The position numbers and the translations under genes were made by a program. A model generated the notes under the pieces. It was given only the letters and a program-made list of their open reading frames with translations. It did not search any database and was not told where the DNA came from. A stretch of DNA of 33,259 nt from contig JAUNNJ010000020.1 in assembly GCA_030531495.1 (NCBI GenBank), positions 1 through 33,259 of the forward strand, written 5' to 3'. Source of the DNA: Bacteroidales bacterium. Lineage in GTDB: Bacteria; Bacteroidota; Bacteroidia; Bacteroidales; Muribaculaceae. Positions 1 through 33,259 of the stretch are shown here, in pieces. How positions within the stretch are numbered: position 1 is the first letter of the stretch; every line of letters starts with the position of its first letter.

Positions 1-16
1 GGCACTTAAAAACAGC

Positions 17-51
17 AAGGGTGTACCAAACTGTGAATTTTGATACACCCT
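17..51 (-). terminator. Rho-independent terminator of the 68-residue gene
   Basis: Arms at 18-30 and 38-51 form a stem of about 13 bp. Read on the minus strand the single irregular position becomes a G-U wobble, whereas on the plus strand it is an A-C mismatch, so the structure fits minus-strand transcription. A T-rich run (TGCTGTTTTT) follows on the minus strand, 23 nt beyond the stop codon of the small gene at 74-280. Confidence 0.65.
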
Positions 52-73
52 CTTATCTTGGGAAAACTCGTAA

Positions 74-280
74 TTAGTACGAGTAAACATTCATCATATA
101 TACATCGCCACCGAATAGGGCTTGTGCTTGCTGTGCTGCGTCAGATTCGTTGCGAGCTTCAACATAGAAAGTTTCTGTCTCATTGTCAAAGTCAGTAATT
201 TCTACTGTGAAAGACTTCATATATCTGTTGTTTGCAACTACGTTTGAAGTTAATGCTGATGTCATAAATTCGTAACTCAT
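74..280 (-). CDS. Small hypothetical protein, 68 residues
   Basis: This small soluble protein has no signal peptide or membrane segment, and I do not recognise its family. The centre (residues 23-55) alternates charged and beta-prone residues (SFTVEITDF, ETFYVEARNESDAAQQAQ), which suggests a beta hairpin followed by one helix. The C-terminus is aromatic (VYMMNVYSY). The ATG at 278-280 overlaps the stop codon of an upstream open frame as ATGA, which allows translational coupling. A good terminator follows at 17-51, which supports a real transcription unit. It lies downstream of the recombinase on the same strand, separated by a structured leader (376-433). Its function is unknown. Confidence 0.6.
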   Translation of the reverse strand: MSYEFMTSALTSNVVANNRYMKSFTVEITDFDNETETFYVEARNESDAAQQAQALFGGDVYMMNVYSY

Positions 281-846
281 AATAAGGAAGTTTTATTTGT
301 TAAACAATGTGCGCTTCCGCGCTTTTTAATTTTTACGAACGAGTCCAACATCGTGCAACCTCTCGAAGTGAGCTCGGCAAAGTTCACAGCGGTGTGTGGT
401 CGCAGACCGCGCCGCGACCAGTGAACCTTTGCCAACATTGTGAACGCCCGTGCAAGGATTTGCAGGAAATAATACTCTCAGCATGAGGAAGATTTTTCAG
501 GTAAACTCGTCTTGTCCTTGCTCAGAGAGCGACGGTGTAACTTTGTGCAGGAAAAATATGAGCGCAGGGAGCGAAAAAATTGTAACAGATGGTACTTATC
601 AATAATGTGTGCAGAGTGCATCATATCACTTTAGACCATAGGCAAGCAAAAACAAGCAGAACACCCTTTAGGTCCAGGAGCACCCAGTGCAACATCCCCG
701 ACAATGAAACAGAATACAATCAGTTCCCAACAGCCCACAACGAAAACTGCCAGCTGCAACAAGTGCAACCAGCAGTAAATAAGTTCGATGAAGTCTTGTT
801 CAATGAACCTGTAAACTAATTTTGCCTGCAAGGCAAGTCTCGTATA
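281..846 (-). other. Leader-like region between the recombinase and the 68-residue gene
   Basis: No gene here is convincing. On the minus strand a 52-codon frame (484 down to 326, containing a CELC pair) and a 53-codon frame (438 down to 277, ending in an ATGA overlap with the next gene) overlap in different phases across the same GC-rich segment. At most one can be real. A hydrophobic 66-codon frame at 831-631 would start with TTG, 15 nt after the recombinase stop, and has no visible ribosome site. The strongest structure is the hairpin at 376-433. A structured untranslated leader, with or without a leader peptide, is my preferred reading. Confidence 0.4.
376..433 (-). ncRNA. Strong two-tier hairpin, possible structured leader RNA
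   Basis: The outer arms 376-387 and 421-433 pair over about 12 bp with one bulged base (GGCAAAGTTCAC against GTGAACCTTTGCC). Inside them, TGGTCGC (397-403) pairs with GCGACCA (414-420) around a GC-rich loop. The segment is clearly richer in G+C than its surroundings. No T-tract follows either side, so it does not look like a terminator. It precedes the 68-residue gene by about 100 nt. A regulatory leader or small RNA is inferred; no known family is recognised. Confidence 0.35.
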
Positions 847-1650
847 TTACCAAGTGATTACTTTGTCAACGATTGCTTGTTGCTCTGAGGATGTGCGGCG
901 CAGGTATATTCTTGTGGTCTCAATGCTTTCGTGTCCCATCAGATCGGCAAGCAGCGACAGGTCGTTAAACTTTTCGAGAAAGTTCTTAGCATATCGATGG
1001 CGGAATGAGTGGGGATATACTACACTTTCTTTTATACCATATCGCTTAGCAAATGACTTTAGTTGCTGGGCAATGCCTCTTGTGGTTATTCTCTCGCCAT
1101 AGCGGTTCAAGAACAAATAGCCTGTTGTGCGGTTATGACTATGCAACCACATCGAGGCTTCTTCCCGTAGTTTCTTAGGAATAAAAATCCTTCTTATTTT
1201 CCCTCCTTTAGTGTAGAGGTCGATATAGCCGACATTAACATGCTCGACTTTCATTTGCACCAATTCACTGACGCGAGCACCAGTCGCGGCAAGGAACCTA
1301 ACCACGAAATACCATTCCTGGTTATCCTCTTTTTTTAGTTTGTTCTTGAGGAATGTGTAATCGGCATTACTGATTACATTTTCCAGATAAGATCGTTGCT
1401 GTACCTTAACCGATTTAAGGTGTAGTTCAACCTTGCCAACAAACAAGAGATATTTGTTCATTGCCTGAATGCGAAGGTTTACTGTTTTTGCACTATAAGT
1501 TTCTATCAAAAATGTTTTGTACAAAAGCAAGTTGTCCTTATTCAAAGATTTGTACCTGCTTTTGTATTCACGCAAAGCATAAAGATAAGCAGCAATCGTG
1601 TTCTTTGCCATGTTCGTCTGCCGAAGATACTTTTCAAATTTCTTTTCCAT
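847..1650 (-). CDS. Tyrosine recombinase (integrase), probable hsdS invertase
   Basis: This is a site-specific recombinase of the lambda-integrase family, 267 residues from the chosen start. It has an N-terminal SAM-like core-binding domain (about 1-85) and a C-terminal catalytic domain. The full catalytic set is visible: Arg126 (GARVSEL), a Lys at 148 or 151 in the beta hairpin (TKGGK), His214-x-x-Arg217 (PHSFRHR), His240 (LMGHES) and the nucleophile Tyr249 (RIYLRR). An upstream ATG at 1713 would add 21 residues. I prefer the ATG at 1650 because the family normally begins near MEKKFEKYL. The gene starts 66 bp from the 21-bp inverted repeat of the hsdS locus and there is no phage or transposon gene nearby, so inversion of hsdS segments is its likely job (inference). 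Confidence 0.9.
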   Translation of the reverse strand: MEKKFEKYLRQTNMAKNTIAAYLYALREYKSRYKSLNKDNLLLYKTFLIETYSAKTVNLRIQAMNKYLLFVGKVELHLKSVKVQQRSYLENVISNADYTFLKNKLKKEDNQEWYFVVRFLAATGARVSELVQMKVEHVNVGYIDLYTKGGKIRRIFIPKKLREEASMWLHSHNRTTGYLFLNRYGERITTRGIAQQLKSFAKRYGIKESVVYPHSFRHRYAKNFLEKFNDLSLLADLMGHESIETTRIYLRRTSSEQQAIVDKVITW

Positions 1651-1682
1651 CTGAATAATAGTATTAAGTGAAACAATAAATT

Positions 1683-1695
1683 GGGGTAAAACCCC
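1683..1695. promoter_or_regulatory. Small GC hairpin upstream of the recombinase
   Basis: GGGGT-AAA-ACCCC forms a perfect 5-bp stem in an AT-rich stretch, between the recombinase start codon (1650) and the edge of the invertible DNA (1716). It could be an operator, a leader hairpin of the recombinase or an accessory binding site. The sequence alone does not decide. No clear TAnnTTTG box is visible for the recombinase here. Confidence 0.3.
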
Positions 1696-1715
1696 TATAA
1701 AAATACGCTTCATTT

Positions 1716-1736
1716 AATTCCTATTATGAGAAGATG
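1716..1736 (+). repeat. Inverted repeat IR1, left copy (21 bp, perfect)
   Basis: The 21 bases are exactly the reverse complement of 4931-4951 and contain the core TATTATGAG (1722-1730). Identity stops abruptly on the outer side, where the flank is recombinase leader here and hsdS codons in the partner copy. In both copies the repeat encodes the end of the N-terminal conserved region (SYYEKM), in the same reading frame. This is the expected anatomy of a site-specific inversion crossover. Confidence 0.85.
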
Positions 1737-2366
1737 GCAGACGGCACAGTCAAATGTATCGATGACGAAATTCCATTTGACATTCCCGCATCTTGGGAAT
1801 GGTGCAGGATAAAACACATATTCTCTATGCAGGCTGGTAAGAATATTTCTGCGAGTAAAATTTCTCAAGAGAAAACAGAATTATATAAATTCCCCTGTTA
1901 TGGAGGCAATGGGCTTCGAGGTTATGTTGCCGACTTCAATACAAATGGAGATTTTCTAATTGTGGGCCGACAAGGAGCACTATGTGGAAATGTCAAAATT
2001 GCTTCAGGTTTGTTTTATGCTACTGAGCACGCAGTTCTAACAGATAATTATTCTGTAACAAATCTATTTTGGGGCTATTATTTCCTTACCGCTCTAAATC
2101 TCAATCAATATGCAACTGCAACCGCTCAACCAGGACTTGCTGTATCAAATATTGTAGAGGTACTTATACCTTTACCTCCTATACAAGAACAGAAGAGAAT
2201 TGCAGAATGTCTTATGCAGGCAGAACAATCTTTAACAAAATACGAAATAGCACAGGACAAACTAGAAAAGTTAAATTTAGAAATTCACTTAAAACTAAAA
2301 AAGTCAATCCTTCAGGAAGCAATTCAGGGTAAACTTGTTCCTCAAATTGCATCAGAAGGTGATGCG

Positions 2367-2486
2367 TCCGTTCTTCTTCAACAGATTGAGCAAGAAAAGC
2401 AAAAGCTTTTCAAGGAAGGTAGGTTGAAGAAGAAGGATTTGTTATCGTCAACCATCTTCCGAGGTGACGATAACAAGTATTATGAG
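2367..2486 (+). repeat. Central hsdS inverted repeat, copy in the silent cassette
   Basis: It matches the reverse complement of 4166-4285 at about 113 of 120 positions by eye, including a perfect 39-bp block (2423-2461 against 4191-4229). It encodes the conserved linker between TRD1 and TRD2, so inversion or homologous recombination here would swap only the second recognition domain while keeping the frame. Confidence 0.85.
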
Positions 2487-2492
2487 CAGATA
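2474..2492 (+). repeat. Inverted repeat IR2, left copy (19 bp, perfect)
   Basis: It is the exact reverse complement of 3593-3611, with the core TATTATGAG at 2478-2486, and encodes KYYEQI. The partner lies at the head of the isolated second-half cassette, so inversion between the two would exchange TRD2b and TRD2c within the silent DNA. The core is the same as in IR1, which suggests one recombinase uses all these sites. Confidence 0.8.
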
Positions 2493-3027
2493 GGTGAAGA
2501 TTGCACTCTTATTGATGAAGAAATTCCATTTGAAATTCCTTCAACATGGGTATGGAGCCGAATTGATACCGTTTTCCAGATAAACCCTAAAAACTATTGT
2601 GATGATAGTATTAATGCTGCATTTATACCAATGGAAAAAATAAATGCTGGATATGGCTCCTCATTTGAATATGAAAGTAGAATTTGGGGAACCATTAAAA
2701 AGAGCTTTACTCATTTTGCAGATGGTGATGTTGCCTTTGCTAAGATTACTCCTTGTTTCCAAAATAGGAAATCGATGATACTTAAAGACCTTCCGAATGG
2801 CATAGGGGCAGGAACTACTGAGCTAAAAGTTCTTCGACCCTACGGGGAAACAATAAACCTTTGGTATATACTGTACTTCCTTGAAAGTTCATATTTCATT
2901 GATGAAGCCACATTCAAAGGTACAGCAAACCAACAAAGAATCATAAGTGGCTATCTGGAACACAAACTAATTCCAATACCACCTTTTGAAGAACAAAAAA
3001 GAATCGCGGAGAGAATCACGCATCTCC

Positions 3028-3063
3028 TCTCAAAGATTGGCATTTAAAAGCCAATCTTTGAGA
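3028..3063. repeat. 14-bp palindrome joining the ends of the two silent cassettes
   Basis: Arms 3028-3041 and 3050-3063 are perfect inverted repeats around the 8-nt AT loop ATTTAAAA. The plus-strand cassette and the minus-strand cassette end here, their stop codons overlapping by a few bases, and both encode SKIG before the stop (SKIGI and SKIGF). It could stop transcription from either side and could also serve as a third crossover point at the 3' ends of the TRD2 modules. Confidence 0.7.
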
Positions 3064-3611
3064 AAATGTTCTCTATTTGAATAATGATACGTTTCTGCTC
3101 GCTTAACGGAGGTAAAGGAATTAGTGTTTTTATAATTTTCTCTTTTGAAATATTTGGTTGTGCACCACCTTCACTCTTTTCTACGAAAGCTTGCTTATTT
3201 GCCTGTAAAAACCAAAATAAGTATCTATTATAATCATAGAATAGTGTGCAAGCGCAGCATGCTTGATTAGTAGTCAAATCACATCCCGCAATTGCAACTT
3301 TACCTATAGTAGCCCCATACATTGCTATTAAAACATCTCCTATTTTACATAACCGTAAGGAGCATTCACTTAACGCTTTTTCCGTTATTTTTATTTTCGT
3401 ATCATTGATTATCCCATTATTTAACTCACCTGTAGTCAGCCAACGAATTGTACCATTATTATAATATTCCAAATTCCCTTTAGATGGTGTTGAACCAGAA
3501 CCCCAGGAACCAATCTGCCCAAGTCTCACCCATTGCCAACTACTGGGTATCTCGAATGGTATTTCTTCGTCAATACAATAGTTGGAGCCATCTATCTGCT
3601 CATAATACTTG
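3044..3611 (-). pseudogene. hsdS: Silent second-half hsdS cassette (TRD2c)
   Basis: This is a single target recognition domain with no start codon, ribosome site or N-terminal conserved region. From the YYEQ junction at 3593-3611 the frame reads CIDEEIPFEIPSSWQWVRLG, then the TRD, ending in IPLPPLSEQKRI and FSKIGF. A GTG at 3529 opens a frame of 161 codons but lies inside the conserved WQWVRLG motif and is not a real start. The cassette begins 6 nt after the hsdS stop codon (3617-3619), in the same reading frame. It is therefore a spare C-terminal half placed directly behind the expressed gene. It can reach hsdS through the direct repeat of the junction or after inversion with the left cassette. 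Confidence 0.8.
3593..3611 (-). repeat. Inverted repeat IR2, right copy (19 bp, perfect)
   Basis: It is the perfect inverted partner of 2474-2492, and a direct-orientation, diverged relative of the hsdS junction at 4166-4174 (TACTACGAG instead of TATTATGAG). It marks the first codons (KYYEQI) of the spare TRD2c. Confidence 0.8.
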
Positions 3612-3616
3612 ATATG

Positions 3617-5140
3617 TTATTCAAGTTTTTTAATGAGTTCTGATAGTTCTTTGACAATTCGATTCTGCTCGCGTAAAGGAGGAATCGGTAATAGCAACTT
3701 ATCCAATGCTCCTGATGATAGTCCTTGTATGCCTATTCCTTTACCTCCTATATATCCTATATTTTTCAAATAATAAAAAACATGATAATAGAATTCTATA
3801 TTGATGTGGACGTAAGGTCTTAATTTATGAATATGATTTTGTATGCATATCTCGTAGTCGTAGTTCCAAATTGCAGCTCTACCGACATCACCCCCTTCAC
3901 ATACTAAAAGGTCTCCTTTTTTTACAGAATACCGATCTATTTCGCCTTGACTAAAATACATCTCTCTCAAGTTCTCTAATTGAAACCGATTCCAATACAA
4001 ATTTGAAGTAGTTATATACGGTTTTAACTCGCCACTTTTATTAGATGCATTTAGAGCCTTTCCTGTATTATGTTGAAATAAAGTACCTAATCTTATCCAT
4101 CTCCAGCTTTCAGGTGTATTATATGGTATTATTTCATCAATACACTCAACTTCATTTCCTTTCTTCTCGTAGTACTTGTTATCGTCACCACGGAAGATGG
4201 TTGACGATAACAAATCCTTCTTCTTCAACTTACCTTCCTTGAAAAGTCTTTGCTTTTCTTGTTCAATCTGTTGAAGAAGAACGGAAGCATTTCCTTCAGA
4301 AGCAATTTGTGGTACTAACTTACCTTGGATTGCTTCTTGAAGAATTGATTTCTTTAGATTTTGATAAATTTCAGCATTTACTTTTTCTAACTTTGTTTGA
4401 AAAGAGGAATAATTTTCTACTGAAGGATATATCTGAAAATATTTTTTAACAATTCTAATTTGTTCTTTAATTGGAGGAATTGCAACCAGAATCGAATTCA
4501 TCTTTTCTTGATTCATCTTAGGTTGTGCAGTACCTGTTACATAGTCTACGAGAGAAATAGCATTAATGTACAAGCATATATATGCCATGTTATCGCTATT
4601 TAGGCAATCTATTACATGCGCATGGTTGTTTACCCAATACTTACCCCTTGCAATAAATGCAATAGGAGAATTTCTGTTAATAAGATTCGCCCCATCTTCA
4701 CCTATCAATAACAAGTCCTTGTCAAATATAAATTTATCAACTTTATCTATAACTCCGGAAGCACCATAATAATCATATTTCTTGGGTAGGTGTTGACGCT
4801 CTGCAACAGAAATTGGTATTCGTTCTGAATCTCGATTAAATACTATATTCCCAAATCTTTCCCATTCCCAGCCTGTAGGGATATCAAAAGGTATCTCTTC
4901 ATCAATGCACTTTACCTCTCCAGTAGTAAGCATCTTCTCATAATAGGAATTGTCGTCACCACGATAGATGATTGACTCATTCTTGTCCTTCTTGATTTTC
5001 TTTTCCTTTACGAGACGTGCTTTTTCTGCTCTAATTTGTTCAAGCAGAACTGATGCAGGTTCATCGTTTGGGTCTTGGGGGACGAGTTTGCCTTGTATTG
5101 CCCACTGGAGTATGCTGTTTTTAAGTTGTTTTCCTGTCAT
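3617..5140 (-). CDS. hsdS: Type I restriction-modification specificity subunit HsdS (currently expressed form)
   Basis: HsdS binds the split target sequence and docks HsdM and HsdR. The protein has 507 residues, typical length, and is an internal tandem: conserved helix 1 (residues 6-50, KNSILQWAIQGKLVPQ), YYEK junction (66-69), TRD1a (about 77-233, ending AIPPIKEQIRI), conserved helix 2 (262-310, KKSILQEAIQGKLVPQ), second YYEK junction (323-326), and TRD2a (about 333-500, ending IPIPPLREQNRI). It starts 14 nt after the hsdM stop and so belongs to the hsdRMS transcript. The 21-bp IR1 lies at codons 64-70 and the central repeat at codons 285-325, so both halves can be replaced by the silent cassettes downstream. 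In another cell of the population this gene may carry different recognition domains. Confidence 0.93.
   Translation of the reverse strand: MTGKQLKNSILQWAIQGKLVPQDPNDEPASVLLEQIRAEKARLVKEKKIKKDKNESIIYRGDDNSYYEKMLTTGEVKCIDEEIPFDIPTGWEWERFGNIVFNRDSERIPISVAERQHLPKKYDYYGASGVIDKVDKFIFDKDLLLIGEDGANLINRNSPIAFIARGKYWVNNHAHVIDCLNSDNMAYICLYINAISLVDYVTGTAQPKMNQEKMNSILVAIPPIKEQIRIVKKYFQIYPSVENYSSFQTKLEKVNAEIYQNLKKSILQEAIQGKLVPQIASEGNASVLLQQIEQEKQRLFKEGKLKKKDLLSSTIFRGDDNKYYEKKGNEVECIDEIIPYNTPESWRWIRLGTLFQHNTGKALNASNKSGELKPYITTSNLYWNRFQLENLREMYFSQGEIDRYSVKKGDLLVCEGGDVGRAAIWNYDYEICIQNHIHKLRPYVHINIEFYYHVFYYLKNIGYIGGKGIGIQGLSSGALDKLLLPIPPLREQNRIVKELSELIKKLE
4166..4285 (-). repeat. Central hsdS inverted repeat, copy in the active gene
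   Basis: It is the reverse-complement partner of 2367-2486, with a perfect 39-bp core at 4191-4229. The mismatches are scattered and mostly at third codon positions, including two within the junction (TACTACGAG at 4166-4174). The exchange therefore may use general homologous recombination as much as the site-specific enzyme. Confidence 0.8.
4931..4951 (-). repeat. Inverted repeat IR1, right copy (21 bp, perfect)
   Basis: It is the exact inverted partner of 1716-1736. It lies within codons 64-70 of hsdS, just before TRD1a, with the core TATTATGAG on the minus strand at 4937-4945. Recombination between the pair would invert about 3.2 kb and exchange everything after codon 70. Confidence 0.85.
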
Positions 5141-5154
5141 ACTATAGACAATTT

Positions 5155-6669
5155 TTACTTCTCAAAGGTTATACCTAACAATTCTTGTATTTCAGAAAGA
5201 GTTTTGTCAATCTCTTGGTCGAGAGCTGCGCGCTTCTTGTAGTAGTCGGCAAGAAGTTCGGCAGGTGGCAAAATTTCTTCTTCATCTTTGGGGAATTTAC
5301 ACTGGTCGAAGTTGCAGTCCATATCAAGCAATTCTTGTGCAGTAAAACACTTTGCCTTAATGTCGCTATCATCCACAATTATTTCCTTGCGGTCGTTCCA
5401 CCATTCGGTAATGGGAGCAGTGTGTTCGAGACGCATAGGTTTAGTCTTGCTGAAGTGCTTATAGCCCTCAGGCATATCAAGGCGGTAGAACCATGTTTCA
5501 CGAGTTCGAAAGCCCTCGGGAGCATTGTCAGCAGCTTCGTTGTCGAAGAACAGAATATTGGTAGCAATAGAGGTATAAGGTGAGAAGATACTGCCTGGTA
5601 AACGTATAATGGTGTGTAGATTAAACTTGCGCAAAAGGTTTTCCTTGATTGCGCGTTTTGCACCATCAGTACCAAACAAGAAACCATCAGGAATAATCAC
5701 ACCTGCACGACCGCCAATTTTGAGGCGGTACATGATAAGAACGAGGAATAAGTCAGCGGTTTCGCTTGACTGGAACTGTGAGGGGAAATTACCTTTTACA
5801 GAAGCATCAGTACTGCCACCGTAGGGAGGATTCATGCCGATAACATCGACCTTGTCAGACTCCTTGAAATCCGACATGTTTGTGCCCAAAGAATCACAGT
5901 GACGAATGTTTGGCGCTTCAATATCGTGTACAAGAAGGTTAGTTATCGAGAGCAGATAAGGCAGAGGTTTCCACTCTTGACCAACAACAGCCTTTTGCAG
6001 TTTTTCTTGATCGGCAGCTGATTTTACCGAAGGAGCCATAAAGTTAAGTGCCGATGTAAGGAAGCCACCTGTACCAGAAGTGAAATCACCAAAGGTCTCT
6101 CCTAATTGTGGATGGAGCTGCTGAACGATAAAGTCAGTGAGCGCACGGGGTGTGTAGAACTCACCGGCGTTACCCGCTGACTGGAGGTCTTTGAGCAAAC
6201 CCTCGTAAATATCCCCGAAAGTATGACGATCCTCTGCGTCATCAAACTCTATCTCATTTACGATGTTGATGATTTGGCGAAGGAGTGTACCATTTTTCAT
6301 GTACTGGTTTATATCCTGGAAAACCTCATGTACAATGCTCATGTGTCGTGGGGTTTCGGCAGTTACAGGAAGTTCCTTAAGAGCAGGGAATAATTCTTCA
6401 TTTATGAACTTAAGCAATTCATCGCCAGTCATTGCAGAACCATCTTTCTCGTCAACAGCCCAGTTGCGCCAACGGAGGTTTTCAGGAATAATCGACTTAT
6501 ATTCCTTTTTGTCACGATAGGCATTGTATTCCCATGTTTCTTCTTGAGTGTCATACACTTTGAGGAAGAACATCCAGACCATTTGCTCGATGCGCTGAGC
6601 GTCACCATTGATACCCGCATCAGAACGCATGATGTTCTGAATACGCTTGATTATATTATTTACTGCCAT
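5155..6669 (-). CDS. hsdM: Type I DNA methyltransferase subunit HsdM
   Basis: HsdM is the N6-adenine methyltransferase of the type I complex. It methylates host sites using S-adenosylmethionine and forms the HsdM2-HsdS core. It has 504 residues, the usual size. The N-terminal HsdM_N helical domain spans about 1-140. GEFYTPR (169-175) precedes SAM-binding motif I, DFTSGTGGF (195-203), which carries F-T-S where many relatives have P-x-C. The catalytic motif IV is NPPYGG (280-285). The start codon overlaps the hsdR stop by one base (TAATG), and hsdS follows after 14 nt, a tight operon in the order R-M-S. Unlike hsdS it is invariant with respect to the inversions. Confidence 0.95.
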   Translation of the reverse strand: MAVNNIIKRIQNIMRSDAGINGDAQRIEQMVWMFFLKVYDTQEETWEYNAYRDKKEYKSIIPENLRWRNWAVDEKDGSAMTGDELLKFINEELFPALKELPVTAETPRHMSIVHEVFQDINQYMKNGTLLRQIINIVNEIEFDDAEDRHTFGDIYEGLLKDLQSAGNAGEFYTPRALTDFIVQQLHPQLGETFGDFTSGTGGFLTSALNFMAPSVKSAADQEKLQKAVVGQEWKPLPYLLSITNLLVHDIEAPNIRHCDSLGTNMSDFKESDKVDVIGMNPPYGGSTDASVKGNFPSQFQSSETADLFLVLIMYRLKIGGRAGVIIPDGFLFGTDGAKRAIKENLLRKFNLHTIIRLPGSIFSPYTSIATNILFFDNEAADNAPEGFRTRETWFYRLDMPEGYKHFSKTKPMRLEHTAPITEWWNDRKEIIVDDSDIKAKCFTAQELLDMDCNFDQCKFPKDEEEILPPAELLADYYKKRAALDQEIDKTLSEIQELLGITFEK

Positions 6670-8990
6670 TATGCTACTTTATAAATTTCTGTTTCAAGTT
6701 CTTTAATTGCCTGTTCAAATCCTGCTGGACCACCAAAAAGTTTAATAATCTTTGTTGGTTTGCCGATGAGATTGAATGGTGGAATCTCTAGGATGCCAGC
6801 TTTCTCAAAGTCAAGGATGCCATTTTCGGCATACTTGTCGAGCAATGCTTCAAGTACCTCGCGAGCCTTGCCTTCATACTTGCCGAAATAGTTGCGCTTC
6901 TTTACATTATTAGCTCGCTCACGGCGAGTAAGTGGCTTTTGGTCATAAGCCACATGGCAAATAATGTCGAATATATCAGCATCCTTCAGGGCAGGATTAG
7001 CATCCCGAACAGCATCGATAAGAATTGCATATTCTTTGAGTTCATCAAGGATTGCCTGTTTTTTATCGGCCTCAGACCACTTTTGAATGAAGTTGTCAAG
7101 AGATTCAAAATGGCGTTGTATATGTTTGCGGGCAAATGATGTAACCGACTCGGTTTTCATCGTTTTGCCATCTTCTCCCAAGACAGATACAATTTCAGAT
7201 TGGATTTTGATATTTACGCCATCTACAATATATTTGTCATGCTTTGGTTCTCCCGCCGTACTTGTATTGCTTCCGTCTTCTCCGTTATTGATTTTATATT
7301 TTCGGGGAGAAGGGATTTTTGGCACAGGATCGCCATCAAATTCCGGGTCACGGAATTTTGCTGTTGCATTTCTGAAATCAAGAATTTCAAGATGCCATTT
7401 GCCTTTGTCTGGGCGAAGGCGCGTGCCACGGCCAACAATTTGCTTAAACTCAGTCATGCTGCCTATTTCCTTATCAATAACGATAAGTCCGCAGGTTTTA
7501 CAGTCAACACCAGTTGACAACAACTCACTTGTCGTGACAACTGTGGGATATGGTTCATCGACAGAGATGAAATTGTCAAGTTGCTTCTTGCCTTCTTTGT
7601 CCTCGCCAACAATACGAGTTACATAGTATGGTGATTTTTTAACAAGATCAGCATTCATATTGATTAGCAGCTGACGCATTTCTGCAGCTTCTTCAATGTC
7701 TGAGCAGAAAATGATTGTTTTCGTCATTCGACCAATCTCGTGCAGCATTTGGGTGATGCGATGTGCTACAATTTTTCTGCGAAGTTTAAATGCTAATTCT
7801 CTACCGATATTTTGCCTTTGGTATAGTTTCTGTTCAATTTCTTGCCCAAGAAGGTCTTTCTCCCCCTCATCGGGAGTCCATCCCTCTAAGTCAACATTTA
7901 TGAACGAGTTTGTCACACGATATGGAGCAAGAAATCCGTCTTGAATACCTTGCAAAAGAGAATATGTGTAAACTGGCTTGCCGAAATACTCCAAGTTATT
8001 AGCACCTTCATCCGATTTTGGTGTTGCCGTCATACCAATCTGAGTTGCAGAATGGAAATACTCAAGCACTTTACGCCACGCAGAATCATCCTTAGCACTT
8101 CCTCGATGACACTCATCAATGACGATAAGGTCAAAATAGTCTGGAGAAACTTCCAGGAATGGATCAGGCTGTCCTTCTCTTCCCACCAACTGATGGTATA
8201 AAGCCATATAAATTTCAAAAGCTGTATCAATCTTTGGTGTGCCCTCTGCCGTTGATGTAACCTTTGTCATGAACTTCTTGAACGGTTTGAAATCCTGGGC
8301 GATGGTTTGGTCGATAAGGATATTTCTGTCTGCAAGATAAAGGATTTTCTTTTTTGCTTTAGATTTGTGAAGACGATGAATTATTTGGAAAGCAGTATAG
8401 GTTTTACCTGTACCTGTCGCCATAACCACAAGAACACGTTGCTGACCTTTCGCTATCGCTTCGACAGTACGGTCAATAGCAATGCGCTGATAGTAGCGAG
8501 GTTCATGAGTGTAAGCATCGTAATAATATGGCGTTTCTACAATCTCCTGTTGCTCGGCTGTGAGATTCTTACTATCTATGAGACGATTATACAATTCATC
8601 TTCGGTTGGAAATTCTTCTAAACTAAGCTCTGTCTCTTTACCTGTGATGAAATCGTGTTCAAGAAAACCATCACCATTACTACTATAAGCAAATTTCAAG
8701 TCGAGAATACGAGCATAATCAATAGCCTGCTGCATACCTGCACCCAGGGCATGAACATTGTCCTTTGCCTCAACTACAGCAATTGGTTTACCTTTATGGA
8801 ACAAAAGGTAATCGGCTTTTTTACCCTTCTCTTGCGAATGTTCTTTTCCATACACAAGAATGCGACCTGCGGTGAAGTAATATTCTTCACGCATGTTTGT
8901 AGGCACTTGCCATCCTTTTGCGACAAGAGCAGGACTGATGAACATGGTTCTTATTTCCTGTTCTTTCAAAGATTTCTTGTCAACGTTCAT
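6669..8990 (-). CDS. hsdR: Type I restriction endonuclease motor subunit HsdR
   Basis: HsdR is the ATP-driven translocase and nuclease that cuts unmodified DNA at a distance from the recognition site. It has 773 residues. The N-terminal PD-(D/E)xK nuclease is visible as Asp60 (KKADYLLF) and Glu74-x-Lys76 (AVVEAK). The superfamily 2 helicase motor follows, with Walker A ATGTGKT (191-197), DECH (292-295) and TATP (321-324). Motif VI (QIVGRGTRLRP) lies further on and a C-terminal helical domain binds the core enzyme. It is the first gene of the hsdRMS operon. The leader upstream is long and AT-rich, with a TATATTTG box on the minus strand at 9322-9329. The ATG at 8988-8990 is the only sensible start. 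All motifs are intact. Confidence 0.95.
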   Translation of the reverse strand: MNVDKKSLKEQEIRTMFISPALVAKGWQVPTNMREEYYFTAGRILVYGKEHSQEKGKKADYLLFHKGKPIAVVEAKDNVHALGAGMQQAIDYARILDLKFAYSSNGDGFLEHDFITGKETELSLEEFPTEDELYNRLIDSKNLTAEQQEIVETPYYYDAYTHEPRYYQRIAIDRTVEAIAKGQQRVLVVMATGTGKTYTAFQIIHRLHKSKAKKKILYLADRNILIDQTIAQDFKPFKKFMTKVTSTAEGTPKIDTAFEIYMALYHQLVGREGQPDPFLEVSPDYFDLIVIDECHRGSAKDDSAWRKVLEYFHSATQIGMTATPKSDEGANNLEYFGKPVYTYSLLQGIQDGFLAPYRVTNSFINVDLEGWTPDEGEKDLLGQEIEQKLYQRQNIGRELAFKLRRKIVAHRITQMLHEIGRMTKTIIFCSDIEEAAEMRQLLINMNADLVKKSPYYVTRIVGEDKEGKKQLDNFISVDEPYPTVVTTSELLSTGVDCKTCGLIVIDKEIGSMTEFKQIVGRGTRLRPDKGKWHLEILDFRNATAKFRDPEFDGDPVPKIPSPRKYKINNGEDGSNTSTAGEPKHDKYIVDGVNIKIQSEIVSVLGEDGKTMKTESVTSFARKHIQRHFESLDNFIQKWSEADKKQAILDELKEYAILIDAVRDANPALKDADIFDIICHVAYDQKPLTRRERANNVKKRNYFGKYEGKAREVLEALLDKYAENGILDFEKAGILEIPPFNLIGKPTKIIKLFGGPAGFEQAIKELETEIYKVA

Positions 8991-9207
8991 AGATTCTTAT
9001 TTATAAGTGTTCAATGTGAAGTTTGTCGTTAATTAGTTTATAAGCTGAGTTTTGTACTTCAACGCATAAAAACCAAAACGAAAGCAAAACATAAAATAGG
9101 AAAGTTATTTTTTCATAAATATCTATTAATTTCCATATAAGTTTAATTAACTACTTCACAAGACGAAATAATTTGTATAAGTTCGTATTCTCGTTTGCTT
9201 TGCACCC

Positions 9208-9226
9208 AGATATACAAAGTATATCT
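9208..9226. promoter_or_regulatory. Perfect palindrome AGATATAC-AAA-GTATATCT, possible operator
   Basis: The two 8-nt arms are perfectly complementary. It lies about 220 bp ahead of hsdR and just downstream of the TAATTTTG box read on the minus strand, so a bound regulator or RNA hairpin there could control the restriction operon. No T-tract follows, so a terminator is less likely. Its role is inferred from position only. Confidence 0.35.
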
Positions 9227-9321
9227 CGGCATAATACGCAAAATTACAAAAAAAAGTATAATGAAGGGCGTTTCTGCGTTGATTTTTATAAAAAATTGAT
9301 ATAGCAGAAACATAACGCGCG

Positions 9322-9329
9322 CAAATATA
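9322..9329 (-). promoter_or_regulatory. Candidate -7 box for hsdRMS (TATATTTG)
   Basis: It matches the Bacteroidota primary sigma -7 consensus TAnnTTTG on the minus strand. A TTTG on the minus strand at 9344-9347 is closer than the usual 19-21 nt, so the -33 element is weak. The predicted leader to hsdR is about 320 nt. Confidence 0.35.
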
Positions 9330-9599
9330 ACTCGAGGTTATCTCAAATCATGGGAGAAGTAAAAGAAAAAACATGTGTATCACAACAGTAAGAACCCGTT
9401 TATAGTCATTGAAGTCCTACGCACTTCTACATTGCCTTGGCACAATATAAATCCACACAAGTTTAAGTCAACGGATAATTATGTGTTTAGAATGGAGCAC
9501 AAACTGGTATATATTGGAATTGATGTGCGTTTATTGTGGCTTTATGGTGCTATTTAGTGTTTTTTATGTAACTTTACAGCCATATTAAACTTTATTACT

Positions 9600-10163
9600 A
9601 TGAAAGCTCTAATTATTATTGGCCCAATTCTTTTTGGTTGTGTAATCGGTTGGTTAGCTGTTTATTTTATACGATTGTACAAAGAACACAACTCTACTAA
9701 TTTTACAAAAACTTGTTATGCTTTTTTAGGCGGATTAGGGGTCTCCTGTCTATCTCGTTTTATGAGTGCAGAAGATATGGTATATAGCGTAACTTCGTAT
9801 CTTACAGGTATTGGCATAGGTGCTTTTGCGCATCTAGTATACCAGTACTTTGTTGCTCGTTCATTGGCACCGCGTTTTGTGAGTCCGCGCAGTAGATACA
9901 TGCTATTATCAACATGCAATTTAACAGCAGAGCAGGCGACTGCAAATATCGCACTCAACTACAAACTCGAGAAATTGTATAACGCCTATCTGTTATTGAA
10001 GAAAGGCAAAATTAACGAAGAAGAATTCAAAACATTTATTTCTAAATGCGGTATATCTAAACAAGAATATGACAGTTTAGATGTTTATGACATTAGCAAC
10101 GTGCTTGATTCGGAATTATCGGCATTTATAATCGCAAAAGGTTATGACGAATATTTTGTATAA
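9600..10163 (+). CDS. Membrane protein with SHOCT-like C-terminal segment, unknown function
   Basis: This protein of 187 residues has hydrophobic segments at about 3-25, 40-55 and 65-87, which predicts two to three membrane helices. A soluble tail follows. Within the tail, residues 121-150 (LEKLYNAYLLLKKGKINEEEF) fit the SHOCT pattern, a short helical motif with L-x-x-L-x-x-L followed by G-x-I-x-x-x-E-F, often found at the ends of small membrane proteins and thought to mediate oligomer contacts. I do not recognise the whole protein. It lies between the divergent hsdRMS operon and abiH, 143 nt before abiH on the same strand, so a defence role as membrane partner is conceivable but unproven. 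A TAACTTTA box lies 24 nt before the start codon. Confidence 0.7.
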   Translation: MKALIIIGPILFGCVIGWLAVYFIRLYKEHNSTNFTKTCYAFLGGLGVSCLSRFMSAEDMVYSVTSYLTGIGIGAFAHLVYQYFVARSLAPRFVSPRSRYMLLSTCNLTAEQATANIALNYKLEKLYNAYLLLKKGKINEEEFKTFISKCGISKQEYDSLDVYDISNVLDSELSAFIIAKGYDEYFV

Positions 10164-10252
10164 GCCGTTAAACTTCAAGTAGTATTGTTCAATAGTGTTG
10201 TCAAAAATAGATTAATTGCGTGCAATCGAATTGAAAAGTTAATAAATAACAG

Positions 10253-10281
10253 TTGCAAGAAATGAATGTATAGTAATATTG
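10253..10281 (+). promoter_or_regulatory. Promoter of abiH
   Basis: TTG at 10253-10255 and TAATATTG at 10274-10281 are separated by 18 nt, close to the Bacteroidota -33/-7 arrangement. The predicted start of transcription is about 20 nt before the abiH ATG, so abiH can be expressed independently of the upstream membrane-protein gene. Confidence 0.45.
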
Positions 10282-10306
10282 CAGAAATAATTAAAATATT
10301 ACGACA

Positions 10307-11197
10307 ATGATTACATTAATTTTAGGCAATGGTTTTGATATTGACCTTGGGTGGAAAACATCATTTAAGGATTTCTTTAACTCATTATATAAACCAGAAC
10401 ATGAAGGTATTTATATCTCTGGGCTAGAAGAATTCATTGACTCATCAAATAGAGACAAGAATTATGAACACTGGTATAACCTGGAACAACAATTTCTGGA
10501 TTTTGCTCGCAAAGGCACTGCAGATGCGAAAGACGATAATGTTGAAGCAATTAAACATTTGACCTGGCTTCAACAAACGGGAAACAATTCCACCTTCTTT
10601 AACCAGATTATATCAAAGTTAACGGATTATTTGGCCGCAGAATCAAATAAGGAAATAAACGTGAATTCATGTGCGATTAATGTTCTGCGCTCTGTTATAC
10701 TATACGGGGATTCAAAGATTTATACTTTTAATTATACAGATATAAAGAAAACGTCAGAAAAGGCAGGCATAGAGTGTAACATTCCTGTACATTACGTACA
10801 TGGTTCTCTTAAGAATAATGACATAATATTAGGCGTTACAGATGAGGTAGACATGGAGCTAGGATACAGTTATTTACAGAAATCTCGGAATCCCAATTTT
10901 CACAAATCCAACATAGAGATTGACTTATGCTCATCTCAAGAAGTGGTCTTTTTCGGTTTTTCGTTTGGACGTAATGACCATCAATATTTGCGTTCGTTCT
11001 TTGAATATGTACGAAAGGCAAATATAAAAATCGCAATATTTACTTTTAATGCATCATCAGCCCAAAATATATGGTCAGAAATAAAGGTAATAGCAAATAA
11101 CGATCTTGGAGGTATTAAGAATAAGATTGAAGTAAAACACACATGTAATGGTGTCGATTCTATACAAGATTTTTTAAAGAGAATAAAGCAATCATAA
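10307..11197 (+). CDS. AbiH-family abortive infection protein
   Basis: This 296-residue protein resembles the bacteriophage abortive infection AbiH family, which in lactococci causes infected cells to fail before phage release. The family marks are a glycine-rich N-terminal nucleotide-binding-like loop, ILGNGFDIDLG (5-15), then YTFNYTD (139-145), HYVHGSL (162-168) with IILG shortly after, and FFGFSFGRNDHQ (215-226). The order G-x-G-F-D, N-Y-T-D, H-G and G-x-S-x-x-x-D recalls the layout of SIR2-like NAD-binding folds, so NAD or nucleotide hydrolysis is a possible activity (inference). It has no signal peptide or membrane segment. It lies between a membrane-protein gene and tRNA-Arg at the edge of the restriction island. 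The ATG is 20-25 nt after its predicted promoter start. Confidence 0.8.
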   Translation: MITLILGNGFDIDLGWKTSFKDFFNSLYKPEHEGIYISGLEEFIDSSNRDKNYEHWYNLEQQFLDFARKGTADAKDDNVEAIKHLTWLQQTGNNSTFFNQIISKLTDYLAAESNKEINVNSCAINVLRSVILYGDSKIYTFNYTDIKKTSEKAGIECNIPVHYVHGSLKNNDIILGVTDEVDMELGYSYLQKSRNPNFHKSNIEIDLCSSQEVVFFGFSFGRNDHQYLRSFFEYVRKANIKIAIFTFNASSAQNIWSEIKVIANNDLGGIKNKIEVKHTCNGVDSIQDFLKRIKQS

Positions 11198-11323
11198 ATA
11201 CTGTCGGATTAATTCAAGATTCTTCAATGCAGCTTATAGAGGAAGTATAGAGGCTTTCAATCAACTCTTGTTTTTTGATTACGCCTAAATATCTCGGCAA
11301 AAAGTCGGCAATTTTATAAAAGG

Positions 11324-11362
11324 AAATCGCTAACTGCATTGTGATAAATGAGTTAGCGATTT
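11324..11362 (-). terminator. Terminator of tRNA-Arg
   Basis: A perfect 11-bp stem (11324-11334 with 11352-11362, AAATCGCTAAC / GTTAGCGATTT) lies 7 nt beyond the 3' end of the tRNA and is followed on the minus strand by a T-rich run. Being A-rich on one side and T-rich on the other, it may also end rightward transcription from abiH. Confidence 0.7.
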
Positions 11363-11368
11363 TATTTG

Positions 11369-11442
11369 TGATTCGGCTGGGATTCGAACCCAGGACCCAC
11401 AGCTTAGAAGGCTGTTGCTCTATCCAGCTGAGCTACCGAACC
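11369..11442 (-). tRNA. tRNA-Arg (anticodon TCT)
   Basis: All four arms can be drawn on the minus strand: acceptor GGTTCGG with CCGAATC (one G-U pair), D arm GCTC/GAGC, anticodon stem ACAGC/GCTGT around loop CTTCTAA, giving anticodon TCT (plus-strand AGA at 11406-11408), and T arm CTGGG/CCCAG with TTCGAAT. The discriminator base is A, and CCA is not encoded. The length is 74 nt. It sits exactly at the border between the defence genes and the housekeeping operon. tRNA genes are frequent integration targets, but I found no copy of its 3' end elsewhere in the window. Confidence 0.95.
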
Positions 11443-11515
11443 AGATTCTTCTTGCACATAGGCGCAAGAACGATATTCTGCAAGCCGACGGACGCATCCG
11501 TTACTTTTGCGAGTG

Positions 11516-11547
11516 CAAAGGTAATAACTTTTTTATTCCAAACCAAA
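11516..11547 (-). promoter_or_regulatory. Promoter of tRNA-Arg
   Basis: On the minus strand TTTG (11544-11547) and TACCTTTG (11516-11523) are separated by 20 nt, a near-ideal Bacteroidota promoter. It lies about 75 nt before the 5' end of the mature tRNA. Confidence 0.65.
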
Positions 11548-11611
11548 ATTTTTCACCATTTCAAGGCTTTTTCGCTTGGAAAAAGTGTATCTCATGCAAC
11601 TGTGCTTTAGT

Positions 11612-12760
11612 TTAGCGCTGGAAGTAGCTCTTGGGGAGCTGGCGCATATTGTAGCGCGATGCCATAGTTTCGCCATAGGCCCCTGCTGAACGGATAGCGA
11701 AAAGGTCGCCGCGTTTCGATACAGGTAACTTTTCATCGCGGGCGAACACATCGCTCGACTCACAAATCGGTCCTACCACATCGTAGACATCACTGGCTGT
11801 GTCGCTCGATGATATGTTCTGAATCACATGATATGCCTCGTAGAGGGCTGGGCGAATGAGGTCGGTCATGCCGGCATCAAGGATAACAAACTTTTTGTTG
11901 CGATTTTCCTTCACGAACACCACACGAGCTATCAGTGAGCCGCATTGTGCCACGATTGAGCGTCCGAGCTCAAAGTGAAGTTCCTGTCCTTTGCGGAGTT
12001 TCAAGCGTCGCTTGAAGGTGTCGAAGAAGTGTTCGAAGTCAGGAACACTATTCACGTCAGGCTTCAGGTAGTCGATGCCGAGGCCACCACCCACATTAAT
12101 CATTTCGAAGTGGATGTCGTGACGGTCGAAATAGTCAAGAAGGCCGTTCACACTTTCGCAAAGCATGCCAAATGGCTTCATATCGGTAATTTGCGAGCCC
12201 ACATGGAAGTGGAGACCACGCAGGTGGATGTTTGGCAACGAGAGCGCCACATTCACTGCAGTAGAGAGCATTTCGATGTTGATACCGAACTTGTCTTCTG
12301 CCGTGCCAGTGGTGATGTAGCGGTGGGTGTGGGCATCAATATCAGGATTCACGCGAATCGAGATATTTGCAATTTTGCCTTTCTTACCAGCCAACTCGTT
12401 GATTACTTCAACTTCGGGCACCGATTCCACATTGAAACTGAATATGTCGTTGTCGAGACCGAGGTTGATTTCCGGATCGGTTTTCCCCACACCAGAATAT
12501 ACCATAGTGCCAGGATTGAAACCGGCTTCAAGTGCAGCCTGAATTTCTCCACCGCTCACAAGGTCGACACCAAAACCTTTTTTGGCAATTTCTTCCAGAA
12601 TGGTTTTATTGCCATTTGCCTTCACAGCATAGTGCACTTTATAAGGAAAACCCTTGATTTGCTTAGCGATTTCGTCGAGGGTCTTGTCCAGCAACTTTAA
12701 ATCATAGAAATAGAACGGAGTTGGGGTTTCTTGAAATTTTTGCAATGGAAATCTAAACAT
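11612..12760 (-). CDS. lysA: Diaminopimelate decarboxylase
   Basis: LysA is a PLP enzyme that decarboxylates meso-diaminopimelate to L-lysine, the last step of lysine synthesis. It has 382 residues from the chosen ATG at 12760 (FRFPLQKFQETPTPFYFYD follows). An in-frame ATG at 12877 would overlap hisIE and add a non-conserved extension. Visible motifs are the PLP lysine in VHYAVKAN (near residue 44), HFHVGSQITD, the phosphate-binding glycine run NVGGGLGIDY, CESSDVFARD with the catalytic-site Cys, and GAYGETMASRYN near the end. It lies 46 nt after hisIE on the same strand and is probably the distal gene of the histidine operon. Confidence 0.93.
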   Translation of the reverse strand: MFRFPLQKFQETPTPFYFYDLKLLDKTLDEIAKQIKGFPYKVHYAVKANGNKTILEEIAKKGFGVDLVSGGEIQAALEAGFNPGTMVYSGVGKTDPEINLGLDNDIFSFNVESVPEVEVINELAGKKGKIANISIRVNPDIDAHTHRYITTGTAEDKFGINIEMLSTAVNVALSLPNIHLRGLHFHVGSQITDMKPFGMLCESVNGLLDYFDRHDIHFEMINVGGGLGIDYLKPDVNSVPDFEHFFDTFKRRLKLRKGQELHFELGRSIVAQCGSLIARVVFVKENRNKKFVILDAGMTDLIRPALYEAYHVIQNISSSDTASDVYDVVGPICESSDVFARDEKLPVSKRGDLFAIRSAGAYGETMASRYNMRQLPKSYFQR

Positions 12761-12806
12761 ATTGTATCGTTTTTTGTTCACTGCGCCAGGCAATGAATAG
12801 TTATTA

Positions 12807-13430
12807 TCATTGATGCTTGTTGTATTGTTCTTTAGTCTTGCCGTGACGGCTTTCGAGGTCGGCCACCACATCTTCAATTCGCAGTCCTTTCGATGAAAGG
12901 AGCACGATAAGGTGGTAGAGCATGTCGCTTGCCTCGTAAATCATACGCCCCGGTGTGCCGTTGGCTGCCTCAAGTGCAGTTTCGAGAGCTTCTTCGCCCA
13001 CTTTTTGCGCCATACGGTTCACACCTGCCTTGAAGAGCGAAGTGGTGTAACTCCCCTCCGGCATCTCTTCGCGACGGCGATCGATGAAATCCTGAAGGTG
13101 ACTCAAGAAACTGATGCCATAACTGTTGTCGTCGTTGAAACAAGTGGCTGTGCCGGTATGGCAGACGGGGCCATTTGGCACTGCATGAACGAGCACTGTA
13201 TCGTGGTCGCAGTCCACTTCCAGTTTCACCAAATCAAGGAAATGACCGCTTTCCTCGCCTTTGGTCCATAGTTTATTGCGTGTGCGACTCCAAAAAGTCA
13301 CTTTCTTTGTTTCGAGCGTCTTGTCGAGGGCTTCCTGATTCATAAAGCCCACCATCAGCACATTCTTGGTGTGTGCGTCTTGCACCACTGCGGGAATAAG
13401 CCCACCCAATTTGTTGAAATCGATATCCAT
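12807..13430 (-). CDS. hisI: Bifunctional phosphoribosyl-AMP cyclohydrolase / phosphoribosyl-ATP pyrophosphatase
   Basis: This HisIE fusion catalyses steps two and three of histidine synthesis. It has 207 residues. The N-terminal HisI domain (about 1-110) has the metal-binding DCDHD and GPVCHTGTATCF motifs. The C-terminal HisE domain (about 112-207) has the acidic helices KVGEEALETALEA and EASDMLYHLIVLL of the MazG-like pyrophosphatase fold. The ATG at 13430 is preferred to a TTG one codon upstream. The start lies 5 nt after the hisF stop. Both domains appear complete. Confidence 0.95.
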   Translation of the reverse strand: MDIDFNKLGGLIPAVVQDAHTKNVLMVGFMNQEALDKTLETKKVTFWSRTRNKLWTKGEESGHFLDLVKLEVDCDHDTVLVHAVPNGPVCHTGTATCFNDDNSYGISFLSHLQDFIDRRREEMPEGSYTTSLFKAGVNRMAQKVGEEALETALEAANGTPGRMIYEASDMLYHLIVLLSSKGLRIEDVVADLESRHGKTKEQYNKHQ

Positions 13431-13435
13431 CAATC

Positions 13436-14197
13436 CTATATTGTTCTTACATTAATATTTTCTTTCTGCAAATACTGCTTCAGTTCGCGAATCCCAATCT
13501 CACCGAAATGGAACACACTTGCCGCCAACGCCGCATCGCATTGCCCCAATTCAAACGCATCCTTAAAATGCGCCATCGAGCCGCAGCCACCAGATGCAAT
13601 CACAGGAATGCTCAATGCATTATGCAATTGGAGCAACGCCTCATTGGCAAACCCCTGCTTCACGCCATCGTGGTTCATACTGGTGAACAAGATTTCGCCT
13701 GCGCCGCGCTCCTGGGCTTCGTGTGCCCATTCCACAAGCCGGCGCTCGGTGGGCTCATGACCGCCTTTCACATAGCAAATCCACTCGCCATTGTCCTCCA
13801 GGCGGGCGTCAATAGCCACCACACACACTTGATTGCCATACGCCGATGAAATTTCAGAAATCAATTCCGGCCTACGCAATGCCGAAGAGTTGATTGAAAT
13901 CTTGTCGGCACCGGCACCAAGCAAGCGGGCCACATCATCGACCGAACCTATGCCCCCACCCACCGTGAACGGAATGCTCACGCGGGCAGCCACACGACGC
14001 ACAAGGTCGACGAAGGTTTCACGCCCTTCATACGAGGCGGTGATGTCGAGATACACCAGTTCATCAGCGCCTTCGTCGCTATAGCGCTTCCCGAGTTCCA
14101 CAGGATCGCCTGCATCGCGGAAATTCACGAAGTTGACACCTTTCACCGTGGTGCCGTCTTTTACATCCAGACAAGGAATTATGCGCTTAGCTAACAT
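13436..14197 (-). CDS. hisF: Imidazole glycerol phosphate synthase cyclase subunit HisF
   Basis: HisF is the cyclase half of the HisHF enzyme. It uses ammonia from HisH to convert PRFAR to imidazole glycerol phosphate and AICAR. It has 253 residues, normal length. It is a (beta/alpha)8 barrel with the catalytic Asp11 in PCLDVKDG, phosphate-binding VGGGIGS and VIASGGCGS loops, and the second catalytic Asp in [10 protein letters not shown]. The start overlaps the hisA stop by one base and hisIE follows after 5 nt, so the his genes are co-translated. Confidence 0.96.
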
Positions 14198-14925
14198 TAT
14201 TTTTGTAGATTAAATTTTTCGAGTTGCTGCATTGTGATTCGGCCTTCGTATATCGCCTTGCCCACAATCACCGCAGGAACCCCTAACTCATCTAAATTTT
14301 CAATATCAGACATACAACTCACACCACCACTGGCAATAAGTCGCAATCCTGGCAATTCAGCCAGTATCTCTTTATATAATGAGAGCGACGGCCCTTGCAG
14401 CATGCCATCACAATCGATGTCGGTGCTAATCACCTGTGTCACCCCCTTTTCCATATATTGGCGAATGAACGGCACAATCTGTTCGTCGCTATCGTCGAGC
14501 CAACCATTGGTGGAAATCTTTCCGCCACGGGCATCTGCTCCCAGAATGATGGCATCGCTACCATATTTCTTCAGCCAGCCTTCAAACATATTGTGGTCGG
14601 TAACGGCAATGCTACCGCCTGTCACCTTCTCTGCCCCACTTTCAAAAGCGATTCGCAAATCGTCGTCGCTTTTTAGGCCTCCCCCAAAATCAATGTGCAG
14701 GCTTGTGTGGCCAGCAATGGCTTCAAGCGTGCGATAGTTCACAATGTGCTTGCTTTTAGCTCCATCGAGGTCAACAAGGTGCAACAAGGTGCAACCCGCA
14801 TCTTCAAAAGCACGAGCCACATCGAGCGGACTCTCGTTGTAAACCTTTTGTGTGCCGTAGTCGCCTTTCGACAATCGCACACACTTGCCGCCAATGATAT
14901 CTATTGCAGGAACTATGTCTATCAT
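14197..14925 (-). CDS. hisA: ProFAR isomerase HisA
   Basis: HisA opens the ribose ring of ProFAR to give PRFAR, the substrate of HisHF. It has 242 residues. The barrel enzyme shows catalytic Asp8 in VPAIDIIGG, the phosphate loops DFGGGLKS and IASGGVS, and the second catalytic Asp in ISTDIDCDG. Four bases overlap hisH (ATGA) and one base overlaps hisF, typical of stoichiometric operon genes. It is distinguished from HisF by I-D-I at the first catalytic strand and the shorter length. Confidence 0.96.
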
Positions 14926-15518
14926 AGGGCCATAAATTGCTTTAAGATGGTTTCGCCCACATCACCACTCTTTTCTGGATGGAACTGTGTGGCATAAAAA
15001 TTATCGCGATGCAATGCCGCACTGAACGGCACAACATAGTCGGTTGTGGCTATCGTGTGGCGGCAAACGGGAGCATAGTAACTATGAACATAGTAGACAT
15101 ACGATTCTCGTAGTGATTCTGGAATCAACAGGTTGGGAGTAGTCACCTCCAACGTATTCCACCCCATATGCGGAATTTTGAGTTCTGCACAGAGCGAATT
15201 GTCGAAGCGCTTGATGTCTGTGTCAAAAATGCCCATACATTGTGCATCGCCTTCTTCGCTCGAACGGCAAAGCAACTGCAACCCGATGCAGATGCCAAGC
15301 ACTGGCTGAGTGAGGTTTTTGATTACCTCGTCCAATCCCCGTTCTCGCAGATAGTCCATAGCCGTAGAGGCCTCTCCCACTCCTGGGAAAATCACTTTTT
15401 CGGCACGGCGCAACGCTTCAAAATCGTCGGTAATCACAGCATCTACGCCTATGCGCTGAAGCGCACACTGCACAGAAAACACATTACCAGCGTTATATTT
15501 CACTATTGCAATACTCAT
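14922..15518 (-). CDS. hisH: Imidazole glycerol phosphate synthase glutaminase subunit HisH
   Basis: HisH is a class I glutamine amidotransferase that supplies ammonia to HisF. It has 198 residues from the ATG at 15518 ([12 protein letters not shown]). An ATG at 15542 would add eight residues not typical of the family. The catalytic triad is visible: Cys in [13 protein letters not shown] and His with Glu in [12 protein letters not shown]. It is the first of the tightly packed his genes and follows thiL after 75 nt. No hisG, hisD, hisC or hisB is present in the window, so the pathway is completed elsewhere. Confidence 0.95.
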
Positions 15519-15593
15519 GTTCAAAATACCCTTATATAACAAAGTAATCGGCGAGCAACAGTCCCCTTCTGCCCAACTCCGACTGCAAATCTT

Positions 15594-16643
15594 TTAGTCT
15601 TCGTTCTCTTGAACGAACGCATTCCAGCCCTGTGCACGAATCGCAATCTCGCTATCGTCACGAGTGTTCATAAATGCGCCAAGTTCTGGTTTTGTGATAC
15701 GACCAATCAGTTTGGCAGTTTTCATTTTCTGCACTTTTTCGTGGTCGGTCAGTGGCACTGTGAAGAGCAACTCATAGTCTTCACCGCCATTCATGGCAGC
15801 TGTCACGAGGTTCATATTCAGTTCCTCTGCCATCACAGCTGTTTGATAGTCAATAGGAATGCGGTCTTCATAGATGCGGCATCCCACATTGCTATCCTTG
15901 CAAATATGGAGCAGTTCACTTGAAAGGCCGTCGCTCACGTCCATCATTGCCGTAGGTTGAATGCCAAGCTCTTTCAGTTCGGCAATCACATCGCGGCGTG
16001 CTTCAGGTTTGAGTTGGCGCTCAAGAATGTATTCTCGACCAGAAAAATCGGGTTGGAAATCCTTCTGACCAGCACCAGCCTCTCGTTCACGCTCCAGCAA
16101 CTGAAGGCCCATATACGCAGCGCCAAGGTCACCACTCACGCAAATGAGGTCGGTGTCTTTCGCGCCATTGCGATACACAATTTTACCTTCTTCAGCCTCG
16201 CCAATGCAAGTGATTGAGATAATCAAGCCTGTCACCGATGCAGATGTATCGCCACCTACGAGGTCGACGCCATATTCTTCACATGCCAAACGAATGCCAG
16301 CATACAGTTCGGCAATGTGCTCCACGGTGAAGCGCTTCGAAACGCCCAGCGACACGGTGATTTGCTTTGGTTGCCCGTTCATGGCATACACATCGCTGAA
16401 ATTCACCACAGCCGACTTGTAGCCCAAATGGCGAAGTGGCGTGTAGGTCAAATCAAAGTGGATACCTTCGAGCAGCACATCGGTAGTGACGAGCGTACGA
16501 AGATTTGCGTCAGCACTGTAATTCAGCACTGCGCAGTCGTCGCCCACACCGAGTTGGGTAGTATTATTTTTTATTTGAAAATCCTCGGTGAGCTGTTCAA
16601 TAAGCCCAAACTCACCAAGGGTTGAAATTTCAGTTTCGTTCAT
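15594..16643 (-). CDS. thiL: Thiamine-monophosphate kinase
   Basis: ThiL phosphorylates thiamine monophosphate to the cofactor thiamine diphosphate using ATP. It has 349 residues, normal length. The motifs of the PurM/ThiL fold are present: GVGDDCAV near the N-terminus, DVLLEGIHF, VVNFSDVYAMNG, LVGGDTS, MMDVSDGLSSELLHI and MNGGEDYELLF. It belongs to the leftward series after punA, but a four-helix-bundle unit (16668-17123) lies between the two, 24 nt upstream of its start codon, and has probably displaced its original leader. The his genes follow downstream. Confidence 0.95.
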   Translation of the reverse strand: MNETEISTLGEFGLIEQLTEDFQIKNNTTQLGVGDDCAVLNYSADANLRTLVTTDVLLEGIHFDLTYTPLRHLGYKSAVVNFSDVYAMNGQPKQITVSLGVSKRFTVEHIAELYAGIRLACEEYGVDLVGGDTSASVTGLIISITCIGEAEEGKIVYRNGAKDTDLICVSGDLGAAYMGLQLLEREREAGAGQKDFQPDFSGREYILERQLKPEARRDVIAELKELGIQPTAMMDVSDGLSSELLHICKDSNVGCRIYEDRIPIDYQTAVMAEELNMNLVTAAMNGGEDYELLFTVPLTDHEKVQKMKTAKLIGRITKPELGAFMNTRDDSEIAIRAQGWNAFVQENED

Positions 16644-16667
16644 CGATAAATAAATTAAGAAATTAGA

Positions 16668-16697
16668 AATTAGAGATTAGAAATTAGATGTTGGAAT
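16668..16697 (+). repeat. Left inverted repeat of the four-helix-bundle unit
   Basis: It agrees at 25 of 30 positions with the reverse complement of 17094-17123. A further ATTAGAAA-like repeat array continues outward to about 16655. Confidence 0.5.
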
Positions 16698-16709
16698 ACA
16701 ATCTCTAAA

Positions 16710-17084
16710 TCATAAATTGTTCCGGTTTAGGGTATTCTTGATTTTTGATTTGTAACTGTTCATCATTTTCCTTATTTGAAAAATCTCGTCAACAGCAGGA
16801 GCAGCCAAATCGTCAGTAATATAACCTAATTCTACAGCAATGATTATTTCACATTCCAATTCACTTGCTGACCCTTCTGCTATATGTATGAAATGGGCGA
16901 AATCTTTAAGACTGTCGCGTCCACACCCTTCTGCAATGTTAATTGGAATAGAGGTTGACGCTCTCCTCATTTGAGATTGAAGACCGAATTTTTCTTCATT
17001 AGGAAAATTTCTGGATATCTCATATATCATTTTTGTGAGGAGAATCCCTCTTTTCCAAATATCTAATATCTTAAAATCTCTCAT
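16710..17084 (-). CDS. Four-helix-bundle protein (S23 / 23S rRNA intervening-sequence protein family)
   Basis: This 124-residue protein is entirely helical in appearance. It matches the four-helix-bundle family first seen inside 23S rRNA intervening sequences and related to the Avd accessory protein of diversity-generating retroelements. The family pattern is visible: DFKILDIWKRGILLTKMIYEIS, then FPNEEKFGLQSQMRRASTSIPINIAEG, then a helix rich in acidic residues (IAEGSASELECEIIIA) and a final basic helix. A TTG one codon upstream is possible, but the ATG at 17084 is preferred. The molecular role is unknown, nucleic-acid binding is the usual guess. It sits alone between punA and thiL inside inverted repeats and is more AT-rich than its neighbours, which suggests insertion. 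Confidence 0.85.
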   Translation of the reverse strand: MRDFKILDIWKRGILLTKMIYEISRNFPNEEKFGLQSQMRRASTSIPINIAEGCGRDSLKDFAHFIHIAEGSASELECEIIIAVELGYITDDLAAPAVDEIFQIRKMMNSYKSKIKNTLNRNNL

Positions 17085-17093
17085 CAAGCCAGA

Positions 17094-17123
17094 ATTCTAA
17101 AATCAAACTTCTAATATCTAATT
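17094..17123 (-). repeat. Right inverted repeat of the four-helix-bundle unit
   Basis: This is the inverted partner of 16668-16697. It overlaps the first two plus-strand bases of the punA stop codon at 17122-17124, so the end of punA may have been supplied or preserved by the inserted unit. Confidence 0.5.
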
Positions 17124-17964
17124 ACAGTTCTTGGAACTGGTTAATGATTTCTTCCATCACATACGACATGATAGGCTCTGCCTTTGCAGCGGCTTCTTGC
17201 ACTTCTTCGTGGCTTACCTTTACCACTTCGATGCCTTCGCCACCGAGGTCGGTAATAACCGACATACCAAACACTTCCATGCCCATGTGGCGAGCCACAA
17301 TCACTTCAGGAACGGTGCTCATACCCACTGCATCGCCACCAATACGAGAGAAGTAGCGATATTCTGCAGGAGTTTCGAAAGTAGGACCTTGGGTACCCAC
17401 ATACACACCTTCCATCAGGCGGATATCCTTTTCTGCTGCGATTTCCTTAGCTTTAGCAATCAAGCGGTGGCTGTAAGGCTCGTCCATGCTTGGGAAGCGA
17501 GGGCCAAGTTCATTGTAGTTCTTGCCACGCAATGGGTGTTCTGGGAAGAGATTGATGTGGTCGGTGATAATCATCAAATCGCCGATGCGGAATTGAGGAT
17601 TCATACCACCAGCAGCATTCGAAACGAAGAGCGTCTTCACGCCAAGTTTGTTCATCACGCGCACTGGGAAAGTGGCTTCCTTCATGCTGTAACCTTCATA
17701 GAAGTGGAAACGGCCTTGCATAGCCATGATGTATTTATTTCCGAGGTTACCAAAAATCAAGCGACCGCTGTGGCCCTCAACAGTTGATACAGGGAAATTT
17801 GGAATTTCTGAATAAGGAATAGCCACCTTAATGTCGATATGTTTCACGAGTTCACCCAAGCCAGTGCCAAGGATAATCGCTGTTTTTGGCATTTCGCCTA
17901 CTTTTTCTTGGATATAAGATGCGGTTTCACTAATCAGTTCCAACCAGTTTTTTTCTTGTTCCAT
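17122..17964 (-). CDS. punA: Purine-nucleoside phosphorylase (trimeric type)
   Basis: The enzyme splits inosine and guanosine with phosphate into base and ribose-1-phosphate in purine salvage. It has 280 residues from the ATG at 17964; a TTG three codons upstream is less likely. Family motifs are ILGTGLGEL, the phosphate site VEGHSGRLIFG and GRFHFYEGY, SNAAGGMNP, GPTFETPAEYR, and the base-binding GMSTVPEVIVA. SVITDLGGEG carries Asp where guanine/hypoxanthine-specific trimeric enzymes usually have Asn, within a known range of variation. It follows lpxK in the leftward series. Confidence 0.93.
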   Translation of the reverse strand: MEQEKNWLELISETASYIQEKVGEMPKTAIILGTGLGELVKHIDIKVAIPYSEIPNFPVSTVEGHSGRLIFGNLGNKYIMAMQGRFHFYEGYSMKEATFPVRVMNKLGVKTLFVSNAAGGMNPQFRIGDLMIITDHINLFPEHPLRGKNYNELGPRFPSMDEPYSHRLIAKAKEIAAEKDIRLMEGVYVGTQGPTFETPAEYRYFSRIGGDAVGMSTVPEVIVARHMGMEVFGMSVITDLGGEGIEVVKVSHEEVQEAAAKAEPIMSYVMEEIINQFQEL

Positions 17965-18048
17965 AATTTTCAATTAGTTGTTTTTAAAATAAAAGATTTA
18001 TGATAGTGCAATAAGCACTGAAAAAATGTATAAATAGTTATTAAAGGA

Positions 18049-19167
18049 TTATTCGGTGGTTTGTGCATTGATTTTCGCTTCAAGTGCCTGGATAAAATCA
18101 AGTTCACTCACATTCACACTCACCCGGATGGGCACGAAATAGATGTAAGAGCGCATATCCAACGGGAAATAAGGATTGTTGAGAATGCGAACGGCATCTT
18201 TTTCGGTGGTGACGATAAACTTTCTTGTGCCTTGAAGCTCGTTGAAAATCTTGATAATGTATTTGAAGTCCTCACGCGTGTAGTCGTGATGATCGTCGTA
18301 ATGAATCACCTTCACTTGCGCGTTGAAGCTTCGGAGATACTTCACAAACGGGCGCTGGTTCGCAATACCCGTGAGCCCCAATATCAAATCGTTCGGGCCA
18401 AGGAACGAGAGATTTTCGAGCAGCACTTCCGGCACTGGGAACACAGGCTTTGGATACGCATATTCAATACGTGAGAAGAACAGTTGCTGCGATGGATACA
18501 GGTCCAGATTTTTGTGACAGAGTTTCATGTCCAAAGGAGAAATGTCGTGCGGACACTTGGTCACAATCACCATATCAGCCTTGAGAATGTGGCGGAACGG
18601 CTCACGAAGTGTGCCTAAAGGAAGCAAACGGTCGGTGTATGGCGGACGACTATAATCCACCAGCACGATGTTCACCTTAGGTTTTACATATCTGTGCTGG
18701 AAAGCATCATCGAGCAGTATCAAATTAATTTTCGGATCAATCTTCAGCATTTCACGAATACCTGTTCTGCGGTCTTCGCACACAGCCAAAGTGATGAGTC
18801 CTAAAAATTTATGATATATCTGATAAGGTTCATCGCCCAGGTCCTTAGGCCCCAGGGTTTCGCGCGCCATAATAAAGCCTTTGGTCTGACGCTTGTAGCC
18901 ACGGCTGAGCACACCGATGTGGTAACGCTGACACAGCTCATCCACGATGTATTCCACATGTGGAGTCTTCCCTGTGCCGCCCACGGTGATGTTGCCCACC
19001 GACACCACCGGCACCTCAAACGACTCTTGCTTAAGAATGCCAATGTTGAAGGCAGTGTTGCGCAGCCACACTCCCGCCCCGTAAAGCCACGAGAATGGAG
19101 TGAGGATGGCTTCAACAACGTTCTTCCGCTGCTCTTTGTTCAATATTTTTGATATAAAATCTTTCAA
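18049..19167 (-). CDS. lpxK: Tetraacyldisaccharide 4'-kinase
   Basis: LpxK phosphorylates the 4' position of the lipid A disaccharide at the inner membrane, which implies an LPS-bearing Gram-negative cell. It has 372 residues. An N-terminal amphipathic helix (about 15-40) precedes the P-loop GNITVGGTGKTP (near 58-69), LSRGYKR and the Walker-B-like LILLDDAFQHR. No ATG occurs before the P-loop in this frame and an in-frame stop lies upstream, so the TTG at 19165-19167 is the most likely start, 20 nt after the sppA stop. Genes on both sides are read in the same direction. Confidence 0.92.
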   Translation of the reverse strand: MKDFISKILNKEQRKNVVEAILTPFSWLYGAGVWLRNTAFNIGILKQESFEVPVVSVGNITVGGTGKTPHVEYIVDELCQRYHIGVLSRGYKRQTKGFIMARETLGPKDLGDEPYQIYHKFLGLITLAVCEDRRTGIREMLKIDPKINLILLDDAFQHRYVKPKVNIVLVDYSRPPYTDRLLPLGTLREPFRHILKADMVIVTKCPHDISPLDMKLCHKNLDLYPSQQLFFSRIEYAYPKPVFPVPEVLLENLSFLGPNDLILGLTGIANQRPFVKYLRSFNAQVKVIHYDDHHDYTREDFKYIIKIFNELQGTRKFIVTTEKDAVRILNNPYFPLDMRSYIYFVPIRVSVNVSELDFIQALEAKINAQTTE

Positions 19168-19187
19168 TTTCAGAGAAATGAATAAAG

Positions 19188-20978
19188 TTATTTCAATTCA
19201 GATTCTGGAAGCAGACACAAAATATGGTCGCGATGCATAATTGCCTGAAGTTTTTCGTAATAGGTGTAGAAGATACCCATTTCTCGCTTCATGTTTTCTG
19301 TTGCACGCATTTGCATATACTTTCCGAATATTGCTTTCATATCTTCTTCAGCCGATGGATAGCACTGCACGCTATAGTAACCTGTTTTCAGTCCCACTTT
19401 CTTTGCGGTCCATTCGATGGCATCGGCAAGCGAGCCGAATTGGTCGATAAGGCCAATCTTCTTTGCCGAAATACCGTCCCATACGCGACCTCCGCCAATA
19501 GCCTTGATAGAATCTTGTGAAACCTTGCGACCGTCGGCACAGCGCTTTGTGAACAGTTCATAACCTTCATTCACGTTGTTTTGAATAGCTTGACGCTGTG
19601 CTGGAGTCAGACGCTTCGACATCATGCCCATCGACAGACAGTCGGCGTTTTCGTTGGTCTTCACCACTTCCACATTCACGCCAATCTGGTTTTCAACCAA
19701 ATCTTGCGCACAAGGAATCATGCCGAAAATACCGATACTACCCGTGATAGTGGTGCTGTCGGCAAAGATTCGGTTTGCACCGCAAGAGATATAGTAGCCG
19801 CCCGATGCTGCATAATCGCCCATCGACACGGTGAATGTTTTTCCCGATTTCTTGAATTCTTCAAGGGCCTTCCAAATCTGTTCTGAGCCAAAGGCGCTAC
19901 CACCTGGAGAGTTTACACGCAGCACGAGTCCCTTCACATCATCGTCGTTTTGGAGGTCGGTGATGCAGTCCACGAGCGCTTCGCTATCGATGCCCTCTTC
20001 AGTGTTGCTATTGCCATCAATTTCGCCACAGGCATATACCACGGCTATCACACCGTCTTTGTTTTCGCCACCGTCGTAGTTGGCAGCAAGTTCTTCTGGC
20101 GACACGAAATTGAGTTCATCGGTTTTATCAACTTTTGTGAGCGTGCGGAGGCGGTTTTCAAATTCTGGACGATACAACTTCGCATCCACGATATGACGCT
20201 TAATCAGTGTGTCGACTGGTTGCGTAGCGAGCATGCTGTCGACATAGGTGTTGAATTGAGCGAGATTAATCTTACGGGCTTTTGCCATTTCGCCTTCCAT
20301 CACGCCCCAAATGTTGCCCATATACACTTCATGTTGTTCGCGATTTTCAGGACTCATGGTTTCAAGCATGTATGGCTCCACAGCGCTCTTGTAAGCACCC
20401 ACGCGAATCACCTGCATTTCCACGCCCACTTTGTCGAGCACTTTCTTGAAGTAAGGTGTGGAAGAGGCCATACCATGCACGTCAACTGCACCTACTGGAT
20501 TCACAAATATGCTATCAGCAGCTGTTGCCACATAGTAGTCGCCTTGGTCGTAACCACCATTTGCATAGGCGTATACCCATTTTTTGCTGGCTTTGAAATT
20601 GAGAATGGCATTTCTCACCGAGCGAAGTGTGGCAGGATTGGCAGAAACGCCGTCGCAATTAATCACCACGCCATCGATATGTTCATCCAGCATTGCTACA
20701 CCCAGTGCTCTTTCTATATCTTGCAGACTGGCTCCACTTTGCTGGCCTTGAAGCATCGACATCAAATTGCCAACACCGCCAATCGAACTTTGGCGCTCCT
20801 CTATAGGTCCCGACAAGTCAATTCTGAGGATTGAATGGTCTTTCACTTTGGCCTTACTTTGCCCCATCGTCATTGCTATCGACACACCAAACATGACCAT
20901 GCAAAGCATCGACACCATTATCGCAATAAAAGAGCCCACAATCGAGCCACACACAATCAATAGAAATTTTTTAAACAT
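19188..20978 (-). CDS. sppA: Signal peptide peptidase SppA (67K type, long form)
   Basis: SppA is a membrane-bound serine protease that degrades cleaved signal peptides. It has 596 residues with a tandem of two crotonase-like peptidase domains. One N-terminal membrane anchor spans about residues 7-35. The catalytic Lys197 is in GAYKSAVEP of the first half and the nucleophile Ser392 in DYAASGGYYIS of the second half, the Ser-Lys dyad split across domains as in the E. coli enzyme. It is the first gene of the leftward operon sppA-lpxK-punA, with a TATCTTTG box upstream. Confidence 0.95.
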   Translation of the reverse strand: MFKKFLLIVCGSIVGSFIAIMVSMLCMVMFGVSIAMTMGQSKAKVKDHSILRIDLSGPIEERQSSIGGVGNLMSMLQGQQSGASLQDIERALGVAMLDEHIDGVVINCDGVSANPATLRSVRNAILNFKASKKWVYAYANGGYDQGDYYVATAADSIFVNPVGAVDVHGMASSTPYFKKVLDKVGVEMQVIRVGAYKSAVEPYMLETMSPENREQHEVYMGNIWGVMEGEMAKARKINLAQFNTYVDSMLATQPVDTLIKRHIVDAKLYRPEFENRLRTLTKVDKTDELNFVSPEELAANYDGGENKDGVIAVVYACGEIDGNSNTEEGIDSEALVDCITDLQNDDDVKGLVLRVNSPGGSAFGSEQIWKALEEFKKSGKTFTVSMGDYAASGGYYISCGANRIFADSTTITGSIGIFGMIPCAQDLVENQIGVNVEVVKTNENADCLSMGMMSKRLTPAQRQAIQNNVNEGYELFTKRCADGRKVSQDSIKAIGGGRVWDGISAKKIGLIDQFGSLADAIEWTAKKVGLKTGYYSVQCYPSAEEDMKAIFGKYMQMRATENMKREMGIFYTYYEKLQAIMHRDHILCLLPESELK

Positions 20979-21094
20979 AATTGTTTGTTTTTAAATTCTT
21001 CAATATCCTAAATCACAAGGATTCACACATTGCTCTCACATCTAAGAAACAGTAATTTGGCTGTGTTTCGCACAGATGCAGAGTTTCAATCATA

Positions 21095-21102
21095 CAAAGA
21101 TA
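21095..21102 (-). promoter_or_regulatory. -7 box of the sppA operon (TATCTTTG)
   Basis: This is an exact match to TAnnTTTG on the minus strand, about 117 nt before the sppA ATG. A clear -33 TTTG at the usual distance is not seen. Confidence 0.6.
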
Positions 21103-21259
21103 TAGATTTTTTTCATAATTTTGCGTCCCAAAACGAATAAAAATCATTTTTCACATTAATAAAGTGAGAAAAAGCCGATTTTCGCCCCCTGTATCATACC
21201 ATGACTCGCCACTGAGCCACTTTCAGCAGAGCCACTTAGTAACAGCCATATTTTTTCAT

Positions 21260-21267
21260 TATCTTTG
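21260..21267 (+). promoter_or_regulatory. -7 box of the four-TM protein gene (TATCTTTG)
   Basis: This is an exact TAnnTTTG match about 55 nt before the ATG at 21323, which supports that start over the upstream alternatives. Confidence 0.6.
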
Positions 21268-21322
21268 CAAAAAAATTCAAACAGAAAGCCCTGCTGGCTA
21301 CAACATTTTCTACACTAAAATT

Positions 21323-21832
21323 ATGGATATTAGCACCATTGTAAACTTCGCATTCATTGCAGTTCTCATCATTGCTTTTTGTGCAATAATCCGCTGGGAC
21401 ATGTATATGCTCCAGCAAAAAGAATTCGACACCGAAATCTATTACGATTGGGTGCGCGGAAGCGATGAAACCTACTCTACAAAACGCTGCATCCTCATGG
21501 CTGTTTTCCTGGGAAGCACCACAAATTTTGCTGCCACTTCGTGGTTGGTGATGGTCATTTTCACCGCAGCAATTCTTTTACTTGACATCTATCTAATCCG
21601 GAAAAATTTTCGCGAACCGCTAAAAGTGAGCAAACGAATAATATTCACCTATTTAGTTATATTATTAGCTACCATTTGTATTGTAACTACACTTGTCGTT
21701 ACAAGCAAAACTCTTGAGCAAAAAACTCGCGATATCATTTATAGTGTCCTATTTTTCACAAGCTTTTCCTACACGCTTTCGTTAGCGTCAAACTGGTTTG
21801 TGAATTTGCTAATGAAAAAAGATAGCAAATAA
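21323..21832 (+). CDS. Hypothetical inner-membrane protein with four predicted helices
   Basis: This protein of 169 residues is not recognised. Hydrophobic segments lie at about residues 6-24, 55-80, 95-120 and 135-158, with a charged loop (QQKEFDTEIYYDWVRGSDETYSTKR) after the first. The C-terminus is basic (LLMKKDSK), which suggests a cytoplasmic end. The ATG at 21323 is chosen because a TATCTTTG promoter box lies 55 nt upstream. Earlier in-frame codons fall before that promoter. It is divergent from sppA and precedes ddl, which has its own candidate promoter, so no functional link is evident. Confidence 0.7.
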   Translation: MDISTIVNFAFIAVLIIAFCAIIRWDMYMLQQKEFDTEIYYDWVRGSDETYSTKRCILMAVFLGSTTNFAATSWLVMVIFTAAILLLDIYLIRKNFREPLKVSKRIIFTYLVILLATICIVTTLVVTSKTLEQKTRDIIYSVLFFTSFSYTLSLASNWFVNLLMKKDSK

Positions 21833-21879
21833 CGAGAATTTAGTTGGCTTAAAAGCATAGCTTTTTCCGACATTATTTG

Positions 21880-21887
21880 TAATTTTG
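21880..21887 (+). promoter_or_regulatory. -7 box of ddl-murF (TAATTTTG)
   Basis: It matches TAnnTTTG, about 78 nt before the ddl ATG, which would give a leader of roughly 70 nt. Confidence 0.5.
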
Positions 21888-21964
21888 TAGTTGGTTTCTT
21901 CCCGAAAACATCTGGGAAGAGGCACAAAGCATATAATTACAGAACAAACAAAACGAAAAAATCA

Positions 21965-23002
21965 ATGAATATAGTTGTCCTCGCTGGTGGCACCAGCACC
22001 GAAAGAAGTATATCAATCGTTTCTGGCACAAATGTATGTAAAGCGCTCCGCGAAAAGGGCCATCACGCGGTGCTCGTGGATGTGTTTTGCGGACTTGAAA
22101 ATGCCGATGCAGCCAATTTCTTCCCTGCAGAATATGACGTAGAGCAAGCCAGTGCTTACATGAGCAGTTTCAACGAAAAAATCGAAGAAATGGAGGCAAG
22201 TCGCCGAGCATTCTTCGGCCCTAACGTGATTGAGATTTGCCAACAAGCCGATGTCGCTTTCCTCGCACTCCACGGAGCAAACGGCGAAGACGGACGCATT
22301 CAGGCAGCATTCGACTTGATGGGCATCCGCTACACTGGCACAGGTTACCAGAGCAGCGCACTTGCAATGGACAAGAACATCACCAAATACATCTTCCAAG
22401 CTAAAGGCGTACCTACTGCTAAAGGCTACGAAATCAGCAGAAACGCAGCTTTGGTGACTCCCGCCGACAAAGGTCTTTCCTACCCTGTGATTGTGAAACC
22501 TGCTTGCGGAGGCTCGAGCGTAGGATGCACCATCGCCAACAACGAAGAAGAATTCAAAACCTCAGTCGACACAGCATTCAACCTCGAAGCTAAAGCGGTG
22601 GTTGAAGAATTTTTCAAAGGTCGCGAATTTTCAGTTGGCGTTATCGAAGGCAAAGCGCTCCCTGTCATTGAAATCGCGCCAAAGGAAGGTTGGTACGACT
22701 ACAAGAACAAATATGTGCCTGGCGCGACAATTGAAACTTGCCCAGCACAAATCACAGAGGAGCAGACCACTCGCATGCAGCACCATGCCGAAGAGGCAAT
22801 GGCAGCGCTCGGCATCACTGGATATGGACGCATCGACTTCTTGATGAACGAACAAGGCCAGATGATTGTGCTCGAAGCCAACACCCTTCCTGGCATGACT
22901 GCCCTTAGCCTTCTCCCTCAAGAAGCTGCCGAAGTGGGCATCCCATACGGAGACCTTTGCGAAAAACTCATCAGTGTGTCGTTGAAAAATTTTAAAGCAT
23001 AA
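21965..23002 (+). CDS. ddl: D-alanine--D-alanine ligase
   Basis: Ddl joins two D-alanines with ATP to form the dipeptide that MurF adds to peptidoglycan precursors. It has 345 residues. The N-terminal loop VVLAGGTSTERSISIVSG, HGANGEDGRIQ, the ATP-grasp strand VIVKPACGGSSVGCT and the metal-binding end GYGRIDFLM with LEANTLPGMTALSL are all intact. The next gene, murF, starts 14 nt after its stop, so the consecutive enzymes are encoded together. The family includes D-Ala-D-Lac variants, which cannot be excluded by eye. Confidence 0.95.
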   Translation: MNIVVLAGGTSTERSISIVSGTNVCKALREKGHHAVLVDVFCGLENADAANFFPAEYDVEQASAYMSSFNEKIEEMEASRRAFFGPNVIEICQQADVAFLALHGANGEDGRIQAAFDLMGIRYTGTGYQSSALAMDKNITKYIFQAKGVPTAKGYEISRNAALVTPADKGLSYPVIVKPACGGSSVGCTIANNEEEFKTSVDTAFNLEAKAVVEEFFKGREFSVGVIEGKALPVIEIAPKEGWYDYKNKYVPGATIETCPAQITEEQTTRMQHHAEEAMAALGITGYGRIDFLMNEQGQMIVLEANTLPGMTALSLLPQEAAEVGIPYGDLCEKLISVSLKNFKA

Positions 23003-23016
23003 TTTTTTCCAAAAAA

Positions 23017-24384
23017 ATGAAGAATCTTTCATTAGCAAATATTGCATCTGCCGCTGGCGGTCGCTATGTAGGACCTGCCGAAATGCAATCGTTCGAAGTC
23101 ACAGCCATTGATTCCGACAGCAGAAAAGTGCCGGAAGGCGGTCTGTTTGTTGCCATCAAGGGTGAGCGTGTCGACGGGCACAAGTTTATCGCCCAAGTGA
23201 TTGAAAACGGTGCAGCCGCAGTGCTGTCAGAAGTTGACCTCGGCGAAAAGCCATTCCCCTATGTGCTCGTGGAGTCGACACTGCAAGCAGTGAAAGACAT
23301 TGCTGAATTTTACCTCAAGCAACTCAACATACCGGTGGTGGGCATTGCCGGCAGTGTGGGCAAAACCAGCACCAAGGAAATGACCCACAGCGTGCTTCGC
23401 CAAAAATTCAACGTGCTGAAAACAGAGGGGAATTTCAACAACGAACTCGGACTGCCTCTCACCATATTCCGACTCCGCGATGAGCACGAAATGGCAGTGT
23501 TGGAGATGGGTATCAGCGACTTTGGCGAAATGCACCGTCTTGCAAAAGTGGCACGCCCCAACACAGTGATTATGACCAATATAGGATGCTGTCACCTGGA
23601 GAATCTGATTGATCGCGACGGCATCTTGAAGGCTAAAACCGAAATATTCGACTTCCTCGAACCCGATGCTCACATTATCCTCAATGGCGACGACGACAAA
23701 CTCGCCACCGTCACCGATGTGAAGGGCATCAAACCTGTGATGTTTGGATTCGACTCCAACCACGACTTTTGGGCCGACAATTTGAAGAGCCTCGGGCTGA
23801 AAGGCACCGCTTGCCGAATCCATACGCCAAAGGGCGAATTCGATGTAGTGGTAGGCATGCCCGGACGCCATATGGTCTATAATGCCTTGGCTGGAGCCGC
23901 TGCCGGATTGGCCTATGGCCTCTCGCTTGAGCAAATCAAGGCAGGTATCGAATCCAACGGTTCACTTTCTGGCCGCTTCAATATCATCGACGCCGAGCAC
24001 TACACCATCATTGACGACTGCTACAACGCCAACCCAGTGTCGATGAAGGCATCACTCGAGGTGCTCCAAGATGGCGCAAACCGCCGCGTGGCCATCCTCG
24101 GCGACATGGGTGAATTGGGCGACAACGAAAAGGCACTTCATGCCGAAGTCGGACAATTTGCAGCAGGGTTGAACATCGACGCCATCTATTGCGCAGGACC
24201 TCTTTCTGAGGCAATTAGCGAAGAAGCAAAAAAGAGCGAAACGCCAAAAGACATCCGTCACTTCGCCACTCGCGACGAATTGATGGCGGCACTCCCCGCC
24301 CTTCTCAAGGAAGGCGACACCATTCTTGTGAAGGCATCGCACTTCATGCAATTCCCCGAAATAGTCGCCCAACTCCAAAAATAG
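23017..24384 (+). CDS. murF: UDP-N-acetylmuramoyl-tripeptide--D-alanyl-D-alanine ligase
   Basis: MurF attaches D-Ala-D-Ala to UDP-MurNAc-tripeptide, the last cytoplasmic step of precursor assembly. It has 455 residues. The domains are an N-terminal UDP-binding domain (about 1-95, AIDSDSRKVPEGGLFVAI), the central ATPase with P-loop GIAGSVGKTST (near 110-120) and the following TEGNFNNELGLPLT, MGISDFGEM, then the C-terminal ligase domain with SGRFNII, DDCYNANPVSM and ILGDMGELG. It is directly downstream of ddl. Confidence 0.96.
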   Translation: MKNLSLANIASAAGGRYVGPAEMQSFEVTAIDSDSRKVPEGGLFVAIKGERVDGHKFIAQVIENGAAAVLSEVDLGEKPFPYVLVESTLQAVKDIAEFYLKQLNIPVVGIAGSVGKTSTKEMTHSVLRQKFNVLKTEGNFNNELGLPLTIFRLRDEHEMAVLEMGISDFGEMHRLAKVARPNTVIMTNIGCCHLENLIDRDGILKAKTEIFDFLEPDAHIILNGDDDKLATVTDVKGIKPVMFGFDSNHDFWADNLKSLGLKGTACRIHTPKGEFDVVVGMPGRHMVYNALAGAAAGLAYGLSLEQIKAGIESNGSLSGRFNIIDAEHYTIIDDCYNANPVSMKASLEVLQDGANRRVAILGDMGELGDNEKALHAEVGQFAAGLNIDAIYCAGPLSEAISEEAKKSETPKDIRHFATRDELMAALPALLKEGDTILVKASHFMQFPEIVAQLQK

Positions 24385-24471
24385 TAAAAAGGGACGGTTC
24401 TTCTTTACTAAAAAATACATAACAAAATAATTATCAGCCTACTAAGGCATCAAAAAAAAACAATAGAAGCC

Positions 24472-24624
24472 ATGGGATGTTTAAGAGCACTTTTATGCAT
24501 CATTTTTCCACCGCTTGCCGTGCTTGACAAAGGCTGCGGCTCTGCCTTGCTCGTTTTGGCCCTCACCGTTTGCGGATGGGTGCCGGGCGTGATTGGCGCA
24601 ATCCTTATTTGCAACAAAGAATAA
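24472..24624 (+). CDS. YqaE/Pmp3-family small membrane protein, 50 residues
   Basis: This protein has two membrane helices (about 6-19 and 25-47). It fits the Pmp3/YqaE (UPF0057) family: IIFPPLAVLDKGCGSA, then a second segment ending GWVPGVIGAILIC, matching the family pattern P-P-x-x-V followed by G-x-x-P-G-x-x-x-A. Members are stress-related proteolipids whose exact role is unclear. Length and topology are normal. The ATG follows an A-rich, GAAGCC-containing stretch. Unusually, after its stop codon the same frame stays open into a dockerin-like tail (24625-24753). Confidence 0.8.
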   Translation: MGCLRALLCIIFPPLAVLDKGCGSALLVLALTVCGWVPGVIGAILICNKE

Positions 24625-24753
24625 CGCTCTTCTCACAAGATTCTCGGCACAGCTGATTATGCCACTTCGCTCTGCGATGTCGACGCCAACGGCACCATCA
24701 ATGTGAGCGACGTCACCGCCCTCATCAACATGATTCTCGCCTCAGCAGAATAA
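24625..24753 (+). pseudogene. Dockerin type I-like C-terminal remnant
   Basis: The frame immediately after the YqaE stop encodes 42 residues including CDVDANGTINVSDVTALIN and MIL, ending at a stop. This is the Ca-binding dockerin-like repeat (D-x-N-G-x-I-N-x-x-D-V-x-x-L-I-N) seen at the C-terminus of many secreted Bacteroidales proteins. There is no start codon and no body of a secreted protein, so it is a leftover of a deleted gene. Confidence 0.65.
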
Positions 24754-24781
24754 TCCAGCATTAAATAACCAACACCATAAA

Positions 24782-24817
24782 GGCTACATCCGTCTACTTT
24801 GGGATGCAGCTTTTTTT
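24782..24817 (+). terminator. Rho-independent terminator after the dockerin remnant
   Basis: GGCTACATCC (24782-24791) pairs with GGGATGCAGC (24801-24810) with one mismatch, and seven T residues follow (24811-24817). It would have served the lost secreted-protein gene and now ends the murF/YqaE transcription. Confidence 0.7.
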
Positions 24818-25118
24818 ACCCCACCCCACAGCCTCCAAAACAAAAATCTCCATCCATAACAAGATTACGAAACGCCTCGTTCAAACGGTAATTGTTACCT
24901 TTAAGTTAGAGAGTGTGGATGAAGAAGCATTTATAAAGACAACAGAATATCTGAAGACAGAAGGTGAAAAGTTAGGAGATATGAAAATAATAAATTCGTT
25001 TGGAGCCTTCGTAGACTTAAGTCGAAGAGAAAAAAGGCTGCAAAATCGGACCAAAATATGGGATTTTTTTCATATCTTTGCACATTAATATATCACGAAA
25101 TAAAAAAAAGCTTTTTTT
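24818..25118 (+). other. Region before ileS; no convincing gene
   Basis: An open frame of 94 codons (24804-25088) begins inside the terminator and runs through the ileS promoter. It is unlikely to be expressed as such, though its middle part (VTFKLESVDEEAFIKTTEYL) is protein-like and may be a remnant. The useful signal is the TATCTTTG box at 25073-25080. Confidence 0.5.
25073..25080 (+). promoter_or_regulatory. -7 box of ileS (TATCTTTG)
   Basis: This is an exact TAnnTTTG match 38 nt before the ileS ATG, which gives a short leader and leaves no room for a T-box or similar riboswitch. Confidence 0.65.
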
Positions 25119-28100
25119 ATGAAGTTTAGAGAATATAGCAAACTGAATCTTTCCGACGTCAACAAAGACGTGCTGAAACTCTGGGAACAAGAAAATGTGT
25201 TCGCCAAGAGTATCGAAGAGCGTGAAGGCGCTCCCACTTTTGTATTCTATGAAGGACCTCCTTCAGCTAACGGTATGCCTGGTATCCACCACGTGCTTGC
25301 CCGCACCATTAAAGACATCGTGTGCCGCTACAAGACCATGAACGGCCACAAGGTGATGCGCAAGGCTGGTTGGGACACTCACGGTCTGCCAGTGGAATTG
25401 GGCGTAGAGAAGGCTCTCGGCATCAAGAAAGAAGACATCGGCAAAAAGATTTCAGTCGACGAATATAACGCAGCCTGCCGCAAGGAGGTGATGAAATACA
25501 CCAAGGAATGGACCGACCTCACTAACAAGATGGGGTACTGGGTAGACCTCGACAATCCTTACATCACCTACAAAAACAGCTATATCGAAACCCTTTGGTG
25601 GCTTCTCAAGCAACTCCACGGAAAGGGTCTCCTTTACAAGGGCTACACTATTCAGCCTTATTCTCCTGCTGCCGGCACTGGTTTGAGCAGTCACGAATTG
25701 AACCAGCCAGGTTGCTATCGCGATGTGAAGGACCAAACCGTTACCGCCCAGTTCACCGTCAAGAAAGACGACAACAAGGTGGTAGCCGACATCTTGAGCA
25801 AAGTTGACGCCGGTTTCGAAAACCTCTGCATCATCGCTTGGACCACAACCCCTTGGACTTTGCCTTCCAACACTGCACTCTGCGTGGGTCCAAAAATCGA
25901 CTATGTGGCAGTGGAAAGCTACAACCCATACACTGGCAAGCCTGCCACCTACATCATGGCAAAGGCTCGCCTCAATGCCTATTTCGCTGCTGAAGGTGCA
26001 GAACTCGCACTTGATGCCTACAAGCAAGGCGACAAGGTGGTTCCTTACAAGGTGATTGCAGAATTCACAGGTGCAGAACTCGTGGGCATGAAGTACGAAC
26101 AACTCTTCCCTTGGGTGAAGCCTGTTGACAAAATCGACGGTGAAATCGTGGGCAACGACAATGGTTTCCGCGTAATCCCTGGCGACTATGTGACCACCGA
26201 CGACGGTACCGGTATCGTTCACATCGCGCCTACATTCGGTGCCGACGACGCCAATGTGGCTCGCGCTGCTGGCATTCCATCGCTCTTTATGATCAACAAG
26301 AAGATGGAAACTCGCCCAATGGTCGACTTTGAAGGACGCTACTTCACCTTCGAAGACCTCGACGACGACTTCGTGAAAAATTTCGTGAATATTGAAGTCT
26401 ACAAAGAATACGCAGGCGCTTATGTAAAGAACGCCTACGACCCAAAATACACTGTCGACGGACGCTTCGACGAAAAGGCTGCTGCCAAGGATGAAGACCT
26501 CAACATCTACATCTGCATCCGCATGAAGCAAGACGGCACCGCTTTCAAGATGGAGAAGCACACGCACAACTACCCACACTGTTGGCGTACAGACAAGCCT
26601 ATCCTCTACTACCCTCTCGACAGTTGGTTCATTCGCTCTACCGCTTGCCGCGACCGCATGGTGGAACTCAACAAGACCATCAAGTGGAAACCAGAACACA
26701 CTGGCACCGGACGCTTTGGCAAGTGGCTTGAAAACCTCAACGACTGGAACTTGAGCCGTAGCCGCTATTGGGGCACTCCTCTTCCAATCTGGCGCAACGC
26801 CGACACCCACGAAGAAATCTGTATCGGCAGCGTAGAAGAACTCTACAACGAGATGGAAAAGGCTGTAGCAGCAGGTGTGATGGCTGAAAATCCTTGGAAA
26901 AAGGCTGGTTTCGTGGTTGGTGACTATAGCGATGAAAACTACGAAAAAATCGACCTCCACCGCCCATACGTAGACGACATCGTGCTGGTGAGCGAAAGCG
27001 GTCAACCAATGAAGCGCGAGCTCGACCTCATCGATGTATGGTTTGACAGCGGCGCAATGCCATACGCACAACTCCACTATCCATTCGAAAATAAAGACCT
27101 CGTAGACAGTGGCAGTTTCTATCCTGCCGACTTCATCGCTGAAGGTCAAGACCAAACCCGTGGCTGGTTCTTCACCCTCCACGCAATCGCCACTATGGTA
27201 TTCGACAGTGTGGCTTACAAGAGTGTGATTTCAAACGGCTTGGTACTCGACAAGAACGGTAACAAGATGAGTAAGCGTCTGGGCAATGCCGTCGACCCAT
27301 TCATGGCTATCGAAAAATATGGTACCGACCCTATCCGCTGGTATATGATTAGCAACTCTTCTCCTTGGGACAACCTGAAGTTTGACCAAGCAGGCGTGGA
27401 AGAAGTGTCGGGTAGCAAGTTCTTCGGCAAACTCCACAACACTTATTCATTCTTCGCACTCTATGCTAATCTCTGCGATTTCGATTTCACCGCACCTCAA
27501 GTGCCATTGGCTGAACGCCCAGAAATCGACCGCTGGATTATCTCTGTGCTCAATTCTCTCGTGAAAGATGTAACATTCGATATCGAAGACTACGAACTCA
27601 CCAAGGCGGCTCGCGCTATCAGCGAATTCGTGGTCGACAACCTCAGCAACTGGTATGTTCGCCTCAACCGCTCTCGCTTCTGGGACGGCGACTTGGCTGC
27701 CAACCAAACGCTCTACACTTGCCTCAAGACTGTGGCGATGCTGATGGCTCCTATCGCGCCATTCTATGCCGACATGCTCTATCGCGACCTCACTGGCAGC
27801 GAAACATCAGTTCACCTGGCTATGTATCCAAAGGTTGACGAAGCCGCTATCGACGCAAAACTCGAAAAGCGAATGGCCATCGCACAGCAAATCACCTCTA
27901 TGGTGCTTTCACTCCGCCGCAAGAAAAACTTGAAGGTGAAGCAGCCACTCACCGCTATCATGGTGCCAGTGCTCGACGACAACCAAAAGCAAGACATCGA
28001 AGCCGTGGCCGACCTCATCATGGGTGAAGTGAATGTGAAAGGCATCAACTATGTGGGTGGCGACGCTGGCATCCTCGTGAAGCGCATCAAACCCGACTTC

Positions 28101-28601
28101 AAGAAACTTGGCCCTAAGTTTGGCAAAAACATGAAGGCTGCTGCACAAGCACTCACCACACTCGAACAAGCACAAATCGCACAATTCGAGAAAGAAGGAA
28201 AAATCGTTCTCAATCTCGGTGGCGAAGAGGCTGTTGTGGAATTGGCAGATGTGGAAGTAATCAGCGAAGACATTCCTGGATGGCTCGTGGCTAACGAAGG
28301 CAACATCACTGTGGCACTCGACATCACCATCACCGACGACCTCCGCAAGGAAGGTATCGCCCGCGAATTAGTGAACCGCATCCAAAACGTGCGTAAGAGC
28401 AAAGATTTCAACATCACCGACCGTATCGTGGTGAAAATCACGCCCGACGAACACGTCAACGATGCTGTGGTCCAATTCAAGGACTACATTGCAAAACAAG
28501 TGCTTGCTGTCGCTATCGAATTGACCCCTGTTGAAGGCGCTGAGGTTATCGCCGTCGACATGGACGAATACGAATTGCAAATCACTGTCGAAAAGGCCTA
28601 A
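25119..28601 (+). CDS. ileS: Isoleucyl-tRNA synthetase, long (IleRS2-like) form with GIHH signature
   Basis: This class I synthetase charges tRNA-Ile and edits valine. Its 1160 residues are the length of the eukaryote-like IleRS2 group; the common bacterial form is about 940. The active-site signature, normally HxGH, reads G55-I56-H57-H58 (PPSANGMPGIHHVL). The codons GGT ATC CAC CAC are unambiguous. The second signature is intact: K716-M-S-K-R720 (GNKMSKRLGN). The editing domain is present (TTPWTLPSNTAL, GDYVTTDDGTGIVHIAPTFG). An anticodon-binding helical domain and a long C-terminal extension follow. A TATCTTTG promoter lies 38 nt upstream. dksA, lspA and a lipoprotein gene follow downstream. 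Confidence 0.96.
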   Translation: MKFREYSKLNLSDVNKDVLKLWEQENVFAKSIEEREGAPTFVFYEGPPSANGMPGIHHVLARTIKDIVCRYKTMNGHKVMRKAGWDTHGLPVELGVEKALGIKKEDIGKKISVDEYNAACRKEVMKYTKEWTDLTNKMGYWVDLDNPYITYKNSYIETLWWLLKQLHGKGLLYKGYTIQPYSPAAGTGLSSHELNQPGCYRDVKDQTVTAQFTVKKDDNKVVADILSKVDAGFENLCIIAWTTTPWTLPSNTALCVGPKIDYVAVESYNPYTGKPATYIMAKARLNAYFAAEGAELALDAYKQGDKVVPYKVIAEFTGAELVGMKYEQLFPWVKPVDKIDGEIVGNDNGFRVIPGDYVTTDDGTGIVHIAPTFGADDANVARAAGIPSLFMINKKMETRPMVDFEGRYFTFEDLDDDFVKNFVNIEVYKEYAGAYVKNAYDPKYTVDGRFDEKAAAKDEDLNIYICIRMKQDGTAFKMEKHTHNYPHCWRTDKPILYYPLDSWFIRSTACRDRMVELNKTIKWKPEHTGTGRFGKWLENLNDWNLSRSRYWGTPLPIWRNADTHEEICIGSVEELYNEMEKAVAAGVMAENPWKKAGFVVGDYSDENYEKIDLHRPYVDDIVLVSESGQPMKRELDLIDVWFDSGAMPYAQLHYPFENKDLVDSGSFYPADFIAEGQDQTRGWFFTLHAIATMVFDSVAYKSVISNGLVLDKNGNKMSKRLGNAVDPFMAIEKYGTDPIRWYMISNSSPWDNLKFDQAGVEEVSGSKFFGKLHNTYSFFALYANLCDFDFTAPQVPLAERPEIDRWIISVLNSLVKDVTFDIEDYELTKAARAISEFVVDNLSNWYVRLNRSRFWDGDLAANQTLYTCLKTVAMLMAPIAPFYADMLYRDLTGSETSVHLAMYPKVDEAAIDAKLEKRMAIAQQITSMVLSLRRKKNLKVKQPLTAIMVPVLDDNQKQDIEAVADLIMGEVNVKGINYVGGDAGILVKRIKPDFKKLGPKFGKNMKAAAQALTTLEQAQIAQFEKEGKIVLNLGGEEAVVELADVEVISEDIPGWLVANEGNITVALDITITDDLRKEGIARELVNRIQNVRKSKDFNITDRIVVKITPDEHVNDAVVQFKDYIAKQVLAVAIELTPVEGAEVIAVDMDEYELQITVEKA

Positions 28602-28621
28602 TCCCTCTTTGGGATTAAGCC
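28595..28621 (+). terminator. Hairpin overlapping the ileS stop codon
   Basis: GGCCTAATCCC (28595-28605) and GGGATTAAGCC (28611-28621) pair over 11 positions with one mismatch around a 5-nt loop. The ileS stop codon (28599-28601) is within the stem. No T-tract follows, so it may attenuate transcription or protect the ileS 3' end and need not fully terminate before dksA. Confidence 0.45.
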
Positions 28622-28663
28622 TTATCGGCTATTCCTCAAATATATAAAAGAAAGGATATCATC

Positions 28664-29050
28664 ATGAATGAATCTCCTGAAAAAGTAAGATACTCCGACG
28701 AGGAGTTGCAAGAATTCAAACAATTGATTCTTGACAAAATTGAGGTGGCCAAGCAAAACTACGACCATCTTATGGGCACAATCCAAAAAGATGAAAGTGC
28801 TCCAGGTGTAAAGGCTCTTGAAGATGGTGCTGCAACCATGAGCAAAGAGCACGCCAGCGAAAATGCTGAGCGTCAAATGATGTTTATCAAAAAACTACAG
28901 GGTGCCCTTGTGCGCATTGAGCAGAAGACCTATGGTGTTTGCCGTGTCACAGGTAAGCTAATCCCAAAAGGAAGATTAATGGCTGTGCCTCACACCACCC
29001 TTTCTGTAGAAGGAAAGGAAATTGAGGCCAAACAAAAAAAGAGAAGGTAA
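28664..29050 (+). CDS. TraR/DksA-family transcription regulator, cysteine-poor
   Basis: This DksA-like protein would enter the secondary channel of RNA polymerase and adjust promoter response. It has 128 residues. A coiled-coil N-terminal half (about 14-85) is followed by the globular C-terminal motif YGVCRVTGKLIPKGRLMAVP. The canonical zinc finger has four Cys (C-x2-C-x17-C-x2-C). Here only Cys93 remains, Thr96 takes the second place, and no later Cys exists, so zinc binding is unlikely. Related Bacteroidota proteins are often of this type. It lies between ileS and lspA, with only 3 nt to lspA. Confidence 0.88.
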   Translation: MNESPEKVRYSDEELQEFKQLILDKIEVAKQNYDHLMGTIQKDESAPGVKALEDGAATMSKEHASENAERQMMFIKKLQGALVRIEQKTYGVCRVTGKLIPKGRLMAVPHTTLSVEGKEIEAKQKKRR

Positions 29051-29053
29051 ATA

Positions 29054-29713
29054 GTGAATAACCAACATATTTCAAAAGGATGGATTGCCGCTATCATCAT
29101 AGTGGCAGTGGTAATTATCGACCAAGCCCTCAAGATTTGGGTAAAGTGCAACTTCACCCTCTATGAAGACTATCGCATCACCGATTGGTTCATTCTCCGT
29201 TTTGTGGAAAACAACGGTATGGCGTTCGGTATGGAATGGGGACCTAAGCTGTTCCTCACTTGGTTCCGAATTATAGCCGTAGGGCTTTTGATTTACTACA
29301 TCACCCGATTGTGTAAGAAACCCACTATTCCCGTTGGATTCTTGGCTTGCATTTCGCTTATCACTGCCGGCGCACTCGGCAATGTCATCGACTGCATTGC
29401 CTATGGACAGATTTTCAACGAGTCAACACCCGTCAGTGTAGCGCAAATGTTCCCGCCAGAAGGCTATGCGAGCATTTTCAACGGGCGTGTAGTGGATATG
29501 TTCTACTTCCCGCTCTTCACCTGGCCCGACTGGGTGCCTCTGGTCGGCGGTACAGAATTCTTCCAACCCGTATTCAACTTTGCCGACGCATGCCTGTCGG
29601 TAAGTGTGTTTGTGCTCGTTTGCTTCTACAGCAAGCATCTTGTTGCTGACGACGAGGAAAAAGGCGAGGAACAAAAGAAAGAAGAAGCAGCAGAAGAAGT
29701 GAAAGAAGAATAA
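29054..29713 (+). CDS. lspA: Lipoprotein signal peptidase (SPase II)
   Basis: LspA cleaves the signal peptide of prolipoproteins at the inner membrane. It has 219 residues, longer than the E. coli enzyme because of a periplasmic insertion (about 119-143) and a charged C-terminal tail rich in Glu and Lys. Four membrane helices can be traced. Conserved motifs are VENNGMAFG (51-59), GALGNVID (106-113) and the catalytic aspartates Asp148 in GRVVDMFYF and Asp178 in FNFADACLS. It uses GTG as start codon, 3 nt after dksA. The next gene encodes a lipoprotein. Confidence 0.94.
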   Translation: MNNQHISKGWIAAIIIVAVVIIDQALKIWVKCNFTLYEDYRITDWFILRFVENNGMAFGMEWGPKLFLTWFRIIAVGLLIYYITRLCKKPTIPVGFLACISLITAGALGNVIDCIAYGQIFNESTPVSVAQMFPPEGYASIFNGRVVDMFYFPLFTWPDWVPLVGGTEFFQPVFNFADACLSVSVFVLVCFYSKHLVADDEEKGEEQKKEEAAEEVKEE

Positions 29714-29740
29714 TAACAAGATATTTTCAAACGCATTTAG

Positions 29741-30724
29741 ATGAAATCAAAACTCCTTATATTAATCGCTATGGCTGCCGTGCTCCTGTCGGGGTGCGAC
29801 AAGGCTCCCGACGGCGTTATCAAGGAAAGTGATATGGCTGATTTCCTCTACGACCTGTATCGATTGGAGGCCATTATCGACATGAATCCGGATGCGTTCC
29901 CTTCCGACTCGCTAAAACGCGTAGCAAAACAGTCGCTCTTTAAAAAGCACGGCATCACCCAAGCCGACTACGATTCTTCACTTGTGTGGTACGCCACCAA
30001 TTTTGAGGCCTACAGCACCGTGCACAAAAAAGTGATTATGCGCCTGAATGAGGACAAGAAGTATTTGGCATCAGAAATGGCAACAGGTCCACAAGAGCGT
30101 AAAACCGACAACGCCAACCAGCAACAGCGCAAAATGTATGATGCAAAGGGCGACACAGCCGACATATGGAACGACTGCCGCTCGCTGATGCTCACTGCTG
30201 GTTTGAAACGTGGCTATTTCACATTCGACTACGAGCCTGATGGCGAACACCGAAAAGGCGACCGTTATATGTTGAGCATGAAAATGCTCAGTTTCAACAA
30301 CACCTTCGGGTTGATGCTGGCTGTTGAGTATTCCGACGGCAGTGTGGCTATTACGAATCGCAATGCATCGATGGACTCGTGGGCAGAACTTGCTCTGCAA
30401 ACCGACTCCACCCGCAATGTGCGACGCATTTTCGGATATATCAACTACAATATCAACAGTGCGTCGACCATCACCTTTGTCGACAGCATCGCATTGCTGC
30501 GCACTCACCTCGACCGAAAATTGTATCCAAACATCAATGCACAGAAATTCATCAGCCGCAACCAAAATATAACATCGGGCGCTAAAGGTTCTTCGCAGAA
30601 TCCCCCGGCAAAGAAAGGTGGACCCGAAAGCGTGAAGCCTACCGATAAAAAACTGTATGCGCCCAAACCGGGTGTGAACAAAAGTGGCGTCGTGCATCGC
30701 ACACCCTTACCTGTGACAAAGTAA
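29741..30724 (+). CDS. Lipoprotein with DUF4296-like domain
   Basis: This protein of 327 residues has a lipoprotein signal peptide with lipobox LLSGC and the acylated Cys at 19. The N-terminal region (about 22-110), starting PDGVIKESDMADFLYDLYRLEA and including KHGITQADYDSSLVWY, fits the DUF4296 family found only in Bacteroidota. The remainder looks beta-rich and is followed by a Pro/Lys-rich low-complexity C-terminus (about 280-327). The function is unknown. It lies 27 nt after lspA, whose enzyme would process it, an arrangement I recall as common in Bacteroidales. Confidence 0.85.
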   Translation: MKSKLLILIAMAAVLLSGCDKAPDGVIKESDMADFLYDLYRLEAIIDMNPDAFPSDSLKRVAKQSLFKKHGITQADYDSSLVWYATNFEAYSTVHKKVIMRLNEDKKYLASEMATGPQERKTDNANQQQRKMYDAKGDTADIWNDCRSLMLTAGLKRGYFTFDYEPDGEHRKGDRYMLSMKMLSFNNTFGLMLAVEYSDGSVAITNRNASMDSWAELALQTDSTRNVRRIFGYINYNINSASTITFVDSIALLRTHLDRKLYPNINAQKFISRNQNITSGAKGSSQNPPAKKGGPESVKPTDKKLYAPKPGVNKSGVVHRTPLPVTK

Positions 30725-30802
30725 ATTGGTGTACCCGCGAACAATTTTGGTCAAAAATTCGGCAAATTCACATTTGTTTTTCACATTATAATATAGATAC
30801 AC

Positions 30803-30810
30803 TATATTTG
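30803..30810 (+). promoter_or_regulatory. -7 box of mlaE-mlaF (TATATTTG)
   Basis: This is an exact TAnnTTTG match 22 nt before the mlaE ATG. A TTTG at 30773-30776 is somewhat further upstream than the usual -33. Confidence 0.6.
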
Positions 30811-30832
30811 CAGAAAGCAATAAAAGATATAT

Positions 30833-31579
30833 ATGTTTTTTACTAAAGGATTAGAAGCGTTTGGCAACTATTGCACCCTGATGTGGCGCAGTTTTGGTGT
30901 GCCAGAAAGATGGAAGGAGTTCTTCCGCCGCTACCTCAACGAAATATCTAAGCTGGGTATTGATTCTATCCCGCTTATCCTCATCGTGTCGCTCTTTATT
31001 GGATGCTTGTGCACTATCCTCATCAAGCTCAACATGCAGAGCCCACTTCTCCCCCGCTACACCGTGGGATTCTCCACCCGCGAAATCATTCTGCTGGAAT
31101 TTTCTTCTTCCATCCTTTGCTTGATTCTTTCGGGTAAAATCGGGTCAAATATCGCTTCCGAAATCGGCACCATGCGTGTGACAGAGCAAATCGACGCACT
31201 CGACATTATGGGTGTCAACTCTGCCAACTATCTGATTATGCCTAAGATTCTGGGATTGGTTACCATTCTTCCTTTCCTTGTGATTATCACCATGGTCACC
31301 GCCATGTTTGGCGGCTGGGCTGTGTGCTACACCGGCATCCTCGACCCCGACACCTATATTTATGGTATCCAGACCGACTTCGTTGAGTTCGACGTTTGGT
31401 TTGCCCTCATCAAGTCGCTGGTATTCGGATTTGTGATTTCAAGCATCTCTGCCTACTATGGCTACACCGTGAAAGGTGGCTCGGTGGAAGTGGGTAAAGC
31501 CAGTACCGATGCCGTGGTGATGAGCAACATTATGATTCTCATCACCGACATTGTGCTCACTAAACTTTTATTGATGTAA
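30833..31579 (+). CDS. mlaE: MlaE-family ABC transporter permease
   Basis: This is the inner-membrane permease of the MCE-type phospholipid transport system that maintains outer-membrane lipid asymmetry. It has 248 residues. Five to six hydrophobic segments are present. The family-specific stretch GSNIASEIGTMRVTEQIDALDIMGV (about 104-128) contains the conserved E-I-G-T-M-x-V-x-E-Q-I-D-A-L core. A C-terminal TDAVVMSNIMILITD also matches. The ATPase gene follows after 18 nt. No MCE-domain (mlaD) gene is seen within the window. Confidence 0.93.
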   Translation: MFFTKGLEAFGNYCTLMWRSFGVPERWKEFFRRYLNEISKLGIDSIPLILIVSLFIGCLCTILIKLNMQSPLLPRYTVGFSTREIILLEFSSSILCLILSGKIGSNIASEIGTMRVTEQIDALDIMGVNSANYLIMPKILGLVTILPFLVIITMVTAMFGGWAVCYTGILDPDTYIYGIQTDFVEFDVWFALIKSLVFGFVISSISAYYGYTVKGGSVEVGKASTDAVVMSNIMILITDIVLTKLLLM

Positions 31580-31597
31580 TCAGAGAGGAGAAGTATT

Positions 31598-32392
31598 ATG
31601 ATTGAAGTAAAAAATCTCGATAAATTTTTTGATGGAGGCACCCGCCAAGTGCTCCATAACATCAGTGCAAAGTTCTACGACGGCAAAGTGAACCTCATCA
31701 TCGGACAAAGTGGTTCCGGTAAGACTGTGTTGGTGAAAAACCTCGTCGGGCTGTTCAAACCCGAAAACGGCGAAATCCTGTACGACGGACGCGACATCAC
31801 ACAAATGAACCGCAAAGAATTGAAGGAAATACGCAAAGAAATCGGTATGCTTTTCCAGGGCTCTGCCCTTTTCGATAGCGAAACCGTGATGGGCAATGTG
31901 ATGTTCCCGCTGATGATGTTCTCCGACATGACGCCTGAGCAGCAACGCGAGCGTGCACAATTTTGTATCGACCGCGTCAACCTCACCGGCAGCGAGGACA
32001 AATATCCCGCAGAACTCTCTGGCGGTATGCAAAAGCGCGCCGCAATTGCACGCGCCATTGCCCTCAACCCCAAATACCTCTTCTGCGATGAGCCGAACTC
32101 TGGTCTTGACCCAAAGACATCTATCGTTATCGACCAGCTGCTGTGGGACATCACCCACGAATTCGACATCACCACCATCATCAACACCCACGACATGAAC
32201 TCGGTGATGGGTATCGGCGAAAACATCATCTTCGTGAACAAAGGCCATCTCGGATGGGTGGGAACTAAAGACGAAATCTACGACCAGGACAACGAAGACC
32301 TCAACAACTTCGTCTACGCTACCGACCTTTTCCGCGATGTGCGCAAATACCGCCGCCAGCACGGCTACACCAAGACAAAAGTAGAATACTAA
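31598..32392 (+). CDS. mlaF: MlaF-family ABC transporter ATP-binding protein
   Basis: This ATPase energises the MlaE permease. It has 264 residues. Walker A is GQSGSGKT (36-43), Q-loop MLFQGSALF, ABC signature LSGGM (140-144) and Walker B LFCDEP (161-166) continuing as NSGLDP, with Asn in place of the usual Thr after the catalytic Glu-Pro. The switch His is in INTHDM. It has the best Shine-Dalgarno of the region (AGGAG, 10 nt before ATG), 18 nt after mlaE. A 0.85 kb gene-poor region follows. Confidence 0.94.
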   Translation: MIEVKNLDKFFDGGTRQVLHNISAKFYDGKVNLIIGQSGSGKTVLVKNLVGLFKPENGEILYDGRDITQMNRKELKEIRKEIGMLFQGSALFDSETVMGNVMFPLMMFSDMTPEQQRERAQFCIDRVNLTGSEDKYPAELSGGMQKRAAIARAIALNPKYLFCDEPNSGLDPKTSIVIDQLLWDITHEFDITTIINTHDMNSVMGIGENIIFVNKGHLGWVGTKDEIYDQDNEDLNNFVYATDLFRDVRKYRRQHGYTKTKVEY

Positions 32393-32410
32393 CCCCCACC
32401 CATCACCAGC

Positions 32411-32477
32411 CCCCCATATACAAGGCTCCCTCTAACGTGGTATTCCCCCCATACACAAGGCAGCCTCTACCACGGTA
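32411..32477 (+). repeat. Two imperfect tandem copies of a 32-bp sequence
   Basis: 32411-32442 and 32446-32477 agree at 26 of 32 positions (both begin CCCCCATA and contain ACAAGG and CCTCTA) and are separated by 3 nt. Confidence 0.65.
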
Positions 32478-32480
32478 GGG

Positions 32481-32497
32481 ACATGCCTTTGGCATGT
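32481..32497. repeat. Perfect hairpin ACATGCC-TTT-GGCATGT
   Basis: A 7-bp stem with a TTT loop, preceded by GTAGGG. The same GTAGGGAC lead occurs before the hairpin at 32613-32633, so they may be variants of one repeat family. It could weakly terminate mlaF transcription, but there is no T-tract. Confidence 0.55.
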
Positions 32498-32535
32498 AAA
32501 ACCAGCACCACCCCACCACCCGCACTACCACTAAA

Positions 32536-32576
32536 GCCGTCGGCGACGGCGAATCGTGGTTAACTCCATGCAAGCG
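32536..32576 (+). repeat. REP-like repeat copy 1 (hairpin plus CCATGCAAGCG)
   Basis: A hairpin GCCGTC-GGC-GACGGC (32536-32550) is followed by CCATGCAAGCG (32566-32576). The same two elements recur exactly 300 bp to the right, with unrelated sequence in between. Confidence 0.65.
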
Positions 32577-32612
32577 GCTGTGTCATAACACGAAATTGAG
32601 TTGTTTTTGTAG

Positions 32613-32633
32613 GGACGCTCGGCTCGAGCGTCC
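32613..32633. repeat. Perfect hairpin GGACGCTCG-GCT-CGAGCGTCC
   Basis: A 9-bp GC-rich stem with a 3-nt loop, preceded by GTAGG. A degraded relative (GGACGCTC...GAGCG) lies at 32670-32687. Confidence 0.65.
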
Positions 32634-32835
32634 GCTATACGGCATTGATAGACAGTGAATTCTCCACACGGACGCTCAAGTCGAGCGGCCCAACAAAGCA
32701 TCGCATCTCGGCACCGCCCCATAATTTTCCACTGTCCCCGCACAGCACCTGCATCGTAAAATATAAAGCAGAGGCGCTTAGAGTCGCGCCCCCATGCCAT
32801 TTCAGCTCCACCCCATCTGGCGTATAGGTCAAAAA

Positions 32836-32876
32836 ACCGTCGGCGACGGCGGATTATGCAAAACACCATGCAAGCG
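32836..32876 (+). repeat. REP-like repeat copy 2 (hairpin plus CCATGCAAGCG)
   Basis: The hairpin core CCGTCGGCGACGG (32837-32849) is followed by CCATGCAAGCG at 32866-32876. It is the partner of 32536-32576 at an offset of exactly 300 bp. Confidence 0.65.
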
Positions 32877-33030
32877 AGTAGAGCAAAGCGATACGAAGCG
32901 CAGCTTGGTGATATATGCACCCACTCAAGTATGAGCCTCGGAGAGGGGCGGTCTTTCACCTACCAACACTCGCAAACTTTGTGCCCCCCAAACACTCGTT
33001 GACTTTTCAAAAAACATCCCCTTTTTGCCA

Positions 33031-33061
33031 TTGCCATCACCTCGCGAAATACCTATCTTCG
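33031..33061 (+). promoter_or_regulatory. Promoter for a gene to the right
   Basis: TTG (33031-33033) and TATCTTCG (33054-33061) are separated by 20 nt, a good Bacteroidota -33/-7 pair with one mismatch to TAnnTTTG. A leader of about 170 nt would precede the next start codon. Confidence 0.45.
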
Positions 33062-33238
33062 CACCAAAGTTATTTTACGTATTGGCATCTCGGTATCGTC
33101 TTAACTTCCGAGCTCCGCAGGAGCGATAACTTCTTAACTCCTTAACTCCCATACCGGTGTTTCACTCCGTATATGATATTTGATGGCGTTTTTCTGTATT
33201 TGTTTTAACCAGTAAATAATCTTCCAAATCACAACCAT

Positions 33239-33259
33239 ATGACACGCATTTGCTTACAG
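33239..33259 (+). CDS. Possible start of a gene cut by the window edge
   Basis: An ATG at 33239 opens MTRICLQ and runs off the end. It is preceded by an A-rich stretch (AAATCACAACC) as at other starts here and by a candidate promoter at 33031-33061. Seven codons do not allow identification. Confidence 0.3.

Follow-up and report, generated by a model that had tools for sequence, protein, structure and literature searches.

Background

The 'Epigenetic invertons' survey of Huang et al. 2020 reportedly found invertase-linked hsdS invertons across phyla. In Streptococcus pneumoniae, the SpnD39III/Spn556II (cod) locus is described as an inverting type I restriction-modification locus that contains the recombinase PsrA/CreX (PMC4190663, PMC4948785, PMC7096588). 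The account of hsdS shufflon BB (BF1839-1842) in Bacteroides fragilis gives eight combinations from four repeat sets (PMC3090145), while inverting loci with two hsdS genes in REBASE, for example in Streptococcus suis, are outlined as producing four alleles (PMC7394358).

The locus described here, in a Muribaculaceae contig of which a stretch of 33,259 nucleotides (the window) was analysed, is an addition to this kind of system, already known from other bacteria. We consider with high confidence that the best reading is a type I specificity locus that can invert and that has a tyrosine recombinase of its own. A preliminary description had proposed such a locus, and the proposal is borne out by an in-frame flip, relatives in mirror states, contig ends in congeners and invariant recombinase residues, but it had missed at least one further inversion site.

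Gene content and repeats

The locus unites hsdR, hsdM and an hsdS of full length, all on the minus strand. HsdR (6669-8990) belongs to the EcoAI/FtnUII family (1072.5 bits with NF046051, cut-off 550), and hsdM (5155-6669; N6_Mtase 8.3e-57, HsdM_N 2.3e-13) is followed immediately downstream by an hsdS in the expressed position (3617-5140; PF01420 1.7e-31, two stretches), which encodes a constant N-terminal segment outside the invertible segment (4952-5140), then TRD1a and TRD2a. In opposed orientation lies an hsdS that lacks its 5' end and encodes other TRDs (1716-3047, plus strand; Methylase_S PF01420 1e-24, two stretches), namely TRD1b (1737-2231) and TRD2b (2494-3044), both with approximate limits. 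A third, half-length S cassette encodes TRD2c without the N-terminal half (3047-3591, minus strand; PF01420 1.6e-25; 3046-3611 with its site S2) and has a stop codon just upstream of its own S2. TRD2b and TRD2c meet head to head by their C-terminal ends at a junction found by repeat search (3028-3063; 18-bp arms, 94%). Both copies without an N-terminus are presumably silent. Pairwise identity among the five TRDs is only 27-39%, and they are therefore distinct; the two TRD pairs recognized earlier are both present, but the fifth TRD had been overlooked. A scan for promoters and terminators in comparison with shuffles gave no excess of either (12 vs 13.3 and 1 vs 2.0).

As originally described, the 21-bp repeat at 1716-1736 (AATTCCTATTATGAGAAGATG; plus strand, silent copy) is the exact reverse complement of 4931-4951 (minus strand, active copy), and both copies of this site, S1, encode N-S-Y-Y-E-K-M in frame within opposed hsdS sequences. 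Their identity indeed ceases at the outer edge, where GACGAC precedes the active copy and TCATTT the silent one, and it ends likewise at the inner edge (C vs G). With up to two mismatches allowed, the 15-bp core, TTCCTATTATGAGAA, occurs in the window only at the two S1 copies, against a shuffle mean of 0.07, which rules out a chance repeat. A separate run on Markov-1 sequences of window length gave an exact inverted arm of at least 20 bp in 7 of 100, but serves as a significance test in neither direction because hairpin palindromes had not been screened out.

The 21-bp pair is real, but two further repeats had been left out. Site S2 (CAAGTATTATGAGCAGATAG) occurs in the silent hsdS at 2474-2493 (plus strand) and as an exact inverted match beside the third cassette at 3592-3611 (minus strand), the pair being exact over 20 bp with diverged sequence on either side. 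In addition, a central repeat of 267 bp, 83% identical between 2263-2529 and 4123-4389, holds a 39-bp exact inverted stretch (silent arm 2423-2461, plus strand; active arm 4191-4229, minus strand), which is the longest exact inverted arm that the Markov-1 script found in the window. The central site of the active gene (CAAGTACTACGAGAAGAAAG; 4159-4178, minus strand) has diverged from S2.

A tyrosine recombinase gene of the Phage_integrase family (847-1713, minus strand; PF00589 1.6e-26) adjoins the silent S1. Its open reading frame is listed from 1713, but homologous matches mostly begin at residues 17-26 and a Met lies at residue 22, so the start is probably near 1650, which agrees with the distance of about 66 bp from S1 reported before. 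Residues R147, K169, K172, H235, R238, H261 and Y270 are invariant in all 81 aligned recombinases, and they include those expected for tyrosine-recombinase catalysis; judged from its sequence, the enzyme looks intact, including its catalytic residues. It is 60.0% identical over 265 amino acids to WP_000651186, a Streptococcus dysgalactiae entry that is PsrA by annotation and is not the pneumococcal PsrA. Among 11 NCBIfam matches there was no PsrA model and none exceeded its own cut-off. The protein appears PsrA-like, and inversion between short hsdS repeats is its putative function.

Predicted rearrangements

The inverted repeats are in register and the reading frame survives inversion. HsdS now has 507 amino acids; flipping S1 in silico gives an in-frame protein of 506, S2 followed by S1 a full-length open reading frame of 504, and the central repeat one of 511. 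The adjacent recombinase would act on the two S1 sites and invert 3.2 kb, so that TRD1b-TRD2b would replace TRD1a-TRD2a in frame behind the constant N-terminus. Recombination at S2 would put the spare TRD2c in the place of TRD2b and the reverse, and TRD2 may be exchanged between the expressed and silent hsdS through the central repeat. Two active alleles can be reached by S1 alone, three by the exact sites, and six if the diverged central repeat recombines too; some exchanges may fail, since the canonical core is no longer present at the active gene's central site. In this model, the active enzyme would take three to six recognition specificities, with methylation and the restriction target changing together. 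Switching in this strain, its dependence on the recombinase and the altered recognition motifs, hence methylome, that a flip would bring are predictions from this arrangement; cells can probably change which sequences are marked and cut, and the locus would then act as a switch of phage-defence specificity.

One alternative is a plain two-state switch in which S1 alone recombines, TRD2c and the central repeat being relics of a past duplication. The divergence of the active central site (CAAGTACTACGAGAAG) fits this scheme, and S1 reaches two states on its own. Against it stand the S2 pair, exact over 20 bp amid diverged flanks, and the recurrence of an orphan S2 half-cassette in other genomes, mostly at mirror positions; we consider this alternative unlikely, if worth keeping in view.

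Orientation and contig ends in related loci

Related loci occur in both orientations. The count first took in 83 loci. Of the 53 with 3.3 kb or more of upstream DNA, 14 had a single orphan cassette (7 in state A, 7 in B), 38 had none and L077 gave two orphan calls. After L095 and L104, which have distant recombinases and another site sequence, were dropped and L077 was added by hand as B, the marker half-cassette pointed one way in seven of the 13 loci scored and the other way in six. It lies at mirror positions in ten; the misfits in distance are L031 (4026 bp) and L040 (2422 bp) on the silent side and L135 (1933 bp) on the active side, the record of the last annotates two additional short S genes, and the script picked up one of them. 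States are unclustered on the recombinase tree (five changes against a shuffled mean of 4.6), a weak tree with one of nine inner branches well supported, and L038 and L040 have opposite states despite recombinases identical over their matched part. Some pairs, such as L028/L035 and L037/L038, show collinear flanks around an inverted TRD segment; these are examples and give no frequency, because a pair was listed only if it had an inverted match.

Within the genus of the window, the contig stops at the inner edge of the repeat at 4 of 13 sites, in three genomes, which would be expected were both orientations sequenced; the other nine sites lie away from contig ends. The breaks fall 3-4 bases past the core in G042, G095 and G100 (two), as also in L029. 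The G042 contig is 98% identical to the window locus over 1770 bp and stops at the site. A pattern search of ten genomes and a Methylase_S search of six gave no flipped segment attached in G042, G095 or G100, whose Methylase_S matches are on other contigs, and no alternative orientation of this exact locus was found. A contig end falls within 500 bp upstream of the recombinase in 17 relatives; that of L029 alone is at the S1 edge, while it follows a related motif in L089, is inside the core in L068 and lies elsewhere in the remainder. Breaks within 1 kb of the recombinase are in excess on its upstream side (21 vs 5 of 80), an excess that could partly stem from repeated hsdS sequence and not from mixed orientation. 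Named loci and genus genomes overlap in part, L070 and L072 looking like contigs of G073 and G022.

These observations also bear on the idea that the locus is a remnant, a duplicated hsdS that no longer inverts or that exchanges sequence solely through general homologous recombination, within the central repeat of 267 bp. At 83% identity this repeat is long enough for homologous exchange, but the perfect preservation of the short S1 amid diverged surroundings, the intact recombinase residues, the congener contigs that end at the site and the mirror states among relatives make a remnant very improbable. That opposed hsdS copies from different cells were joined in metagenome assembly is scarcely credible: the assembly has 144 contigs, the window being one of them, and a completeness of 78%, but a complete Segatella hominis plasmid has a similar layout and the complete Bacteroides xylanisolvens record L063 carries an S1 pair with 88-bp arms.

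Distribution of the sites

The exact 15-bp core lies within 250 bp of the recombinase in 36 of 80 relatives, and an exact inverted pair around TTATGAGAA was found in 35 of the 50 that have at least 3.3 kb upstream; the other 15 have no such pair, and the recombinase is thus not always accompanied by it. Fifty-nine S1 and 48 S2 domains were compared, a match being at least 60% identity over at least 110 amino acids, with within-locus matches excluded from the counts and included in the totals of possible pairs. Same-type matches numbered 67 for S1-S1 (1711 possible pairs) and 190 for S2-S2 (1128), but 20 S1-S2 matches (2832) contradict strict TRD1 and TRD2 pools by site type. In ten cross-position pairs, the DNA is 61-71% identical downstream of the core and 47-59% upstream, so that any exchange between positions is old.

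The recombinase subfamily also occurs beside Eco57I-type restriction enzymes (L056, L059 and L071; domain tested in L056 only) and beside a fimbrillin-like surface protein that has five spare cassettes for its C-terminus (L074; four of the five tested). In the hsdS, Eco57I-type and fimbrillin-like loci alike, a domain boundary carries a short site and the spare cassettes are opposed, and the sites encode tyrosine-rich junctions (SYYEK, KYYEQ, YNYDYQN). We tentatively suggest, at somewhat short of even confidence, that the recombinases of this lineage shuffle protein domains in general and are not accessories of restriction systems; a single enzyme may act on several site types within the same locus.

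Comparison with known systems

Loci of the Streptococcus suis type, as outlined, share with the window inverted repeats both ahead of TRD1 and between the two TRDs, but the scheme as described there has no extra half cassette. B. fragilis shufflon BB, in the account cited, is likewise a Bacteroidales type I hsdS system, in which TRDs rearrange next to a tyrosine integrase; its conserved 38-bp repeat does not occur in positions 700-5200 of the window, where the best match is 22/38 against 20-25 in 20 shuffles, and it was rejected as an equivalent of the sites described here.

With SpnD39III/cod as described, the window shares hsdR, hsdM, a full hsdS and a tyrosine recombinase, as well as one truncated hsdS with two variable domains and another with one. 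Five TRDs yield six alleles in that description, and the window follows the same five-TRD logic. In both, the inversion sites include a short repeat of 15 bp, a likeness in length. In contrast to the pneumococcal arrangement reported, the window recombinase follows the silent hsdS at the outer end of the locus and is only 60% identical to the streptococcal protein annotated PsrA; the short site of the window precedes TRD1, so that its flip would swap both TRDs, whereas the pneumococcal 15-bp repeat is described as swapping the hsdS 3' region.

The conserved 15-bp site is usable for finding such loci and scoring their state straight from assemblies, and half-cassette direction together with contigs that end at the site offers simple culture-free computational hints of switching. 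On this reading, the well-studied pneumococcal type of methylome switch, with its five-domain logic, would extend to an uncultured Bacteroidales lineage.

Structure of the specificity locus

The preliminary description reported a 21-bp inverted repeat (S1) at 1716-1736 and 4931-4951 in a shared reading frame of two opposed hsdS genes; the repeat is exact, and both arms code NSYYEKM in the same frame. S1 lies in frame within the active hsdS (3617-5140, minus strand; recognition domains TRD1a-TRD2a) and within an hsdS without N-terminus (1716-3047, plus strand; TRD1b-TRD2b, taken to be silent), and the locus also includes a tyrosine recombinase gene (847-1713), hsdM (5155-6669) and an EcoAI-family hsdR (6669-8990). 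Its 15-bp core has only two occurrences in the window at up to two mismatches (mean in shuffles, 0.07). Two TRD pairs had been described, and both hsdS genes are indeed present, but a third piece with a fifth TRD was overlooked, as were further inverted repeats. This piece (3046-3611, minus strand; PF01420, 1.6e-25) sits between both hsdS genes and carries one recognition domain (TRD2c), with a stop codon immediately ahead of it. S2, the 20-bp site that opens the piece, is identical in inverse orientation to the site ahead of the silent TRD2 (2474-2493 and 3592-3611). Each of the two hsdS genes holds one arm of a 267-bp central inverted repeat (83%, including 39 bp exact); the central site of the active gene has drifted, with CAAGTACTACGAG in place of CAAGTATTATGAG. 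Pairwise identity among the five TRDs is 27-39%.

The present active HsdS has 507 aa. Inversion at S1 would put TRD1b-TRD2b into it in frame (506 aa in silico), and S2 inversion followed by S1 would bring in TRD2c (504 aa in silico); inversion at the central repeat gives an HsdS of 511 aa in silico. The number of reachable active alleles would be two if only S1 recombined, three if the exact S2 pair did so as well, four for S1 plus the central repeat, and six for all of them.

TRD2b (2494-3044) and TRD2c (3047-3591) have close relatives at the TRD1 position in other genomes (72% over 166 aa to locus L039 and 72% over 124 aa to L066, respectively), suggesting that recognition domains shift position over evolutionary time. 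Near the restriction locus lies a gene for an AbiH-family abortive infection protein (10307-11197, plus strand; PF14253, 4.9e-24), for which PADLOC gave no match. Elsewhere, a gene of the 23S rRNA-intervening-sequence protein family is found at 16710-17087 (minus strand; PF05635, 9.3e-36), and a stretch of about 90 bp (702-790) has further copies, roughly 80% identical, on a second contig of this genome (C38) and in G041, a genome of the same genus.

Both orientations among relatives

The half cassette, which is the TRD2c piece in the window, was used as a direction marker at 13 selected loci. Its direction agrees with that of the active gene in seven (state A, including the window) and is opposite in six (state B). 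In the A loci window, L033, L039 and L050, its distance is 1853-1963 bp to the silent S1 and 1338-1415 bp to the active one. In all six B loci the distances are exchanged, with 1859-1966 bp to the active and 1317-1379 bp to the silent S1, making the two groups mirror images. The A loci L031, L040 and L135 are each off in distance on one side. On the recombinase tree, which is weak, the state labels require five changes (shuffled mean, 4.6); L038 and L040, whose recombinases are identical over the matched part, are in opposite states.

Direct comparison of loci shows inversion among relatives. L028 (Prevotella corporis) and L035 (Hoylesella timonensis) are collinear over 4.8 kb on the hsdRM side (93.5%) and 965 bp on the recombinase side (91.3%), and 906 bp from S1 onward (92.9%) are inverted. 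Similarly, L037 and L038 are collinear over 4.3 kb (90.5%) and 1259 bp (99.2%), with 832 bp inverted (93.4%). In L087 and L090 the recombinases are collinear (87.9%), and a 1.17-kb segment next to them is inverted in place (86.2%); at a filter of 250 bp and 80%, no collinear match was found on the far side. The earlier proposal of an invertible type I specificity locus is thus supported by the in-frame flip in silico, by relatives in both orientations and by collinear flanks around the inverted segment, and the reading of the window locus as a putative inverton, another member of an already known inverting hsdS type, is well supported.

Contig ends at the S1 site

The genus of the window was surveyed in 101 genomes, its own among them; nine have the S1 site, at 13 places. 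Contigs end at four of these places, in three genomes (G042, G095 and, twice, G100), 3-4 bases past the core, and the remaining nine places are not contig ends; the contig of L029, a Paludibacter MAG, also ends 3-4 bases past the core. The G042 contig stops at the exact base where the window's two arms cease matching, and over the 1770 bp leading away from there it shares 98% identity with the window; the other contigs stop no more than one base away. From the way assemblers work, we infer that so short a repeat alone is unlikely to interrupt a longer-k-mer assembly, whereas two alternative continuations would, such as a population mixed for orientation might supply. Among the best 80 of 134 loci from a scan with the window recombinase, a contig end lies within 1 kb of the recombinase on the inverton side in 21 and on the other side in five (binomial p 0.0025), an excess to which repeated hsdS sequence may contribute. 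Of the 17 of these relatives with an end within 500 bp on the inverton side, only L029 stops at the S1 edge; L089 ends past a related motif and L068 within the core.

Recombinase relatives and their site

In the same 80 relatives, the exact core TTCCTATTATGAGAA occurs within 250 bp upstream of the recombinase in 36, and TTATGAGAA in 58. An exact inverted pair containing TTATGAGAA, with arms of 15-88 bp, is present in 35 of the 50 loci with at least 3.3 kb upstream and absent in 15. Such a pair is listed for 21 Bacteroidota loci (51 loci scanned); the arm starts with TTCC in 19 and AATTCC in two, while the inner length of the arm is variable, so that TTCCTATTATGAGAA stands out as the conserved part. 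All 81 recombinase sequences agree at seven residues. These include R147, H235, R238, H261 and Y270, which we take to be catalytic positions of the tyrosine recombinase family. The window recombinase shares 60.0% identity with a Streptococcus dysgalactiae protein that is annotated as PsrA; at the locus of that protein there is an 18-bp inverted pair ending TTATGAGAAGTT, of which one arm lies within an hsdS.

The subfamily also occurs beside other genes. In Prevotellaceae bacterium MN60 (L074:3-8905, FZQZ01000011.1), a 73.8% identical recombinase adjoins a shufflon for a surface protein. This protein is fimbrillin-like (PF13149 and C-terminal PF12810; 868 aa, start cut by the contig end), and behind it lie five spare cassettes whose orientation alternates, with a PF12810 match in all four tested. 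A 26-bp perfect inverted repeat (1782-1807 and 8814-8839) codes YNYDYQN, and in-silico inversion gives an in-frame reading of 890 aa. Within the literature collection searched, no paper contained both 'fimbrillin' and 'shufflon'. L056, L059 and L071 have restriction-methylase ORFs with an NPPY motif (Eco57I domain PF07669 in L056, the sole one tested) and spare cassettes upstream of the recombinase, with the site TAAGTATTATA(A/G)GAA. In a Treponema MAG (L091, -2044 to 830 relative to the recombinase), two opposed recombinase-like copies flank two opposed half specificity ORFs starting CRPYEKV.

Comparison with known inverting systems

A REBASE survey reports inverting hsdS loci in 3.9% of type I systems and names B. 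fragilis as one of the commensals (PMC7394358). Shufflon BB of B. fragilis can form eight combinations, and its repeat differs from that of the window (PMC3090145). SpnD39III comprises hsdR, hsdM, one complete hsdS, two truncated hsdS genes (one with two variable domains, the other with a single one) and a recombinase, and it has five TRDs and six alleles (PMC4190663); Spn556II has a 15-bp repeat, inversion of which depends on PsrA (PMC4948785, PMC7096588). The window has the same gene content as SpnD39III and Spn556II but differs from them in gene order and in the domains swapped by the short repeat.
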